A stretch of DNA of 64,000 nucleotides, from contig LFSJ01000227.1 in the NCBI GenBank assembly GCA_001512695.1, positions 1 through 64,000 on the forward strand, read 5' to 3'. The notes below the pieces were generated by a model. That model saw nothing but the letters and a program-made list of their open reading frames with translations, made no database searches and was not told the origin of the DNA. Below are positions 1-64,000 of this stretch, one piece after another; within the stretch, counting starts at the first letter, position 1, and every line of letters begins with the position of its first letter. The DNA is from Tepidanaerobacter sp. DTU063. GTDB lineage: Bacteria > Bacillota > Thermosediminibacteria > Thermosediminibacterales > Tepidanaerobacteraceae. Position numbers and translations under genes: made by a program.

Positions 1-1
1 T

Positions 2-1288
2 AAGTCTATCATTCCTGAAGATTTAAGATGGAGAAACTGGGCAAAAGATGAAGAAGGAATGACAGGAGATGAACTATTAGAATTTGTAAATGAAAGGTTA
101 TTTAAGGAATTAAAAGATTTAACAGTAGATGAAACGACAGACAAAAGGGCTTTAATTGTTAAAACAGTATTTGAAGATAGTTATAATTATATGAAATCAG
201 GAACTCTTCTTCGCCAAGTTATAAATAAATTAAATGAATTAGATTTTGACGATTATGAAGATAGACATGCCATCAATGATATCTATGAGACAATATTGAG
301 GGATTTGCAAAGTGCTGGCAATGCAGGTGAATATTACACACCAAGGGTTTTAACAGATTTTATAATCGAGATGTTAAATCCACAAATAGGGGAAAAAATA
401 GCAGACTTTGCCTGCGGTACAGGAGGATTTTTAGTATCAGCATTAAAACATTTGGAAAAACAAATAAAAACTGTGGAGGATAGGAGAATAGTCCAATCTT
501 CACTGTTTGGAATAGAAAAGAAACCCCTTCCACACCTCTTATGTATGACAAATATGTTATTGCATGATATAGATAGTCCAAATATCTTAAGGGATAATTC
601 CCTTTCAACTAACGTAAGGGATTATACAGAAAAGGATAAATATGATGTGATAGCCATGAATCCACCTTTTGGCGGAATAGAAGAAGACGGCATTCAAATT
701 AATTTTCCTGCCGAATTTAGAACATCAGAAACTGCAGACCTGTTCATGACACTCATAATGTTTAGATTAAAAGAAGGGGGCAGAGCAGGTGTTATACTGC
801 CGGATGGATTTTTATTCGGAGATGACAATGCAAAGATCGCAATAAAGAAGAAACTGCTTAGTGAATTCAATTTACATACTATTGTTAGATTGCCCAATGG
901 AGTATTTGCACCATATACCTCTATTGCTACTAATATATTGTTTTTTGATAAAACAAAACCTACGGAGAAGATAGATTATTACCAAGTACCTCTACCAAAA
1001 GATTTAAAAAATGGATTTACTAAGACAAAACCATTTAAAACAGAGCACTTACAAGGAGTAAAAGCTTGGTGGCGCAATAGAGACAAAGAAGATAAAAATG
1101 CTTATTCAGTAACTATAGAAGAAATAGAAAAAGCAAATTACAATTTGGACTTTAAAAATCCTAATAACGGAAACAAAGAAAAGGAATACAGTTTACATGA
1201 GCTTTTAACTATGATGAAAGAGAAGTCTCGTAATATCCAAAGATTAATAGGAGAGCTTTCAGAAGTATTGAAGGGAGTTGAAGAATAA
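2..1288 (+). CDS. hsdM: Type I restriction-modification DNA methyltransferase subunit (HsdM), 5' end outside window
   Basis: The reading frame is open from the first bases of the window, so the true start lies upstream. The visible 428 residues cover most of an N6-adenine methylase M subunit. Upstream of the first ATG (position 59) the frame encodes IIPEDLRWRNWAKDEEG, typical HsdM N-terminal sequence, so that ATG is internal. The SAM-binding motif I is FACGTGGF and the catalytic NPPF motif lies in AMNPPFGG. The family methylates adenine at sites chosen by HsdS and is also required for cleavage with HsdR. The gene ends two bases before the hsdS start. The partner hsdS is truncated, so specific methylation from this locus is doubtful unless another S subunit exists. 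Confidence 0.93.
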   Translation, partial: KSIIPEDLRWRNWAKDEEGMTGDELLEFVNERLFKELKDLTVDETTDKRALIVKTVFEDSYNYMKSGTLLRQVINKLNELDFDDYEDRHAINDIYETILRDLQSAGNAGEYYTPRVLTDFIIEMLNPQIGEKIADFACGTGGFLVSALKHLEKQIKTVEDRRIVQSSLFGIEKKPLPHLLCMTNMLLHDIDSPNILRDNSLSTNVRDYTEKDKYDVIAMNPPFGGIEEDGIQINFPAEFRTSETADLFMTLIMFRLKEGGRAGVILPDGFLFGDDNAKIAIKKKLLSEFNLHTIVRLPNGVFAPYTSIATNILFFDKTKPTEKIDYYQVPLPKDLKNGFTKTKPFKTEHLQGVKAWWRNRDKEDKNAYSVTIEEIEKANYNLDFKNPNNGNKEKEYSLHELLTMMKEKSRNIQRLIGELSEVLKGVEE

Positions 1289-1289
1289 A

Positions 1290-1685
1290 ATGGACATACA
1301 AGGTCTAAAAAATAAAATTCTTCAACTTGCTATACAGGGAAAACTAGTTGCCCAAGACCCTAACGATGAACCAGCATCTGTACTTTTAGAAAGGATTAAG
1401 GAAGAAAGGGAAATGTTAATCAAGGAAGGGAAGATAACGAAACAAAAGCCACTTCCAGAGATAACAGAGGAAGAAAAACCTTTTGAGATACCAGATAATT
1501 GGGAATGGGTGAGGTTGGGGGAGATAGGTGCAATTGTAGGAGGAGGTACACCTAAAACAACAGTTAAGGAATACTGGGAAGGAGGAACAATTCCTTGGAT
1601 TACCCCAGCAGATTTAAGCAATCATACAGGTAAACAAAACTACCATTCAAACCATATGAACAATTTGATAAGAAGGCATTGTTAG
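1290..1685 (+). pseudogene. hsdS: Truncated type I restriction specificity subunit (HsdS), N-terminal fragment
   Basis: Translation from ATG 1290 gives about 131 residues. They match the N-terminal end of HsdS: a leading helical segment (LKNKILQLAIQGKLV), a linker and the start of the first target recognition domain (IPDNWEWVRLGEIG, then GGGTPKT and PWITPADLS). A normal HsdS has about 400 residues with two recognition domains. Here the match stops near base 1630 and the frame ends in unrelated sequence at 1685. Bases after about 1634 encode the tail of another protein in a different frame, so a deletion probably joined two genes. A one-domain S fragment of this length is unlikely to work. Confidence 0.8.
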
Positions 1686-1765
1686 AGAGACAATCCCTTT
1701 ATAAAGAGATATGCAAAAAGATATGGGATGTAAATAAAATTGATTTATTAGCAAATAGTTATTAA
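1634..1765 (+). pseudogene. C-terminal remnant of an unidentified gene fused behind hsdS
   Basis: A frame different from hsdS is open from about 1634 to the stop TAA at 1763-1765. It reads like a real protein end (LPFKPYEQFDKKALLERQ, then YKEICKKIW), with charged helical character. It has no start codon or ribosome binding site of its own. I do not recognise the family. It probably marks the downstream edge of the deletion that removed most of hsdS and whatever lay between. Confidence 0.4.
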
Positions 1766-1778
1766 AGTGGGGAAAAGA

Positions 1779-1804
1779 GAAGGGTAAATTTTAACCCTTC
1801 TTTT
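1779..1804. terminator. Hairpin terminator between the hsd remnant and the HxlR gene
   Basis: GAAGGGT pairs with ACCCTTC across an 8-nt A/T loop and is followed by TTTT on the plus strand. On the minus strand A-rich flanks give a matching T-rich tail, so it may serve both converging units. Confidence 0.65.
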
Positions 1805-1816
1805 GTATTAAACAGT

Positions 1817-2119
1817 TTATGCCCCAAGATATTTTTCCTCCAGTTCCTCCAAGTGATTGAAAATGTGGACCAAATCCTCACCAAAACTATTGAGACGGTA
1901 ATGGATTTTACTGCCTTCTTCTTGTCTTATTATGACATTTTTGCTTAAGAGGATTTTTAGTTTTCTATTCAATTCTGTATGACTCAAATAAGGTATGCTT
2001 TTGAGGATCGTCGTATAGTTTTCATTGCCTAGGGCAATAGATTTTATAATTTCAGGGACCCAGGTTAACTTGATTAATTCATGCAATATTTCAAAGCCAG
2101 AAGACACCTTATTTGACAT
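1817..2119 (-). CDS. HxlR-family winged-helix transcriptional regulator
   Basis: The protein of 100 residues has the compact winged-helix pattern of HxlR proteins: a conserved Trp near the N-terminus (TWVPEIIKSIALG), the helix-turn-helix (SIPYLSHTELNRKLKIL) and a wing ending in HYRLNSFGEDL. I chose the internal ATG (MSNKVSSG) because GAGGTG lies five bases upstream; a TTG start 28 codons earlier has no such site. HxlR regulators often respond to electrophiles, redox stress or metabolites. The gene is divergent from dps with about 100 bp between them, so control of dps is a reasonable guess but not shown. Confidence 0.8.
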   Translation of the reverse strand: MSNKVSSGFEILHELIKLTWVPEIIKSIALGNENYTTILKSIPYLSHTELNRKLKILLSKNVIIRQEEGSKIHYRLNSFGEDLVHIFNHLEELEEKYLGA

Positions 2120-2162
2120 ATTTTCACCTCTACTAACATTTTTGTTCCTTTTTGTTCTTATA

Positions 2163-2177
2163 ATTATATCATATAAT
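2163..2177. promoter_or_regulatory. 7-1-7 palindrome upstream of dps (possible PerR/Fur-type operator)
   Basis: ATTATAT-C-ATATAAT is a perfect inverted repeat in the divergent region between the HxlR gene and dps. Its 7-1-7 form is that of Fur/PerR boxes, and PerR is known to control dps-like mrgA in Bacillus subtilis. The match to the PerR consensus is only partial, and HxlR binding is equally possible. Confidence 0.35.
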
Positions 2178-2223
2178 ATGGTTAGGTTGTCTATAAATGA
2201 CAAAATTTAAAGGAGGTTGTGTT

Positions 2224-2658
2224 ATGCATCATTATGATTTGCTACAAAAATATTTGTCAAATTTAGCAGTGCTTAATATTAAAATGCACAATATTCATTG
2301 GAACGTTGTCGGAAAACAATTTATAGCGGTTCATGAATTCACAGAAGGAATCTATGATAAACTTTTTGAGCAATTGGACGAAGTAGCAGAACTGTTAAAA
2401 ATGAAAGGTGTCATGCCGCTGTCAACAGTAGCAGAATATCTGGAGAATTCGAGCATTGAAGAGATTAAAGCCAAGGACTTCGCAATTGAAGAATCACTTG
2501 AAATCGTGAAAAAGGATTTAGAAGCAATGAAAGAATTAGCTACAACAATTAGAAATGCAGCAGATGAAGAAGGAGATTTTGAAACCGTAGCAATGTTTGA
2601 AGATTTCGTTGCAGAGTACAGCAAGAACATTTGGTTCGTTGACGCAATGCTTAAGTAA
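2224..2658 (+). CDS. dps: Dps-family DNA-protection / mini-ferritin protein
   Basis: The protein has 144 residues, the usual Dps length. It contains the ferroxidase signature NIKMHNIHWNVVGKQF and the downstream HEFTEGIYDKLFEQLDEVAE, giving the His, Asp and Glu ligands that neighbouring subunits share at the dimer interface. Dps forms a 12-subunit shell that oxidises and stores iron using hydrogen peroxide. The start is ATG 2224, behind AAAGGAGG; an upstream in-frame ATG would place that site inside the coding region. The gene stands alone, between a divergent HxlR gene and a strong terminator. Confidence 0.93.
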   Translation: MHHYDLLQKYLSNLAVLNIKMHNIHWNVVGKQFIAVHEFTEGIYDKLFEQLDEVAELLKMKGVMPLSTVAEYLENSSIEEIKAKDFAIEESLEIVKKDLEAMKELATTIRNAADEEGDFETVAMFEDFVAEYSKNIWFVDAMLK

Positions 2659-2670
2659 GCTGGGGATACA

Positions 2671-2713
2671 AAGCTTCCCTGAAATGGCTTGACCATTTCA
2701 GGGAAGCTTTTAA
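2671..2713 (+). terminator. Rho-independent terminator of dps
   Basis: A 17-bp stem (arms begin AAGCTTCCCTGAAATGG) with a 5-nt loop is followed by a short T-rich tail. It starts 12 bases after the dps stop. Confidence 0.85.
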
Positions 2714-2717
2714 TTTA

Positions 2718-2840
2718 ACTGGCACCTTTGCGTTGCTTGCGCTGCCTGGAATCATATATCTAGTTATTGCCAAGAAAATAAAAACTGATAGCAAGCGAAA
2801 ATCTGCCGAAGTGAACTGTAAGAACACCGTGCATCCATAG
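2718..2840 (+). pseudogene. Possible C-terminal remnant of a membrane protein
   Basis: A 40-codon open stretch reads TGTFALLALPGIIYLVIAKK and then a charged tail, ending at TAG 2838. A hydrophobic helix followed by a basic tail is typical of the last membrane span of a transporter. There is no start codon or ribosome binding site, and the frame runs back into the dps terminator. I treat it as a probable gene relic and cannot name the family. Confidence 0.3.
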
Positions 2841-2992
2841 TTGGTTTTTATAAAATTTAATAATCAATAGAATTTTATTAAAAATAATCTTAATTAAATG
2901 GCAGTTTATTGTTATTATATATATATACATAGATAATAACAGGTGAAGCCGATGCTATTAAGGCACATTAGCTGTAAGAGAGGTCAGTTGAA

Positions 2993-3640
2993 ATGGTTTT
3001 GTGGGGAATCTTTGTTAGCGCTTTTTTGATTGGTTTTTCGGGGGCCATGATGCCAGGGCCATTGTTGGGAGTCACCATCGATGGCAGCCTCAAAAGGGGA
3101 TGGATAGCGGGACCATTGACGGTATTAGGCCACGGAATACTGGAGTTTTTATTAATCATCATCATGTTGTTCGGCCTAAAGGACTTCTTTGCCAATCCGA
3201 CAGTTGCGGGGCTTATCGGACTGTGTGGCGGTGCTTTTCTGGCGTGGATGGGATATGGGATGATAAAGTCCGGCATAAACAAGACGGTTTCTTTGGAGAA
3301 TCGAGAAGCAAATAACAGTTCGGGCATGGGAAACCTTGTATTAGCAGGAGCTCTTGTAAGCTCCACCAATCCTTACTTTATTCTATGGTGGGCCTCAACG
3401 GGCATGGAATCGATACGCCAGTCGTATGCTTATGGTGTAATTGGTGTATTGGCCTTTTTTGCAGGCCACATTTTATCTGACCTTGTATGGTATTCGTCAG
3501 TAGCCACGGCATTTTCCAAGGGTAAGAAGCTGATAAGCGATGCAGTGTATCAATGGCTTATCGTCTTACTAGGGATATTCATCACGGTTTTTTCCATATA
3601 TTTTATAGGCAGCGGCTGGAAGATGCTTGTGAACCCTTGA
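2993..3640 (+). CDS. LysE-family translocator (amino-acid or metabolite exporter)
   Basis: The protein has 215 residues with about six membrane spans. The N-terminal span carries the LysE/RhtB hallmark GFSGAMMPGPLLGVTI, and the fourth region has TNPYFILWWAS, where family members show a conserved Asn-Pro. The family exports amino acids or related small molecules using the proton gradient. AGAGGT precedes the ATG. It lies 60 bp upstream of a hybrid histidine kinase with no terminator between them, so the two may be co-transcribed. The substrate cannot be read from the sequence. Confidence 0.85.
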   Translation: MVLWGIFVSAFLIGFSGAMMPGPLLGVTIDGSLKRGWIAGPLTVLGHGILEFLLIIIMLFGLKDFFANPTVAGLIGLCGGAFLAWMGYGMIKSGINKTVSLENREANNSSGMGNLVLAGALVSSTNPYFILWWASTGMESIRQSYAYGVIGVLAFFAGHILSDLVWYSSVATAFSKGKKLISDAVYQWLIVLLGIFITVFSIYFIGSGWKMLVNP

Positions 3641-3700
3641 GAAATAAAGCCTCTTGTGTCGGTATACGGGGTAATTTGCGATATCCTGGGAGGGATGTTT

Positions 3701-5689
3701 ATGACCGGGAAAAAAGACCAATCCTCCACGGACAAAAAAATTAGTATGACGGCAATGTTTTCCAAAGGGATGGAAATCTTTGATGATGCAATCATCGGCC
3801 TTACACGGGATTTTAGAGTTTCAGTGTGGAGCAAAGGTGCCGAGAAGAAATTTGGTTATAACAAGAGTGAAATAATCGGAAAGAGTATAAAGACATTGGT
3901 TCCCGAAGACAAATTGAATGAGATAGAAGAGGAAATAAAAATAATCGCGGCGGGCAAGGTCATTGAATGTTATGAGACTGTCAGGTTGCACAAAGATGGC
4001 AAGCCCGTAGATGTATCAATAACAATAGCACCGATTTTTGGTTCGAATGGGACTTTCAAGGGAGCTGTCGCAATATATAAAGATGTTTCGGAAAAGAAAG
4101 AGCTGGTAAAAAAGCTGAACGAGTACGAAAAGAAATGTATGGTTGCCCTTGAGGGAGGGCAATTCGGCTTATGGGAACTTGATATTAGGAACAATACGAT
4201 ATACCATTTCAACAACTGGGAAAAGACCCTTGGCTATGAAGCTAATGATTTGGACCACATTGATAAATGGACATCATTTGTACACCCCGATGACCTGCCG
4301 GTTGTGACCGACAAGTACCACAGGCATTTGGAAAGGCAGGACGAATTTGTTGTGGAGTACCGCTTTAGGTGTAAAAATAATGCCTATAAATGGATAAGGT
4401 CTAAAGGAAGAATCAGTGAATGGGACGAGGATGGCAGGCCTTCAATGATGATAGGGACTAATGAAGACATAACAAAGGAAAGGCTGATACAGGAAGAACT
4501 CAAAGAGAAATACGAACAGCTGGCTATACTGAAACAGGAGGCGGAAAGCGCCAATAAAGCGAAGTCGCGATTTTTGGCCAATATTAGCCATGAAATAAGG
4601 ACTCCGATGAATGGCGTGATCGCGACTATACAACTGCTTCAATCTAGCAATCTCAGCGATGAGCAGAGAAAATACGTCAATTTATTAAAAAATTCCGCTG
4701 ATGACCTTGTTGCGATTATTGACAGCCTTTTGGATATAGCTAAATTAGAATCTGGCAAAATAGAGCTTAGCAGGGAGGCCTTTGACCTCAGGGAAACCGT
4801 AAACAGCATTTATAACAATTTTTTAATAGCCGCCAATCAGAAAGGTTTAGAGGCGGGCTGCTACTTGGATCCCAATATCAACTATGATGTTATAGGTGAT
4901 GAACTGAGATTAAGGCAGATATTGACAAACCTGCTTAGTAACGCAGTTAAGTTCACCGATAAAGGATTTATTTCATTCAGGACAAAACTAATATCATCGG
5001 ACGATGACCAGCAAAAGATTGAATTCAGCGTCAAGGATACCGGCATAGGAATAGATGAAAGCTATAAACCCTTCATATTTCAAAGCTTTTCCCAAGGAGA
5101 CCTGTCAAAAAAGAAAAAATACAAAGGTACGGGCCTTGGCCTTGCAATTTCAAAACAGCTTGCCGAGCTGATGGATGGCGACATTCATTTTGAAAGTGAA
5201 GTCGGGAAGGGAAGCACTTTTTACTTTACCTGCACTTTAAAAAAACAGAGGAATTTAGCCGATCATGAGATAGTAAAAAGCTCCACAGAAACAAAGGAAG
5301 AACGCAGACAAATAACCAGCGAAAAGGTTGTCTTATGTGTAGAAGATGATTTAATCAACCAGGAAATCATGGAAAGCATAATTATCAAGAAAGGCTATAA
5401 GTATTTAGCTGCATACGATGGCAACGAGGCGCTGGAAAAACTAAAAGAAAGCAGGGTAGACTTAATCCTAATGGACATACAACTGCCCGGCTTAAATGGA
5501 TATGAACTCACCAAGATCATACGGGACATGGAATACAGTAAGCGGAGCATACCCATAATAGCAATGACGGCATATGCCATGCATGAAGACAGGGATAAGT
5601 GCATTGAAGCAGGGATGGATGATTACATATCGAAACCCATTGATATTGAAAAGCTGTATAGTATCCTAGATGCATACTTGGGGAATTGA
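3701..5689 (+). CDS. Hybrid sensor histidine kinase with two PAS domains and a receiver domain
   Basis: From ATG 3701 (behind GGGAGG) the protein has 662 residues and no membrane span, so it is cytosolic. In order: PAS (about 20-135), PAS with PAC segment (about 150-275), a short coiled coil, HisKA with the phosphorylated His at about 297 in ANISHEIRTPMNG, HATPase with N box NLLSNAVKFTD, G1 DTGIGI and G2 GTGLGLAIS, and a receiver domain with acceptor Asp about 592 in LILMDIQLPG. The phosphorelay probably passes His to Asp within the protein and then to an unlinked phosphotransferase. Neighbouring Spo0E and GGDEF-EAL genes suggest a role in lifestyle or sporulation control, by inference only. 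Confidence 0.92.
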   Translation: MTGKKDQSSTDKKISMTAMFSKGMEIFDDAIIGLTRDFRVSVWSKGAEKKFGYNKSEIIGKSIKTLVPEDKLNEIEEEIKIIAAGKVIECYETVRLHKDGKPVDVSITIAPIFGSNGTFKGAVAIYKDVSEKKELVKKLNEYEKKCMVALEGGQFGLWELDIRNNTIYHFNNWEKTLGYEANDLDHIDKWTSFVHPDDLPVVTDKYHRHLERQDEFVVEYRFRCKNNAYKWIRSKGRISEWDEDGRPSMMIGTNEDITKERLIQEELKEKYEQLAILKQEAESANKAKSRFLANISHEIRTPMNGVIATIQLLQSSNLSDEQRKYVNLLKNSADDLVAIIDSLLDIAKLESGKIELSREAFDLRETVNSIYNNFLIAANQKGLEAGCYLDPNINYDVIGDELRLRQILTNLLSNAVKFTDKGFISFRTKLISSDDDQQKIEFSVKDTGIGIDESYKPFIFQSFSQGDLSKKKKYKGTGLGLAISKQLAELMDGDIHFESEVGKGSTFYFTCTLKKQRNLADHEIVKSSTETKEERRQITSEKVVLCVEDDLINQEIMESIIIKKGYKYLAAYDGNEALEKLKESRVDLILMDIQLPGLNGYELTKIIRDMEYSKRSIPIIAMTAYAMHEDRDKCIEAGMDDYISKPIDIEKLYSILDAYLGN

Positions 5690-5707
5690 CACATTCTATC
5701 GCGAATT

Positions 5708-5733
5708 ACACCCTTGCAAGGGTGTTTATTTTT
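5708..5733 (+). terminator. Terminator after the hybrid kinase
   Basis: ACACCCTTG pairs with CAAGGGTGT directly, followed by TTTATTTTTTT. It starts 18 bases after the kinase stop. Confidence 0.85.
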
Positions 5734-5834
5734 TTGTATTAAGGGCATTGCGGGATACGACAGCATCCAAATTGCCTTAACATGTTAGGCTTCAACTAAA
5801 ATAATAATGTCTAATTATTTCGCATTTTAGCATA

Positions 5835-5863
5835 TTGTGCAACTTATCGTAAAATGGTATAAT
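5835..5863 (+). promoter_or_regulatory. Promoter of the TetR-family gene, with a possible operator
   Basis: TTGTGC and TATAAT are separated by 17 bp. Eight bases downstream lies the palindrome CGAATGTTCG (5872-5881), at or just after the expected start of transcription. It could be an autoregulatory operator. Confidence 0.65.
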
Positions 5864-5940
5864 ATGCCTAACGAATGTTCGATAGATAAAACAATGAGAT
5901 TTAGCACACTAGTTTTTTTAAAAAGCTTGGAGGGCTATAC

Positions 5941-6534
5941 TTGTTAAGCACAAATGATAAAATTAAGTATGTTGCCTTTAAGCTATTTTTAGAAAAGGGA
6001 TATGAGGCTACAAATATAAGGGAAATATGCAGGGAAGTAGGGATAAAACCATCCTCTTTGTACTTTTACTTTAAGTCGAAACAAGAATTATTTTTTAGAA
6101 TTTACGACGAGGTGTGGGAAGACAAGATAAGATTTATTGAAAGCATTGAAGATCTGAAACAAGATATACCACCGGATATAAAATTATACACCCTGTTTAA
6201 GAGCATTATAGAATACTGCTCTAAGGACATATCCAAGCAAAAGTTCTTGCTCAGATATCACCTCTTCACCCCAAAGGAGTTAATGAATGCCTTGCGGGAC
6301 AAATTTAAGTACTGGATCTACAAGGAAGATAACATTATCGCAGATTTAGTAAAGGAATGCATGGACAGGAGGATAATCGGCAGTGGCAGGACTGTTGCTG
6401 ATTATGTCAAGGATTATACTAGATTTACCAATTTTCAGATCGTTGAAATGATTATTTCCAACATCAAGATTAGCAGCAGGGAAATCCATGATCTTTGGAC
6501 AAAGTTTTGGAACAGCAATTTTTTAAATCAATAA
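5941..6534 (+). CDS. TetR/AcrR-family transcriptional regulator
   Basis: The protein has 197 residues starting at TTG, with GGAGG eight bases upstream. The N-terminal helix-turn-helix is clear: KYVAFKLFLEKGYEATNIRE, then GIKPSSLYFYFKSKQELF. The C-terminal ligand-binding part is diverged, as usual for the family. TetR proteins normally repress neighbouring or own genes until a ligand binds. The next genes are a Spo0E-like protein and a c-di-GMP enzyme, about 65 bp downstream, which makes them the first candidates for control. Confidence 0.88.
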   Translation: MLSTNDKIKYVAFKLFLEKGYEATNIREICREVGIKPSSLYFYFKSKQELFFRIYDEVWEDKIRFIESIEDLKQDIPPDIKLYTLFKSIIEYCSKDISKQKFLLRYHLFTPKELMNALRDKFKYWIYKEDNIIADLVKECMDRRIIGSGRTVADYVKDYTRFTNFQIVEMIISNIKISSREIHDLWTKFWNSNFLNQ

Positions 6535-6600
6535 ATCAAAGCAATATCGGAATCTGTTTTTATTGTATTTCAAAATAGAAAGGTTAAATGTTTTAGGGAC

Positions 6601-6804
6601 ATGAAAAAGAAACCTTTGGCAGAGTATGATAAGGAAGTGTGCATCTTAAATGAAATAGAAAAAACCAGGGAAGAAATGCACAAAATGATAAAACTTGAGA
6701 AAAGCGTCACATTCGATGATGAGACAATTATGATGAGCCAGCACCTGGACAAGCTAATAGTCGAGTATTTAAGATATTCAGGAGGAAAGCAAAGTGGAGA
6801 ATAA
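6601..6804 (+). CDS. Spo0E-family aspartyl-phosphate phosphatase (small)
   Basis: The protein has 67 residues. It is helical and carries the Spo0E signature in the form SQHLDKLIVEYLR (family form SQELDxLI). A helical hairpin of this kind removes the phosphate from Spo0A and so delays sporulation in Bacillus. The ribosome binding site is poor (TTAGGGAC just before ATG), suggesting low expression. Its last 11 bases overlap the start of the following PAS-GGDEF-EAL gene, so translation of the two is probably coupled. Which regulator it acts on here is not known. Confidence 0.75.
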   Translation: MKKKPLAEYDKEVCILNEIEKTREEMHKMIKLEKSVTFDDETIMMSQHLDKLIVEYLRYSGGKQSGE

Positions 6805-8935
6805 GCCTGAGAATCACAAGACAAAAAAAGAGAGTCCCTATACAATGATGACAGAAATTGACGGAATAGAGCTAATAAAAGAGGATTTTGCGTGTAAGGA
6901 TTATCTCTATGATATGTTGCTGATGTTTAATACCCTGTTTCTCAATTCACCCTATGCCGTAATTATCCTGGACAAGGAACAGAGAATCGTCAATATAAGC
7001 AAAAAATTTACTGAAATTTTTCAATACAAGCCCCATGAAGCAAAAGGGAAGTACATCAACCAACTAGTTGCATCCCCGGAAAATAGGGCGCAAATAGATA
7101 GCAATATTCAATTAATCTACAATGGTGAAATCATCAAGCAGGAAGGTAAGAGAAGGCGTAAAGATGGCAAATCGATATATGTAGAAATAATGGGATACCC
7201 GGTGATAAACCATAAGTCTATCATCGGGGCATATGTTATATATAACGATATTTCGGAAAAAAAGGCTTACGAAGGACAGTTGGAACTATTTAAGAAAATA
7301 CTGCAAAACAATTCTGAGGGCGTAGTAATTACTGATACAAGGGGAAATATAGAGTGGATAAATACAGCCTTTGAAAAAACAACCGGATATCCGCTATCAG
7401 AAATAAAGGGCCGAAATATGAATATCCTAAAATCAGGAATTCAGGACAAGTCCTTTTATACGAGCCTGTGGAATGAGTTGACTGGGGAAGGGAAATGGAG
7501 TGGTGAGGTATGGAATAAGACAAAGAAGGGTGAGATATATTCCGAGTGGCTGACAATAAGCAGCATTGAAGATAATTTTGGCAATACAACACATTATGTA
7601 GGTATATTCAAAGACCTTACTGAAAAAAAGAAAATCGACAGGCGGATGGCCGAACTACAGCAAAAAGACATTTTAACTGGACTGTACAACAGGGACTATT
7701 TTTTCAAACTGGTAGATAGCCAAATCAAAAACAGCACAGATTCTGAACAATTTTCAATCATCTTCATAGATATTGAAGGCCTAAAAGATGTCAACAATTC
7801 CCTCGGCCATCATGTTGGAGATAAATTACTGGTAGAGCTGTCAAAAAGACTGCGGCTTTTGATGAAGGACGGTTATATACTTTCTAGATGCAGCGGAGAT
7901 GAGTTTGCGGTACTGTGCAGGGAAAAAGACGTGAAAAGTGTGGCGAAAGAGTTCCTGGAAAACATAAAAAGGCCTTTTATTATTGAAAATACGCTTTTAA
8001 ATGTGTCGGCAAATATCGGAATCAGCCGATATCCTGATGACAGCAAAGATGCGGGAAGCTTAATCAGGTATGCAGAGACAGCCATGTATAAATCAAAAGG
8101 CCGACTTCAAGAGAAAATATCCTTTTATTCGAGAGAAATGACGCGGGAAATCGAGGAGAAATTTTATATAGCAAATCTCCTGACAAGAGCAGTGACAAAT
8201 GGCGAGTTCAGCGTCCATTATCAGCCCATATTCGATATAAATGATCCCGAAAATACTGTGGGGATAGAGGCCCTGCTTAGATGGAAAAACCCCGTCTTGG
8301 GCAATGTGGCACCGAATAAGTTTATTCCACTGGCAGAAAAAACCGGATATATAATTTACATCGGAGAATGGGTGCTGAGGCAGGTATGCAAACAAATTAA
8401 ATCATGGGACCAAGCAGGCTACCGTATTTTGCCGGTGGCGATCAATGTTTCGGTAAAACAATTGGAGCAGCTCGACTTTTCAAAAAGAGTCATGGAAATT
8501 GTTAAAGAGTACGGCGTCAAGCCAACCAGGATAGAATTGGAGATAACCGAGAGCGTATCTTCAGGGGATATTAGGACGATTGTGAAAAACATCAGGCATC
8601 TTAAAGAAGCCGGCTTTAAAATCTCCATGGATGATTTCGGAGCGGGCTTTTCATCCCTCGGCCAGATAGACCAGTTTGAGCTGGACAAATTAAAAATAGA
8701 TAAGATTTTCATAGACGGCCTATTAAAATTTTCCAAGAGACAAAACCTGGTAAAATCAATTATTGCGATGGCAAAAAGCCTGAGTTTAACGGTAGTGGCA
8801 GAGGGAATAGAAACCGAGGAGCAATTAATGTATCTCAAGGAATTTGGCTGCAATTTGGGGCAGGGATATTTTTTTAGCAGGCCCATGCCGGCAGAGAAAA
8901 TCGAAATTCTCCTTGACAAATGTAAAAATGATTAG
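6794..8935 (+). CDS. PAS-PAS-GGDEF-EAL cyclic-di-GMP signalling protein
   Basis: The protein has 713 residues with a GTG start behind AGGAGG, and no membrane span. In order: PAS (about 45-160), PAS with PAC (about 165-285), GGDEF (about 295-445) and EAL (about 465-705). The cyclase signature reads SGDEF (about 367-371), a variant found in some active enzymes, and I see no RxxD inhibitory site before it. The EAL domain keeps EALLRW, and the later Asp-Asp-Phe (MDDFGAGFSSL) and E residues (VVAEGIE) of active phosphodiesterases, so at least c-di-GMP breakdown is likely. It overlaps the Spo0E-like gene, an unusual link between c-di-GMP and Spo0A-type phosphatase genes. Confidence 0.93.
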   Translation: MENKPENHKTKKESPYTMMTEIDGIELIKEDFACKDYLYDMLLMFNTLFLNSPYAVIILDKEQRIVNISKKFTEIFQYKPHEAKGKYINQLVASPENRAQIDSNIQLIYNGEIIKQEGKRRRKDGKSIYVEIMGYPVINHKSIIGAYVIYNDISEKKAYEGQLELFKKILQNNSEGVVITDTRGNIEWINTAFEKTTGYPLSEIKGRNMNILKSGIQDKSFYTSLWNELTGEGKWSGEVWNKTKKGEIYSEWLTISSIEDNFGNTTHYVGIFKDLTEKKKIDRRMAELQQKDILTGLYNRDYFFKLVDSQIKNSTDSEQFSIIFIDIEGLKDVNNSLGHHVGDKLLVELSKRLRLLMKDGYILSRCSGDEFAVLCREKDVKSVAKEFLENIKRPFIIENTLLNVSANIGISRYPDDSKDAGSLIRYAETAMYKSKGRLQEKISFYSREMTREIEEKFYIANLLTRAVTNGEFSVHYQPIFDINDPENTVGIEALLRWKNPVLGNVAPNKFIPLAEKTGYIIYIGEWVLRQVCKQIKSWDQAGYRILPVAINVSVKQLEQLDFSKRVMEIVKEYGVKPTRIELEITESVSSGDIRTIVKNIRHLKEAGFKISMDDFGAGFSSLGQIDQFELDKLKIDKIFIDGLLKFSKRQNLVKSIIAMAKSLSLTVVAEGIETEEQLMYLKEFGCNLGQGYFFSRPMPAEKIEILLDKCKND

Positions 8936-9072
8936 GAGCAAAGTTTAAGCACTGATAATAAAAAAAAGACAGCGCCTACACGAGCAACCCAAAGCTTAGA
9001 AGACCATCAGGAGATGAAATATCTCACCGGGCCATAACTTTTGTGAATCCTATATTAAAGGGGAGATAAACT

Positions 9073-10359
9073 GTGAAGAGCATTAAGACGAGACTTATCG
9101 TTTATTTTTCCGTGCTGGTAGTGATTTCATCTTTAGCTTTGGGCTATATTGCAAGTCAAAGAGCCGGTGCAGCCCTTGTCGACTATGCTGAACAGGCGCT
9201 GTATTTGTTGGCTGTTGATGCGGCAAATATGATTATTTTACTGATCAGCGTTGTCGTCGTATATTTTATAGGCAATGCGATAGCCAATCCAATTGTGGAT
9301 ATAGCACGGCATTCCGAAAAAATAGCATCCCTTGATATTACCCAGGATGTTGCACAGGTGCATCTTAGAAAAAAGGACGAAATAGGGAGACTGGCGACGG
9401 CGATGCAGACCATAACCAACAGCTTTAGGGATATCATCGGTCAAATCAATGATTATGCGGCCGAGGTAACTGCTGCAGCAGAAAGACTTTCTGCATCTAC
9501 ACAGCAATCTGCCGATGCTGCGGAAGAAGTATCGAAGACAGTAGAGCAGATAGCAAACAGCGCTGCAGACCAAGCGGAAAATGTCCAGGAAGGCTCGTCA
9601 AAGGCGGTCCTGTTGGGCAAGAGTGTCGAAAAAAACCAGGAGCATTTGGGCAATGTAAATTCAGCTTCGAATAAGGTTAGAGATGTCGTTGAAGAGGGAT
9701 TGAAGGAAATTGACAACTTGCTGAGAGTGACAGAGGAGAGCAATGAGGTAGCAAAAGAAATATCAGAAGGCATATTAAAAACTCATGAAAGCTCCAGCAA
9801 AATCGGACAAGCCAGCAATGTAATTGCCTCCATAGCGGAACAAACCAATCTACTGGCACTAAATGCTGCGATAGAGGCGGCAAGAGCGGGAGAAATGGGA
9901 CGAGGCTTTTCAATCGTGGCAGGGGAAATAAAAAAACTAGCAGAGCAGTCCTCCAAATCTACAAAGGAAATTGACGAAATAGTAAAAGAACTGCAAAGCA
10001 ATGCCCAGCATGCCGTAAAAACTATGGAGCGAGTATCTGAAATAACAAAAGAGCAAACTGACAGTGTAATGAAAAACAAGGATAAATACATCTTGATAGA
10101 GGAAGCGATGGAAAGCACGCTGGAAGTTCTTGAGGAACTCAATGCTTCCGGCCAGGAAATTGAAAACATGAAAAATGTCATAATCGATACCCTGCAAAAC
10201 CTCTCTGCAATAGCGGAAGAGAATTCCGCTGCAACCGAGGAAATATCAGCATCTATAGAAGAGCAGACTGCCTTCATTGAGGAAATTGCAAACGCCAGTG
10301 ACAGGCTGTCGGATTTGGCACAAAAGCTTCAGGCAATTATCGAAAAGTTTAAAGTATGA
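9073..10359 (+). CDS. Methyl-accepting chemotaxis protein lacking a normal extracellular sensor domain
   Basis: The protein has 428 residues, GTG start behind GGGAGA. It has a first membrane span (about 7-26), only about 25 residues outside, then a second span (about 52-70), a HAMP domain (about 70-125) and a long coiled-coil signalling domain with the tip [19 protein letters not shown]. Receptors of this type usually carry 150-250 residues between the two spans. The short loop ([15 protein letters not shown]) looks like the first helix of a Cache domain joined directly to the second span, so an in-frame deletion probably removed the sensor. The signalling part is intact and could be locked in one state or sense through the membrane. 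Confidence 0.9.
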
Positions 10360-10385
10360 GCATGCAATTACCTCATACTCGTTTA

Positions 10386-10436
10386 CACACTTCTTTCATA
10401 CTGCATAAGGCAGTGGGAAGGAGTGTTTTTTTCACA
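10386..10436 (+). terminator. Imperfect hairpin with T tract after the chemoreceptor gene
   Basis: ACACTTCTTTC can pair with GGAAGGAGTGT including G-U pairs, across a 29-nt loop that holds an inner ACTGC/GCAGT hairpin, followed by TTTTTTT. Confidence 0.55.
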
Positions 10437-10762
10437 ATTGTAGTAGCAAAAGTTAAGGTTTATAACCTAATAAATGTAAAGAAAAAGCGTTACAATTACA
10501 AAATAACGCATCAACTTTTCCGGTTTATTAGATATAGTGATATAATGTACAATAAAACACCATGAAATAGTCAAAGCTTTGATTGAAATTGAAGGAAGGA
10601 TTTTTTATTAAAAAAAAGGAAATGTTAAATCAATATAGAATTTATTAGGTTAAGTTTTTATTCAAAGGTACCAATTAATTAGAATTTTAACGGCAACCAC
10701 ATAACATATTATCTTATATAATATTGAAGGTAAAACAAGTTGAAAGGATTGGAGTGTTACAG
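10437..10762. other. Non-coding region upstream of serC
   Basis: About 325 bp of A/T-rich sequence without a convincing gene. It holds TATAAT-like hexamers near 10541 and 10715 without good -35 partners and a 12-bp palindrome (TCAAAGCTTTGA). I do not recognise a riboswitch or T-box here. Confidence 0.5.
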
Positions 10763-11854
10763 ATGAAATACGACAGAATTTATAATTTTTCAGCAGGTCC
10801 TGCCATGATGCCGGTTGAGGTTCTTGAAGAGATTGCTGGTGAAGTCTTAAACTACAGAGGCAGCGGCATGAGCGTCATGGAGATGTCCCACCGCTCCAAG
10901 GTTTTCCAGGATATCATCGACGAGACGGAAACGGATTTGCGTGAGCTCATGAACATCCCAGATAATTACAAGGTGCTGTTCGTCCAGGGCGGCGCCACGC
11001 TGCAGTTTGCAATGGTACCGATGAATCTTATGAAAAACGGCATTGCCGACTATATAGTAACCGGTGCATGGTCGAAAAAAGCCTATGAAGAAGCACAGAA
11101 ATACGGAAAAGCCAATCTGCTGGCAAGCAGCAAGGACAAAAATTACAGCTATATCCCCGATTGTTCGGACCTGCCCGTGGATCCCGATGCCGACTATGTT
11201 TACATCTGTGAAAACGAAACGATACATGGCACAACATTTCAAGAGCTCCCAAACACCAAGGGCAAGATTTTGGTTGCGGACCAGTCCTCAATGTTTCTGT
11301 CAAAACCCTGCAATGTTTCAGACTACGGCCTAATCTACGCCGGGGTGCAAAAAAACGTTGGCCCCGCCGGCCTGGTAATTGTAATCATAAGGGAAGACCT
11401 TATTAGAAAAGATTTGGATGACATTGTGCCTACCTATATGCGCTATGACATACACGCAGAGAGCGGTTCCCTTTACAATACCCCTAACTGCTGGAGCATA
11501 TATGTTTGCGGCAAGGTCTTCAAATATCTCAAAAACATGGGTGGCCTTGCTGTAATGCAAAAGCGAAATGAAGAAAAGGCTGCAGTTCTGTATGATTTTC
11601 TGGACAGCAGCAAGATGTTTAAGGGAACGGTGGAAAAGAAATACCGCTCCTTGATGAATGTAACCTTCACGACGGGAGACAAGGAGCTTGATGCAAAAGT
11701 GGTAGCAGCAACTAAAGAGGCCGGCTTTGACAACCTGAAGGGCCATAGGAGTGTGGGCGGCTTACGGGCATCCATCTACAATGCCATGCCCAAGGAAGGC
11801 GTCGAAGCATTGGTCGCATTCCTCGAAAAATTCGAAAGGGAAAATCAAGCGTAA
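10763..11854 (+). CDS. serC: Phosphoserine aminotransferase
   Basis: The protein has 363 residues. It is a fold-type I PLP enzyme that makes 3-phosphoserine from 3-phosphohydroxypyruvate and glutamate in serine synthesis. The opening IYNFSAGPAMMPVEVLEE is the SerC signature, and the PLP-binding lysine lies in YAGVQKNVGPAG, after ADQSSMFLS. The start is ATG 10763, nine bases behind GGAG; a start 13 codons upstream has no clear site. No serA follows, unlike many clostridial serC-serA pairs; instead a repeat and a broken PPOX gene lie downstream. Confidence 0.96.
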   Translation: MKYDRIYNFSAGPAMMPVEVLEEIAGEVLNYRGSGMSVMEMSHRSKVFQDIIDETETDLRELMNIPDNYKVLFVQGGATLQFAMVPMNLMKNGIADYIVTGAWSKKAYEEAQKYGKANLLASSKDKNYSYIPDCSDLPVDPDADYVYICENETIHGTTFQELPNTKGKILVADQSSMFLSKPCNVSDYGLIYAGVQKNVGPAGLVIVIIREDLIRKDLDDIVPTYMRYDIHAESGSLYNTPNCWSIYVCGKVFKYLKNMGGLAVMQKRNEEKAAVLYDFLDSSKMFKGTVEKKYRSLMNVTFTTGDKELDAKVVAATKEAGFDNLKGHRSVGGLRASIYNAMPKEGVEALVAFLEKFERENQA

Positions 11855-11855
11855 T

Positions 11856-11883
11856 GTAGGGGCGGCCATTGGCCGCCCGCTGC
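11856..11883. repeat. REP-like GC-rich palindrome, copy 1
   Basis: TGTAGGGGCGGCC-ATT-GGCCGCCCGCTG directly after serC is a strong hairpin. A related copy lies at 32171-32198, with paired changes that keep the stem. It has no T tract and so is a dispersed palindrome rather than a normal terminator, though it may protect the serC 3' end. Confidence 0.7.
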
Positions 11884-11954
11884 GGTCTTGGTCTCATTAT
11901 CTGTACAGTAACTAAGTGTTGCTGTAAAATCATAAAAAGGGGAGAAGATAATAT

Positions 11955-12261
11955 ATGCGAAGAAAAGACAGGGAGATGGACAGGGAATTTGGCCTAAAAG
12001 TCATTGACAAAGCCACATACGGTGTCTTGGCCATGGTTGATGAGGGAAAGCCCTATTGCATTCCCCTTTTAATCGTAAGGGATGGCAATACCTTGTATTT
12101 TCATTAAGAATACCCCGACAAAGATGGACTACTTCCCCCTGGCCATTAAGGTAGGATTTGACAAGGCCAATATATACGCAATAGATATTCAAGAAATCAC
12201 GGCCAAAAGGAAAAAATTCGATGCTAAAGGTGAAGAACTTAAATGGGGAAGAATGGAATAG
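11955..12261 (+). pseudogene. Broken pyridoxamine-5'-phosphate-oxidase-family (flavin-binding split-barrel) gene
   Basis: ATG 11955 behind GGGGAGAAG opens a 50-codon frame (MRRKDREM, then GVLAMVDEGKPYCIPLLIV and NTLYFH) that matches the first half of small PPOX-type proteins of about 155 residues. It stops at 12105. A second frame from about 12100 to TAG 12259 gives the conserved end of the same family (IYAIDIQEITAKRKKF). About 50 middle residues and the frame are lost, so an internal deletion has destroyed the gene. Relatives bind FMN or haem; some are nitroimidazole-resistance-like proteins. Confidence 0.8.
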
Positions 12262-12308
12262 AGGTGTTGGCTTAAGGTAAAAACACAGCGAAGATTCTTG
12301 GATGAAAC

Positions 12309-12343
12309 CATAGGCAAAGAACAATTATGCCTATGTTTTTTTT
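12309..12343 (+). terminator. Terminator after the broken PPOX gene
   Basis: CATAGGCA pairs with TGCCTATG across an 11-nt loop and is followed by eight T residues. Confidence 0.85.
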
Positions 12344-12424
12344 GTCCCTCGGGAAACTACATAACTATGAGCTAAACGAAACTAGTTGTATAAACAGCAC
12401 AGATTAAATATTTTTAAATCGCTT

Positions 12425-12448
12425 TTAATTAAGTGTTGACTTAACTAA
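12425..12448. promoter_or_regulatory. ArsR-type operator 1 (imperfect), over the -35 element
   Basis: TTAATTAAGTGT / TGACTTAACTAA is an imperfect copy of the 24-bp palindrome at 12464-12487. It covers the -35 hexamer of the arsR promoter. The two centres are 39 bp apart. Confidence 0.65.
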
Positions 12449-12463
12449 ACACAATGTTATAAT
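12436..12463 (+). promoter_or_regulatory. Promoter of the arsR-ABC exporter operon
   Basis: TTGACT and TATAAT are separated by 16 bp. Operators overlap the -35 and directly follow the -10, so repression by the first gene product is expected. Confidence 0.85.
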
Positions 12464-12487
12464 TTAATTAAGTATATACTTAATTAA
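12464..12487. promoter_or_regulatory. ArsR-type operator 2 (perfect 24-bp palindrome)
   Basis: A perfect palindrome with arms TTAATTAAGTAT lies between the -10 and the ribosome binding site of the ArsR-family gene, exactly where an ArsR/SmtB repressor would block initiation. Confidence 0.8.
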
Positions 12488-12506
12488 CAAGCCAAGGAGG
12501 TCAATT

Positions 12507-12845
12507 ATGGATACCGTAAAGGTGCTCAAAGCTCTTGCAGATGAAACGAGATTCAAAATACTTGTTTTGCTTTTGAGGCACAATTTTTGCGTCAGGGCCC
12601 TGTCGAAAAAACTCGAGCTTACTGAATCGGCAGTATCCCAGCACTTAAAGGTGCTTAAAGAGGCAGGACTTTTGGTAGGCGAGAAAAAAGGTTACTTTAT
12701 GCACTATGACGTGGACAGAAATGCCCTGCGAATGCTAGCTTCAAAAATCGAAGAACTTGCTGATATACAACGGGAACTTTGCAGGCCTGAAAGTTTCGAA
12801 GGGAGTCAAGACTGTCATGGAAATTATAAGGGTCACAAATCTTAA
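12507..12845 (+). CDS. ArsR/SmtB-family transcriptional repressor
   Basis: The protein has 112 residues with the ArsR winged helix: VLKALADETRFKILVLLL, a recognition helix in LTESAVSQHLKVLKEAGL and a wing with GYFMHYDVD. The start follows AAGGAGG. The C-terminal end holds Cys and His residues (LCRPES, DCHGNYKGH) that could bind metal, but the classic ELCVCDL site on the recognition helix is absent, so the inducer is unknown. The gene overlaps the exporter ATPase gene by 29 bp and is preceded by two copies of its likely operator, so it almost certainly controls the exporter. Confidence 0.9.
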   Translation: MDTVKVLKALADETRFKILVLLLRHNFCVRALSKKLELTESAVSQHLKVLKEAGLLVGEKKGYFMHYDVDRNALRMLASKIEELADIQRELCRPESFEGSQDCHGNYKGHKS

Positions 12846-13758
12846 AAAGCAGTACGGAGAAGTCCTCGCAGTAGACGGCATTTCTTTTTGCGTGAGAGAG
12901 GGAGAAGTGTTTGGATTTTTAGGTCCGAATGGTGCCGGCAAGACTTCAACAATCAACATGATGATCGGCCTTTCAAGGCCCAGCGGCGGTCAGATTGTCA
13001 TAGATGGAATCGATGCGGTAAAAGATGTGAAAAAGGTCCAGAAAATTATAGGCGTGGTTCCCGATGAAAACAATATGTACGGCGAAATGGACGGCTTTGA
13101 AAATCTCTGTTTTTGTGCCGCCCTTTACGGGATGAGAAAGGCCGAGAGGGAAAAGAGGGCAAAGGAACTGCTTGAACATTTTAATCTAGCAGCTGCCGGC
13201 AAGCGCCCTTTCAGGGCATATTCAAAAGGGATGAAGCGAAAACTCACAATTGCCGCCGGAATCATACATGATCCAAAAATACTTTTTTTAGATGAACCCA
13301 CTACTGGAATAGATGTCGAAAGTGCGCGGCAAATACGTGAGCTAATACTCGGATTAAAGGAACAGGGTAAAACCATCTTCATCACTACCCACTACATCGA
13401 AGAAGCCCAGCGGGTGTGTGACAGGATTGCCTTTATTGTAAAGGGCAGGATTGTAAAGATCGGGACCGTATCTGATCTGCTAAATGATGCGGTCCGTGGC
13501 CATAAGCTCAGCCTTAAAGTATCAGGCAGCTTAAATGCAATAAGGGGAGAGCTGGAAACTCGTTTTCAAAACTTCAGGCTAGAGTTTTCCGATGAGAATT
13601 CTTTGCTAATTACCTCCAAAGAACCAGTTGCCCTATATCCCGTCATTCAATGGCTGGACAGCAAGGGAATTTCGGTTTATGAAGCAAGGGAAATAAAACC
13701 TACATTAGAAGATGTGTTTGTTAAAATCACTGCTGAAAAAGCAAAGGTGGAGGTGTAA
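12817..13758 (+). CDS. ABC-2-type exporter ATP-binding protein (DrrA/CcmA-like)
   Basis: The protein has 313 residues. It has Walker A GPNGAGKTST, a signature of the form YSKGMKRKL, Walker B ILFLDEPTTG and the switch His in FITTHYIEEA, followed by the C-terminal regulatory extension usual for DrrA-like ATPases. I chose ATG 12817 (MEIIRVTN) with GGGAG 11 bases upstream; it lies inside the end of the arsR gene, so translation is coupled. It pairs with the permease that follows after 2 bp. Related systems export drugs, lipids or peptides. Confidence 0.93.
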   Translation: MEIIRVTNLKKQYGEVLAVDGISFCVREGEVFGFLGPNGAGKTSTINMMIGLSRPSGGQIVIDGIDAVKDVKKVQKIIGVVPDENNMYGEMDGFENLCFCAALYGMRKAEREKRAKELLEHFNLAAAGKRPFRAYSKGMKRKLTIAAGIIHDPKILFLDEPTTGIDVESARQIRELILGLKEQGKTIFITTHYIEEAQRVCDRIAFIVKGRIVKIGTVSDLLNDAVRGHKLSLKVSGSLNAIRGELETRFQNFRLEFSDENSLLITSKEPVALYPVIQWLDSKGISVYEAREIKPTLEDVFVKITAEKAKVEV

Positions 13759-13760
13759 AA

Positions 13761-14495
13761 GTGGAAACAGCGATTGCATTCTGGAATATATTAAAAAAGG
13801 ACATACACAATTACTACTTAAAGCCCCCGAATATAAGCTGGGGCATTATCTTTCCACTGTCCTGGACGCTGATGCAGCTTGTGCGCTCGCCGGGGAATGT
13901 AGAAATAATTGAATTGCTGCCTGGCTTAATGGCAATGAGCATTCTGTTTGGGACAACTTCGATGCTGGCGGTTACTATAACCTTTGAAAAGAGGTCCCGC
14001 TCCTTTGACAGATTGCTCCTAGCCCCAATAAGTATAAGCACACTGGTTTTTGCCAAATTATCGGGGGCGATAATCTTCGGGATGGTAAATGCCTTTGTGC
14101 CGGTGGCTTTCGCCGCAAATTTTGCCGATTTGAGCGGAACATACTGGCCCCTTGTAATCATCGCTGTTTTTTTAATTGCATTGACTTCTGCTCTGTTGGG
14201 CTTGTTGATTGCCGTATCTGCCAAGGAAGTATTCGAAGCCCAGACCTTTTCCAACTTTTTTAGATTTCCCATGCTGTTCTTATGCGGATTGTTTTTACCG
14301 ATTGAACGTCTGCCCGGGATTTTAAAAGCAATATCCTTTTGCTTGCCCTTAACTTACGGCACCGATACCTTAAACGGAGCCATCAGGGGCAGCTCCATTT
14401 TCAATACATCCTTCAACATCTTCATCATGTTAATGTTCAGCGCTTTACTGTTTTACCTCTGCCATCGAAATATACAAAGGAACTGGATTCTATAG
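13761..14495 (+). CDS. ABC-2-type exporter permease
   Basis: The protein has 244 residues with about six membrane spans and the ABC-2 membrane fold: a cytosolic N-terminal helix, FEKRSRSFDRLLLAPIS after the second span and LFLCGLFLPIERLPG near the end. GTG start with AGGTGGAGGTG upstream, 2 bp after the ATPase gene. It forms the transport channel for the ATPase; the ArsR-type regulator two genes upstream suggests export of a toxic ion or compound. Confidence 0.9.
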   Translation: METAIAFWNILKKDIHNYYLKPPNISWGIIFPLSWTLMQLVRSPGNVEIIELLPGLMAMSILFGTTSMLAVTITFEKRSRSFDRLLLAPISISTLVFAKLSGAIIFGMVNAFVPVAFAANFADLSGTYWPLVIIAVFLIALTSALLGLLIAVSAKEVFEAQTFSNFFRFPMLFLCGLFLPIERLPGILKAISFCLPLTYGTDTLNGAIRGSSIFNTSFNIFIMLMFSALLFYLCHRNIQRNWIL

Positions 14496-14564
14496 TTTTT
14501 TCGCACATTTTCGGCATGAATCTATATTATATATTAGGAAAAATGCGATTTGGGAGGTTTTAAT

Positions 14565-15446
14565 ATGTCCGGGCAGGATGTGACAAGAAACAGTCCACAG
14601 TGCCGAAATTGTGCATGCGAGTATAACCGCCTGGAAGAGGCGAGATTTTGGTCGAGGATAATGCAGGAGCATGCCCTCTTTATTAAACTGGGCTTGCCAG
14701 CAGACCAGCAGGAACTGAGAGAGGAAGCCCAGGTCCTCATCGATGTATTTATGGAACTTCGAAGGAGGCTACAAAGAGTATCAAGGCTGGAAGGGCAGCT
14801 CTTGGAAGATTTGATAAGGGCAGTGAGGGCCATAATAGAATTTAAAGCGAAAATACTTAGGGACCTTATTCAGTGCAGGGCAGAACCAGGAAGTAACTAT
14901 CCCCTTTTGCTGGACCATATTAGAAGGGAAGCGGTGCGCTTTATAAATTTCCTGCAAAGGCCGGTGCCACAAGATCCATTGTCCATGCTGCTTGAGCAGG
15001 AGGTCTTCTGGCTGCGCATAATGAAGGAACACATAGAGTTCATAATTCATCTGCTTGACCCCTCGGAAAGAGAGTTGATAAATCAGGCTGAGGAATTGAG
15101 GAGGACTTTCTCTCGCTTGCTTGAAACGGCAAGAGACCTAGAATCGATGGCCGAAACACGGCCGAGGACTTTCAACACCGTGGTGCGCTTCACCCAAGAT
15201 GTAATAAGTAATACTAGGGCTCTTCGCGATTTTAAAGGGGCTGCTTTTGAACTGGCAAAGTTGTGTGAGCTGTTGGGCATAGTATCAAGTCCCCTCCTCC
15301 TTGACCATGTAAGGCGCGAGGCAGATAAGTTCCTCAATGAGCTAAATGTGCTGCTGCCAGAACTTAGAAGGTGCAGCTCAACTTTGGGCCAGCAGGATGA
15401 AATTATTCACGATGAACAGATGGATGAGTTTTTTCCAATAAATTAA
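14565..15446 (+). CDS. DUF2935-family protein, two hemerythrin-like helical repeats
   Basis: The protein has 293 residues built from two homologous halves. Each half has a Glu-to-His motif (EEARFWSRIMQEHALFI; EQEVFWLRIMKEHIEFI) and a later LLLDHxRREA motif, a pattern of Glu and His ligands on helices that fits a di-metal four-helix bundle. This is the DUF2935 family, common in spore-forming Firmicutes and of unknown function. The start follows GGGAGG. A Cys-rich N-terminal patch (CRNCACEY) precedes the first repeat. It is a single-gene unit between terminators. Confidence 0.85.
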   Translation: MSGQDVTRNSPQCRNCACEYNRLEEARFWSRIMQEHALFIKLGLPADQQELREEAQVLIDVFMELRRRLQRVSRLEGQLLEDLIRAVRAIIEFKAKILRDLIQCRAEPGSNYPLLLDHIRREAVRFINFLQRPVPQDPLSMLLEQEVFWLRIMKEHIEFIIHLLDPSERELINQAEELRRTFSRLLETARDLESMAETRPRTFNTVVRFTQDVISNTRALRDFKGAAFELAKLCELLGIVSSPLLLDHVRREADKFLNELNVLLPELRRCSSTLGQQDEIIHDEQMDEFFPIN

Positions 15447-15482
15447 ACGGGAGTACAAAGTTGCTCCCGTTAAATCTTTTTG
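15446..15482 (+). terminator. Terminator of the DUF2935 gene
   Basis: AACGGGAG pairs with CTCCCGTT and is followed by AAATCTTTTT. The stem begins at the last base of the stop codon. Confidence 0.85.
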
Positions 15483-15614
15483 AGCCAAATCTTTTGTGCA
15501 TAGTATGTTAAGTGTTAAAGGCAAAAGATTTTTAAATCTTATTAACTGTAAATTTTTCACATATAGGTTATAATAATATTGTAATAGCAACAAGTTGCTT
15601 AGTTAAAATTATTA

Positions 15615-15644
15615 TTGTCATTTTTTGGATTTTACTGATATAAT
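15615..15644 (+). promoter_or_regulatory. Promoter of the CofE-like gene
   Basis: TTGTCA and TATAAT are separated by 18 bp, 57 bp before the start codon. Confidence 0.7.
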
Positions 15645-15701
15645 GAATGATGTGGCAAAATTTAATGTCTATTCTCTTTGATACAGAAAGGATGTTGTCC
15701 C

Positions 15702-17246
15702 ATGGAGAAATTTTCTCTTCCTGCAGCGACAGGCGTAGCAGCTATCGGCCTAAAGACGGGCCTAATCTTTCCCAATGACGATATTGCAGCAATTACCGCA
15801 GAAACGGCCAAACCCTTTGTTGAAGATAATGACATCATATGCGTCACCGAAGCGGTAGTGGCTCGCTCCCAAAACCGCTACATATCATGTGAGGAGCTAG
15901 CTGAGGACATTCAAAGGAAGCTAAACCTATCCCCCAAGAGCACCCTGGCAGTCATAAGCCCTATTGCCAGCAGGAATCGCTTCGCTCTGGCTTTAAAAGC
16001 CCTGGCCCTTGCCACAAGAGGCGGCAAGGTCATCCTCCAATTTTCCATCCCCTTTGACGAGGTGGGAAATCAGGTCATGGATGAAGAATTTGCCACAACA
16101 AGGCTTCGGCTAAAGAAGGTATTAAAGAGCCTTCAGGAAGCTAGGGAAAACACCCCGCAGCTTAATGTGCTGATACGGGAAATTATAGCGGCTCTGAAGC
16201 TCCAAGAAATTGGTTACAGTATCTTGAGCATCCGGAAGATCACCGGTAAGGGCATCGCTGACCTGACGGTGAGGACTCCGGAGGGCAAGCTGGCGGTGGC
16301 GGAAGTAACCTTTGAGAATTTGGAGAAGGCTGCCCGGAAGGCCATCGGCATCAAAAAAGATGTGGAAGGCGCCCAGCAAGCCCTGGCCATCACCGTAAAC
16401 TTAGGCCACCACAAGCTGACCATGGTAGATGCTGAGACACTGGAAGAGCCCAAGACTTACGATTTTGGTCAGCAGCTTGACAGCTACTATGACCCGGATG
16501 TGGTCTTCACCAATGAGCTGGAAAACATCAAGTTCTCACATCCCATCACTGGCATGGATTATCGGGACCTGTACATGAAGATGATTGAAGCGGGCAATGC
16601 CGAAGGGGAAGTCATATTTACCAATAATCCCCTCAAAGTTTACGACAGGGGATATATCAACGGTATTTGCATCGGGGCAGTTCATGAGCGGGGGAAATTA
16701 AAGGAACTCTTTGAATCCTTCGGCGCCTTGGTTCCCGTTGCCACCCTTCAAGATATTGGGCCGGAACCATGGGGTATAATCGGCTCCAATGTTTCTGATT
16801 TTGAAAAGGGTGTGCTCAAACTTTTGCCCGGCGATGCGGATGATACGGCCGAAAACATCAAAGCTAAAATCAAGGAACTAAGCGACAAGGATGTAGAGGT
16901 GCTGATTTTCGGCGATGGCGCCTACAAAGACCCGGATACCGGCATATATGAATTGGCAGACCCGTACCCGGCAATAGGGGTCAGCAGCGGCCTCAGAAGA
17001 GCTTCCCTTAGGACGGGCACAAAACTAAAACTACAGCTAGATACCCTGCATAATCAAGGCTATACCCGAGAACAGATAGAACAGATATTGAAAGATAAAC
17101 AGGACAAGGTGACGACTGAAAGCTTAGGCACAACTCCCCGCAGTGTGACCAGCATCGTCGCCACCTTAGCAGATCTCGTGGCTGGCTCTGCCGATGCGGG
17201 AACTCCTATTGTACTGGTTAGAGGATTTAACTATTCCAAGGCATAA
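15702..17246 (+). CDS. Coenzyme F420-0:L-glutamate ligase-like (CofE-like) protein with an inserted domain
   Basis: The protein has 514 residues; ATG 15702 follows AAAGGA, better placed than a TTG eight codons earlier. The N-terminal part (TGLIFPNDDIA, DNDIICVTEAVVARSQNRY, VISPIASRNRF) and the C-terminal part (FTNNPLKVYDRGYINGICIG, GDGAYKDP) resemble F420-0:gamma-glutamyl ligases, which add glutamate to a cofactor. Residues of about 145-255 have no place in the usual fold; they hold IADLTV, then VAEVTF, reminiscent of the D...ExK pattern of nuclease-like folds, by eye only. F420 is unusual in this group, so the true substrate is open. Confidence 0.7.
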   Translation: MEKFSLPAATGVAAIGLKTGLIFPNDDIAAITAETAKPFVEDNDIICVTEAVVARSQNRYISCEELAEDIQRKLNLSPKSTLAVISPIASRNRFALALKALALATRGGKVILQFSIPFDEVGNQVMDEEFATTRLRLKKVLKSLQEARENTPQLNVLIREIIAALKLQEIGYSILSIRKITGKGIADLTVRTPEGKLAVAEVTFENLEKAARKAIGIKKDVEGAQQALAITVNLGHHKLTMVDAETLEEPKTYDFGQQLDSYYDPDVVFTNELENIKFSHPITGMDYRDLYMKMIEAGNAEGEVIFTNNPLKVYDRGYINGICIGAVHERGKLKELFESFGALVPVATLQDIGPEPWGIIGSNVSDFEKGVLKLLPGDADDTAENIKAKIKELSDKDVEVLIFGDGAYKDPDTGIYELADPYPAIGVSSGLRRASLRTGTKLKLQLDTLHNQGYTREQIEQILKDKQDKVTTESLGTTPRSVTSIVATLADLVAGSADAGTPIVLVRGFNYSKA

Positions 17247-17258
17247 GTAACAAGCTGT

Positions 17259-17325
17259 GCAAGCTCATCTCCTGAATAAGCGGACATACAAATGGATATA
17301 ATCTCCAATAAGGAGATGAGTTTGC
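17259..17325 (+). promoter_or_regulatory. Leader hairpin hiding the ribosome binding site of yaaL
   Basis: GCAAGCTCATCTCCT (17259-17273) can pair over its full 15 bases, one of them G-U, with AGGAGATGAGTTTGC (17311-17325), which holds the ribosome binding site and ends at the base before the ATG. Folding would block translation of yaaL and perhaps bofA. TATAAT at 17297 inside the loop, if an active -10, would give a shorter transcript without the left arm and thus free of this block. Confidence 0.65.
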
Positions 17326-17607
17326 ATGAAAAAGCATGATATTTTGCGCTTGTTATCAGAAATATCATCACGACTTTTGTTCGATAACAATGGCGATGAA
17401 AACATCGACACACCTGAAATGAGACTGGCGGAACAAATACGGGAAGCTCAGCAGGAATGGGTTCGGGCCCAAAAGTACTTTCAGTGGGTCTCGGACCCCG
17501 AATTGGTGGACCATGCTATTTTCGCTGAAGAAGCTGCACGGAGGAAGTACATATATCTTTTAAATCAGGCAAAAAATCAAGGTATAAGTACCGATGAGCT
17601 AAAATAA
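17326..17607 (+). CDS. yaaL: DUF2508 / YaaL-family protein
   Basis: The protein has 93 residues and is mainly helical, with AEQIREAQQEWVRAQKYFQWVSDPELVDHAIF as the core, here described only in part: the family marks are the Trp-x-x-Ala and the VSDPELVDHAI region. YaaL is of unknown function but is encoded directly upstream of bofA in Bacillus subtilis and many clostridia, as here (29 bp apart). The ribosome binding site AAGGAGATG lies within a 15-bp hairpin arm. Its recR neighbour found in other genomes is not present. Confidence 0.85.
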   Translation: MKKHDILRLLSEISSRLLFDNNGDENIDTPEMRLAEQIREAQQEWVRAQKYFQWVSDPELVDHAIFAEEAARRKYIYLLNQAKNQGISTDELK

Positions 17608-17636
17608 TATAGTACAAAAAACATGGGGGTGATAGG

Positions 17637-17909
17637 ATGCAGATGGATTATGCTGCCATCCTGGCTTATGCTTTTGGTCTGCTGCTACTTTACGTAGTCG
17701 GCAGGGCTTTAATAGTGCCCCTTAAAATAGTAATTAGGCTGGTCTACAATGCCCTCATAGGTGGAGTCGTATTGCTTCTTTTGAATTTTATAGGCGGCTA
17801 CTTTGGCCTTCACATTGCATTAAACCCGGTAACCGCACTTATTGTTGGCTTTCTTGGTGTTCCCGGCATAATTATGCTGCTAGTTTTACAGTACATACTC
17901 ATGGGTTAA
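17637..17909 (+). CDS. bofA: Pro-sigma-K processing inhibitor BofA
   Basis: The protein has 90 residues with two long hydrophobic segments and the family end NPVTALIVGFLGVPGIIMLL. BofA sits in the outer forespore membrane and holds the SpoIVFB protease inactive until the forespore signal arrives, so delaying sigma-K activation in the mother cell. GGGGGTGAT precedes the ATG. It follows yaaL in one unit and ends in a strong terminator. Its presence supports a spore-forming host. Confidence 0.92.
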   Translation: MQMDYAAILAYAFGLLLLYVVGRALIVPLKIVIRLVYNALIGGVVLLLLNFIGGYFGLHIALNPVTALIVGFLGVPGIIMLLVLQYILMG

Positions 17910-17914
17910 TTATC

Positions 17915-17958
17915 AAAAAATCATCACTTTGTTAGACCGCATAAGTGATGATTTTTTT
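17915..17958 (+). terminator. Terminator of yaaL-bofA
   Basis: AAAAAATCATCACTT pairs with AAGTGATGATTTTTTT around a short loop, ending in a T tract. Confidence 0.9.
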
Positions 17959-17984
17959 ATTTGTTATAAAAACACATAAATCTA

Positions 17985-18013
17985 TTGACCGCTTTCAGGC
18001 AGTCTGTTATACT
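17985..18013 (+). promoter_or_regulatory. Promoter of porCDAB
   Basis: TTGACC and TATACT are separated by 17 bp. The start codon of porC is 273 bp downstream, which leaves a long leader. Confidence 0.8.
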
Positions 18014-18153
18014 TATTATGAAAAATCTGTTACAGCCTTCAAAATCCATAGAAAATGCAATACATAAAAACTGTATCAAATAGCGCAGGAGCATGTATTA
18101 TAACAGACGGCAGCTTATTTACCTTTACTATAACAGTTATTTTTTGCCATATA

Positions 18154-18250
18154 TTTGCCTAAAAGGAATTCCATGTACCTGTGATATTTCGTTAAAGGGG
18201 ATAGTTTTCAAAGCTCATTAACATGGGTAATATTGCTCTTTTTAGGCAAA
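18154..18250 (+). promoter_or_regulatory. Structured leader upstream of porC (unidentified)
   Basis: TTTGCCTAAAA (18154-18164) is the exact complement of TTTTAGGCAAA (18240-18250), and inside it CCATGT (18171-18176) pairs with ACATGG (18221-18226). The element closes 36 bases before the start codon, within a leader of about 265 nt. It does not match a riboswitch class that I recognise. Confidence 0.4.
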
Positions 18251-18286
18251 CTATAATATAGGATTTTTGCGAAAGGAGGACTTTTC

Positions 18287-18862
18287 ATGTCAAAAGTGTT
18301 AGAAATCCGCTGGCACGGCCGTGGTGGACAAGGAGCCAAGACTGCAGCCTTGATGCTGGCGGAAACCGTAGCACAAACGGGAAAATATGTACAGGGCTTT
18401 CCTGAATATGGTCCGGAGCGAATGGGAGCACCGATTCTCGCTTTCAATAGAATAAGCGATGACCCCATTCACATCCATTCCAATGTAATCAATCCCCACA
18501 TCGTCATTGTACTTGATGCAACACTCTTGGGAGAAAAGGTTACAGCAGGGGTGCCTGAAGATGGGATTTACATCGTGAATACAACTAAAAGCCCGCAGGA
18601 AGTAAGGGAGAAACTTAACCTAAAAGGCGGAAAAATCTTCACGGTGGATGCCAATCAGATCTCTCTAGATACTATTGGCAGAGTCATCCCAAATACACCG
18701 CTTATGGGTGCTTTTATTAAGGCTACAGGCCTGATGCCCTTTGATGAATTTGCAAAACACGTCAAGGGCGAACTGGAAAAGAAATTTAAGACTAAGCCTG
18801 AAGTTATAGAAGGCAATGTGAAAGCCATTGAGAGAGCTTATCAGGAGGTGAAGGGCGAATGA
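18287..18862 (+). CDS. porC: Pyruvate:ferredoxin oxidoreductase, gamma subunit
   Basis: The protein has 191 residues with the gamma-subunit opening EIRWHGRGGQGAKTAA and GFPEYGPERMGAP. The four-subunit enzyme oxidises pyruvate (or a related 2-oxoacid) with CoA to acetyl-CoA and CO2 and reduces ferredoxin, the main energy step of many anaerobes. AAAGGAGGA precedes the ATG. The last bases overlap porD by 4. Gene order C-D-A-B is that of archaeal and thermophilic bacterial systems, unlike the single-chain enzyme of most clostridia. Confidence 0.93.
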   Translation: MSKVLEIRWHGRGGQGAKTAALMLAETVAQTGKYVQGFPEYGPERMGAPILAFNRISDDPIHIHSNVINPHIVIVLDATLLGEKVTAGVPEDGIYIVNTTKSPQEVREKLNLKGGKIFTVDANQISLDTIGRVIPNTPLMGAFIKATGLMPFDEFAKHVKGELEKKFKTKPEVIEGNVKAIERAYQEVKGE

Positions 18863-19227
18863 CAGCATTCAATAGAAACTTTGGACAAGGTCGTTCCAGG
18901 GAAGGCATACGCCCGGATATGACTTGGAAAGAGCTGACAAAGGCCGGCAATATCTATGAGCCCGGTAACGCAAATACTTATGAAACAGGCGATTGGCGTA
19001 CTATCAGGCCTGTCTGGAACGAAGAGCGCTGCATACACTGCCTTATCTGCTGGCGCTACTGCCCTGACTCTTCCATAATTTCCACCGATGGCAAATTTGA
19101 CTGTTTCGACTACAAGCACTGCAAAGGTTGCGGCATTTGCGCCAATGTATGCCCAACTCATGCCATTGACATGATTTCAGAAGATGAAATAGATAAACAG
19201 AAGGAGGCGAGCAAAGATGAAGAGTAA
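18859..19227 (+). CDS. porD: Pyruvate:ferredoxin oxidoreductase, delta subunit (2[4Fe-4S] ferredoxin-like)
   Basis: The protein has 122 residues with two four-cysteine motifs: CIHCLICWRYCPD and CKGCGICANVCPT, which bind two [4Fe-4S] clusters and pass electrons from the TPP site to external ferredoxin. GGAGGTGAAGG lies before the ATG, inside the end of porC. It overlaps porA by 11 bp, so all four subunits are translationally linked. Confidence 0.94.
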   Translation: MTAFNRNFGQGRSREGIRPDMTWKELTKAGNIYEPGNANTYETGDWRTIRPVWNEERCIHCLICWRYCPDSSIISTDGKFDCFDYKHCKGCGICANVCPTHAIDMISEDEIDKQKEASKDEE

Positions 19228-20398
19228 AGTTGCCCTTACCGGAAATGAAGCAGTTGCCCAGGCTATGAGGCAGATAAACCCGGATGTCGTTGCAGCATAT
19301 CCCATTACTCCTTCTACGGAAGTTGTCCAGTTGTTTTCATCCTTTGTAAACAACGGCCAAGTCGATACTGAATTTGTAACAGTTGAAAGTGAACACAGTG
19401 CCATGAGTGCTACTATGGGCGCATCAGCTGCCGGAGCCCGTGCCATGACTTGTACCTCAAGCCAGGGCCTTGCTTACATGTTTGAGGTAGTTTACGTGGC
19501 AGCGTCCATGAGACTTCCAATTGTATTCCCGGTAGCCAATAGAGCCCTGAGCGCCCCCATAAATATTCACTGCGACCACAGTGATGCCATGGGAATAAAG
19601 CAATCAGGCGTCATACAACTATTTTCCGAGAATGCCCAGGAAGCCTATGACAATATGATTCAAGCCATACGCATTGCAGAGCATCCAGATGTGCTTTTAC
19701 CCGTCAGCGTCAACTATGATGGCTTTATCACTAGCCACTCTTTAGGTGTCCTGGAAATCTTAGATGATGAAACCGTAAGGGAATTTATAGGCACCTATCA
19801 TCCACAGGAAGCACTGCTCAATGTAAAAGAACAGATTTCCATGGGTAACTTCGACATGTACGACTATTACTTTGAGCACAAATACCAGCAGGTAGCAGCC
19901 ATGGAAAATGCCAAACGGGTAATTGAAGAGGTTGGCAAGGAATATGCCAAGATTTCGGGCAGAAGTTACGGCCTGATCGATGCTTACAAACTCGATGATG
20001 CCGACATGGCCATAGTAGTAATGAACTCCGCTGCAGGAAGTGCCAAGGGAGTATGCGATGAGCTGAGGGCCAAAGGTCTAAAAGTCGGCGTGCTAAAGCC
20101 GAGGGCTTTCAGACCATTCCCCCATGAAGCAATAGTTGATGCACTAAAGAGCGTCAAGGCTGTCGCGGTCCTTGACAGGGCGGAGACCTTCTCCACACTG
20201 GGAGGCCCCATGTTTGCAGATGTGAGGACATCCCTATACGACTTAAAAGCTGACATCAAGGTAGTCAATTACGTATACGGTCTTGGCGGAAGAGATTTGC
20301 GCCTGGAAGATATCGAGCAGGTCTACAATGACCTGGCAGATATCATCAAAACGGGCAAAGTTGACAAATTCGTGAGATACTTAGGTCTCAGAGAATAG
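19217..20398 (+). CDS. porA: Pyruvate:ferredoxin oxidoreductase, alpha subunit
   Basis: The protein has 393 residues. It begins with the pyrimidine-binding half (AVAQAMRQINPDVVAAYPITPSTE) and contains VESEHSAMSATMGASAAGAR, where the Glu activates TPP. The C-terminal part is the transketolase-like domain with GVLKPRAFRPFP. AGGAGG precedes the ATG within porD. The match is to pyruvate-type rather than indolepyruvate-type enzymes, but the exact 2-oxoacid cannot be proven from sequence. Confidence 0.94.
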   Translation: MKSKVALTGNEAVAQAMRQINPDVVAAYPITPSTEVVQLFSSFVNNGQVDTEFVTVESEHSAMSATMGASAAGARAMTCTSSQGLAYMFEVVYVAASMRLPIVFPVANRALSAPINIHCDHSDAMGIKQSGVIQLFSENAQEAYDNMIQAIRIAEHPDVLLPVSVNYDGFITSHSLGVLEILDDETVREFIGTYHPQEALLNVKEQISMGNFDMYDYYFEHKYQQVAAMENAKRVIEEVGKEYAKISGRSYGLIDAYKLDDADMAIVVMNSAAGSAKGVCDELRAKGLKVGVLKPRAFRPFPHEAIVDALKSVKAVAVLDRAETFSTLGGPMFADVRTSLYDLKADIKVVNYVYGLGGRDLRLEDIEQVYNDLADIIKTGKVDKFVRYLGLRE

Positions 20399-20409
20399 GA
20401 GGTGCAGGA

Positions 20410-21357
20410 ATGGCTACATTAAAAGAACTTGCCCAAGTCAATGAGAGATTTGTTGGAGGTCATAGGCTCTGTGCAGGATGCGGTCACGGCATTTCAGTGC
20501 GCATGGTGCTAAATGCCCTGGAAAATGACGAGAATGTGGTGGTGGGCTGTGCCACTGGCTGTTTGGAGGTTGCCTCTACCATATATCCATATACTGCATG
20601 GAACTGTTCATTCATACACAATGCATTTGAAAACGCAGGTGCTACCATCAGCGGAGTTGAAGCAGCATACAGGTCCCTGAAAAAACAAGGGAAACTAGAT
20701 GACGACTTTAAATTCGTAGCCTTCGGCGGTGACGGTGGCACTTACGACATAGGTCTTCAGTCCCTTTCAGGGGCCATGGAGCGGGGACACAACCTTGTCT
20801 ACGTGTGCTTGGACAACGGTGCTTACATGAACACCGGTATCCAGCGCTCCAGTGCCACACCTATGGGTGCGGATACTACCACCAGCCCCGCCGGCAAGGT
20901 GGTGCCCGGAAAACAGCAACCCAGGAAAGATTTAGCTGCTGTAATGGCGGCACACAATATACCTTACGTGGCCCAGACGGCCATCAGCAATTGGCAGGAT
21001 GTCCATAAAAAGGCCAAGAAGGCGTTTGAAGTGGATGGTCCAGCTTTTATCAACATATTGTCACCCTGTCCCAGGGGCTGGAGATACAACACTCCTGATA
21101 TAGTAGAATTGGTGAAGCTGGCAGTTGAGACTCGCTTTTGGCCTCTCTTTGAAGTGGAAAACGGCAAGTGGAAGCTCAATAAGAAGCCCAAGAAGTACGT
21201 GCCGATAGAAGAATTCTTAAAACCGCAGGGAAGATTCCGCCATCTGTTTGCTCCCGGAAATGAGCATCTCATAAAGGAGATCCAGGAAGAAGTAGACCAG
21301 AGATGGCTGGCCCTCCTTGAGCGCTGCGGTGAAAAACCCGAATTGCCTCCCCGCTAA
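20410..21357 (+). CDS. porB: Pyruvate:ferredoxin oxidoreductase, beta subunit (TPP-binding)
   Basis: The protein has 315 residues. The TPP-diphosphate and magnesium site is GDGGTYDIGLQSLSGAMERG, ending in LDNGAYMNTG, and four conserved Cys residues (GCGHGI, GCATGC, PCPRGW) supply the proximal [4Fe-4S] cluster. The usual DNEAYMNTGIQ appears as DNGAYMNTGIQ. AGGAGG precedes the ATG, 11 bp after porA. A terminator follows. Confidence 0.94.
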   Translation: MATLKELAQVNERFVGGHRLCAGCGHGISVRMVLNALENDENVVVGCATGCLEVASTIYPYTAWNCSFIHNAFENAGATISGVEAAYRSLKKQGKLDDDFKFVAFGGDGGTYDIGLQSLSGAMERGHNLVYVCLDNGAYMNTGIQRSSATPMGADTTTSPAGKVVPGKQQPRKDLAAVMAAHNIPYVAQTAISNWQDVHKKAKKAFEVDGPAFINILSPCPRGWRYNTPDIVELVKLAVETRFWPLFEVENGKWKLNKKPKKYVPIEEFLKPQGRFRHLFAPGNEHLIKEIQEEVDQRWLALLERCGEKPELPPR

Positions 21358-21381
21358 TGCGCAAGGCATTGCTTTAATAGA

Positions 21382-21414
21382 ATCCCGTACCTATTTTAGG
21401 TACGGGGTTTTTTT
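21382..21414 (+). terminator. Terminator of porCDAB
   Basis: CCCGTACCTA pairs with TAGGTACGGG around a 3-nt loop, followed by TTTTTTT. Confidence 0.92.
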
Positions 21415-21495
21415 GTCATAGCAACTGTCAACAAATTCCCCCTCCTTTAATATTTTAATATTAGGGCCTGCTGTTTGGGATGGGGGGAATGGAAA

Positions 21496-22389
21496 GTGGC
21501 AAAGACCTATAAGCTTGGATTGGCATTGAGCGGCGGTGGAGTGAGAGGTGCCGTTCACCTTGGCATTTTAAATGTGCTTATAAAAAACAAAATTTTTCCG
21601 GATATCATAGCCGGAACCAGTGCAGGAAGTATAGTCGGCGCACTGTATGCTGCCGGGGTCGACCTGGAAAAATTTTTGGAGGATTTTAAGAGCATAAATC
21701 CAATATGTCTACTCGATCCTACAGTTACCGGGGTGTATATATTGCTGTTGTTTTTTTACTACTGGACCAAAAGACCTATGGTTCACTGGACCTTACCGAA
21801 AGGACTTTTTAAAGGGGAAAAAATCGAACAGTTTCTTGAAGAGACATTTGACAAAAAAGGCTTTAATGACTTGAAGGTCCCCCTGTCCGTAGTAAGTGCG
21901 GATATTAATACGGGACAAACAGTGGTGTTCTGCCCAAGGAAAAATGTTCCGCGAAAAAAATTAAGCAACACGGTTTTTATAACCGACAGGAGTTTGGCTA
22001 CAGCGGTTAGGGCGAGCATTTCCTTGCCGGGTGTGTTTCTTCCCAGGGTAGTTAAAGGTCACACCTTGGTAGATGGAGGCATAAAAAACAACATCCCGGT
22101 GGATATACTGCATTCCCAAGGGGCGACAAAAATCATAGGTGTGGATTTGGGGGTGTCGGAAAGCAGGGCAAAAGTAGACTCTATAATAGATATTTTAATG
22201 GCTACAATTGACATAATGGGAGATGAGCTGTCACATTATATAAGAAAGGAACATCCGGGATATTATATATATCCCGACATAAAGGGTGTTGGCTATAAGG
22301 ACTTTCACCGGATACCGGAAATCGTAGAGTACGGTGAGAAAGTGGCTGAAAGGGAACTGCCAAAAATTATTAAATATTTATCATCATGA
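21496..22389 (+). CDS. Patatin-like phospholipase family protein
   Basis: The protein has 297 residues from GTG 21496, nine bases behind GGGGGG. It has the glycine-rich oxyanion loop SGGGVRGAVHLG, the nucleophile in GTSAGS and the catalytic Asp in VDGG, which form the Ser-Asp dyad of patatins. One hydrophobic stretch (TGVYILLLFFYYW) after the nucleophile may contact the membrane. Members hydrolyse acyl esters of lipids. The gene is separated from porB by a terminator and from the opposing small gene by 60 bp. Confidence 0.9.
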   Translation: MAKTYKLGLALSGGGVRGAVHLGILNVLIKNKIFPDIIAGTSAGSIVGALYAAGVDLEKFLEDFKSINPICLLDPTVTGVYILLLFFYYWTKRPMVHWTLPKGLFKGEKIEQFLEETFDKKGFNDLKVPLSVVSADINTGQTVVFCPRKNVPRKKLSNTVFITDRSLATAVRASISLPGVFLPRVVKGHTLVDGGIKNNIPVDILHSQGATKIIGVDLGVSESRAKVDSIIDILMATIDIMGDELSHYIRKEHPGYYIYPDIKGVGYKDFHRIPEIVEYGEKVAERELPKIIKYLSS

Positions 22390-22399
22390 AGTACAAAAT

Positions 22400-22424
22400 A
22401 AAAAGAGGCCTGACTCACCTCTTA
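22400..22424 (-). terminator. Terminator of the 31-codon minus-strand gene
   Basis: On the minus strand AAGAGG pairs with CCTCTT around a 9-nt loop, followed by TTTTATTTT. Confidence 0.6.
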
Positions 22425-22451
22425 TAGTAAAGGGACCTTTATTATTTATCT

Positions 22452-22547
22452 TTAATGCTCCATAAATGCTGACTGATACAGATAATCCAGGATGTAATCT
22501 TCGTAAATGTTTTCCTGCTCGCTTGAATAGATAATGTTTTTTTCCAT
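22452..22547 (-). CDS. Unrecognised 31-residue protein
   Basis: A short frame begins with ATG 22547 at an ideal distance behind AAAGGAGG, and a consensus promoter (TTGACA-16-TATAAT) lies upstream with a terminator downstream. The product starts MEKNIIYSSE and ends SAFMEH; it is acidic, rich in Tyr and Ile, has no membrane span or Cys, and matches no family I know. The combined signals make it a likely real gene; a regulatory or spore-related micro-protein is possible but unsupported. Confidence 0.65.
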   Translation of the reverse strand: MEKNIIYSSEQENIYEDYILDYLYQSAFMEH

Positions 22548-22591
22548 GGGGCAACCTCCTTTGGATAATTGTATACAAGTATTATAATATT

Positions 22592-22619
22592 ATTATACAC
22601 ATGAAAGCAGGAATGTCAA
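22592..22619 (-). promoter_or_regulatory. Consensus promoter of the 31-codon gene
   Basis: On the minus strand TTGACA and TATAAT, both perfect, are separated by 16 bp. The start codon lies 44 bp downstream. Confidence 0.8.
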
Positions 22620-22762
22620 GAAAAAAATAAAAAAAATTTTTCATTAAATTTTTCACGCGGTAAATACTATGAATGACCTATTGCAGATAGGAAAAGTGAC
22701 TAGTTGCGAAAAATGCTACAAAATTATGAGAAATTATACTATTGATACTCTGATGATGCAAA

Positions 22763-22791
22763 TTGACATGTTTCATTTTTTCAGGTATACT
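22763..22791 (+). promoter_or_regulatory. Promoter of the rubredoxin-like gene and perR
   Basis: TTGACA and TATACT are separated by 17 bp; a Fur/PerR-type box lies ten bases downstream. Confidence 0.85.
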
Positions 22792-22800
22792 ATATATAAA

Positions 22801-22815
22801 TAATAATCATTATTA
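22801..22815. promoter_or_regulatory. Fur/PerR-type operator
   Basis: TAATAAT-C-ATTATTA is a perfect 7-1-7 inverted repeat, very close to the PerR box (TTATAATnATTATAA), placed at the expected transcription start of the operon that encodes a PerR-like protein. Autoregulation is the obvious reading. Confidence 0.8.
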
Positions 22816-22831
22816 ATATGGAGGTGCCTCA

Positions 22832-22957
22832 ATGGCTATTTTCAAGTGCAGTGAATGCGGATACGAAAGAGAAGCTCGTTGTAAACCGAGAAAATGTCCT
22901 GAGTGCGAAGCCAAAAATACATTTACGAAAGTAGAAGCACCCCAGGAAGACAAGTAG
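22832..22957 (+). CDS. Rubredoxin-like (RCKP-type) iron or zinc protein
   Basis: The protein has only 41 residues. It holds two CxxC pairs (FKCSECGYE and RKCPECEAK) with the RCKPRKCPEC arrangement of small rubredoxin-like proteins and rubrerythrin tails. Four Cys would bind one iron or zinc. GGAGGTG precedes the ATG. It is followed after nine bases by the PerR-like gene under one promoter with a PerR-type box, so a role in peroxide or oxygen defence is likely. Confidence 0.85.
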   Translation: MAIFKCSECGYEREARCKPRKCPECEAKNTFTKVEAPQEDK

Positions 22958-22966
22958 GTTTTATAA

Positions 22967-23377
22967 ATGGATACGCAAAAAGGTTTTATTCGTAAAACCA
23001 AGCAGAGGGATTTGATTTTAAAGGTCTTGCGAAGCACGGATACTCATCCCACAGCAGACTGGATATATGAACAGGTAAAAAAAGAAATGCCAAATATCAG
23101 TCTCGGTACTGTTTATAGAAATTTAGGTAAGCTGGCTGAATTAGGCGAGATTACAGAACTTAAATTTGGCAGCAAATACAGCCGCTTTGACGGCAATCCG
23201 GACAACCATTATCATTTTGTATGTACCGAGTGCGAAAAAGTAATCGACGTAAAAGGATGTCCTGTAGACGAAGAAATCGACAGATGCATTGAACTGAATA
23301 ATGATGTGAAAGTGTTTTTTCACAAAGTCTTGTTTTATGGCCTTTGCACAGATTGCAAAAACAACGAGCAGGAATAA
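22967..23377 (+). CDS. perR: PerR-like Fur-family peroxide-responsive repressor
   Basis: The protein has 136 residues: an N-terminal winged helix (RDLILKVLRST, SLGTVYRNLGKLAELGE) and a dimer domain with metal ligands His in HPTADWIY and FDGNPDNHYHFVC. An Asp in the FDG..DNHYH region, where Fur has Glu, favours PerR. Two CxxC pairs (CTEC, CTDC) form the structural zinc site. PerR uses Fe(II) to sense hydrogen peroxide by His oxidation. The ribosome binding site is weak, so translation probably depends on the upstream gene. Confidence 0.85.
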   Translation: MDTQKGFIRKTKQRDLILKVLRSTDTHPTADWIYEQVKKEMPNISLGTVYRNLGKLAELGEITELKFGSKYSRFDGNPDNHYHFVCTECEKVIDVKGCPVDEEIDRCIELNNDVKVFFHKVLFYGLCTDCKNNEQE

Positions 23378-23388
23378 GTTTAAAGGAT

Positions 23389-23420
23389 GGCGATCTAGTA
23401 AAACTAAGATCGCCTTTTTC
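23389..23420 (+). terminator. Terminator of the rubredoxin-like/perR unit
   Basis: GGCGATCT pairs with AGATCGCC around an 11-nt loop, followed by TTTTTC. Confidence 0.9.
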
Positions 23421-23534
23421 TATTTTATATTTGCGTTTTACATATAATAATATATGCGGTAATAAAATACAGAGAAATACTTAGCTCGCAGCAAATAAGA
23501 GACAAAAATGTACATATATAGGACTTGGCTGCCC

Positions 23535-23562
23535 TTGAAGTCAACATGTTGTATTGTATAAT
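23535..23562 (+). promoter_or_regulatory. Probable promoter of nrdJ
   Basis: TTGAAG and TATAAT are separated by 16 bp, 120 bp before the start codon. I see no NrdR boxes or B12 riboswitch in the 120 bp between. Confidence 0.55.
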
Positions 23563-23682
23563 TATATTACCACAATATATAGTATATTGAATATTCTTTT
23601 TTTTAATTTTAAACTTGTTAGAGACTAGAGAAAAGGGGTAAAATGCAAGAAGAAATAGGCAGAAACGGATGAGGTGATATAA

Positions 23683-26600
23683 ATGGGAACGAAAAAGTTA
23701 AAATTATCGGAAAACTCCAAGGTCGTTTTGAAGAAGCGTTATCTGGCTAAAGATGAAGAAGGCAATGTGATAGAGACACCGGAACAATTGCTTGAAAGGG
23801 TATCTCGAGCTATAGCGAAGGCGGAGGATAAGTACTCCGAGGGCAAGTCTAGATATTGGCAAGAAAAGTTCTATGAGGAAATGGCGGAATTAAAATTTCT
23901 CCCCAATTCCCCTACACTTATGAATGCCGGTAGAGAGCTTGGCCAGTTATCGGCTTGCTTTGTGCTGCCAGTAGAAGATTCCATGGAGGGAATTTTTGAC
24001 TCCATAAAGCATGCAGCCCTTATACATAAAAGCGGTGGAGGAACGGGTTTTAGCTTTTCTCGCCTTCGTCCCAAAGGGGCCACGGTAAAGTCTACAGGTG
24101 GCGTGGCTTCAGGGCCCATATCCTTCATGAAGGTATTCAACTCTGCAACGGAAGCCGTAAAGCAGGGCGGGGTTCGTCGGGGTGCCAACATGGGTATTTT
24201 GCGGGTTGACCATCCGGATATTTTAGAGTTTATTAGGTGCAAGCAGGACGATAAGGAAATCACCAACTTCAACATAAGTGTGGCAATCACAGATGAGTTT
24301 ATGAAAGCCCTGGAAAATGACGGGGAATACGACCTGATAGATCCCCACACCAATAAAGTTACGGGTAGGCTAAAAGCTAGGGAAGTTTTCGATTTAATTG
24401 TGGACATGGCCTGGAACAACGGCGAGCCCGGAATCATATATATCGATAGGATGAATGAGGACAACCCCACCCCTTCCATCGGGGCCATCGAAAGCACCAA
24501 CCCTTGTGTAACCGGTGACACCTTGGTAGCTACGGAAGAAGGCTTGGTCAGAATAGATGAACTTTATACCCGATATAAAAAAGGCGGTTTTAGAATAGTT
24601 ACTGACAACAGGGTTCCAACAACCCAATTAATGGTAGCCAATGATGGACGACTTGTCGAGGCAGTACCTAATATGGGTGTTTCGGGAACAACATTAAACC
24701 CGGTTGTGCAGGTCTACAATAATGGTAAAAAAGAAGTAATGCGTCTTGTGACAAAATCAGGCTTTCAGATTAAAGCAACTCCTGATCATAGATTTTTAAC
24801 AACCGAAGGTTGGAAAGAGCTTAGAGAGATTAAAGCAGGAGACGAAGTATTAATTCAATCAGGGGAAGGCAGTTTTTCTAAAAATGACAAGCTTCCTTTT
24901 CCAGTTGTCAATAGATATAAGGGGAAAAATGGCAGGATATACACATTTAATTTTCCACAAAATTGGTCTCGAGAATTGGGACAAGTTTTAGGTTGGCTAG
25001 TAGGAGATGGTTGGCTCAGAGACCAGGGTGAAAACTATCGCGTAGGATTTGCTTTCGGTAAGGATGATGCAGAGATACTTGATTACCTTAAAGGTATTAT
25101 TAATGGTATGTACGGCAAGGATATACGTGAAGTAAAACGTATAAATGGAGTTTATCATTTATCTTATCATAGCAAACCTATGGTGAACTTTTTCAAGGAC
25201 CTTGGTGTAAAAAGCGTTGGTGCACAAGATAAAGAAGTTCCGGAAGCCATATTTAAAGCGCCGTATTACGCAGTGCAAGGCTTTTTACAAGGTTTATTTA
25301 CAGCTGATGGCACAGTAAGGACCAATTCTAAACCTAATAGTGAGTGGATAGCCCTAACCTCAAAGAGTAAAAAATTATTAACCCAGGTCCAAATATTGCT
25401 TTTAAATTTCGGCATAAAAAGTGTGCTTATGGACAGGTCTCGAAAGCCCCAGGAGAAAAAATTCAGGTATGTGACGGTCGACGGAGAGGAAAGATTTTAT
25501 GGCACCGATGGAGTATTGTACGAGCTAGGTGTTTTTGGAGCTAGCCGGGAAAGATTTAGGCAGAAGATTGGATTTATACAGTCGAGCAAAAATCAAACTC
25601 TTGATAACATAGTTTTTGACAGGTTTTATGCAGAAAAATTCTATGACGAAGTCGAGTTAGTAGAATATGTAGGAGAAGAAACTGTTTATGATTTAACAGA
25701 ACCGGTGACCCATTCAATGATATGTAATGGACTAGTGGTTCACCAATGCGGAGAACAGCCTCTGCTACCATTCGAAAGTTGCAATTTGGGTTCTATAAAC
25801 CTTGCAAAATTCGTCAAAAAGGATGGAGATAAGAGCATCATCGATTACGAGGGCCTGAGGGAAACCGTGCATGCCGCCGTAAGGTTATTAGATGATGTCA
25901 TAGATGTAAACCTATATCCTTTAAAGGAAATAGAAGAAATGACTTTGGCCAACCGCAAGATCGGACTCGGTGTGATGGGCTTTGCGGATCTGTTAATACA
26001 GCTCGGCATTCCCTATAATTCCGATGAAGCCGTAAAAATGGCTGAAGAAGTAATGAGCTTTATTGACAGTGAGTCAAAAAAGGCCTCCGAAGAACTGGCA
26101 AAAGAGCGAGGGGTCTTCCCCAATTGGGAAAAGAGCATTTACAAAGACAAGGGAATGCGCTTGAGAAATGCCACCACGACAACTATTGCACCTACGGGAA
26201 CCATAAGCATTATAGCGGGAGCTTCCAGCGGCATCGAGCCCATATTTGCTTTGGCTTTCGAGAGGCATGTGCTTGACAATGAGCGCTTGGTTGAGGTGCA
26301 CCCCTTATTTAAAAAGGCTTTAAGCGATTTAGGGCTTTACACCGATGAATTGATGCAGGAGGTCATAGATAAGGGGTCGGTTCAGGAGATAGCGGGTTTA
26401 CCGGACAAAATAAGAAAGGTCTTTGTCACTGCCCATGACATTACTCCCGAATGGCATATAAAGATCCAGGCTGCCTTCCAGAAATACACCGACAATGCCG
26501 TATCAAAGACCGTAAACTTCCCCTACAGTGCAAGCAGGGAAGATGTAAGAGATGTTTATTTGATGGCTTATGAACTGGGCTGCAAAGGTGTGACGATATA

Positions 26601-27291
26601 CAGAGACGGCAGCAGGGAGGAACAGGTCCTCAATAAAGGCACGAAAGATAAGGCTAAAGATGAGACGAAGGATATGACGGTAGCTCAACGCTGCGAAGAT
26701 TGCCCGATAGCCGACATGATTCCGGGAAGTGAAATAAAGCCAAGGCCAAGGCCCAGTGTCACCTACGGCAATACCGAAAAGGTAAAGATCGGCTGCGGAA
26801 ATCTGTACATCACAGTAAATACCGATGAACGTGGCATCTGCGAAGTGTTTACCAACCTTGGCCGGGCAGGAGGCTGTCCCTCCCAGTCAGAGGCCACCAG
26901 CCGCTTGATTTCCATGGCCCTTCGTTCCGGGATTGACGTCAAGGCCATAGTCGAGCAGCTAAAGGGCATACGCTGTCACTCTACCTTGCGCCAGATGGCC
27001 AACAACAAGGAAATAAAGGTGCTCTCATGTCCCGATGCCATAGGCAGGGCCATTGAGCGCAGCATAGGTCTAATAAACGGAAACGGCAACAACCATGAAT
27101 CAAACTACGCCTATATTAAGCGTTATGGTGATACCGAAACCGATGAAAGGGCTATAACAAAGGATGAAAGCAGTTCAAATGTAAATAAGTTGCTCGTAAA
27201 AAGTTCTGCATGTCCCGAATGCGGCCATACCCTTGAACACGATGGAGGCTGCGTAGTATGCCGCAGCTGTGGCTACTCCAAGTGTGGTTAA
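23683..27291 (+). CDS. nrdJ: Adenosylcobalamin-dependent (class II) ribonucleotide reductase, interrupted by an intein
   Basis: The precursor has 1202 residues; removing the intein (275-688) leaves 788, normal for NrdJ. The enzyme turns ribonucleotides into deoxyribonucleotides using a thiyl radical made by adenosylcobalamin, without oxygen. Host marks are LPNSPTLMNAG, the first redox Cys in SACFVLP, GGGTGFSFSRLRP, the active-site loop NP-CGE split by the intein, the phosphate loop APTGTISIIAGASSG and a C-terminal zinc-ribbon-like tail (CPECGHTL, CRSCGYSKCG) that carries the reducing cysteines. There is no N-terminal ATP cone. GAGGTGATATAA precedes ATG. Confidence 0.95.
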   Translation: MGTKKLKLSENSKVVLKKRYLAKDEEGNVIETPEQLLERVSRAIAKAEDKYSEGKSRYWQEKFYEEMAELKFLPNSPTLMNAGRELGQLSACFVLPVEDSMEGIFDSIKHAALIHKSGGGTGFSFSRLRPKGATVKSTGGVASGPISFMKVFNSATEAVKQGGVRRGANMGILRVDHPDILEFIRCKQDDKEITNFNISVAITDEFMKALENDGEYDLIDPHTNKVTGRLKAREVFDLIVDMAWNNGEPGIIYIDRMNEDNPTPSIGAIESTNPCVTGDTLVATEEGLVRIDELYTRYKKGGFRIVTDNRVPTTQLMVANDGRLVEAVPNMGVSGTTLNPVVQVYNNGKKEVMRLVTKSGFQIKATPDHRFLTTEGWKELREIKAGDEVLIQSGEGSFSKNDKLPFPVVNRYKGKNGRIYTFNFPQNWSRELGQVLGWLVGDGWLRDQGENYRVGFAFGKDDAEILDYLKGIINGMYGKDIREVKRINGVYHLSYHSKPMVNFFKDLGVKSVGAQDKEVPEAIFKAPYYAVQGFLQGLFTADGTVRTNSKPNSEWIALTSKSKKLLTQVQILLLNFGIKSVLMDRSRKPQEKKFRYVTVDGEERFYGTDGVLYELGVFGASRERFRQKIGFIQSSKNQTLDNIVFDRFYAEKFYDEVELVEYVGEETVYDLTEPVTHSMICNGLVVHQCGEQPLLPFESCNLGSINLAKFVKKDGDKSIIDYEGLRETVHAAVRLLDDVIDVNLYPLKEIEEMTLANRKIGLGVMGFADLLIQLGIPYNSDEAVKMAEEVMSFIDSESKKASEELAKERGVFPNWEKSIYKDKGMRLRNATTTTIAPTGTISIIAGASSGIEPIFALAFERHVLDNERLVEVHPLFKKALSDLGLYTDELMQEVIDKGSVQEIAGLPDKIRKVFVTAHDITPEWHIKIQAAFQKYTDNAVSKTVNFPYSASREDVRDVYLMAYELGCKGVTIYRDGSREEQVLNKGTKDKAKDETKDMTVAQRCEDCPIADMIPGSEIKPRPRPSVTYGNTEKVKIGCGNLYITVNTDERGICEVFTNLGRAGGCPSQSEATSRLISMALRSGIDVKAIVEQLKGIRCHSTLRQMANNKEIKVLSCPDAIGRAIERSIGLINGNGNNHESNYAYIKRYGDTETDERAITKDESSSNVNKLLVKSSACPECGHTLEHDGGCVVCRSCGYSKCG
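24505..25746 (+). other. Intein with LAGLIDADG homing endonuclease inside NrdJ
   Basis: The insert has 414 residues. Block A starts with Cys (CVTGDTLVATEEGLVRI), block B is ATPDHRFLT with its His, two dodecapeptide motifs are VLGWLVGDGWL and GFLQGLFTADGTV, both with catalytic Asp, and block F ends VTHSMICNGLVVHQ before Cys +1. The final residue is Gln rather than Asn; Gln-ended inteins that splice are known, for example in a viral ribonucleotide reductase. Splicing joins Asn-Pro to Cys-Gly-Glu, restoring the radical-site loop. The insert seems more A/T-rich than its host, in line with transfer. Confidence 0.92.
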
Positions 27292-27336
27292 TGTAGAGCA
27301 ATCAATGGTTCACAGGAATCCCATCCTTACACGAAG

Positions 27337-27380
27337 AGCTCCCTTAAGGCTTACCAGTTTAGCTTTAAGGGAGCTTTTTC
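27337..27380 (+). terminator. Terminator of nrdJ
   Basis: AGCTCCCTTAA pairs with TTAAGGGAGCT across an 18-nt loop, followed by TTTTCG. Confidence 0.85.
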
Positions 27381-27466
27381 GTTTGATAGTTAACAGGCTC
27401 ATTGAAAATATTCGAATTTTCTGCTATGATAAAATAATGCATAGATCTAATACAAGGAGTGGTAAA

Positions 27467-28111
27467 TTGAAAGCCATTATTTTTGACATGGATGGTGTAA
27501 TAATTGATAGTATGCCGTTACATCATCAAATTGAAAGGGAAATGCTTAGAGAATACGGTTATGACATCAGTGAGGAAGAACACAACACTTTTGCAGGAAA
27601 TACCGATTATTACATGTGGAGCGTCATGAAGGAAAGATTCAATTTAGAAGCTTCTGTTGATGAATTGACGGCAATAAAAAAGGAATTATTTGTCGAAAAC
27701 CTGGACAAAGTCAAGCTGTTGGATAATTTCTATGACTTTATGCTGGCTGTTTATAATGAAAAGTATTTGCTGGCAATGGCATCATCTAATACTCGAAAGG
27801 CCATAGATAAGGTTATGGATATATTTAGTCTATCCAAGTACATAAAAGTATCCGTATCCGGTGAAGAAGTAGAAAAAGGCAAACCCAATCCGGAAATATT
27901 TTTAAAAGCTGCAAAAAAGCTGGGTGTCGAACCCAAGAATTGTTTAATAATCGAAGATACCTTTGTCGGTATACAGGCAGCTAAAGCTGCGGGTATGAAA
28001 TGTATAGGTTTTAAAAATCCAAATTCAGGGGATCAAGATTTGTCGGGTGCTGATTTAGTAGTGGAGAGCTTTAAGGAATTGAGCGTGGACACCATAAAAG
28101 AGCTTCTATAA
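27467..28111 (+). CDS. HAD-superfamily hydrolase, beta-phosphoglucomutase-like
   Basis: The protein has 214 residues from TTG 27467, behind AAGGAG. It has motif I FDMDGVIIDSMP with the nucleophile and acid Asp, a helical cap, motif II ASSNT, Lys in EKGKPNPEIF and motif IV IIEDTFVGIQAAKAAG. These proteins act on small phosphate esters, as phosphatases or as phosphoglucomutases. The exact substrate cannot be told. It is a single-gene unit between two terminators. Confidence 0.87.
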   Translation: MKAIIFDMDGVIIDSMPLHHQIEREMLREYGYDISEEEHNTFAGNTDYYMWSVMKERFNLEASVDELTAIKKELFVENLDKVKLLDNFYDFMLAVYNEKYLLAMASSNTRKAIDKVMDIFSLSKYIKVSVSGEEVEKGKPNPEIFLKAAKKLGVEPKNCLIIEDTFVGIQAAKAAGMKCIGFKNPNSGDQDLSGADLVVESFKELSVDTIKELL

Positions 28112-28170
28112 AAGAAATGCTTAAATATCCCGGCTAATTAGGGAGCAGCATCGACTTTTTAAATGAAGAA

Positions 28171-28205
28171 AAGACACCGAAACAAACCCGGTGTCTTTTT
28201 TTTCA
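28171..28205 (+). terminator. Terminator of the HAD gene
   Basis: AAGACACCG pairs with CGGTGTCTT around a short A-rich loop, followed by a T tract. Confidence 0.88.
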
Positions 28206-28257
28206 TAGCACATAAAGCAAAAAACCATCCCATAAACGATGCCGGGTCAAATACTGC

Positions 28258-28854
28258 TCACAAATTGGACGGTTTTTCACCTAAAATGCCGTAAAAGAAA
28301 AGCGAGGATAATTCCTGCATTGCGGATTTGGACAGTTTTGAAATTAGCTCGTATTGATTTATGGTTTCTTTAAAAATGCCAATGTAAAACAAAAAGGCTT
28401 CATTTGAGATATCCCTATTTATATAACCTTCCCTGCGGCCTTTATCTATTAGCCGTATCATCAGGGGAATGGCTTTATTCTTGTAATAATCATCGATAAA
28501 TTGCTTCATATCCTGATATTTTACTAGAATGGTTTGAATAAATTCGTAATTCATCATTCTAACGGATTCGCTTTTGTCAAAGACGATTTCCTCGACGATT
28601 TCCAGGAAAGACATTCCTTCTTCCAGTAAGCGTTCATATTGTACGACCTTTTCCTCCATAAAGTCTTTGATAGACTCCTTTAGGAGGTTTTCCTTGCTGC
28701 CGAAGTAATTATATATAGTGACTTGAGAAACATTGGCTTTTTTAGCTATTTGAGCAATACTAGTTTTCTGCACTCCCTGCGTGCAAAAAAGCTCAAAGGC
28801 AGCCCTGCAAATGTCCTTTTTCTTGCGCATGGTCCTGCGCTCAAACCCGTTCAT
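28258..28854 (-). CDS. TetR-family repressor of the adjacent efflux operon
   Basis: The protein has 198 residues. Its helix-turn-helix is CRAAFELFCTQGVQKTSIAQ and ANVSQVTIYNYFGSKENLL. I chose ATG 28854 (MNGFERR), seven bases behind GAGGTG; another ATG two codons upstream lies too close to that site. The gene is divergent from a MacB-like ABC transporter, and the shared region holds two identical operator arms, one over each promoter. It therefore probably represses both itself and the exporter until a ligand binds its C-terminal domain. Confidence 0.88.
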   Translation of the reverse strand: MNGFERRTMRKKKDICRAAFELFCTQGVQKTSIAQIAKKANVSQVTIYNYFGSKENLLKESIKDFMEEKVVQYERLLEEGMSFLEIVEEIVFDKSESVRMMNYEFIQTILVKYQDMKQFIDDYYKNKAIPLMIRLIDKGRREGYINRDISNEAFLFYIGIFKETINQYELISKLSKSAMQELSSLFFYGILGEKPSNL

Positions 28855-28873
28855 ATACATGCACCTCGTACAT

Positions 28874-28902
28874 ATAATACAAGAAATAATGAAATAAATC
28901 AA
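28874..28902 (-). promoter_or_regulatory. Promoter of the tetR gene
   Basis: On the minus strand TTGATT and TATTAT are separated by 17 bp; operator 1 overlaps it. Confidence 0.6.
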
Positions 28903-28915
28903 CAAAAATATTTCA
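28890..28915. promoter_or_regulatory. TetR operator 1
   Basis: TGAAATA-N12-TATTTCA. It overlaps the tetR promoter and lies just upstream of the -35 of the exporter promoter. Confidence 0.75.
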
Positions 28916-28922
28916 AAACTCA

Positions 28923-28951
28923 TTGTCAGAGCTTTGTATTTTTGATATTAT
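28923..28951 (+). promoter_or_regulatory. Promoter of the MacB-like exporter operon
   Basis: TTGTCA and TATTAT are separated by 17 bp. Operator 2 starts at the last base of the -10. Confidence 0.7.
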
Positions 28952-28976
28952 GAAATAAAACGATGCAAATATTTCA
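28951..28976. promoter_or_regulatory. TetR operator 2
   Basis: TGAAATA-N12-TATTTCA, the same arms and spacing as operator 1, with centres 61 bp apart. It covers the expected start of transcription of the exporter operon. Confidence 0.75.
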
Positions 28977-29016
28977 TAAATATGAGTAGTAGAATATATC
29001 GAAGGGAGGGCTGTGC

Positions 29017-29721
29017 TTGGAAACGATAATAATGGCCGAAGATCTGAGCAAGACATACATAATGGGCGAAGTTGAAGTTAGAGCATTAAAAGAAGCAAAC
29101 TTTGAGCTGATGGAAGGGGAACTGGTTGTTGTGCTGGGCCCCAGCGGGTCCGGCAAAAGTACCTTACTTAATATCATCGGAGGAATGGATAAACCCACCG
29201 GCGGAAGACTGTACTACAAGGGAAGGCCATTACATGAAGCTGACCAAAGACAGCTGACTTTGTACCGCCGAAATGAAGTGGGTTTTGTCTTTCAGTTTTA
29301 TAATTTGATGCCAAATCTCACGGCCCTGGAGAACATCAATCTTTCGGTACAGATCGCCCAAAACCCCCTCTCTGCAGAAAAATTATTGGAGCAGGTGGGC
29401 CTTGCAGATAGAGCTGACCATTTTCCATCACAGCTGTCAGGAGGAGAGCAGCAGAGGGTGGCCCTGGCCAGGGCCCTTGCAAAAAATCCCAAGATGCTCC
29501 TTTGCGACGAACCGACCGGGGCCTTGGACTACAGCACCAGCATCCAGGTTTTAAGCTTGCTTAAAAGCTTTTGTGATATGTACTCAAAGACGGTTGTCAT
29601 CATTACCCACAACACCGCCATAGCCCAGATGGCCCACCGGATATTTTATTTGAAAGACGGCAGGTTAGAAAGAATTGAAAAGAATGAAAATCCACTGCCG
29701 CCGGAGAAGGTGACCTGGTAA
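29017..29721 (+). CDS. MacB/LolD-type ABC transporter ATP-binding protein
   Basis: The protein has 234 residues, TTG start behind GGGAGG. Motifs are Walker A GPSGSGKST, Q-loop FVFQFYNLMP, signature LSGGEQQRVALARAL, Walker B MLLCDEPTGALD and switch His ITHN. This set is that of the MacB class, which transmits ATP energy across the membrane to extracytoplasmic domains instead of moving a substrate through the bilayer. The stop overlaps the permease start by one base. Confidence 0.93.
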   Translation: METIIMAEDLSKTYIMGEVEVRALKEANFELMEGELVVVLGPSGSGKSTLLNIIGGMDKPTGGRLYYKGRPLHEADQRQLTLYRRNEVGFVFQFYNLMPNLTALENINLSVQIAQNPLSAEKLLEQVGLADRADHFPSQLSGGEQQRVALARALAKNPKMLLCDEPTGALDYSTSIQVLSLLKSFCDMYSKTVVIITHNTAIAQMAHRIFYLKDGRLERIEKNENPLPPEKVTW

Positions 29722-32084
29722 TGCTGTTTCGCAAGATGATAAGGGACATTAGGGAAAACCGGGGGGCATACCTGGCCTGCATGGTCATCATAACACTTGG
29801 ACTTATGATATTCACAGCCTTTTCAACAATGGCAGGGACTTTGCAGACTTCCCAGCAAAGCTTTTATGAAGGCCAGAATTTTGCAGATGGATTTGCCCAA
29901 GTACAGGCTATACCAAAAGATGAGATAAGCAAGCTAGAAGATGTAGAGGGAATTAAAGAAATCCAGGGCCGCCTCGTAAAAGAAGTGATGGTATATGCGC
30001 CTGAAAGCAAGGAAAATATATACTTGCGCCTGGTATCGGTGGAGAATGACGCGCAAAACCCCATAAATGAACCCCTACTCAAAACGGGTTTTCCCCTTGA
30101 AGATAACCTGCTAAATATTTGGGTAGATAATCAGTTCTTTGAAGCCAACAATTATAGCCTAAATGATGAAATAGAAGTAATTGCGTCAGGTAGAAAGCAT
30201 AAGCTTTCAATTTCAGGGGTGGCCAGCAGTCCGGAGTTTGTATACGCCCTTCGCACGGGAGCAGATTTATTTCCCACACCCGAGACTTTCGGCATCGCTT
30301 TTATGCCTTTAACTAGCATGGAAAAACTTTTTCCCGACCAAAAAGCCTACAATGACATAGTGTTTACCCTTAGGCCCGGCGCTGACTTTGAAAAAGTCAA
30401 AACCGAGCTTGAAATAAAACTAAAGCCGTATGGACTTGAGAGCCTGATTTCCAGGGATGAACAGACAAGCCACCTGCTTTTAAGCGAGGAGCTTAAGGGC
30501 CTTGTATCAATGTCAAAGATTATGCCCATAGTATTTCTTACAATCGCCGCTGTAATCATGTATATCACCCTCAAAAGACTTATAGAACAGCAGCGGATTC
30601 AGATAGGAATTTTAAAAGCCGAAGGCTATACTACTCAAGAAATAATGCTTCACTACATGTCCTATGCCGTAATCATTGGACTCGTAGGAGGGATACTTGG
30701 CGTCATTTCCGGAGGGATTCTTTCCTATCCGCTATCATCAATTTTCCAGGTATTTTTTAACCTGCCGGGGCTTGAAGGCAGATTTTCACCATCTCTTGCG
30801 ATTTCAGGCATAATCCTGGCCGTATCCTTTTCGCTCCTGGCAGGATTTCAGGGCAGCAGGAATGTCTTGGCTTTACAGCCTGCTGAGGCCATGCGGCCGC
30901 CAGCACCGGTGCAGGGGAAGCGAGTCTTGCTCGAAAGAATTGGCATAATATGGAAGAGACTTACCGTGCAGCAAATGATGGCGGTTCGCAACATGTCACG
31001 AAACAAGGGACGCAGCTTTTTTATATTTCTCGGCATGATGGTTTGCTTTGCAATTTCCAGTTTTACCTGGTCCATGAATGATATGATACAAAAGATGATG
31101 TACGACCAGTATGAGAAGGTGGAAGTGTACGATGTAAAGCTAAGCCTTGCAAGGCCCATGGAAGAAAAAAGTGTGGTCAGGGAACTGGCTGCCTTTCCGG
31201 GGGTGAGCCGCGTAGAAGCCATGGCGGAGATTCCGGTCACTTTAAAACACAAGTGGCATGAGAAGGATGTGGTGATACTTGGCCTTCCTGAAAACTGCAG
31301 TCTTTACAATATATTGGACGATGAGTATAACAAGCTTGCACCGCCCAAAAACGGGCTGCTTATATCAGAGCGACTGGCAAAGCTCCTTGATGCAGAGCCG
31401 GGCACAAGGCTAACCGTAGAAACTGCCATGAGAGCGGACGATAAAGACGGGACCTTGCAGGTGCTTGGAATCATTCCCCAGTACTCGGGCACAAACGCAT
31501 ACATGGAAATAGGTTCCCTTCAAGATTTCTTGCGACAAAGAGGTCTTATAACATCGGCTATGCTGAAGATCAACAAAATTGACATTCCTTCCCTTCGTGA
31601 AAAATACGTGCACACCGATGTGATAAGTTCTATTGATGAGAGGAGTCAGCGACTTGAAAAATTCAAGGACATGATGGGCTCCTATGGTAGCATGATATAT
31701 ATTTATGCCATGATTAGTGTAGTCATAGGCTTTGCCATAATTTATAGTTCTTCCATCATTACCCTGTCGGAGAGAAGCCGGGAATTGGCTTCCATGATGG
31801 TCCTGGGCATGACGCCCCAGGAAGTGCTGTCGGTAGTCACCTTTGAACAGTGGTGTTTAGCGCTGCCAGCTATGCTACTGGGTATCCCTTTGGCAAGAGT
31901 ATTGCTGATAGGGATGTCTTCAGCCATGAGCACCGACATGTATACGATTCCTGAACGGATAACTTTGACGGCTTTGCTGCTGGCTTTTTTGGTGACCACT
32001 TTATCGGTATGGCTAGCCCAAAAGGTTGCAGCAAGGAAAATCAGGACTTTGAGTTTAGTCGAAGTATTGAAGGCACGGGAGTAA
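29721..32084 (+). CDS. FtsX-like ABC transporter permease
   Basis: The protein has 787 residues. It begins with a membrane span (YLACMVIITLGLMIFTAFS), has a large outside domain of about 220 residues, three spans around 270-390 (first FtsX domain, with LIEQQRIQIGILKAEGYT), another span near 430, a second outside domain and three last spans (second FtsX domain, SERSRELASMMVLGMTPQE). Two FtsX domains in one chain and a Gram-positive host suggest export of a peptide, drug or lipid, together with the ATPase and the HlyD-like partner downstream. Confidence 0.9.
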   Translation: MLFRKMIRDIRENRGAYLACMVIITLGLMIFTAFSTMAGTLQTSQQSFYEGQNFADGFAQVQAIPKDEISKLEDVEGIKEIQGRLVKEVMVYAPESKENIYLRLVSVENDAQNPINEPLLKTGFPLEDNLLNIWVDNQFFEANNYSLNDEIEVIASGRKHKLSISGVASSPEFVYALRTGADLFPTPETFGIAFMPLTSMEKLFPDQKAYNDIVFTLRPGADFEKVKTELEIKLKPYGLESLISRDEQTSHLLLSEELKGLVSMSKIMPIVFLTIAAVIMYITLKRLIEQQRIQIGILKAEGYTTQEIMLHYMSYAVIIGLVGGILGVISGGILSYPLSSIFQVFFNLPGLEGRFSPSLAISGIILAVSFSLLAGFQGSRNVLALQPAEAMRPPAPVQGKRVLLERIGIIWKRLTVQQMMAVRNMSRNKGRSFFIFLGMMVCFAISSFTWSMNDMIQKMMYDQYEKVEVYDVKLSLARPMEEKSVVRELAAFPGVSRVEAMAEIPVTLKHKWHEKDVVILGLPENCSLYNILDDEYNKLAPPKNGLLISERLAKLLDAEPGTRLTVETAMRADDKDGTLQVLGIIPQYSGTNAYMEIGSLQDFLRQRGLITSAMLKINKIDIPSLREKYVHTDVISSIDERSQRLEKFKDMMGSYGSMIYIYAMISVVIGFAIIYSSSIITLSERSRELASMMVLGMTPQEVLSVVTFEQWCLALPAMLLGIPLARVLLIGMSSAMSTDMYTIPERITLTALLLAFLVTTLSVWLAQKVAARKIRTLSLVEVLKARE

Positions 32085-32170
32085 TTTATGCGTTCATATT
32101 TTAAATGTGCCTGGAGACCACTATATTGTTAGGTTATTTCTTGCGTGCCGCTCATGATACCTTTGTATTA

Positions 32171-32198
32171 TGTAAGGGCGGTCTTTGACCGCCGGCTG
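32171..32198. repeat. REP-like GC-rich palindrome, copy 2
   Basis: TGTAAGGGCGGTC-TTT-GACCGCCGGCTG lies between the FtsX-like and HlyD-like genes. Compared with copy 1 (11856-11883), a C-G stem pair has become T-A, so pairing is preserved. It may separate expression of the adaptor from the permease. Confidence 0.7.
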
Positions 32199-32248
32199 TT
32201 TAAACAGACACAATCAAAACTAGTAAGAGAAGAAAAAGAGAGGAATGG

Positions 32249-33499
32249 GTGAGGACCGTGAAGGGGAAAATAAAAATTATCGGGGCAATAGTTGCAGTTT
32301 CACTGCTGATTTTGGCTGTTTTGTATCAATCTACTAAACCAATTAGTGCCGAGCTGCTTGAAGTCAAGCCCCAGACTATAGCCAGAACATTTGCAGAAGA
32401 GGGGAAGGTAATTCCGGCAGATAAAGCTCCCGTGTACAGCCTCGTAAGCGGCGAGATCCTGAAACTTGAGGTGGAAGAAGGTCAGCGGGTAAAAGAAAAT
32501 GATTTGCTGGCCGTAATAGATTCTACGGAATTAGAGTTGCAGCTAAAGCAGATGCAGGCAGAACTGGTAAGCCTTAAAGGGGAAGAGGCGGATAGGTACA
32601 AAGAACCTTTAGAGTCAAGTATAAAGAGCCAGGAGCTCTTAGTGGAAAAGGCTAATCTCGACCTTGAGGCCATTGAAAATGACTTTAAGAGAATAGAAAA
32701 TCTTTACAATGAAGGCGCTGTTACCGCAAAGGAATACGAAGATGCGAAAAACATGCTGGAAACCACCAAGCTCAACCTCAGGCAGCAAGAAGAGGCTCTT
32801 GCACTCCTTTATGAATCAGCTGAACCAAGTAGCGGTTCTCGGCAGTTCTACGCTGGAAGAGCCGATGCCCTGCAAACTCAAATGGAACTTATTAAGTACC
32901 GAATAGAAAGGAGCCGCATAACTGCGCCGGCCGAGGGAGTAGTGGCTAATCTTGCCGTGGCAAAGGGCGATGTGGCAAGTCCCGGTATGAAATTGCTGGA
33001 CATTTTTACAGGGGACGACTACCTGGTGGAGGTCTTTGTCCTGGCAGAATCTGCGGCAAGTGTCACGGAAGGCATGAAAGTAAAACTGACTCTTGATAGG
33101 AAGGGCGAAGACATTACTTTTGATGGAGTGGTGGAAAAGATTGCACCTTCTGCCGTTGAAATAATATCGGCTTTGGGTATTGAAGAAAGCCGGGTCAAGG
33201 TCACGGTAAAACCGGAATATCCTGGCACACTTCGGGTGTTTCCGGGAAGCACATTGGATGTTGAGTTTACAACCGATGCAAGGGAAGGTGTCCTTGCCGT
33301 GCCCAAAACTGCCCTATTCCCATATGAAAATGGCGAAGCCTTGTGGAAAGTTATAGATGGCAAAGCTGTAATACAGCCCGTTGAAACCGGCTTTGAAAAC
33401 GATAGCCACGTGGTCATAACCAAGGGCCTTGCTCCCGGAGACTTAATTATCCTGAACCCACAGCTAGAAGGCCTCAAAGAAGGCAAAAAAATCTCCTGA
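32249..33499 (+). CDS. HlyD/MacA-type efflux adaptor (membrane fusion protein)
   Basis: The protein has 416 residues from GTG, with GAGAGG upstream. It has one N-terminal span (IIGAIVAVSLLILAVLYQ), then a lipoyl-like half motif (VSGEILKLEVEEGQRVKEND), a long coiled coil of about 130 residues with NEGAVTAKEYEDAKN, the second lipoyl half (ITAPAEGVVANLAVAKGDVA) and beta-barrel domains. In Gram-positive bacteria such adaptors work with MacB-like permeases and extend outwards. It follows the FtsX-like gene after 164 bp and probably belongs to the same operon. Confidence 0.9.
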   Translation: MRTVKGKIKIIGAIVAVSLLILAVLYQSTKPISAELLEVKPQTIARTFAEEGKVIPADKAPVYSLVSGEILKLEVEEGQRVKENDLLAVIDSTELELQLKQMQAELVSLKGEEADRYKEPLESSIKSQELLVEKANLDLEAIENDFKRIENLYNEGAVTAKEYEDAKNMLETTKLNLRQQEEALALLYESAEPSSGSRQFYAGRADALQTQMELIKYRIERSRITAPAEGVVANLAVAKGDVASPGMKLLDIFTGDDYLVEVFVLAESAASVTEGMKVKLTLDRKGEDITFDGVVEKIAPSAVEIISALGIEESRVKVTVKPEYPGTLRVFPGSTLDVEFTTDAREGVLAVPKTALFPYENGEALWKVIDGKAVIQPVETGFENDSHVVITKGLAPGDLIILNPQLEGLKEGKKIS

Positions 33500-33512
33500 C
33501 AAGACCTGCCAG

Positions 33513-33655
33513 GGGGACGTTTCGTTTGCCAGATTTCTGAAAACTCACACATGACAAATGGTCTGACAACGGGACGCTTCGCTTGCCATATTTCTGAAAA
33601 TTCACATCTCTGACGAGGAAAGTTTTGCTCGTCATATTTCTTAAAATTGTATTGA
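33513..33655. repeat. Degenerate tandem repeat, three units
   Basis: Two units (from 33514 and 33571) share GGGACG-TTCG-TTGCCA-ATTTCTGAAAA-TCACA with few changes; a third, poorer unit follows (33614-33655, GTTTTGCTCGTCATATTTCTTAAAA). The units start just after the HlyD-like stop and run into the next promoter. The same TTTCGTTTGCC-CATATTT core closes the foldback element at 56832-57040, so both probably belong to one repeat family. Confidence 0.6.
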
Positions 33656-33680
33656 CATTGTCCATGAACCAGTATATAGT
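33652..33680 (+). promoter_or_regulatory. Promoter of the dicarboxylate/cation symporter gene
   Basis: TTGACA and TATAGT are separated by 17 bp. The -35 is at the end of the tandem repeat. Confidence 0.8.
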
Positions 33681-33736
33681 ACGGACAAAACCAACTAAAT
33701 AAGTAGGAATTACTCGCGTGAGTACAATTATATTTT

Positions 33737-33762
33737 TATTAATTAAGGTAAATTAATTAATA
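33737..33762. promoter_or_regulatory. Inverted repeat in the symporter leader
   Basis: TATTAATTAA and TTAATTAATA form perfect 10-bp arms with a 6-nt spacer, directly before the ribosome binding site (AGAGGTG). It could be an operator or an RNA hairpin. A smaller hairpin TACTC-GCGT-GAGTA precedes it. Confidence 0.4.
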
Positions 33763-33775
33763 GAGGTGTGGATTT

Positions 33776-34969
33776 ATGACAAAAACAAAAGAGGGCGGCA
33801 GTTTAATCATCAAGCTGCTGGCAAGTATCATTATCGGTATAGTAATAGGCCTTATAGCTCCCGAAAACCTCATGATAGTCCTTGAGACCATAAAACACTT
33901 TTTAGGTCAGATAATCTTCTTCACCATTCCCCTGGTCATCCTGGGGTTCATCGCCCCTGCCATAGCGGAACTTAAAGCCAACGCCAGTCGATTCATGGGC
34001 ATTACCATTTTGTTAGCATACCTATCATCAGTCGGAGCTGCTGCATTTGCCGTGATAGTCGGCTATATTATCATACCCCATTTATCCATTGCTTCAAATG
34101 TAGGAGACTTAAGGGAAATCCCTGCACCCATAATCGAACTAAATGTACCTCAATTATTTGGCGTCATGAGCGCCCTGGTCCTTGCTTTAATGTTGGGTCT
34201 TGCAGTAGCCAACACCAAAGCTGAAACCATGAAAAAACTCTTGAGCGAATTCCAGAAAATCGTCTTATACATAGTGCAGAGCATAATAATCCCGATACTG
34301 CCAATATTTATAGCTACCACCTTTGCAGGCCTTGCCTACGAAGGCAGCATAACAAGACAACTGCCTGTTTTCATCCAAATAATAATACTGGTGATAATGG
34401 GCCATTACATATGGCTTGCCGTCCTATATGCCCTAGGTGGTGCCGTATCCGGCATAAATCCCCTAAATGTCCTCAAGCATTATGGACCTGCATACATGAC
34501 GGCAGTAGGCACCATGTCAAGCGCTGCCACACTACCCGTAGCCTTAAGATGCATCCACAAAAATGAAGACATACCCAGGCACATACAGGACTTTGTCATA
34601 CCATTGTGCAGCACCGTTCACCTTTGCGGCTCGGTGCTGACAGAAACCTTCTTCGTAATGGCAGTATCCCAAATACTGTACGGAGCAATGCCACCTCTTA
34701 ACCAAATGATAACATTTATACTCCTGCTGGGTTTATTTGGTATTGCGGCACCGGGAGTACCGGGTGGAACGGTTATGGCATCTCTAGGTCTTATCACAGG
34801 AGTGCTGGGCTTTGACCAGTCAGGTGTAGCCTTGATGCTTTCAATCTTTGCACTGCAGGACAGCTTCGGCACAGCTTGCAATGTCACGGGAGATGGAGCC
34901 ATAGCCTTGATGGTGACAGGAATCGCAAAAAGGTACATGAAGGGTGACGAATCAGCAGTTCAAGGTTAA
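33776..34969 (+). CDS. Dicarboxylate/amino acid:cation symporter (DAACS family)
   Basis: The protein has 397 residues with eight membrane spans plus two re-entrant hairpins. Family marks are the serine-rich hairpin TAVGTMSSAATLPV, and LCSTVHLCGS and the substrate and sodium region GVPGGTVMASLGLITGV. The family takes up aspartate, glutamate, C4-dicarboxylates or hydroxyl amino acids with sodium or protons. It has its own promoter and terminator. The usual NxxxD motif appears as LQDSFGTACNVTGDG; the substrate cannot be fixed by eye. Confidence 0.9.
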   Translation: MTKTKEGGSLIIKLLASIIIGIVIGLIAPENLMIVLETIKHFLGQIIFFTIPLVILGFIAPAIAELKANASRFMGITILLAYLSSVGAAAFAVIVGYIIIPHLSIASNVGDLREIPAPIIELNVPQLFGVMSALVLALMLGLAVANTKAETMKKLLSEFQKIVLYIVQSIIIPILPIFIATTFAGLAYEGSITRQLPVFIQIIILVIMGHYIWLAVLYALGGAVSGINPLNVLKHYGPAYMTAVGTMSSAATLPVALRCIHKNEDIPRHIQDFVIPLCSTVHLCGSVLTETFFVMAVSQILYGAMPPLNQMITFILLLGLFGIAAPGVPGGTVMASLGLITGVLGFDQSGVALMLSIFALQDSFGTACNVTGDGAIALMVTGIAKRYMKGDESAVQG

Positions 34970-35070
34970 TCTGATAGAAATCAAGCACAATGCTATGGAA
35001 CTTACAAGAGTATGAGAGTAAGCAGCTAAAAAACACAATAGGGTCGTCAGTATTGATATAAGTCAACGAA

Positions 35071-35111
35071 AAAAAGTATCCAAGAAATAAAAGTTTCTTG
35101 GATACTTTTTT
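35071..35111. terminator. Bidirectional terminator between symporter and folate genes
   Basis: AAGTATCCAAGAAA pairs with TTTCTTGGATACTT around a 6-nt loop, with A tract on the left and T tract on the right, so it can end both converging units. Confidence 0.9.
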
Positions 35112-35140
35112 GTGCTATGTGGTAATTTTTCTCTTACTGT

Positions 35141-35878
35141 CTATTTGTGTTTTAAATCATATAACTCCTGCAGTGGAGGAATATTTTCAATCATGCCCTT
35201 TTCCAGCTTGTCCCAAATTATTCCCTGTGATGGTTTTGGAATATCAGAGTTTACGTTTATTACCCTCGTAGGTGTGACAATATAATCTACAATAGTATCA
35301 TATGGAGTAGTTTCTATATCTATGTCAACAACCTGACAGTCATGGCCAACAGCGATTACCGGCGTTTCGGGATCTACCGCCTGGATTTCCCACAGCATTG
35401 CCCACTCCAAATCAAAATACCCATGGCCCTTGCCAAAGCGAATGCCGGAAGGCGTTATGGCGGAAGCTCCTGTCACCAGCAAATCAACCTTCCCAAGCTT
35501 TTCTTTAATTTCTTTTAATGAAATTGACTTCATGAATTTTTCCATACCATCTAAAGTAGTTGCCAGCTCTTCCTTGCCTTCGGGGACATCACCAGGATAT
35601 ATTACTTGAAAGCCCCGGTTTATGCCATAAGTAGTGGTAAGCAGTGTTTTTTTGTCCTTATATGCAAACTCCCTAAGTTTTTCCATATTGTTATCAGGGG
35701 TTATAAATATTACCTTAGCTTTTTTATAAACTTCCAAGTCTCGAATAAGCTCTGCCCCTTTTTCACTGCCTTCATAATCAGCTATAAATTCAGCGAAATC
35801 CCAGTGAAATCTTGAATCAGGCTTTGCCACCTTCCTTAATTCTTCCCAAATTTTCTTTCTGGCTTCGTTGCGGTCCAT
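35141..35878 (-). CDS. 5-formyltetrahydrofolate cyclo-ligase family protein
   Basis: The protein has 245 residues, start behind AAAGGAG. The ATP and folate site appears as GIRFGKGHGYFDLEWAML, and VGHDCQVVDIDIETTPYDTIVDYIVTP matches the family end. Such enzymes close 5-formyl-THF to methenyl-THF with ATP; this longer, diverged type may act on another substrate. It is the last gene of an operon with an SSS symporter and a 40-residue membrane protein, 21 bp apart, which suggests a link between uptake of a nutrient and one-carbon metabolism. Confidence 0.8.
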   Translation of the reverse strand: MDRNEARKKIWEELRKVAKPDSRFHWDFAEFIADYEGSEKGAELIRDLEVYKKAKVIFITPDNNMEKLREFAYKDKKTLLTTTYGINRGFQVIYPGDVPEGKEELATTLDGMEKFMKSISLKEIKEKLGKVDLLVTGASAITPSGIRFGKGHGYFDLEWAMLWEIQAVDPETPVIAVGHDCQVVDIDIETTPYDTIVDYIVTPTRVINVNSDIPKPSQGIIWDKLEKGMIENIPPLQELYDLKHK

Positions 35879-35899
35879 TAAAAACCCACTCCTTTGTCT

Positions 35900-36022
35900 C
35901 TACCATAAGGTCTTGTTTTTAAAATCAACTATGTTGTACCATAGCTGAAAAGCAAAGTCCACCACTAAACCGGCCAAGGAAACCCACATGAGTATACTGA
36001 AAAAAGTTGCTGAATATATCAT
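35900..36022 (-). CDS. Small single-span membrane protein next to SSS symporter
   Basis: A 40-residue frame starts with ATG 36022 behind AGGGGAGG, eleven bases after the symporter stop. One membrane span (FSILMWVSLAGLVVDFAF) is followed by a Trp/Tyr-rich and basic tail ending NKTLW. Very small proteins of this form are known beside sodium:solute symporters and are annotated as symporter small accessory proteins; a role in assembling or regulating the transporter is inferred. Too short for most gene finders. Confidence 0.8.
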   Translation of the reverse strand: MIYSATFFSILMWVSLAGLVVDFAFQLWYNIVDFKNKTLW

Positions 36023-36033
36023 ATTAACCTCCC

Positions 36034-37461
36034 CTAGTCAACAGCTCTTATATGTTCTTTGAGTTTATTAAAGTCAAATCTGGCAGGCGAAATCTTAGCA
36101 TAAACAAATATAACAGCAGAAGACACGATGATCGCAGTTACAAAACTTAATAAGTGCTGGTTGTTTAAGAACAATGGAAGACCAATCAAAATACCCAGTA
36201 TTGTTCCCAATGCTGCCGCATTGCCGCTGATATTTGGGCTAAAGAGTCCGGCGACAACAGGAATAACTGCTGCTGCAGCAACTAAATCAGCTGTCAAGAG
36301 TAAAAACAAGATAGACGGGGCTTTAAAGGCAACCAGCATTGCACCTACTCCAAAGACGACGGTAGAAATTCTGCCAACAAGAACAGCCTTTTCTGGAGCT
36401 AAATTGGGCATAAAGCTTTTAATGATATCAAGGGAAGCTATTGATGAAAAACCAGCCAGAGCGTCAGACGCTGTAGAAGTGGCAGCAAGGACGATTATCA
36501 TCATGAAAATCATCGATGCCCATGGTGGCAAAAGGTTATCAGCCATAAGGGCTGTTGCGATGGAAGGATGGGGCAATTCTATATTGTAAGCTACTGCCAT
36601 TAACCCAAAAGATGCAGCCACAATTGTCATGGGAAAAGTCATAAGAGATGCACTAACAAGCCCCTTTTTTACAACCCTGATGTCCTTGGCAGAATACACC
36701 CGCTGCCAAAGGGCTTGGTTTAATAGCTCTGCTGCAGATACAGCTATGATGATCATCAGAGCAAATTCTAATCCCGTAGGATGAAAGACTTTCAGGAAAT
36801 CTGGAGCATGTTCTTGTATGCCGTTGTATATAGCTACAGTGCCGCCGGAATTTCTAAAGGCTAAAAGTGCAGTTATGAAGAGCATAGGAGTTATGAGAAT
36901 CGCCTGGAGGCCGTTTGTAAAGATGGCGGCTCCAAGTCCCCCGTAGCTCGTATAAATGATGACAGGCACACCGATAACTAGAACACCTATGTAAAGTGGA
37001 ACATGACCTATGTAATTAAAAGCAATGCCTGCACCAATGAGATTTGCAGCAAGCAAACAAAACATGTAGACAATACTGACGAAAAGCACAACAATGTACA
37101 TTATTTTTCCGTATCTAACTCTGGCGTATTCTCCGATGGTGTTGCCTTCCGGGATCAGTTCCTTGATACGGCCAGAAACCGGCAAAAAGACAATATAGGA
37201 TAAAGAGATAGCCAGTCCATATCCTATCATGGCAGTAAGTCCTTCCAAATATGCCATTTCACCTGGAGAGAAAATAAGGCCGGTGCCTACAGCATAAGCT
37301 ATGAAAGTTGCAGTCATAAATGCTGTAGAGATATCCCTGCCTGCAGTAAAATACGAGTCGCTGTCTTGCATTTTCCTCTTACTAAATAGGTAACCTAGCC
37401 AAGTAATTGAGCCCATTAGTACCAGGCTAAAAGTAATCATTAGAGATCCAAAGCTGAGCAT
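36034..37461 (-). CDS. Sodium:solute symporter (SSS family)
   Basis: The protein has 475 residues with about 13 membrane spans. The start is ATG 37461 behind AGGAGGG. Marks are DSDSYFTAGRDIS after the first span, GTGLIFSPGEMAYLEG, and AAELLNQALWQRVYSAKD, which resembles the SSS signature region. Substrates of this family range from proline and pantothenate to sugars. It heads an operon with a 40-residue partner and a folate-type cyclo-ligase. The promoter is TTGACA-17-TTTAAT. Confidence 0.9.
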   Translation of the reverse strand: MLSFGSLMITFSLVLMGSITWLGYLFSKRKMQDSDSYFTAGRDISTAFMTATFIAYAVGTGLIFSPGEMAYLEGLTAMIGYGLAISLSYIVFLPVSGRIKELIPEGNTIGEYARVRYGKIMYIVVLFVSIVYMFCLLAANLIGAGIAFNYIGHVPLYIGVLVIGVPVIIYTSYGGLGAAIFTNGLQAILITPMLFITALLAFRNSGGTVAIYNGIQEHAPDFLKVFHPTGLEFALMIIIAVSAAELLNQALWQRVYSAKDIRVVKKGLVSASLMTFPMTIVAASFGLMAVAYNIELPHPSIATALMADNLLPPWASMIFMMIIVLAATSTASDALAGFSSIASLDIIKSFMPNLAPEKAVLVGRISTVVFGVGAMLVAFKAPSILFLLLTADLVAAAAVIPVVAGLFSPNISGNAAALGTILGILIGLPLFLNNQHLLSFVTAIIVSSAVIFVYAKISPARFDFNKLKEHIRAVD

Positions 37462-37537
37462 TATAAATAATCCCTCCTGTAGCAAGTCGAATAATACCGA
37501 ACATTACCATGAAAAAATAATAAAATGTCCGTATTTA

Positions 37538-37566
37538 ATTAAAGCATTAAAAAGGGCATTTGTCAA
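37538..37566 (-). promoter_or_regulatory. Promoter of the SSS symporter operon
   Basis: On the minus strand TTGACA and TTTAAT are separated by 17 bp, 77 bp before the start codon. Confidence 0.7.
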
Positions 37567-37593
37567 TGTGCAAAAATGTTTACACGTGAAATT

Positions 37594-37634
37594 AAAAAAA
37601 GAGATTGTAGTGACGAAAATTGTCGCTACAATCT
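37594..37634 (-). terminator. Terminator of the GDT1-like gene
   Basis: On the minus strand GAGATTGTAG-GAC arms pair around TTTT, followed by TTTTTTT. Confidence 0.88.
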
Positions 37635-37641
37635 CACATGT

Positions 37642-37953
37642 CTATCCGCGGCCCATCTGCTGAATGGCTTCTGGAAGGGCCTCAATTAGAACGAAGATCC
37701 CTATCCCTACAAATAAAATCCCAGCAATAAGTTTAACATATGCTTCTGGGATATATCGTGATACCACCTCTCCGAACAAGGCGCCGATCAGTGTAACAAG
37801 CACCAGTGCAAGGGAAGCCCCCAGGAATATGGGAAGGGGCTTTTTGTACTGCGTTACCAGCGTGAAAACAGCCAGTTGGGTCTTATCTCCGAGTTCCGCA
37901 CAAAACAACATACAAAATGCCATTAAAAAGAGCTTTAAGTCCAAAAGAAACAC
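37642..37953 (-). CDS. GDT1/TMEM165 (UPF0016) family protein, single-repeat form; probable Mn2+ exporter
   Basis: The protein has 103 residues with three spans. It holds the family motif ExGDKT in FCAELGDKTQLAVFTL. Full-length members have two such repeats; half-size ones like this must pair as dimers. Members export manganese or exchange cations for protons. A yybP-ykoY manganese riboswitch with its own promoter lies directly upstream, which strongly supports manganese efflux. Confidence 0.88.
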   Translation of the reverse strand: MFLLDLKLFLMAFCMLFCAELGDKTQLAVFTLVTQYKKPLPIFLGASLALVLVTLIGALFGEVVSRYIPEAYVKLIAGILFVGIGIFVLIEALPEAIQQMGRG

Positions 37954-37980
37954 CTCATTATAAATTATTAATTACAACAA

Positions 37981-38106
37981 AGACCTTTATTCCAATAATC
38001 AAGTATTGGAATAAAGGTCTCATTCCCATAAGCGGTGAAAGTCCAGGCAAATGTTTTGCCAGCATGTTGAACTTTCAAAGGCCAAGGCCCGAACTACTCC
38101 CCTTTA
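37981..38106 (-). ncRNA. yybP-ykoY manganese riboswitch with overlapping terminator
   Basis: On the minus strand the aptamer begins ATAAAGGGGAGTAG and ends ACTTTCACCGC, then GGGAATGAGACCTTTAT, the conserved core of this class. The closing strand CCTTTAT is also the start of a terminator hairpin (17-bp stem, arms AGACCTTTATTCC) at 37981-38020. Binding of Mn2+ would hold the aptamer, prevent the terminator and switch the GDT1-like gene on. Confidence 0.93.
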
Positions 38107-38145
38107 TTGCCTCCGTTATGCGGATATTATATTCAGCATGATTCT

Positions 38146-38175
38146 ATTATACCAACATTGCTACATATTTATCAA
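38146..38175 (-). promoter_or_regulatory. Promoter of the manganese riboswitch transcript
   Basis: On the minus strand TTGATA and TATAAT are separated by 18 bp, 40 bp before the aptamer. Confidence 0.8.
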
Positions 38176-38308
38176 GGCCTGTCCAGCAAATATTTAAAGA
38201 ACTGCCTGACAAATAAGCACTTGACCATGCCTATGCAATATAGCCGAATACCTGCAGCACAAAAGTAACCGGCTCAAAATAAAGCGCCGTTGCCCTGTTT
38301 GATTATTA

Positions 38309-39827
<1,519 letters not shown>

Positions 39828-39830
<3 letters not shown>

Positions 39831-39857
39831 GACTGGCTAAGCCAGTCCTAATTTTTT
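39828..39857 (+). terminator. Terminator of guaB
   Basis: TAGGACTGGCT pairs with AGCCAGTCCTA around A, followed by ATTTTTT; it begins at the stop codon and lies at the end of the opposing osmoprotectant operon. Confidence 0.9.
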
Positions 39858-40752
39858 ATATCAAGCCTTCCTCTTCTAAAAATTGTCGGGCCACATCTTT
39901 TGGTTCCCGCTTGTCCAGGTCAACCGCTGCATTGAGCTCTGCCATTTTTGTGTCATCAATGCGGCCGGCCAACTTGTTGAGCACTTCCTCCAATTCCGGA
40001 TGTTTCTCCAGGACCTCTCCCCGCACTATAACCGTTGCATCATAGGGTGGGAAGAACTGCTTATCATCTTCGAGAATCACCAAATCAAAAGCGGCAATCC
40101 TGCCTTCCGTGGCAAAACCGCTTATTACATCAACACTTCCTTCAACGAGGGCTTGATACATCAAAGCAGGATCCATGCCCTTCACATCTTTGAACTCAAA
40201 GCCGTAGTACTTGCTGAGACCCGGATAACCGTCATCCCTTTCAACAAAAACATAGGTGCAGCCAAGGACCAATTCATCGGCCACTTTGGCCATGTCGGAT
40301 ACGGTTTTTAAATTGTATTTTTCAGCCGTTTCCTTAGTCACCACCATGGCATAGGTGTTGTTAAAACCGTAGGGCTTCATCCACTTAATGTTAAACTGTT
40401 CATCAAATTCCTTTTTCACGATTTCATATACTTCATCCGGATCCGTTTTTGGCTCCATTCCAAGATTGATGAGCCCTGTTCCCGTATACTCCAAATATAA
40501 ATCAATTTGATTGGATTTTATTGCGTTAAAAATTACGTTGGCTGCAAGATTGGTCTGCACACTTGTCTTAAGGTCCGTGTTTTCCTCTATGAGAATGCTA
40601 AGCATCTCGGCCATGATGAACTGTTCGGAAAAGTTCTTGCCGCCGATTCGTATTTCCTCAGCCTGCTTCGAGCCGCCACATCCGGTTACTCCTGTTAATA
40701 AAAACACACCAATCAACAACACAAAAGCTAAGGTCTTCAAGCTACTTCTCAT
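39856..40752 (-). CDS. opuCC: Osmoprotectant ABC transporter substrate-binding lipoprotein (OpuCC/OsmF type)
   Basis: The protein has 298 residues. The lipoprotein signal ends in LTGVTGCGG, so the mature protein is anchored at Cys. It then has GGKNFSEQFIMAEMLSILIE and LYLEYTGTGLINL, marks of quaternary-amine binding proteins (glycine betaine, carnitine or choline). It is the last gene of a three-gene operon, 18 bp after the permease. The whole operon lies behind a c-di-AMP riboswitch. Confidence 0.9.
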   Translation of the reverse strand: MRSSLKTLAFVLLIGVFLLTGVTGCGGSKQAEEIRIGGKNFSEQFIMAEMLSILIEENTDLKTSVQTNLAANVIFNAIKSNQIDLYLEYTGTGLINLGMEPKTDPDEVYEIVKKEFDEQFNIKWMKPYGFNNTYAMVVTKETAEKYNLKTVSDMAKVADELVLGCTYVFVERDDGYPGLSKYYGFEFKDVKGMDPALMYQALVEGSVDVISGFATEGRIAAFDLVILEDDKQFFPPYDATVIVRGEVLEKHPELEEVLNKLAGRIDDTKMAELNAAVDLDKREPKDVARQFLEEEGLI

Positions 40753-40770
40753 TTTAAATCCTCCTAAAAT

Positions 40771-41412
40771 TTACTTTTTCTTGCGGAGCCCTCTTGGTGT
40801 CAGCTTAAGCTCTACATAGCCCAATACTTGATCCGCTAAAACTGCAAGGATAGCTGCCGGTAAGGCTCCTGCTAATATCATCTCATTTCTGTACATCTGT
40901 ATACCCGTAAAGATCAATTCACCGAGGCCGCCTGCACCGATATATGCGGCGATGGTGGTGGTGCCTATGTTTATTACCGTTGCGATCCTTACTCCCGCCA
41001 TTATAACTGACAGAGACTGGGGCAATTCTACCATGCGCAGTATCTGCATGTTGGTCATGCCCATGCCGCGCCCTGCATCAATCATAAAGGGGGATACTTC
41101 TTTAATTCCGGTGTAGGTGTTTTTCACTATGGGCAGTAGGGCGTAGAGGAAGAGCACCAATATGGCAGTCCGCCTGCCGATGCCCAAAAAGGGTATGAGC
41201 AGGCCGAAGAAGGCTATGCTGGGAATGGTTTGGAATACACTGGTTAGGGCAAGCATGATATCTGCTAAACGTTTATTTCGAGTCAAGACTATACCCAGGG
41301 GGACTCCGATAAGAATTGCCGTTAGTATGGCAGACCCGGTTAGCTGCAAGTGTTCAATTATCAGGCGAAATACGGTGCCGGGATTATTTATAAAGTAGTT
41401 AAACAGCGCCAC
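40771..41412 (-). CDS. opuCB: Osmoprotectant ABC transporter permease
   Basis: The protein has 213 residues with about six spans and the family loop GRGMGMTNMQILRMVELPQS, which contacts the ATPase. Only one permease gene is present, whereas Bacillus opuC has two, so this one probably works as a homodimer. It lies 14 bp after the ATPase gene. Confidence 0.9.
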   Translation of the reverse strand: MALFNYFINNPGTVFRLIIEHLQLTGSAILTAILIGVPLGIVLTRNKRLADIMLALTSVFQTIPSIAFFGLLIPFLGIGRRTAILVLFLYALLPIVKNTYTGIKEVSPFMIDAGRGMGMTNMQILRMVELPQSLSVIMAGVRIATVINIGTTTIAAYIGAGGLGELIFTGIQMYRNEMILAGALPAAILAVLADQVLGYVELKLTPRGLRKKK

Positions 41413-41426
41413 CTTTCACACTCCCT

Positions 41427-42539
41427 TCATGAATTTAAACGCTGGCCTAGGACATTGACCAAACTGGATCTGGTAATGAGCCCCGCCAATTTGTTGTCAT
41501 CGCTGATAACCGGCACGTAGCCAACCTGTTTTTGTGCCATGATTGACAGCACCTGACTTATATTTGCATTTTCGGATACATGGTGAACATTCGTCGTCAG
41601 TATTTCGGATACCCTTTCTGCCCTATCGAAGTTTTGGAGCACATCATTGGCCGTAGTCAGGCCGATGAAACTGCCTGATTCATCTATGACCATGAGGCTG
41701 TCAACCTTTTCCTGGCGCATCTTTTCTAAAGCCTGGGTCAAAGTCCTCTCGGGAAGTATAGTGACGGGATTTTTTATCATAACATCTTTTACATTGATAA
41801 ACTCCGGCTGCTTGAGCAGCCTGTCCTTGCCGATAAATTCTTCCACAAAACCGTGGGCGGGATTTGTCAAAAGCTGATCGGGCCTGTCATATTGAAGGAC
41901 CTTACCGTCTTTCATGATGGCGATTTTATCTGCAAGTTTCAAGGCTTCGTCCATGTCGTGGGTTACGAAGACGATGGTCTTTGCCAGCTTATCATGCATC
42001 TGCAGCAGCTCTTCCTGTAAGCTAGTCCGGGTAATGGGGTCAACGGCCCCAAAAGGCTCATCCATTAATATGATATCAGGATCTGCCGCCAAAGCCCTGG
42101 CCACACCGATTCGCTGCTGCTGGCCGCCACTTAGCTCGTTGGGATAGCGATTGTAAAATTGAGAAGGTGGCATGCCTACGAACTCCAGCAGTTCCTCAAC
42201 CCGCTCCTTTCGCTTCTTTTCCGGCCAGTTTTTTAGATAAGGCACGAGGCCGATATTTTGAGCAATGGTCATGTGCGGGAAAAGGGCAATCTGCTGTATG
42301 ACATAGCCTATGTTTCGCCTGAGCTCTACCGCATCCAGCTTGCCTATGTCAGTTCCGTCAATATATATGGTTCCTTCGGTTGGTTCAATTAGGCGGTTGA
42401 CCATGCGCAAGGTAGTTGTTTTGCCGCATCCGCTGGGTCCAATCAGGACGACAATTTCTCCAGTATTAATATCCAATGTTAAATTGTCAACAGCCACAAA
42501 CCTGTCGTACTTTTTCGTTACATTTTTAAAACTTATCAA
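41427..42539 (-). CDS. opuCA: Osmoprotectant ABC transporter ATPase with tandem CBS domains
   Basis: The protein has 370 residues. Walker A GPSGCGKTTT, Q-loop VIQQIALFPHMT, signature LSGGQQQRIGVARAL, Walker B IILMDEPFGAVDP and His VTHDMDEA are all present. The C-terminal part from about 255 is a pair of CBS domains (KDVMIKNPVTILPE, VSEILTTNVHHVSE). In Listeria and Staphylococcus the CBS pair of OpuCA binds c-di-AMP and blocks uptake; the riboswitch upstream would add control at the RNA level. Confidence 0.93.
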   Translation of the reverse strand: MISFKNVTKKYDRFVAVDNLTLDINTGEIVVLIGPSGCGKTTTLRMVNRLIEPTEGTIYIDGTDIGKLDAVELRRNIGYVIQQIALFPHMTIAQNIGLVPYLKNWPEKKRKERVEELLEFVGMPPSQFYNRYPNELSGGQQQRIGVARALAADPDIILMDEPFGAVDPITRTSLQEELLQMHDKLAKTIVFVTHDMDEALKLADKIAIMKDGKVLQYDRPDQLLTNPAHGFVEEFIGKDRLLKQPEFINVKDVMIKNPVTILPERTLTQALEKMRQEKVDSLMVIDESGSFIGLTTANDVLQNFDRAERVSEILTTNVHHVSENANISQVLSIMAQKQVGYVPVISDDNKLAGLITRSSLVNVLGQRLNS

Positions 42540-42570
42540 GAAAAAACCTCCCTTCTCTCCTTTAATACGC

Positions 42571-42600
42571 AGAAAAGGCCATGGAGATCCATAGCCTTTG
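42571..42600 (-). terminator. Riboswitch-controlled terminator before opuCA
   Basis: On the minus strand AAAGGCTATGGA pairs with TCCATGGCCTTT (one G-U pair) and is followed by TTTCTG, between the aptamer and the start of opuCA. Confidence 0.75.
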
Positions 42601-42627
42601 GAAATAAAAAATATATTTATACTATCA

Positions 42628-42762
42628 ATCTCCTCTTCCGACGCTTACGAGGTTAGCTGACGGGTTCAGGCCGAAGAGTAGCCCTACTTCTTGCGAAGAT
42701 GCACCCCAAAAAGTGGTTCCCCCGCTCCGGTCACGTTGACCGAATTCAGCGAATAGCTAAAC
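42628..42762 (-). ncRNA. ydaO/yuaA-type c-di-AMP riboswitch
   Basis: On the minus strand the region carries the class marks in order: GAGCGGGGGAACCA, TTTTTGGGGTGCATCTTC, GGGCTACTCTTCGGC, CCCGTCAGCTAACCTCG, and GCGTCGGAAGAGGAG. Members usually switch off osmolyte transport and cell wall genes when c-di-AMP is high, matching the opuC-type operon that follows behind a terminator. Confidence 0.94.
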
Positions 42763-42782
42763 GATTTTTTTTTACGTTTTTT

Positions 42783-42810
42783 ATTATAACAAATATAAAA
42801 AAGCTGTCAA
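42783..42810 (-). promoter_or_regulatory. Promoter of the c-di-AMP riboswitch/opu operon
   Basis: On the minus strand TTGACA and TATAAT, both perfect, are separated by 16 bp. Confidence 0.85.
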
Positions 42811-42977
42811 CCTTAGTTGCCCAAAGATGCCGTTTGTGATATCATTTCTATAATAAAGATTTTCCATAATTCCTTAGCAGGAAAACCCTTTGCATAAGTA
42901 GAATAAATATATTTAATTAAAGCATATATTTTACATATATTTTATCGGTAAGTCAACTATTAAGGAGGAGATCAGGT

Positions 42978-45050
42978 TTGAAAAGCTATAAAAGTGACAT
43001 GATAAGGAATGTAGGTCTAATTGGTCATAGCGGTTCCGGAAAAACATCCCTAGCAGAAGCTATGCTGTACAATTCTGGTGCCATCGATCGCCTGGGCAAA
43101 ATTGACGATGGCAATACAGTTTGCGACTACGATCCGGAAGAAATAAAGAGGAAAATTTCCATAAGCACTTCCCTCGCACCCTGTGAGTGGAAAAATATAA
43201 AGATAAATTTACTTGATACTCCGGGATATTTCGATTTTGTTGGTGAAGTAAAGAGCACTTTGAGGGTTGTGGAAAATGCTGTTATAGTAGCCTGTGCCGT
43301 ATCCGGCGTTGAAGTAGGTACAGAACAAGTATTTCAGTATGCCAAGGAAGTCGGCATCCCCCGCATGTTTTTCATAAACAAGATGGATCGGGAAAATGCC
43401 AATTTCAATAAGGTGCTAGAGCAAATTCGCGAATTTTTCGGTCCCAAGGCCGTTCCATTTCAACTTCCCATAGGTTCGGAAGCAAACTTCAATGGCGTAG
43501 TTGACATTGTGGCACAAAAAGCCTATACCTTTGATGGGAAGAATGTAAAGGAAACCCCCATCCCCGATGAGCTAAAGGACGAGATGGAAGAGTACCGCTC
43601 GATGATAATGGAAGCCGTAGCGGAGACCGATGACGAGCTGTTGATGAAATACCTGGAAGGTGAAGAGCTGACGCAAGATGAAATTCAAAAGGGCCTGCGC
43701 ATCGGCGTCCGTCAAGGCGACATATTTCCAATCCTCTGCGGCTCGGCACTGACAAACAAGGGCGTTAGCCTGCTCATGGACACCATTGTTAGCTATGCGG
43801 CTTCACCGGAAGACAGGCCCGAGGAAGTAGGGACAAAGCCCGGCTCCGATGAAGAAGTTACAAGAAAATGTAGAGCCGATGAACCCTTCTCGGCCCTGGT
43901 GTTTAAGACGATGGCTGACCCCTATGTGGGAAGGCTCACACTGTTCAAGGTGTTTTCAGGTAGCTTAAAGTCCGACAGTTCGGTGTACAATGTGACACAG
44001 GACAAAACCGAAAAATTCGGTCAGATCTATGTTATGAGGGGCAAGAAACAGGAGAATATCACGGAAGTATTTGCAGGGGATATAGCCGCAGTGGCAAAAC
44101 TGCAGCATACCACCACAAATGACACCCTTGGAGAAAAAGACAATCCCGTCGTACTCAAGCCCATTGATTTCCCGAAACCTGTACTTACCCTTGCCGCAGC
44201 GCCCAAGTCCTCAGGCGACGAGGACAAGATTTCTTCAGGTCTTCAAAGGCTGATGGAGGAAGACAAGACCTTTGAAGTCACTAAGAACAACGAAACCGGT
44301 CAGCTGTTGGTATCGGGTATGGGTGAGATTCACCTGGAAGTCTTGGGTGCGAGACTTGCAAATAAATTTGGTTCCGAAATGGTACTGGATACCCCGGCAG
44401 TGCCCTATCGTGAAACAATCCGCGGAACCACTAAAGTTGAAGGCAAGCACAAGAAACAAAGCGGTGGCCGTGGCCAGTACGGTCACGTTTGGATAGAAAT
44501 CCAGCCCCTGGACCTTGAAAATGAGTTTGAATTTGAAGATAAGATATTCGGCGGAGTTGTGCCCAAACAGTATGTCCCTGCCGTTGAAAAAGGTATCAGG
44601 GAAGCCCTACAGGACGGCGTCTTGGCCGGCTATCCGATGGTAGGGGTAAAGGTCATCCTGTACGATGGTTCCTATCACCCAGTGGACTCTTCTGAAATGG
44701 CCTTTAAAATAGCCGGCTCCATGGCATTTAAGAAGGGCGCAGCTGAGGCAAAGCCGGTGCTCTTGGAACCGATCATGGACGTAACCGTAGTTGTTCCCGA
44801 CAATTACATGGGCGATATTATCGGCGACCTGAACAAGCGCCGCGGCAGAGTCCTCGGCATGGAGCCAAAAGCAGGCATGCAGCACATCAAGGCTCAGGTG
44901 CCCATGGCGGAAATGTTCCGCTACGCTACGGACCTGCGTTCCATGACCCAAGGCAGAGGCTCTTTCTCCTCAAGTTTCAGTCACTACGAGGAGGTTCCTG
45001 CACCCATTGCCGAAAAAGTAATAGCTGAAGCTCAAAAAAACAAGGAGTAA
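42978..45050 (+). CDS. Elongation factor G-like GTPase (EF-G paralogue)
   Basis: The protein has 690 residues, TTG start behind AAGGAGG. It has all five EF-G domains: P-loop GHSGSGKTS (true EF-G has GHVDAGKTT), DTPGYFDF, NKMDREN, domain IV with GGRGQYGHVWIEIQP and the C-terminal RGRVLGMEP. The changed P-loop and the lack of rpsL, rpsG or tuf neighbours mark it as the second, EF-G-like type, not the main translocase. Paralogues act in ribosome recycling or under stress in other bacteria; the role here is unknown. Confidence 0.92.
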   Translation: MKSYKSDMIRNVGLIGHSGSGKTSLAEAMLYNSGAIDRLGKIDDGNTVCDYDPEEIKRKISISTSLAPCEWKNIKINLLDTPGYFDFVGEVKSTLRVVENAVIVACAVSGVEVGTEQVFQYAKEVGIPRMFFINKMDRENANFNKVLEQIREFFGPKAVPFQLPIGSEANFNGVVDIVAQKAYTFDGKNVKETPIPDELKDEMEEYRSMIMEAVAETDDELLMKYLEGEELTQDEIQKGLRIGVRQGDIFPILCGSALTNKGVSLLMDTIVSYAASPEDRPEEVGTKPGSDEEVTRKCRADEPFSALVFKTMADPYVGRLTLFKVFSGSLKSDSSVYNVTQDKTEKFGQIYVMRGKKQENITEVFAGDIAAVAKLQHTTTNDTLGEKDNPVVLKPIDFPKPVLTLAAAPKSSGDEDKISSGLQRLMEEDKTFEVTKNNETGQLLVSGMGEIHLEVLGARLANKFGSEMVLDTPAVPYRETIRGTTKVEGKHKKQSGGRGQYGHVWIEIQPLDLENEFEFEDKIFGGVVPKQYVPAVEKGIREALQDGVLAGYPMVGVKVILYDGSYHPVDSSEMAFKIAGSMAFKKGAAEAKPVLLEPIMDVTVVVPDNYMGDIIGDLNKRRGRVLGMEPKAGMQHIKAQVPMAEMFRYATDLRSMTQGRGSFSSSFSHYEEVPAPIAEKVIAEAQKNKE

Positions 45051-45066
45051 TTTTACCATAATATGC

Positions 45067-45142
45067 TCCCTCCTTTCCTGCATTTATGGTCGCATTTAAG
45101 GAAATGCTTAGATGTAGGCTGATAAGCAGAAAAAAGGAGGGA
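45067..45142 (+). promoter_or_regulatory. Leader hairpin that can hide the ribosome binding site of the 78-residue protein gene
   Basis: TCCCTCCTTT (45067-45076) is the exact complement of AAAGGAGGGA (45133-45142), which contains the ribosome binding site four bases before ATG 45147. Between them GCATTT and AAATGC form an inner hairpin. Folding of the RNA would block translation. Confidence 0.5.
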
Positions 45143-45146
45143 CGCC

Positions 45147-45383
45147 ATGGTAAGGTCTAAAAAAAAGATGCATGTAGGTCCAACGCCTGACAGAGTGGAG
45201 GACATTCACAAGAAGAAGGTTGATAGCCTGATTGAGGACCAGCTGCTGGATGACACAATGTATGGCGAAATAATTCCAAGCCTTATGGGTTGGACTTCTT
45301 CTGAAGATCAGGAACAAAGGGCCAGTCGTCTTGTTGAGATCTCTGAAGAACTTTCAACTTCCAAGCGAAAAAAGAAGCGATAG
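45147..45383 (+). CDS. Small charged protein of unknown function
   Basis: The protein has 78 residues and is very rich in Lys, Glu and Asp, with basic ends (MVRSKKKMHVGPTPDRVED; STSKRKKKR) and an acidic, helical middle that includes GEIIPSLMGWTS. I do not recognise a family. The start follows AAAAGGAGGG, and a terminator lies directly after the stop, so it is a real single gene. Basic ends suggest contact with nucleic acid, an inference only. Confidence 0.65.
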   Translation: MVRSKKKMHVGPTPDRVEDIHKKKVDSLIEDQLLDDTMYGEIIPSLMGWTSSEDQEQRASRLVEISEELSTSKRKKKR

Positions 45384-45385
45384 CG

Positions 45386-45416
45386 AAGGGAGGACTTTGT
45401 CCTCCCTTTATTTTCT
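45386..45416 (+). terminator. Terminator of the 78-residue protein gene
   Basis: AAGGGAGGAC pairs with GTCCTCCCTT around TTT, followed by TATTTTC. Confidence 0.88.
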
Positions 45417-45426
45417 ATAAACACAC

Positions 45427-45455
45427 TTGCATTTTTTGTTAGTTTAAAATATAAT
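45427..45455 (+). promoter_or_regulatory. Promoter of the ctsR-mcsA-mcsB-clpC operon
   Basis: TTGCAT and TATAAT are separated by 17 bp, with a CtsR box directly downstream. Confidence 0.8.
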
Positions 45456-45463
45456 ATAAGTAA

Positions 45464-45481
45464 AGGTCAGGGAAAGTCAAA
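45464..45481 (+). promoter_or_regulatory. CtsR operator
   Basis: AGGTCAGGGAAAGTCAAA matches the CtsR heptad direct repeat (GGTCAAA-N3-GGTCAAA) with a few changes, at the expected start of transcription. Confidence 0.8.
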
Positions 45482-45515
45482 TAACCCAATACAAGCTCAA
45501 TGGGAGGAGAATTGC

Positions 45516-45995
45516 ATGGCAAACCTTTCGGATATGATCGAAAATTTCATCAAGAGAATGTTTGAGGACATGCCGGAAGGGATTCTTGAAATACAGCGCA
45601 ATGAAATGGCAAACTACTTTCAATGTGCCCCTTCCCAGATAAACTACGTCCTTACCACGCGCTTTACTTTGGAACGGGGCTATTATGTCGAAAGCCGCCG
45701 GGGAGGCGGAGGATATATTAGGATAAAAAAGCTAAAAATAAATGAAGATGAGTTTTTAAAGGACATTATCGAGTATATCGGCGATTCCATTTCCGGTTCC
45801 GACAGCAAAGCTATTCTTGAGAGATTGTGGGAGGAAGATGTAATAACGGAAAGGGAAATGAAAATTTTAAATGCTGCTATAAACAAATACAATTTGCCGC
45901 TGTGCCCTCAGGACCGCGACATGGTCCGGGCACGCATCATGAAGGCTGTGATTACAGCCTTGCTGGACTTTGAAGCTAGGAAAGGGGGAGCATAA
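45516..45995 (+). CDS. ctsR: Class III heat-shock repressor CtsR
   Basis: The protein has 159 residues. The winged helix (ILEIQRNEMANYFQCAPSQ, then INYVLTTRFT) is followed by the glycine-rich tip RRGGGGYIRI, which enters the DNA minor groove and senses heat. It represses clp genes through the operator just upstream, and so controls its own operon. GGAGGAG precedes ATG; mcsA starts two bases after its stop. Confidence 0.96.
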   Translation: MANLSDMIENFIKRMFEDMPEGILEIQRNEMANYFQCAPSQINYVLTTRFTLERGYYVESRRGGGGYIRIKKLKINEDEFLKDIIEYIGDSISGSDSKAILERLWEEDVITEREMKILNAAINKYNLPLCPQDRDMVRARIMKAVITALLDFEARKGGA

Positions 45996-45997
45996 CC

Positions 45998-46528
45998 ATG
46001 TTATGCGAAGAGTGCCATATGAGACCGGCTACAGTTCATATAACTAAGATAGTTAACAATGAAAAAACCGAAATGCATCTATGTGAAGAGTGTGCAAAGG
46101 AAAAGCACCTTTCATTATCTTCAAGTATAGGCGGATTTGGCTTTGAAGATACGGGCTTTTCCGTGGCCAAATTGCTGTCTAGCTTTTTTGAACCTAGCAG
46201 CAAAACTCCCATCGGCAGCTCGGAAGAATTCAAGTGCGGCAGGTGCGGACTGACTTTTCAAACTTTTTCAAAGACAGGCCGCTTTGGCTGCAGTCAGTGT
46301 TACAGCACCTTTAAGAATCAGATGAACCCTATGCTTCGGAGGATTCACGGGAAGACCTTTCATGTAGGGAAAGTCCCAAAGAGGTCCGGAGGTCAAATTA
46401 GAATAAAGCAGGAAATCGACAGATTAAAGCGGGAATTGCAGGAAGCCGTAAATGCAGAAGAATACGAACGGGCAGCCGTTATAAGGGATAAGATAAAAGA
46501 ACTGGAACAGAACCAAATAGGCAGTTAG
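45998..46528 (+). CDS. mcsA: McsA, zinc-binding activator of McsB
   Basis: The protein has 176 residues with CxxC zinc motifs (CEECHMRP, CEECAKE, CGRCGLTF, CSQCYS) and a C-terminal UVR motif (QEIDRLKRELQEAVNAEEYE). McsA binds McsB, stimulates its arginine kinase activity and in Bacillus senses metal and thiol stress. It lies within the ctsR operon, 11 bp before mcsB. Confidence 0.95.
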   Translation: MLCEECHMRPATVHITKIVNNEKTEMHLCEECAKEKHLSLSSSIGGFGFEDTGFSVAKLLSSFFEPSSKTPIGSSEEFKCGRCGLTFQTFSKTGRFGCSQCYSTFKNQMNPMLRRIHGKTFHVGKVPKRSGGQIRIKQEIDRLKRELQEAVNAEEYERAAVIRDKIKELEQNQIGS

Positions 46529-46539
46529 GAGATGATCGG

Positions 46540-47592
46540 ATGAGCTTGGAAGATTTGATGGATACGTCACGGATAAAATGGATCAATTCTCCTGGCCCGG
46601 AAAGCGATATAGTTATAAGCAGCAGGGTGAGACTGGCACGCAACTTAAACGAGGTCCCCTTCCCCCATCTTCTTTCAGAGAGGCAAGCCAATCAAATAGT
46701 AGATGATGTGTACTCGGCTTTAAAGGAAAACCCTGTGTTTTCCAAGGATATTAAGCTGTATAAAATGAATGAACTGACGGCAGAACAAAAGACCATGCTT
46801 ACGGAGATGCACTTTATCAGCATGGATTTGGCAAACTCGGAAAGAGGCGCTGTCATAATCAACCATGACAAAACCGTGAGTATAATGATAAATGAGGAAG
46901 ACCACCTGAGGATACAGGTGATGCTTCCCGGCCTGCAGCTGGAAGAGGCACTGAGGCAAATCGACAAGATTGACGATTTGCTTGAAGAAAAGCTGGATTT
47001 TGCCTTCGATGAAAAAATCGGATACCTCACTGCATGTCCTACAAACGTAGGCACCGGCATGAGGGCATCTGTAATGATGCATCTGCCAGCCCTGACCATG
47101 ATGGAAAAGATTGGCCAGATCTTGTCAACCATATCCCAGGTAGGCCTTGTAGTAAGGGGTGTCTACGGTGAAGGCTCGCAAGCCAAGGGCAACTTATACC
47201 AGATTTCCAACCAGATAACCCTGGGAAAATCGGAAGAAGATATTATACAAAACGTCGTAAGTGTCGCGCGTCAAATCCTGATGAGTGAACGCAAAACCAG
47301 GCAGAATCTATCAGGTGAAACAAGACTCCGCCTTGAAGACAAGATCTTGAGGTCTTACGGAATACTGACAAATGCCAAACTTGTTACATCACAGGAAGCC
47401 ATGTCTTTTATATCCGATGTGAGATTGGGTGTCGATATGGGCATTATTAAGGATTTGGTACCGTCGGTTTTAAACGAATTATTCATCATGACGGGCCCGG
47501 CATATATTCAGGAAGTATCCGAGAATGCTACAACCCCATTGGAACGTGACATCTACCGGGCGAATTTCATAAGACAAAAAATGCAAAGATGA
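46540..47592 (+). CDS. mcsB: Protein arginine kinase McsB
   Basis: The protein has 350 residues with a phosphagen-kinase-like fold: SSRVRLARNLNEVPFP at the start, the conserved Cys loop YLTACPTNVGTGMRASVMMH and the ATP loop VRGVYGEGSQAKGNLYQISN. It phosphorylates arginine on damaged proteins and on CtsR, marking them for ClpC-ClpP. It stands between its activator McsA and the unfoldase ClpC, ten bases apart. Confidence 0.96.
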   Translation: MSLEDLMDTSRIKWINSPGPESDIVISSRVRLARNLNEVPFPHLLSERQANQIVDDVYSALKENPVFSKDIKLYKMNELTAEQKTMLTEMHFISMDLANSERGAVIINHDKTVSIMINEEDHLRIQVMLPGLQLEEALRQIDKIDDLLEEKLDFAFDEKIGYLTACPTNVGTGMRASVMMHLPALTMMEKIGQILSTISQVGLVVRGVYGEGSQAKGNLYQISNQITLGKSEEDIIQNVVSVARQILMSERKTRQNLSGETRLRLEDKILRSYGILTNAKLVTSQEAMSFISDVRLGVDMGIIKDLVPSVLNELFIMTGPAYIQEVSENATTPLERDIYRANFIRQKMQR

Positions 47593-47601
47593 GGTGAGAA
47601 C

Positions 47602-50040
47602 ATGAACGGAAAGTTTACACAGCGTGCTCAAAAGGTAATTGCCTACGCCCAGGAAGAGGCACGGCGCCTAAACCACAATGTAGTAGGCACCGAACATCTA
47701 CTTTTGGGTTTGATTAGAGAAGGTGAAGGTGTAGCTGCTAGAGCTTTAGCCAATCTTGGAATAGATGTAAGCAAAGTCAGAAGTCAAGTTGAGGCCATGA
47801 TAGGAGCAGGGCCATTCCCGATTCAGGGTCCCATCGGTTATACACCTAGGGCAAAAAGGGTTATGGAGCTGGCCATGGATGAGTCCAGGAAGCTGGGCCA
47901 CAATTATGTGGGCACGGAGCACATTCTGCTCGGCCTGATTCGGGAAGGTGAAGGCGTTGCAGCCCAGGTGCTGAACAACCTGGGAGTGAGCCTGGACAAG
48001 GCACAAAAAGAGGTCTTAAACCTCCTGGGAGATCCCAAGGCCCAGGGCGGCCACAAAAAAACGGCCAATACTCCAACCCTTAACCAGTTCGGCCGGGACC
48101 TGACTGAACTTGCCGCGGAGGGCAAGCTGGACCCGGTGGTAGGCCGTGAAAAGGAAATAGAGCGGGTCATACAGGTTCTCTCACGGCGCACCAAGAACAA
48201 CCCCTGCCTCATCGGCGAACCCGGTGTAGGCAAAACGGCTGTAGTGGAAGGCCTTGCCCAAAAAATCGTGGAACAGGATGTGCCAGAGATTTTAAAGGAT
48301 AAAAGGGTTGTAAGCCTGGACATGGCATCCCTCGTTGCGGGAACCAAGTTTCGGGGAGAATTTGAAGAGCGCTTAAAAAAGGTCATGAATGAGATCAAAC
48401 AGGCGAGTAACGTAATACTCTTTATCGATGAGATGCACACGATCATAGGGGCCGGTGCAGCCGAGGGCGCAATCGATGCTTCCAACATTCTAAAACCCGC
48501 CCTGGCCAGGGGGGAAATACAGACAATAGGTGCTACCACCCTGGATGAGTACAGAAAACACGTCGAAAAAGACCCGGCCTTAGAGCGCCGCTTCCAACCC
48601 ATAACCGTTGATGAACCAACGGTGGAAGATACCATCGCAATCCTCAAGGGCTTGAGAGACAGGTATGAAGCTCACCACAGGGTGAAGATTTCCGACGAGG
48701 CCCTAGAAGCTGCAGCAAAACTTTCGCACAGATATATAACCGACAGGTTTTTGCCGGATAAGGCCATCGACCTGATTGACGAAGCTGCATCCAGGGTTCG
48801 CCTAAAGACCCTCACTACTCCTCCTGAGCTCAAAGAAGTGGAGGAAGAGCTGGAAGGCATCCGCAAGGAAAAAGATGCGGCAATTAAAGCCCAGGAATTT
48901 GAAAAAGCGGCAAGCCTCAGGGATAAGGAACAGGAGACCAAAGCCAAGCTTGAACAATTAAAACAGGAGTGGCAAAAGGACCACAAGCTGGATAACACCA
49001 CCGTGACGGAAGAAGATATTGCCGAAATCGTGGCCAGTTGGACCGGTATTCCCGTTCAGCGATTGGCTGAAGAGGAATCCGAGCGGCTGCTTAACATGGA
49101 AAAAATCCTGCACAATAGGGTCATTGGCCAGGAAGAAGCGGTGGTAGCCATATCCAGGGCCATTCGCCGTGCCTATGCGGGTTTAAAGGATCCTTCAAGG
49201 CCCATCGGTTCATTCATCTTCTTAGGACCTACCGGCGTTGGCAAGACAGAACTTGCAAGGGCACTGGCTGATGCCATGTTCGGTGATGAAAACGCCATGA
49301 TAAGACTTGACATGTCCGAATACATGGAAAGATTTGCCGTTTCAAGAATGGTGGGAGCCCCTCCCGGATACGTAGGTTATGAAGAAGGTGGAGAGCTCAC
49401 CGAAAAAGTGCGCCGCAGGCCATACTCGGTGGTGCTTTTTGACGAAATAGAAAAGGCCCATCCCGATGTATTCAACATCCTCCTGCAGATTCTCGAAGAC
49501 GGCAGGCTAACAGATGCCAAGGGTCGGACCGTCGACTTCAGGAATACCATACTTATAATGACTTCAAACGTGGGCGCAAATCTCATTCAAAGGCAAAAAG
49601 TGCTGGGCTTTGAACCGGTAAAAGATGAAGAGCAAGATTACGCCGATATGAAAGAAAGGGTCTTAAGCGAACTAAAGAGGACTTTCAGGCCGGAGTTTCT
49701 AAACCGCATAGATGAGATCATAGTTTTCCACGCCCTCAACGAAGAACACATTCGGTCAATAGTTTCACTCATGGTAAATGAGGTGAACGACAGACTCACC
49801 GAACAGGGAATAATTATCGAAGTTACCGACAAAGCCAAGGATTTGCTGGCAAAAGAAGGCTTCGACCCAATGTTTGGTGCAAGACCCCTTCGCCGTGTAA
49901 TACAAAAGCGCATCGAAGATAGGCTCTCAGAGGAGCTCTTAAAGGGCAACATTGCAACAGGGGATACGGTTGTCATCGATGCCAAAGAAGACGATCTGAC
50001 CTTTAACAAAAAGGAATCGGCAGAGGTGCCCGGCAACTAG
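47602..50040 (+). CDS. clpC: ATP-dependent Clp protease ATP-binding subunit ClpC
   Basis: The protein has 812 residues: two N-terminal Clp repeats (about 1-145, the phospho-arginine docking domain), AAA+ domain 1 with Walker [11 protein letters not shown], a middle coiled coil holding a UVR motif, AAA+ domain 2 with Walker [11 protein letters not shown], and the C-terminal D2-small domain. It unfolds proteins and feeds them to ClpP. It ends the CtsR operon; a hairpin terminator follows at 50118. Confidence 0.97.
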
Positions 50041-50117
50041 GCAGCGGTGCCAGGCACTAAGCTATTAACTTATTGTTATCGGAAGTTTAAGAGTCTATCT
50101 GTATCTTTGTATATATG

Positions 50118-50163
50118 AGAGGCAGCGAGGAGCTTTCACAAGGCCTTGTCTGCCTCTTTTTTT
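50118..50163 (+). terminator. Terminator between clpC and radA
   Basis: AGAGGCAG pairs with CTGCCTCT, with an inner stem, followed by TTTTTT. It ends 22 bp before the radA start. Confidence 0.8.
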
Positions 50164-50184
50164 AAGAAACAGGGAGGGGACATT

Positions 50185-51528
50185 TTGAAAGAAAGAAGAC
50201 GCTTTATATGCCAGCAGTGCGGCGCAATAGCTCCTAAGTGGATGGGGCGCTGCCCCGAGTGCAATAGTTGGAACAGCATTGTGGAGGAAGCGGTGCTGCC
50301 TGAAAAAAAGCTGGAGGGGCCTTACAGGAACCCGCAGCTTTTGCAGGAGATTGAATACTCCGAGGATGAGAGGATTTTGACATCAATAGCTGAACTGGAC
50401 CGGGTATTGGGGGGTGGCATCGTCCCCGGAAGCCTCGTATTAATCGGCGGGGATCCCGGCATCGGTAAGTCAACACTGATGCTGCAAATTTGCGGCAATT
50501 TAAGCAGAGAGAGAAATGTCCTGTACATATCAGGGGAGGAATCGGAAAAACAGATAAAGCTTCGGGCAGACAGATTGGGAATAAGAGATGGGAATTTGTA
50601 CATAATGGCAGAAAACAACATGAATTCGATAGAGGTGGCCATTAAGGAACTAAGGCCGCAGGTGGCAATCATTGATTCTATCCAGACGGTGTACTATCCC
50701 GAGCTTTCCTCCGGGCCAGGCAGCGTCAGCCAGGTGCGTGAATCTACCGTAAAAAGCCTCAGCCTGTCCAAGGAAACCGATACTGCCATTTTTATCGTGG
50801 GCCATGTGACCAAGGAAGGCAGTTTGGCAGGACCGAAGCTACTTGAGCACATGGTTGATGCGGTCCTATACTTTGAAGGTGAAAGATACCATTCTTACAG
50901 GCTCCTAAGGTCCGTCAAGAACCGCTTTGGCTCTACCAATGAAATAGGCATTTTCGAAATGAGAGACAAGGGATTGGAAGAAGTTAGCAGTCCATCCAAG
51001 TATTTACTGTCAGGCAAGCTAAAAGACACCGCCGGCTCGGCCGTGGTGTGCATATTGGAAGGGACCAGGCCCCTTTTGGTCGAGGTTCAGGCCCTAGTTT
51101 CCAGGTCAGGTTTTAACATTCCCCGGCGCCAGACTTCAGGTGTGGACTACAACCGGGCGGCACTGCTCATTGCGGTAGTTGAGAAAAAATTGGGATACAT
51201 GCTGGGCCAGGAGGACATCTACATAAACGTAGCCGGCGGCATAAAAGTTGAAGAGCCCGGGGCGGATCTGGCGGTGGTGGCAGCCATAGCTTCAAGTTTT
51301 AAAAACCGCCCTGTATCAGAAGACACGGTGATAATCGGCGAAGTGGGGCTTGCAGGTGAGGTAAGGGCCGTCAGCCATGTGGAAAAGCGGATTCAGGAGG
51401 CGTCAAAACTGGGCTTTGCCAAGGCCGTGATTCCCTACGAAAATGCGGTAGATATCAGCGGCTCCGCAAAAATAAAGCTTCAAGGTGTAAAAAATATCGG
51501 GGAAGCGGTAGAGGCCATAATAGAATAA
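50185..51528 (+). CDS. radA: DNA repair protein RadA
   Basis: The protein has 447 residues from TTG 50185, behind GGGAGGGG. Domains: a C4 zinc finger (CQQCGAIAPKWMGRCPEC), a RecA-like ATPase (Walker A GGDPGIGKST), the RadA-specific KNRFGSTNE motif and a C-terminal Lon-like domain. It drives branch migration in recombination. In Bacillus disA follows, but not here; the next genes are an opposing small gene and carD. Confidence 0.95.
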   Translation: MKERRRFICQQCGAIAPKWMGRCPECNSWNSIVEEAVLPEKKLEGPYRNPQLLQEIEYSEDERILTSIAELDRVLGGGIVPGSLVLIGGDPGIGKSTLMLQICGNLSRERNVLYISGEESEKQIKLRADRLGIRDGNLYIMAENNMNSIEVAIKELRPQVAIIDSIQTVYYPELSSGPGSVSQVRESTVKSLSLSKETDTAIFIVGHVTKEGSLAGPKLLEHMVDAVLYFEGERYHSYRLLRSVKNRFGSTNEIGIFEMRDKGLEEVSSPSKYLLSGKLKDTAGSAVVCILEGTRPLLVEVQALVSRSGFNIPRRQTSGVDYNRAALLIAVVEKKLGYMLGQEDIYINVAGGIKVEEPGADLAVVAAIASSFKNRPVSEDTVIIGEVGLAGEVRAVSHVEKRIQEASKLGFAKAVIPYENAVDISGSAKIKLQGVKNIGEAVEAIIE

Positions 51529-51550
51529 AGATGGACCATAAAAAACTTTA

Positions 51551-51576
51551 GGGAACGGTTTTCCGTTCCCTTTTCA
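51551..51576 (+). terminator. Terminator of radA
   Basis: GGGAACGG pairs with CCGTTCCC around a short T loop, followed by TTTTCATTTT. Confidence 0.88.
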
Positions 51577-51586
51577 TTTTAATATC

Positions 51587-52003
51587 CTATGATAAATTAT
51601 ATATTCCAAGGGTAGCCAGCTTCTCGTTTTCAGCACTCATAATATCTTCCAGGCTCAGGCCTAAAATATTGCACAAAGCGGCCAGGTAAAAAAGGAGATT
51701 TCCTATTTCGAGCTCGACTATTTCTCTACAGTTGTCACAAAGCTGACCTTTAGTGTGTGTATCCATGTAAGATACTAATTCGTAGAGGCGAATTTCACTG
51801 GGGACCTGCTGTTTTTTCGCATTAATCTGTATGCAGCCGCAACTCGTAACCGACTTTGATATAGCTCTATTAACCCGTGCAGAGGTTTCGTGAAGCTTGC
51901 TCAGTACATCGAGAATACTCTTGTGCCTTATTAAACAATCAGCAACAGTGTCTTGGAACTCGTCCCAGCTAAGGTCTTTCACACCTATACTCCCCCTTGC
52001 CAT
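51587..52003 (-). CDS. Small protein with a TSCGCI motif and MazG-like helical end (DUF1573-type)
   Basis: The protein has 138 residues. It opens with MARGSIGVKDLSWDEFQDTV, has SVTSCGCIQINAKKQ in the middle and a pair of cysteines (LCDNCREIVE), and ends in helices with EIGNLLFYLAALCNILGLSL, close to MazG-like nucleotide pyrophosphatase helices. Related clostridial proteins near radA are labelled DUF1573 or MazG-like, as I recall; the function is unknown. It is transcribed against radA from its own consensus promoter. Confidence 0.6.
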   Translation of the reverse strand: MARGSIGVKDLSWDEFQDTVADCLIRHKSILDVLSKLHETSARVNRAISKSVTSCGCIQINAKKQQVPSEIRLYELVSYMDTHTKGQLCDNCREIVELEIGNLLFYLAALCNILGLSLEDIMSAENEKLATLGIYNLS

Positions 52004-52018
52004 ATACTATCTGACTAT

Positions 52019-52048
52019 ATTATAGACGGCTTTTAATGGATTTGTCAA
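52019..52048 (-). promoter_or_regulatory. Promoter of the TSCGCI-motif gene
   Basis: On the minus strand TTGACA and TATAAT, both perfect, are separated by 18 bp. Confidence 0.8.
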
Positions 52049-52103
52049 ACAAACATGGATTTTAATCGATTCGAAAGCTCCCAAATAAAAGGGCAAAATA
52101 CCA

Positions 52104-52132
52104 TTGACACTAACTACACCTTGTAGTATAAT
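52104..52132 (+). promoter_or_regulatory. carD promoter 1
   Basis: TTGACA and TATAAT, both perfect, are separated by 17 bp. Confidence 0.85.
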
Positions 52133-52143
52133 AATTGTTTAAA

Positions 52144-52172
52144 TTGACAAAAGCCCTCAAATATGCTATTAT
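52144..52172 (+). promoter_or_regulatory. carD promoter 2
   Basis: TTGACA and TATTAT are separated by 17 bp. It lies 40 bp downstream of promoter 1, so carD has two tandem strong promoters. Confidence 0.8.
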
Positions 52173-52208
52173 AACAATACAAGTTGATTTTCGAGGAGGA
52201 GCTTTTGG

Positions 52209-52685
52209 ATGTTCAATATCGGAGATAAAGTGGTATATCCCATGCACGGAGCAGGGATTATTGAAGCCATAGAAGAAAAAGAAATACTCGGAGAAAAACA
52301 AAAATACTATGTAATGCGCATGCCAATCGGTGACATGAAAGTAATGATACCTTTAAAAAATATAAAAGAGATAGGGGTTCGGCAGGTCGCCGGGGATGAT
52401 GAGATAAGGGAAGTGTTAAACATCCTCCACGGCGAAAAGAGCAAGATGTCGGCCAATTGGAATAGGCGCTATAGGGCGAATATGGAGAAGATCAGGAGCG
52501 GAAACATCTTCCAGGTAGCCGAGGTGGTCCGAAACTTGTCGATAAGAGAAAGGGAGAAGGGCCTCTCTACGGGAGAACGAAAAATGCTCGAAAATGCAAA
52601 AAACATACTCGTTAGCGAAATAGTTCTCAGCAAGAATATTAAAGAGGAGGAAGCGCTTCAACTGATTGAAAATGCATTCAATTGA
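52209..52685 (+). CDS. carD: CarD-family RNA polymerase-binding transcription factor
   Basis: The protein has 158 residues. The N-terminal Tudor-like RNAP-interaction domain begins FNIGDKVVYPMHGAGIIEAI and reaches about 60; the helical C-terminal domain contacts DNA (IREVLNILHG, RREYRAN-like NRRYRANMEKI and EKGLSTGERKMLENA). CarD proteins steady the open promoter complex, above all at rRNA promoters. GAGGAG precedes ATG. It is expressed from two tandem promoters and ended by a terminator that overlaps its stop. Confidence 0.93.
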   Translation: MFNIGDKVVYPMHGAGIIEAIEEKEILGEKQKYYVMRMPIGDMKVMIPLKNIKEIGVRQVAGDDEIREVLNILHGEKSKMSANWNRRYRANMEKIRSGNIFQVAEVVRNLSIREREKGLSTGERKMLENAKNILVSEIVLSKNIKEEEALQLIENAFN

Positions 52686-52700
52686 AGTGCATTTTTTTTT
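52670..52700 (+). terminator. Terminator of carD
   Basis: AAATGCATTCAA pairs with TTGAAGTGCATTT (one bulge), followed by a T tract. The left arm lies within the carD coding end. Confidence 0.88.
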
Positions 52701-52809
52701 ATAAGCTCCTATAGCCAATTTTATAGATTTAATTAATGATTTATTGTATAATAATTGAAAAGTTAAGTAAGCTTAAATATGGCTATAATAATTATAGGAG
52801 GTGACATGG

Positions 52810-53898
52810 TTGATAAATAAAGCCTTGCGAATCATAATAACAATAATCGGCCTTGGATTGGGTTTGCAGCTGACCTTTTTAATCCTATTTATAAACAACT
52901 CTATAGGACTTTTTCGCCTGGACAACGTCCCCACTCTGATAATTCACATTACCGGCACTTTACTTTTTGGAATCATATTTTATTTCCTAAGTTCTCCAAT
53001 TATTAATGTCGGTATGAAAGCTAAGGAGTGGATTGAAAACAGGCTGCAGCACACCCCCATGCGGGATATACTGTATGGATTTTTCGGCGTTTTGATGGGG
53101 CTCTTGTTGGCCAATTTGTTCTCAAGGGCTTTTTTAAGCATACCCCTGATAGGGGGTTATATGCCCATTGTAATCAATTTAATCATGGCCTATTTTGGCG
53201 GAAGCATTGCCATTAAGAAAAAGGAAGAGTTGTCAAACCTCATTTCCTTTCCCATAGGCAATTTAAGCAAGAAAAAGAAATCTCCTGCCATCATCAACCT
53301 GGTAAAGCCTAAAATACTTGATACAAGCGTTATCATAGATGGCCGCATAGCGGATATTTGCAAGACAGGCTTTATTGAAGGCACCTTAGTTATACCTTCC
53401 TTCGTGTTGGAGGAATTGAGACATATAGCCGACTCTTCGGACAGTCTCAAGCGCAACCGGGGCAGGAGGGGCCTTGATATCTTAAACAAGATACAAAAGG
53501 AACTAGATATAGAAGTGGAGATTTACGAAGGGGACTTTGATGACATAAACGAAGTTGACAGCAAGCTGGTCAAGCTTGCCCAAGTCCTCGATGCTTCAAT
53601 AATTACCAATGATTTTAACTTGAATAAAGTAGCCGAGTTTCAAAAGGTCCAGGTGCTCAATATCAATGAGCTGGCGAATGCGGTAAAACCGGTGGTGCTT
53701 CCCGGCGAAGAAATGGTGGTCCAGGTCATAAAGGACGGGAAGGAAAGCGGTCAAGGTGTAGCCTATTTGGATGATGGCACGATGATTGTAGTGGACGGTG
53801 GCAAAAAACATATCGGTGAGACCATAGACGTGATGGTTACCAGTGTACTTCAAACTGCCGCTGGAAGAATGATATTTGCAAAGCCAAAATCCTTGTAA
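52810..53898 (+). CDS. PIN-TRAM domain membrane protein (YacL-like)
   Basis: The protein has 362 residues from TTG 52810, eight bases behind AGGAGG; a GTG three codons earlier overlaps that site. Four N-terminal spans (about 1-140) are followed by a PIN nuclease-like domain (ILDTSVIIDGRIADI, later ITNDFNLNKVAEF, with the acidic residues) and a C-terminal TRAM domain (GQGVAYLDDGTMIVVDGG) that binds RNA. YacL has the same architecture and position, before ispD, in Bacillus. Its function is not established. Confidence 0.9.
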   Translation: MINKALRIIITIIGLGLGLQLTFLILFINNSIGLFRLDNVPTLIIHITGTLLFGIIFYFLSSPIINVGMKAKEWIENRLQHTPMRDILYGFFGVLMGLLLANLFSRAFLSIPLIGGYMPIVINLIMAYFGGSIAIKKKEELSNLISFPIGNLSKKKKSPAIINLVKPKILDTSVIIDGRIADICKTGFIEGTLVIPSFVLEELRHIADSSDSLKRNRGRRGLDILNKIQKELDIEVEIYEGDFDDINEVDSKLVKLAQVLDASIITNDFNLNKVAEFQKVQVLNINELANAVKPVVLPGEEMVVQVIKDGKESGQGVAYLDDGTMIVVDGGKKHIGETIDVMVTSVLQTAAGRMIFAKPKSL

Positions 53899-53915
53899 CT
53901 TGGAGTGAATAAGCA

Positions 53916-54617
53916 ATGCACATTAGCGCCATAATAGCTGCCGGCGGTCAGGGAAGACGTATGAACAGTAGCGTCAGCAAGCAGTTTTTGAACATCAAAG
54001 GACATCCTATACTCTACTACACCCTAAACAAATTCGAAAAGATGGATGAGTTAAATTCAATTGTATTGGTGACGGGTGAAGCTGACATTGATTACACCCG
54101 GGAGAAAATCGTAAAGCGATATCGATTCAAAAAAGTAGAACTTGTTAGTGGCGGCAAAGAACGCCAGGATTCTGTCTATAACGGTTTGAGGAAACTATCT
54201 CCTCAAACCGATATTGTTGTTATACACGACGGAGTGAGACCATTCGTGCCGAGGCAAATTATCGAAAGCAGCATTGCTGCTGCGGTAGAATACAAGGCTG
54301 TAGGGGTTGCGGTGCCCGTAAAGGACACCATCAAAGTAGTTGACAGCGATAACACAATAAAAAGCACCCCTGACCGCAGCACTCTCTGGGCCATGCAGAC
54401 CCCCCAGACATTCCATTATGACATCATTATGAAGGCGTACGAGAAGGCCATGGCTGAAGGTTTTTACGGGACCGACGATACGGTCTTGGTGGAGCGCTTG
54501 GGCTTTCCCGTTAAAATTATCGAGGGAGCCTATGAGAACATTAAAATTACTACACCAGAGGACATAGTTTTAGCCGAGGCATTTATTAGTGTGGGGTACG
54601 GCAATTACAGGAGGTAG
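53916..54617 (+). CDS. ispD: 2-C-methyl-D-erythritol 4-phosphate cytidylyltransferase
   Basis: The protein has 233 residues. The CTP site is [19 protein letters not shown], and [11 protein letters not shown] and the later TDDTVLVE are conserved. It makes CDP-ME in the non-mevalonate isoprenoid pathway. The start follows CTTGGAGTG, 17 bp after the PIN-TRAM gene. ispF follows after 2 bp. Confidence 0.95.
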
Positions 54618-54619
54618 AC

Positions 54620-55099
54620 ATGAGAATAGGCATAGGTTTTGATGTCCACAAACTGGTGCTGGGAAGGAAACTGGTACTGGGTGGAGTTGTAATTCCCTTT
54701 GAAAAAGGCTTGTTGGGCCATTCGGATGCCGATGTCCTCGTCCATGCTATAAACGATGCCCTTCTAGGCGCGTGCGCCTTGGGCGATATCGGGAAGCACT
54801 TCCCCGATACGGATCCGGAATATAAGGACATCGACAGCATAATATTGTTAAAAAAGGTCAAAGATTTATTAAAAGATAGGGGCTACAGGGTAATTAACGT
54901 CGATTCTGTCATATGTGCACAAAGGCCCAAACTCGCTCCTTACATAGATGAAATGCGCAGGAATATAGCAGATACTTTGGGCATTGCAGTAGAGCAAATC
55001 AGCATAAAAGCGACAACTACTGAGGGCTTAGGTTTTGAGGGAAGAGAAGAAGGCATTTCTGCTCAGGCAGTGTGCTTAATAGAGAAATTTTTAGATTGA
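54620..55099 (+). CDS. ispF: 2-C-methyl-D-erythritol 2,4-cyclodiphosphate synthase
   Basis: The protein has 159 residues. The zinc ligands are in GFDVHKL and [18 protein letters not shown], and the end holds [17 protein letters not shown]. It closes CDP-ME 2-phosphate to the cyclic diphosphate. It completes an ispD-ispF pair with AGGAGGTAG before the ATG inside the spacer. Confidence 0.96.
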
Positions 55100-55130
55100 A
55101 TAAAAACACAATGCTTGGACATAATAATTC

Positions 55131-55160
55131 AGTGAGGATAAGGAAATCCTCACTTTTTTT
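55131..55160 (+). terminator. Terminator of ispDF
   Basis: AGTGAGGAT pairs with ATCCTCACT around a 6-nt loop, followed by a T tract. Confidence 0.9.
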
Positions 55161-55170
55161 ATTAAATAAA

Positions 55171-55292
55171 ACGCCGAATTCCTAATAAACGGATACGGGG
55201 GAACCAAACTTGGGGTGAATCTCCTTTTTGGAGAGGGGTTATACCTTTCGACCCTAACCCGTCAGCTAACCTCGGAGGCGTGGAAAGGAGGG
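55171..55292 (+). ncRNA. ydaO/yuaA-type c-di-AMP riboswitch before the rlpA-like gene
   Basis: Class marks in order are GATACGGGGGAACCAA, CTTGGGGTGAATCTCC, CCTAACCCGTCAGCTAACC and GGCGTGGAAAGGAGG. The last element, which closes the aptamer, also contains the ribosome binding site AAAGGAGG (55284-55291) of the gene that starts at 55298. There is no terminator between, so control of translation by occlusion is likely, unlike the copy at 42628-42762. Confidence 0.93.
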
Positions 55293-55297
55293 TGGCC

Positions 55298-55783
55298 ATG
55301 GGCAAAATAGCCAGAGTAATGGCGTTGCTGGCAGTGTTTTGCTGTTTGGGGCCGATACAAGGGGGACAAAATACTTTGCACGCCAAACCTGTATACCATA
55401 ATTTCCAGGAGGCACATCCTTCACTGCGAGTCAAACCATATACGAAAAACACGCTGGATACTAAAGTAGATACTAGAGTTGGTACGAAAATATTCATAGG
55501 CAAGGCCTCTTGGTACGGACCCAACTTTCACGGAAAATTAACCGCCAACGGTGAAATCTTTGACCAAAATGCACTGACAGCGGCCCACAGAGAACTGCCC
55601 TTTGGGACCAAGGTGCTTGTCACCAATTTGGAAAACGGCAAAAGCACCCTTGTGACTATAAACGACAGGGGGCCATATATACAAGGCCGTCACATAGATT
55701 TATCCAGGGCAGCGGCAAAAGAAGTGGGAATGATAGAAGCCGGCGTTGTAGATGTGATGATGCAGATAGTGGCATATGAATGA
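55298..55783 (+). CDS. RlpA-like double-psi beta-barrel cell wall protein
   Basis: The protein has 161 residues. An N-terminal hydrophobic signal ([12 protein letters not shown]) is followed by a linker and the RlpA domain: [36 protein letters not shown] and [16 protein letters not shown] with the conserved Asp. Such exported domains bind or cut peptidoglycan glycan. The control by c-di-AMP agrees with that nucleotide's role in wall and turgor balance. The true start is ATG 55298; a GTG upstream overlaps the riboswitch. Confidence 0.9.
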
Positions 55784-55845
55784 ATTAGACCCTTGACTTT
55801 GGATGAATATTTTAATAGTATTATAATAAACTAAAAACAGTGAAG

Positions 55846-56057
55846 CTGTGAAGAGGCTCGTAGGCTTGACACTGCCTCCAGAGAGAAACCGTCACCGGCT
55901 GGAAGCGGTTTTAGGTAAGACAAGACTGAAATTGCACCTCGGAGCTCATACCTTGAAATTAAGTAGAGGTTATGCGGCCCTGCCGTTATCTCAATGAGTT
56001 ATAAAACAGAGTGGAAACGCGAAGTGTCCCTCGCCTCTGATGAGGCGAGGGTTTTTT
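55846..56057 (+). ncRNA. T-box leader, probable cysteine type, with terminator
   Basis: A stem I region (about 55846-55945) holds the specifier loop ACTGAAATTGCACC, with TGC (Cys) at 55933-55935 followed by A. The T-box core reads AGAGTGGAAACGCG (56008-56021; consensus AGGGTGGnACCGCG), and the terminator CCTCGCCTC/GAGGCGAGG plus TTTTTT follows at 56028-56057. Uncharged tRNA-Cys would turn on cysE and perhaps cysS. Confidence 0.9.
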
Positions 56058-56083
56058 GATATAAGCGAGAAGGAGGGAGAACA

Positions 56084-56758
56084 ATGTTTAGCAATATAAG
56101 ACAGGACATAAAGGTGATTTTCGAGCGCGACCCGGCAGCAAAGAGCGTATTGGAGGTAATACTTTGTTATCCAGGCTTTCATGCAATTTTACTGCACCGT
56201 ATAGCCCACAGCTTCTACAAGTTGAACTTGGTCTTGATAGCCCGGATTATCTCTCAAATAAACCGTTTTTTGACTGGAATTGAAATTCACCCCGGCGCAA
56301 AAATCGGCAAAGGGTTTTTCATCGACCACGGCATGGGTGTGGTCATAGGCGAAACAACAGAAATAGGCGACAATGTGACGCTGTACCAAGGCGTGACATT
56401 AGGTGGCACCGGAAAAGAGAAGGGAAAACGACATCCCACCTTGGGCGACAACATCGTAGTGGGCTCAGGTGCGAAAATTCTTGGCCCGGTAAAAATCGGC
56501 GACAATGCCAAGATAGGGGCAGGTGCCGTAGTGCTTAAAGATGTCCCGCCCAATTCTACGGTGGTGGGAATACCCGGCAAGGCAGTAGTTCGGAAAAAAG
56601 TGGACTTTTCCGATGCGGATTTTACCAAGGTGGACTTGGACCATCACCTGCTCCCCGACCCGGTGGCGGATATGATGAGGAGCCTGCAGAAGACCATCGA
56701 AACCTTAGAGATGAGAATTGCCTTCTTGGAAAAGGAACTCAAATCCAAAACAGGATGA
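56084..56758 (+). CDS. cysE: Serine O-acetyltransferase
   Basis: The protein has 224 residues. After an N-terminal helical part come left-handed beta-helix hexapeptide repeats: [39 protein letters not shown] and [20 protein letters not shown], with the active-site His and Asp. It acetylates serine with acetyl-CoA, the first step to cysteine. AAGGAGGGAG precedes ATG. A Cys T-box lies upstream; cysS lies downstream but is separated by a foldback repeat. Its TGA is the first codon of a 32-nt repeat. Confidence 0.96.
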
Positions 56759-56787
56759 ATTTTTCGGGACGGGTACAAAATATTCAT
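56756..56787. repeat. 32-nt gene-end repeat, copy 1 (includes the cysE stop codon)
   Basis: The element starts with TGAAT, has the core TTTCGGGACGGGTACAAAA and ends TATTCAT; TGAAT/ATTCA form the end pairing. It differs at one base from copy 2 (58976-59007). Its first three bases are the cysE stop codon. Confidence 0.8.
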
Positions 56788-56831
56788 CCTCCTGTGTCAA
56801 TATAGTGATGGTTGCTTTTGAAAAAACTCTA

Positions 56832-57040
56832 CTTTGTAAATATGACGGCACCTCAACGTAAGCAAGCCCTGTTATTCTAGAGCTCGAGCCTGCACTTCGC
56901 AGAAGTTCACGGGCAATTTGGCATCCTGCCAAGTGCCCGTCAGCGCGCATCCTGCGCGCTGCTCCTGCTTCGTTTGTCTCAAGCTCAAGAATAACAACGG
57001 TCTTGCTTAAAGTTTCGTTTGCCGTCATATTTTACCAAAG
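56832..57040. repeat. Foldback (MITE-like) element between cysE and cysS
   Basis: Long imperfect inverted repeats run from CTTTGTAAATATGACGGCA on the left to TGCCGTCATATTTTACCAAAG on the right, with further matching arms AAGCAAG...TGTTATTCT and AGAATAACA...CTTGCTT. The centre holds two strong hairpins, 56909-56940 (ACGGGC/GCCCGT) and 56941-56961 (CAGCGCGCA/TGCGCGCTG). It has no gene. It looks like a non-autonomous mobile or structured repeat. Confidence 0.7.
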
Positions 57041-57163
57041 AATGTTCTTACGAGTTACTTTCATAACCAGTATAGCCGTGAGCGTATCTTTACGGGTAGC
57101 CAATGAAACGGCTCTTGTGTTTTACGGCTACTTATACTTAAATAATAAGTGGAGGGAGTATTA

Positions 57164-58564
57164 ATGCAAATATACAATACACTGACGCGAAAAAAGGAAG
57201 AATTTGTTCCCTTAAAGGGCAACAAGGTCAATATTTACACATGTGGCCCGACGGTTTACGACTTTTTCCACGTAGGCAATGCTAGGGTCTTTATAACCTT
57301 CGACATGATCAGAAATTACCTTAAATTTCGGGGTTATGACGTTACCTTTGTCCAAAACTTCACCGATATTGACGACAAGATGATAAAAAGGGCCAATGAG
57401 GAAAATATAACGGTAAAGGAGCTCGGTGAGCGCTTTATAGATGAATACTTTAAAGATGCCGATGCCCTTGGGATAGAGAGGGCAGATGTACATCCGAAGG
57501 CGACAGAGCACATTGAAGATATTATTGAGCTAATAAAGACTTTGATAGACAATGGCTACGCCTATGAAGTGGACGGAGACGTATACTATGCAACCAGGAA
57601 ATTCAAGGAATACGGCAAGCTTTCACAGCAAAATGTTGACGAATTGGAGGCGGGGGCCCGAATCGAGCCCGGCGAAAAGAAAAAGGACCCAATGGATTTT
57701 GCCCTCTGGAAGGCCCAGAAACCCGGAGAACCTGCCTGGGACAGCCCTTGGGGAAAAGGCCGTCCCGGATGGCACATCGAGTGCTCGGTAATGGCCATGA
57801 AGTACTTGGGCGAAACCATCGACATTCATGGCGGTGGCCCGGATCTCATTTTCCCCCACCATGAAAATGAAATCGCCCAAAGTGAAGCAGCTACCGGAAG
57901 GCCCTTTGCACGGTATTTCATGCATGTAGGGTACCTAAACATCGACAATCAAAAAATGTCCAAATCCCTTGGCAACTTTTTCACGGTTCGGGATATACTA
58001 AAAAAATACGACCCTGAAGTATTGAGGTTTTTTATGCTTTCTTCCCATTACAGGAGTCCCATTAATTTTAGCGAGGATTTAATGCAGCAGGCAAAAAGCT
58101 CTCTTGAGAGATTGTACAACGCCTTATACAGCATGGAGCACTTGGAGAACCTGGCAGAAGATAGAGAACTTGTGGAAAAAGACAAGGAATACCTAGACAA
58201 GCTGGAAAAATATGAACGGGAATTTGTAGAAGCCATGGATGATGATTTTAATACCGCCGATGCCATAGCATCCCTTTTCAACATAGTGAGAGAGTACAAC
58301 ATGAAAGTCGATGAAAAATCGCCCCGGGAAATTGTCAAAGCTACAAAAGAAACGCTGCTTAACCTAGGAAGCGTTTTGGGCTTTTTCCGCAAGTTTGAAG
58401 AAAAGACCTTATTAGATGAAGAGATCGAGCAGAAAATAAGAGAGAGGGAAGAGGCGAGAAAAAGTAAGAATTACGCTTTGGCCGATAAAATCCGGGACGA
58501 ACTGAAAGCCCAAGGTATAATTCTCGAAGACACACCTTCTGGAGTGCGCTGGAAACGGCAGTAA
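57164..58564 (+). CDS. cysS: Cysteinyl-tRNA synthetase
   Basis: The protein has 466 residues from ATG 57164 behind GGAGGGAG. It has [17 protein letters not shown] (HIGH region as FFHVGNAR), the zinc ligands Cys and His in [10 protein letters not shown] and [13 protein letters not shown], and KMSKSLGNF. It charges tRNA-Cys. In related genomes it is co-transcribed with cysE under a Cys T-box; here a foldback element lies in between, and I see no new promoter of good quality. Confidence 0.97.
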
Positions 58565-58600
58565 AATAGGGAGGGATCATGTATAGAAGCCAAAAATAAT

Positions 58601-58978
58601 GTGGACGTAGATTCTTTATCTGCCTTGGCCCTGGCCTTTGTCGGAGATTCGGTATTCGACCTTTTTATAAGGACTGCCCTTGTAGGAAGCGGCAAAAAAG
58701 TAAGAGACCTTCACAGGGAAGCGGTCAGCTTCGTGAAGGCCTCTGCCCAAGCGGATATATTGAAAAAGCTTGAACCGGAGCTAGATTCAAAGGAAAGGGA
58801 TATAGTGAGAAACGCCAGGAATGCCAAGGTGAACACCGTTCCGAAACATGCGGACATTGCGGATTATCACTACAGCACAGCTTTTGAAGCACTGCTGGGA
58901 TATCACTATCTTTCCGGGAATACGGAGCGGCTGCATGAGTTGCTTCACCTGGCATATGACGTCAATATGAATATTTGA
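58601..58978 (+). CDS. mrnC: Mini-ribonuclease III (MrnC)
   Basis: The protein has about 125 residues: a lone RNase III catalytic domain with ALALAFVGDSVFDLFIR, VRNARNAKVNTVPKHA and FEALLGYHYLSGN, without a dsRNA-binding domain. It trims 23S rRNA ends in Bacillus. The start is uncertain: the good site GGGAGGG points to ATA 58583 in frame or to an out-of-frame ATG 58578 that opens a 6-codon ORF ending two bases before GTG 58601. I give the GTG. Its TGA is the first codon of a 32-nt repeat. Confidence 0.9.
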   Translation: MDVDSLSALALAFVGDSVFDLFIRTALVGSGKKVRDLHREAVSFVKASAQADILKKLEPELDSKERDIVRNARNAKVNTVPKHADIADYHYSTAFEALLGYHYLSGNTERLHELLHLAYDVNMNI

Positions 58979-59007
58979 ATATTTCGGGACGGGTACAAAA
59001 TATTCAT
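58976..59007. repeat. 32-nt gene-end repeat, copy 2 (includes the mrnC stop codon)
   Basis: It is identical to copy 1 (56756-56787) at 31 of 32 bases. TGAATATT and AATATTCA pair around a loop TCGGGACGGGTACAA. Its first three bases are the mrnC stop codon. Confidence 0.8.
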
Positions 59008-59030
59008 TCACATGACGTGGATAAAATTTC

Positions 59031-60179
59031 TTAGTTAGGGTATGAAGGATACTTGCCGCAGCTCAGGACCCCCTCGGGACAGTATCCCAATGCTTCACAG
59101 GGAGCTCCTGCCGATTCGAAAAGGCCGGGAGCTATTTTTTTTACTTCTTCAAGCATCATATTGGCCAGCTGGCGGATTTCGGTTTGCGCACGCTCGCAGC
59201 AGCGCAGGTTAAAGAAATTGTACAGGCTCCTGACGTTCATGGTCATGACTATTCTGGTTTGGGTGCCGTGGGGCAGTATGTACCTGGCATCTTCCTGGTC
59301 AATGCCCATATTCACCAGGTCTATATAGCACTTTTTGCAGGCATCAAGGCCCTTGATATATGAAAGTAATGCTTTGGGCTTAGTTGTAATACTTTCGGGG
59401 GCCATGGCATAATACTTGGCGTCTATGTATTCCTGCATAACGGCCAGGATTTGTTTTTGAAATTTATCATCTCTTTCGCATAGGGACAGGAATTTATTCT
59501 CATCGTAGAGCGACTCGGCAAAATCCATGTTTTCATAAATATACATGCCGAAATCTGACGGGTTTTGTATCAATACCACATCTTCTTTAAGAGACACGTC
59601 CAGGCCAGCAACATCAAATACGGATTTTAGCTCCTGGGGGAAAACCAAAGGGTACTCCGAATCATCGCAAATCAGGCCCGCACCGTCAAATACTCCCCGA
59701 ACATAAGCGGCCTTATGCAAATTCTCCACATCCTGCGGCATCAAGCCTTCAATACCGTATTGTTTCCTCTTGTGATGATTTTTCAGGTTCGAATTTCCTG
59801 ACAGCTTGCTGGATAAGGCATATCCCTCTAAATAGCTTATACTTTCCGATTCAATCAGGGCTTGGTCCTTTGGATTTGCTATCTCTTCATCAAAGGGATT
59901 GTTGTACCTTAAACTCTGCACCGAGAATGATGCTATGCGATGACGTGTAATCTGGGCCAGCAGTGTGCGGCTCACACCGTCGATGGCAAATGTAAAGCTT
60001 ACGTGTTCTGTGGGAGACATATGTCCCATATCCATCAGTTTTTTAATAAAAGCAGCAGCCCTTTCCTGGCTGAAGTTTTCCAAGATCTCGGTAGCGCTTA
60101 TCTTAGAATAACAAAGGCGTGCGGCTGCAGCTACGGTCTTCTCGGGTTCCGGCGTATGGGCTATGATTTTAACTTTCAT
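59031..60179 (-). CDS. thyX: Flavin-dependent thymidylate synthase ThyX with a LAGLIDADG-like insertion
   Basis: The protein has 382 residues, against about 220-260 for normal ThyX. ATG 60179 follows AAGGAGGTTG. The motif RHRIASFSVQSLRY (79-92) and the later EDARYILPHGTQTRIVMTMNVRSL are the ThyX core, which methylates dUMP using FAD and methylene-THF. Residues of about 93-255 are extra. They include AAYVRGVFDGAG (157-168), close to the LAGLIDADG motif but with Ala for the last Asp. There is no Cys or Ser at the junctions and no terminal His-Asn, so it is not a splicing intein. It lies against mrnC and rlmB. Confidence 0.92.
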   Translation of the reverse strand: MKVKIIAHTPEPEKTVAAAARLCYSKISATEILENFSQERAAAFIKKLMDMGHMSPTEHVSFTFAIDGVSRTLLAQITRHRIASFSVQSLRYNNPFDEEIANPKDQALIESESISYLEGYALSSKLSGNSNLKNHHKRKQYGIEGLMPQDVENLHKAAYVRGVFDGAGLICDDSEYPLVFPQELKSVFDVAGLDVSLKEDVVLIQNPSDFGMYIYENMDFAESLYDENKFLSLCERDDKFQKQILAVMQEYIDAKYYAMAPESITTKPKALLSYIKGLDACKKCYIDLVNMGIDQEDARYILPHGTQTRIVMTMNVRSLYNFFNLRCCERAQTEIRQLANMMLEEVKKIAPGLFESAGAPCEALGYCPEGVLSCGKYPSYPN

Positions 60180-60296
60180 ACGGCAACCTCCTTGACTTTT
60201 TTGGAAAATTAAAATATTATTTGTACAAACCTTTTCATACATTATAACGTACCAAAGCAAAGCTGCAATTAAAAAATGTATCCGCTATTTCAGGAG

Positions 60297-61049
60297 ATGG
60301 TTAAAATTAGTGACAGCCAAATAGAAGGTCGCAATTCCGTTTGGGAAGCTTTGAAGTCAGGAAGATCAATAGACAAGATTTACATAAAAAAAGGTCAGTA
60401 TCGGGGTTTAATACTAGACATAATAAACGAGGCGAGAGAACTTAAAATTCCCCTTATTGAGATGGATGAGGGCGCTTTTTTGTCAATGGCCACAACCTCG
60501 GGCCATCAAGGAGTTTTGGCAAAAGTAGCATCAAGAGACTATGTAAGCGTCGAGGATATTTTAAAAGTAGCACGGGACTCGGGAGAAGCGCCTTTTATTA
60601 TAATCTTAAATGAACTTACTGATCCCCAAAACCTTGGGAGCATCCTGCGCACCGCAGAGGGTTTAGGCGTCCACGGCATTATTATTCCAAAACATAGGGC
60701 ATGCGGCATAACTCCAACCGTTGCCAAGATATCCTCGGGTGCTGTTGAATACGTGAGAGTCGCCAGGGTGACAAATATAGCCAGGACCATCGATGAGCTC
60801 AAGAAAGAAGGCTTGTGGATAATCGGTGCGGACATGGATGGGAAAAATTACTTTGAAGTGGATCTGACAGGACCTGTGGCTCTTGTTATAGGTGGTGAAG
60901 ATAAAGGCCTGGGAAAGCTGGTGAAGAAAAAGTGCGATATATTGGTTAAAATTCCATTGAGAGGCAGGATCACATCTCTCAATGCAGCTATAGCAGCATC
61001 CATATTGGGTTATGACATTCTCAGGCAGAGACTTGTAAAAAATGGATAG
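60297..61049 (+). CDS. rlmB: 23S rRNA 2'-O-methyltransferase, SpoU family (RlmB-like)
   Basis: The protein has about 250 residues. An N-terminal substrate-binding domain (QIEGRNSVWEALKSG) is followed by the SPOUT knot: ILNELTDPQNLGSILRTAEG, VIGGEDKGL and IPLRGRITSLNAAIAASI. It methylates a ribose in 23S rRNA (G2251 in E. coli). The start is uncertain: ATG 60297 lies too close to CAGGAG, and an earlier ATG 60276 has no site. The end overlaps the next gene by 8 bp. Confidence 0.92.
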   Translation: MVKISDSQIEGRNSVWEALKSGRSIDKIYIKKGQYRGLILDIINEARELKIPLIEMDEGAFLSMATTSGHQGVLAKVASRDYVSVEDILKVARDSGEAPFIIILNELTDPQNLGSILRTAEGLGVHGIIIPKHRACGITPTVAKISSGAVEYVRVARVTNIARTIDELKKEGLWIIGADMDGKNYFEVDLTGPVALVIGGEDKGLGKLVKKKCDILVKIPLRGRITSLNAAIAASILGYDILRQRLVKNG

Positions 61050-61563
61050 TAAAACTAGAGAATTTTTGTTGGTGGACGGCTATAATATAATCAATGCGTG
61101 GCCCGAGCTATCTGAAGAGGTGAAAAAGGTCGATTTGAGCTCGGCAAGGGACAAGCTCATCGATATCATGGCAGATTACTCGGCTTCAACCGGAATAATA
61201 GTCATAGTGGTTTTTGATGCACACCATGTGGACAAGAATACCAGGACAAATTATATCATAAACGGCGTGGAGGTGGTTTATACCAAGGAAGGGGAAACTG
61301 CCGATCATTACATAGAGAGGATTGCAGATGCCATCGCCCGTGAGGAGAAAGTAAGGGTAGCCACCTCTGATTGGATAGAGCAGCAGATAGTAATGGGCAG
61401 AGGCGCATGGCGCATTTCTGCCAGAGAGCTATATGAGGAAGTTCGCGGTATAATAGAAAAACGGCGTGTCATGGAGAAAAACAAAGCCAAAAAAAGGGAG
61501 ACTTTGGCTGATATTATAGATCCCGGGCTGAAGGAGCTTCTCGAGAAGTACATTGAAGATTAA
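61042..61563 (+). CDS. NYN-domain RNA-binding/nuclease protein (YacP/Rae1-like)
   Basis: The protein has 173 residues with FLLVDGYNIINAWPE, VVFDAHHVD, TADHYIERI and ATSDWIEQQIVMG, the acidic set of the NYN fold. YacP of Bacillus (Rae1) cuts mRNA at the ribosomal A site. Position between rlmB and sigH is the same as in Bacillus. Confidence 0.93.
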   Translation: MDSKTREFLLVDGYNIINAWPELSEEVKKVDLSSARDKLIDIMADYSASTGIIVIVVFDAHHVDKNTRTNYIINGVEVVYTKEGETADHYIERIADAIAREEKVRVATSDWIEQQIVMGRGAWRISARELYEEVRGIIEKRRVMEKNKAKKRETLADIIDPGLKELLEKYIED

Positions 61564-61589
61564 GCATATAATCTTGCGAATTTGAAGGC

Positions 61590-61619
61590 TTGACTACTTT
61601 GGACAGTTTAAGCTATAAT
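61590..61619 (+). promoter_or_regulatory. Promoter of sigH
   Basis: TTGACT and TATAAT are separated by 18 bp, 47 bp before the start codon. Confidence 0.8.
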
Positions 61620-61665
61620 ATTTTTAGTTGTGTGCTCTTTTTAACAAGTCATGGGGGCGATTTTA

Positions 61666-62313
61666 TTGAATGTGGGTCTTCCTAGAGAGGAGTACCTGGT
61701 TTTTGATGAAATGACCGATGAAGAGGTCGTATCAGAAGCCATCAACGGTGACAATGATGCACTGGAGTACATCATTCACAAGTACAAGAACTTTGTCAAG
61801 TCTAAAGCCAGGTCTTATTTCTTGATAGGTGCAGACCGGGAGGATATCATACAGGAAGGCATGATCGGCCTGTATAAGGCCATAAGGGACTTCAACCCTA
61901 ATAAATTGTCATCCTTTAGAGCATTTGCCGAGCTTTGCGTAACCAGGCAAATAATCACGGCAATAAAGACAGCCACTCGCCAAAAACACATTCCCCTAAA
62001 CTCTTACGTTTCTCTCAACAAACCCCTCTACGACGAAGACTCAGAAAGGACTCTACTTGACATTCTGTCGGGAGTCAAAATCTCCGACCCCGAGGAGCTA
62101 ATCATCAGCCAGGAAGAGTTCGAAGACATAGAGGATAAAATGGGAGAAATTCTGAGCAAACTCGAATGGCAGGTTTTAATGGCGTACTTGGGAGGAAAAT
62201 CGTACCAGGAAATTGCCAAGGAACTAAAGCGCCACGTCAAATCCATTGATAATGCACTCCAACGGGTAAAGCGAAAGCTGGAAAAATACCTGGAAGTCCG
62301 GGAACTCAACTAA
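61666..62313 (+). CDS. sigH: RNA polymerase sigma factor SigH (Spo0H)
   Basis: The protein has 215 residues from TTG 61666, with GGGGGCG eight bases upstream; the ATG at 61651 overlaps the site. Region 2 has YKNFVKSKARSYFLIGADRED and EGMIGLYKAIRDFNP, region 4 has KLEWQVLMAYLGGKSYQEIA. SigH starts the entry into sporulation and drives stationary-phase genes. Gene order rlmB-yacP-sigH is conserved; the usual rpmG-secE-nusG genes do not follow here. Confidence 0.95.
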   Translation: MNVGLPREEYLVFDEMTDEEVVSEAINGDNDALEYIIHKYKNFVKSKARSYFLIGADREDIIQEGMIGLYKAIRDFNPNKLSSFRAFAELCVTRQIITAIKTATRQKHIPLNSYVSLNKPLYDEDSERTLLDILSGVKISDPEELIISQEEFEDIEDKMGEILSKLEWQVLMAYLGGKSYQEIAKELKRHVKSIDNALQRVKRKLEKYLEVRELN

Positions 62314-62348
62314 AATCAAAAAACGTGGCACTTAACCTACCACAGTGT

Positions 62349-62425
62349 GCGGGAATAGCTCAGCTGGCTAGAGCGTCAGCCTTCCAAGCTGAATGTCGCG
62401 GGTTCGAATCCCGTTTCCCGCTCCA
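62349..62425 (+). tRNA. tRNA-Gly (anticodon UCC)
   Basis: A 77-nt cloverleaf with acceptor GCGGGAA/TTCCCGC, anticodon loop CTTCCAA (UCC), T-loop GGTTCGAATCC and encoded CCA. Confidence 0.95.
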
Positions 62426-62436
62426 AATGACCACAC

Positions 62437-62472
62437 AGACTGTAATACGCTAAATTGTATTACAGTCTTTTA
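62437..62472 (+). terminator. Terminator after tRNA-Gly
   Basis: AGACTGTAATAC pairs with GTATTACAGTCT around an 8-nt loop, followed by TTTTATTG. Confidence 0.88.
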
Positions 62473-62521
62473 TTGTTAAGAAACAAGGCAGTTTTCACAA
62501 AAACAAATTGGAGGCGGAACG

Positions 62522-63301
62522 ATGGACCAGAATGCCATTATAGCGTTCGTAATTTCTTTCATTGCGGGCATCTCAACACTTCTTGGGGCACTAATAATCT
62601 TTTTTACGGAGTCCAAGAGCGAAAAGATCGTATCAGCTTCACTGGGCTTTGCAGCGGGAGTCATGATATCCGTATCCTTTTCCGACCTGCTGCCGGAAGC
62701 ACAGCAAGCTATTGCAGCCTATTCAGGGGATAGATGGGCAATTATTTATTCCGTCATATTTATGGCAGTAGGCTTGTTCATAGCTATGGGAATTGACCTT
62801 TTCGTCCCCCATGAGGAATTCGACCCTGCCAGCAAAGAAAAACCGCATCCAAATCTCTATCGAGTTGGCGTCGTGTCAATGCTGGCCATGATGCTTCACA
62901 ATTTTCCCGAGGGCATTGCGACATTCATGGCTGGCTATAATGATCCGAGCCTGGGAATGTCCATAGGACTGGCCATTGCCTTTCACAATATCCCTGAAGG
63001 TATTTCTGTGGCCATGCCCATTTATTTTGCAACCCAGAGCAAATGGAATGCAATAAAGTACACCTTTTTATCAGGGATTGCTGAGCCTATAGGGGCAGTT
63101 TTGGCTTTCCTGGTCCTTAAACCCTTTATCAATGAATTCTTTTTAGGGGCAATATTTGCCATAGTCGCGGGCATCATGATTTACATAAGCTTTGAGGAAC
63201 TCATACCTACATCAAGACAGTACGGATACAGCAGACTGGCCCTTTTTTCGGCTTTTACGGGTATTTGCATAATGCCCTTGAGCGGTGTATTTTTCGTATG
63301 A
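62522..63301 (+). CDS. ZIP-family metal transporter (ZupT-like)
   Basis: The protein has 259 residues with eight spans. The metal path is shown by MMLHNFPEGIATF and IAFHNIPEGISVAM, and EPIGAVLAFL follows. The family brings zinc, iron or manganese into the cell. GGAGGCGG precedes ATG. It faces a ferritin-like gene whose stop abuts its own, with no terminator between. Confidence 0.93.
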   Translation: MDQNAIIAFVISFIAGISTLLGALIIFFTESKSEKIVSASLGFAAGVMISVSFSDLLPEAQQAIAAYSGDRWAIIYSVIFMAVGLFIAMGIDLFVPHEEFDPASKEKPHPNLYRVGVVSMLAMMLHNFPEGIATFMAGYNDPSLGMSIGLAIAFHNIPEGISVAMPIYFATQSKWNAIKYTFLSGIAEPIGAVLAFLVLKPFINEFFLGAIFAIVAGIMIYISFEELIPTSRQYGYSRLALFSAFTGICIMPLSGVFFV

Positions 63302-63754
63302 TTACAGGGTGTTGTACAGTGTGCTAAACTGAGTGGCATGTTCCAATTCATCTACCATGGCATAATAAAAAGTATCTTTTATTAATTGGTCAGTAGTTGA
63401 AAGCTGAACATTCCTATAAAATTCTGCAGCCTCCAGTTCGTTTTTTAAAGCTTGCAAAATTCCCCCTTTATAGCTATGATACTTGACGGGATCTACAGTA
63501 TATTGGGGTATTTTGCCGGTATAGTAGTGATAAAGCTTGGTAAAAGCCTGAAGGTGCTCCAATTCATCCTGGCGTGCATGCTGGATAAATTCCCTGTGAA
63601 GGGGATCCGGAGCCTGCCGCAGGAGCTGGCCATAAAACTCGGCTGCAGTGGCTTCATCTGCAATTGACTTATATATATATTTAAGAATATCCCCAAAGGA
63701 TTTTGGCCCCAAGATTGGCAGATTGGGAATTTGGGTATTTGTATACTGATACAT
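63302..63754 (-). CDS. Ferritin-like di-iron protein (rubrerythrin-like fold)
   Basis: The protein has 150 residues forming a four-helix bundle. It carries EATAAEFYGQLL, ARQDELEHLQAF, ELEAAEFYRNVQ and VDELEHATQF: two ExxxxxY and two DExxH motifs that supply Glu and His for a di-iron site. There is no rubredoxin tail. Such proteins reduce peroxide or store iron; some coat spores. GGAGAGG precedes ATG. Confidence 0.85.
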   Translation of the reverse strand: MYQYTNTQIPNLPILGPKSFGDILKYIYKSIADEATAAEFYGQLLRQAPDPLHREFIQHARQDELEHLQAFTKLYHYYTGKIPQYTVDPVKYHSYKGGILQALKNELEAAEFYRNVQLSTTDQLIKDTFYYAMVDELEHATQFSTLYNTL

Positions 63755-63845
63755 GTGAACCTCTCCTTTTGTGCTTATGTTAATATACTATTGTGCATGC
63801 TGAAAGATCGTGCTGACAGGAAAAATTTTATTCCTGATTTAAATC

Positions 63846-63874
63846 TTGACGAATAATAAATTTTATATTAGAAT
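63846..63874 (+). promoter_or_regulatory. Promoter of the initiator tRNA gene
   Basis: TTGACG and TAGAAT are separated by 17 bp, 42 bp before the tRNA. Confidence 0.75.
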
Positions 63875-63916
63875 AAAATACGGTACTGCACGGCAGGTGC
63901 TAAAAACATATTTTGT

Positions 63917-63993
<77 letters not shown>

Positions 63994-64000
63994 ACGCCCA

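Follow-up and report, generated by a model that had tools for sequence, protein, structure and literature searches.

The ribosome-binding site (RBS) of yaaL, a DUF2508 gene that directly precedes bofA in Tepidanaerobacter sp. DTU063, is probably governed by a transcript-selective translation lock, which would keep read-through mRNA shut and leave RNA made in the forespore open. The window analysed is the whole stretch of 64,000 nucleotides (contig LFSJ01000227.1), and all positions refer to it. The relevant features are given below, where A2 denotes an alignment of 19 sequences, built from sequence alone.

15678 to 17246, forward strand: F420-0:gamma-glutamyl ligase-like gene, co-directional and upstream (PF01996, 2e-42)
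17257 to 17273, forward strand: left arm of the RBS-sequestering stem, GTGCAAGCTCATCTCCT; pairs on folding with 17311-17327, paired changes in relatives
17274 to 17278, forward strand: -35-like GAATA of a sigmaF-type promoter, immediately 3´ of the left arm; G-n-ATA invariant in A2
17294 to 17302, forward strand: -10-like GGATATAAT of the sigmaF-type promoter, including TATAAT at 17296-17301; G..A.A.T invariant in A2
17309 to 17310, forward strand: predicted start of the short (forespore) transcript, from spacing, 7-8 nt past the -10
17311 to 17327, forward strand: right arm of the stem, by folding; Shine-Dalgarno AGGAG (17311-17315) through AU of AUG
17326 to 17607, forward strand: DUF2508 (YaaL family) gene, 93 aa, owner of the hidden RBS (PF10704, 1.8e-11)
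17637 to 17909, forward strand: bofA, pro-sigmaK processing inhibitor family, 90 aa (PF07441, 1.5e-23; TIGR02862 over cut-off)
17916 to 17958, forward strand: probable intrinsic terminator at the end of the yaaL-bofA unit, AAAAATCATCACTT ... AAGTGATGATTTTTTT, read from the sequence

The stem comprises 17 bp (17257-17273 paired with 17311-17327, one G-U pair included) and covers the whole Shine-Dalgarno (SD) sequence together with the AU of the yaaL start codon. An earlier note on this DNA had described a 15-bp hairpin whose left arm pairs with the full site up to the ATG. That hairpin is present (17259-17273 with 17311-17325, G-U included), and two more pairs extend it to 17257 and 17327, into the AU of AUG. 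The minimum free energy of 17240-17345 is -32.7 kcal/mol (z -4.6), compared with -18.5 +/- 3.1 for 200 dinucleotide shuffles, none of which was as low. RBS hairpins were ranked over the 64-kb window and the pattern hits; the pairing of the yaaL RBS with its upstream sequence (-30.5 kcal/mol) is the strongest among 66 SD-bearing starts of the window, the runner-up reaching -23.9. The hairpin segment occurs once in the genome, a search for further copies having found none, and is therefore not a mobile repeat.

The hairpin is real and conserved. Paired changes, which the earlier note had proposed to look for in relatives, were found in two families, Tepidanaerobacteraceae and Thermosediminibacteraceae, where the arms are kept as CTCATCTCC/GGAGATGAG, CCCATCACC/GGTGATGGG, CAACCACC/GGTGGTTG and CATCCCCT/AGGGGATG. 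In A2, 86.5% of cells pair and both sides change in 8 of 13 pairs. The covariation score is 0.371, as against 0.192 +/- 0.023 after shuffling; sliding the partner gives no more than 0.137. RNAalifold recovers the same helix from A2 unprompted. These data also bear on the idea that a regulator uses the inverted repeat as its DNA operator, RNA folding being incidental. The arms do flank a promoter-like element, as an operator might; a protein site, however, would be expected to retain its sequence, whereas the arms co-vary between lineages (CTCATCTCC, CCCATCACC, CAACCACC, CATCCCCT) and track the RBS of each gene. Moreover, 37 nt separate the arms, and their position with respect to the promoter differs from one lineage to another. 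We regard an operator as highly improbable.

The forespore sigmaF consensus is GYATA-N15-GGNNANAHTR. Between the arms of the yaaL stem, at 17274-17302, lies GAATA-N15-GGATATAAT, an exact match to GHATA-N15-GGNNANAHT. In the loop of A2 the G, the ATA and then the G, A, A and T columns are invariant, at the spacing of the sigmaF consensus, and the loop is poorly conserved outside these positions. The usual -35/-10 spacing of sigmaF promoters is 15 nt (PMC5942855), and in C. difficile an upstream G at the -10 marks sigmaF promoters, a downstream A those of sigmaG (PMC3789822). The yaaL element reads GNATA-N15-GGNNANANT with the G upstream of the -10, from which we infer sigmaF as the most fitting factor.

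The earlier note had read a TATAAT in the loop as the possible start of a second transcript devoid of the left arm. The element is indeed promoter-like and conserved, and the left arm would be lost from the short RNA in every hairpin-bearing relative, but its class proved to be sigmaF-type (G-N-ATA, N14-16, GGNNANANT) instead of vegetative. A vegetative sigmaA promoter in the loop, with two housekeeping transcripts or some other cue in place of sporulation, would explain the exact TATAAT of the window. It is nevertheless unlikely: no TTGACA-like -35 accompanies the TATAAT, TGAATA standing at 17 bp spacing instead; relatives vary its letters (TAAAAT, TACAAT, CAAAAT, CAGAAT) while keeping GNATA and GG..A.A.T; and sigG, which is known to be under sigmaF, has this motif in front of it too. 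As for sigmaE, CATACA at 17285-17290 was considered as a -10 and rejected, not being conserved in relatives, and a search with simple patterns through the upstream gene, yaaL and the intergenic gap turned up nothing resembling a sigmaE site.

Exact sigmaF-consensus sites number 27 in this genome, compared with 14 for the reversed control, which gives the chance background. Among those 27, the strongest pairing with a downstream RBS belongs to yaaL (-29.8) and sigG (-22.8). In genome G013, a GCATAATCGTAAAAGTTCGCGGTTAAAAT-like sequence is repeated at three places (loci L259, L278 and L281); it is probably dispersed repeat DNA whose match to the sigmaF pattern is fortuitous.

The stem could also act by itself, as a lasting brake or a conditional switch (a thermosensor, or a riboregulator bound by RNA or protein) on the main transcript, with no second start. 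Long stable RBS hairpins can work alone, and the short transcript of B. subtilis sigG has a small extra RBS hairpin (PMC5942855). Yet such a device leaves the conserved promoter-like element unexplained, and 17 bp at about -30 kcal/mol seem more stable than a simple temperature switch would allow. The poor conservation of the loop beyond the promoter, and an Rfam scan in which no family came near its gathering score, argue against it too, and we give it little credit. Of the two kinds of switch envisaged in the earlier note, promoter choice is well supported by the conserved loop element, and nothing suggests an RNA-binding factor.

The transcript-selective lock would operate as follows. RNA entering from the F420-ligase-like gene would carry both arms and fold into the 17-bp stem, hiding the yaaL RBS and start codon. 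This gene ends 10 nt 5´ of the stem, a script search found no intrinsic terminator between the two, and it is the likely source of read-through RNA. During sporulation, forespore sigmaF (possibly sigmaG too) would initiate at about 17309 from the loop promoter, whose -35 adjoins the left arm and whose -10 lies within the loop. The predicted short RNA begins just 5´ of the SD and would leave the yaaL site open for want of the left arm; folding of RNA from 17308 gives nothing out of the ordinary (z +0.2). The forespore would then be where YaaL is mainly made, together with the bofA message that follows it.

The hidden RBS had been attributed to yaaL-bofA as a unit. This holds for yaaL but not for bofA, which starts 29 nt past the yaaL stop and has its own GGGGGTGA SD at about 17625-17632, outside the hairpin. 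Since the hidden RBS is that of yaaL, bofA would be affected only indirectly, through co-transcription and polarity, and the expression of a "sporulation inhibitor" would depend on the hairpin in this indirect sense and not directly. A 2-oxoacid:ferredoxin oxidoreductase operon follows 3´ of bofA. The draft genome (82.8% complete) yields a single BofA match and, elsewhere, a second DUF2508 gene. An M23 peptidase-like membrane protein is encoded directly 5´ of a 287-aa M50 protease (G000:C92, L309:867-2394), plausibly a SpoIVFA-like/SpoIVFB pair, and a pro-sigmaK with hydrophobic leader is found at L314. With this pro-sigmaK retained, and an M50 protease of SpoIVFB size next to an M23 protein, the genome appears to have the usual target system of BofA.

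The same layout, a promoter nested in an RBS-sequestering stem, is found at sigG of this genome, located 3´ of spoIIGA-sigE. It reads GCATA-AAAACCTCTCCCGAT-GGCAAAACT, and the spacer pairs with GGGGGAGGTTTT at the RBS. Relatives show paired changes here as well, and a pooled pairing test on eight representatives gave 19 of 100,000 permutations. sigG served as our promoter yardstick because the exact motif at spoIIR, the candidate that was dropped, is present in family f2 and absent in family f1.

B. subtilis sigG (spoIIIG) is reported to have a hairpin of 20 or more bp, whose proposed role is to keep read-through RNA from being translated; it cannot form in RNA from PsigG, a sigmaF-type promoter (PMC5942855, citing its refs 9 and 52). 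At yaaL we likewise find a long RBS-covering stem with its left arm (17257-17273) ahead of the predicted start, a forespore-type promoter sequence between the arms, as far as a sequence match tells, and, by covariation and the permutation test described below, selection for pairing. The differences are that here the lock concerns yaaL-bofA and another upstream gene, and that the small hairpin in the short mRNA of B. subtilis sigG has no evident counterpart in the short yaaL RNA. In the T4 late genes e, soc and I-TevI, too, the RBS hairpin forms only on RNA initiated upstream, and RNA from the late promoter lacks one arm, which frees the RBS (PMC2988022). The logic is the same, but the promoters are phage late promoters and not those of sporulation sigma factors, and we claim no homology. 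The promoter-nested RBS lock is therefore a known design, documented for sigG and T4, of which yaaL-bofA would be a further member; its use at yaaL-bofA and the implied forespore transcription of bofA are new. What was a curiosity of a single gene, sigG, becomes a recurring design, and an unusually clean comparative case, in which the promoter overlaps the RNA stem and evolves together with it.

Across Clostridia, the sigmaF-type motif lies 14-60 nt 5´ of an SD-bearing start in 47 of 90 DUF2508 loci, and the reversed motif in none. At 29 non-redundant loci bearing the motif, the segment that initiation would remove was paired with the RBS of its own gene, and the partners were permuted. Duplexes of own arm and own RBS average -19.0 kcal/mol, compared with -12.7 +/- 0.67 for permuted ones, and none of 200,000 permutations reaches the observed value. 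The complementary segment, which in all cases precedes the predicted start point, stands 5´ of the -35 in the family of the window and overlaps the -35/-10 spacer elsewhere (L055, L070, L109). The duplex reaches -17 kcal/mol or better in 27 of the 47 motif-bearing loci. Because the other 20, for example those of the Thermoanaerobacter group, pair more weakly, the RBS lock is not universal among motif-bearing loci. Pairing strength showed no clear relation to a nearby co-directional upstream gene, as judged with crude ORF calling. At L016 and L041, a hairpin resembling an intrinsic terminator and followed by a T run lies 5´ of the DUF2508 locus. The stem over the RBS is weak there (-11.2 kcal/mol), as would suit a lock that is less needed behind a terminator. 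The near-complete genome G012, of the same genus as G007 and G011, is without sigG over the cut-off, spoIIR and a bofA-linked DUF2508 gene, as if sporulation had been lost; it retains a diverged BofA (L135).

In B. subtilis, bofA is controlled by sigmaE and belongs to the mother cell (PMC517825, PMC3416734), and forespore expression here would therefore be a real difference. The loop promoter would imply that the one bofA this draft genome yields is, unlike that of B. subtilis, transcribed in the forespore, a testable conflict with the picture of a mother-cell BofA. More tentatively, and as a possibility to which we stop short of giving even chances, in many Clostridia the sole bofA might be a forespore (sigmaF) gene locked elsewhere by its promoter-bearing hairpin, BofA and YaaL acting from the forespore side and not from the mother-cell side. 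yaaL-bofA, sigG and the second DUF2508 gene, the latter with a sigmaE-like promoter, might then share one lock that limits translation to a single compartment.

The order has a second DUF2508 paralog, linked to folC in many genomes. It had been intended as a negative control and failed as such, having a conserved RBS-covering hairpin of its own. Loci with this hairpin are L299 (G000:C122:56400-57100), L300, L304, L164-L167, L306 and L308. Among the 11 loci of f1, 7 have a -35/-10 pair of sigmaE-like sequence (CATATT-N13-CATAAAAT) with the left arm as its spacer; the pattern missed this genome's own copy and those of f2. A sigmaE-like promoter nested in the hairpin of this paralog is thus a candidate, to be taken as a lead. 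It differs from yaaL in that its loop is without a sigmaF motif and no second BofA gene was found.

A similar arrangement was seen outside the DUF2508 family. At L256 and L285 (G013:C1:49540-49900), a gene for a membrane-anchored protein of 95-97 aa and unassigned family, found in G013 and G018 only and in G018 with a TGA in its frame, has GCATA-N15-GGGGCAGATT and an RBS-covering stem of -29.9 kcal/mol.
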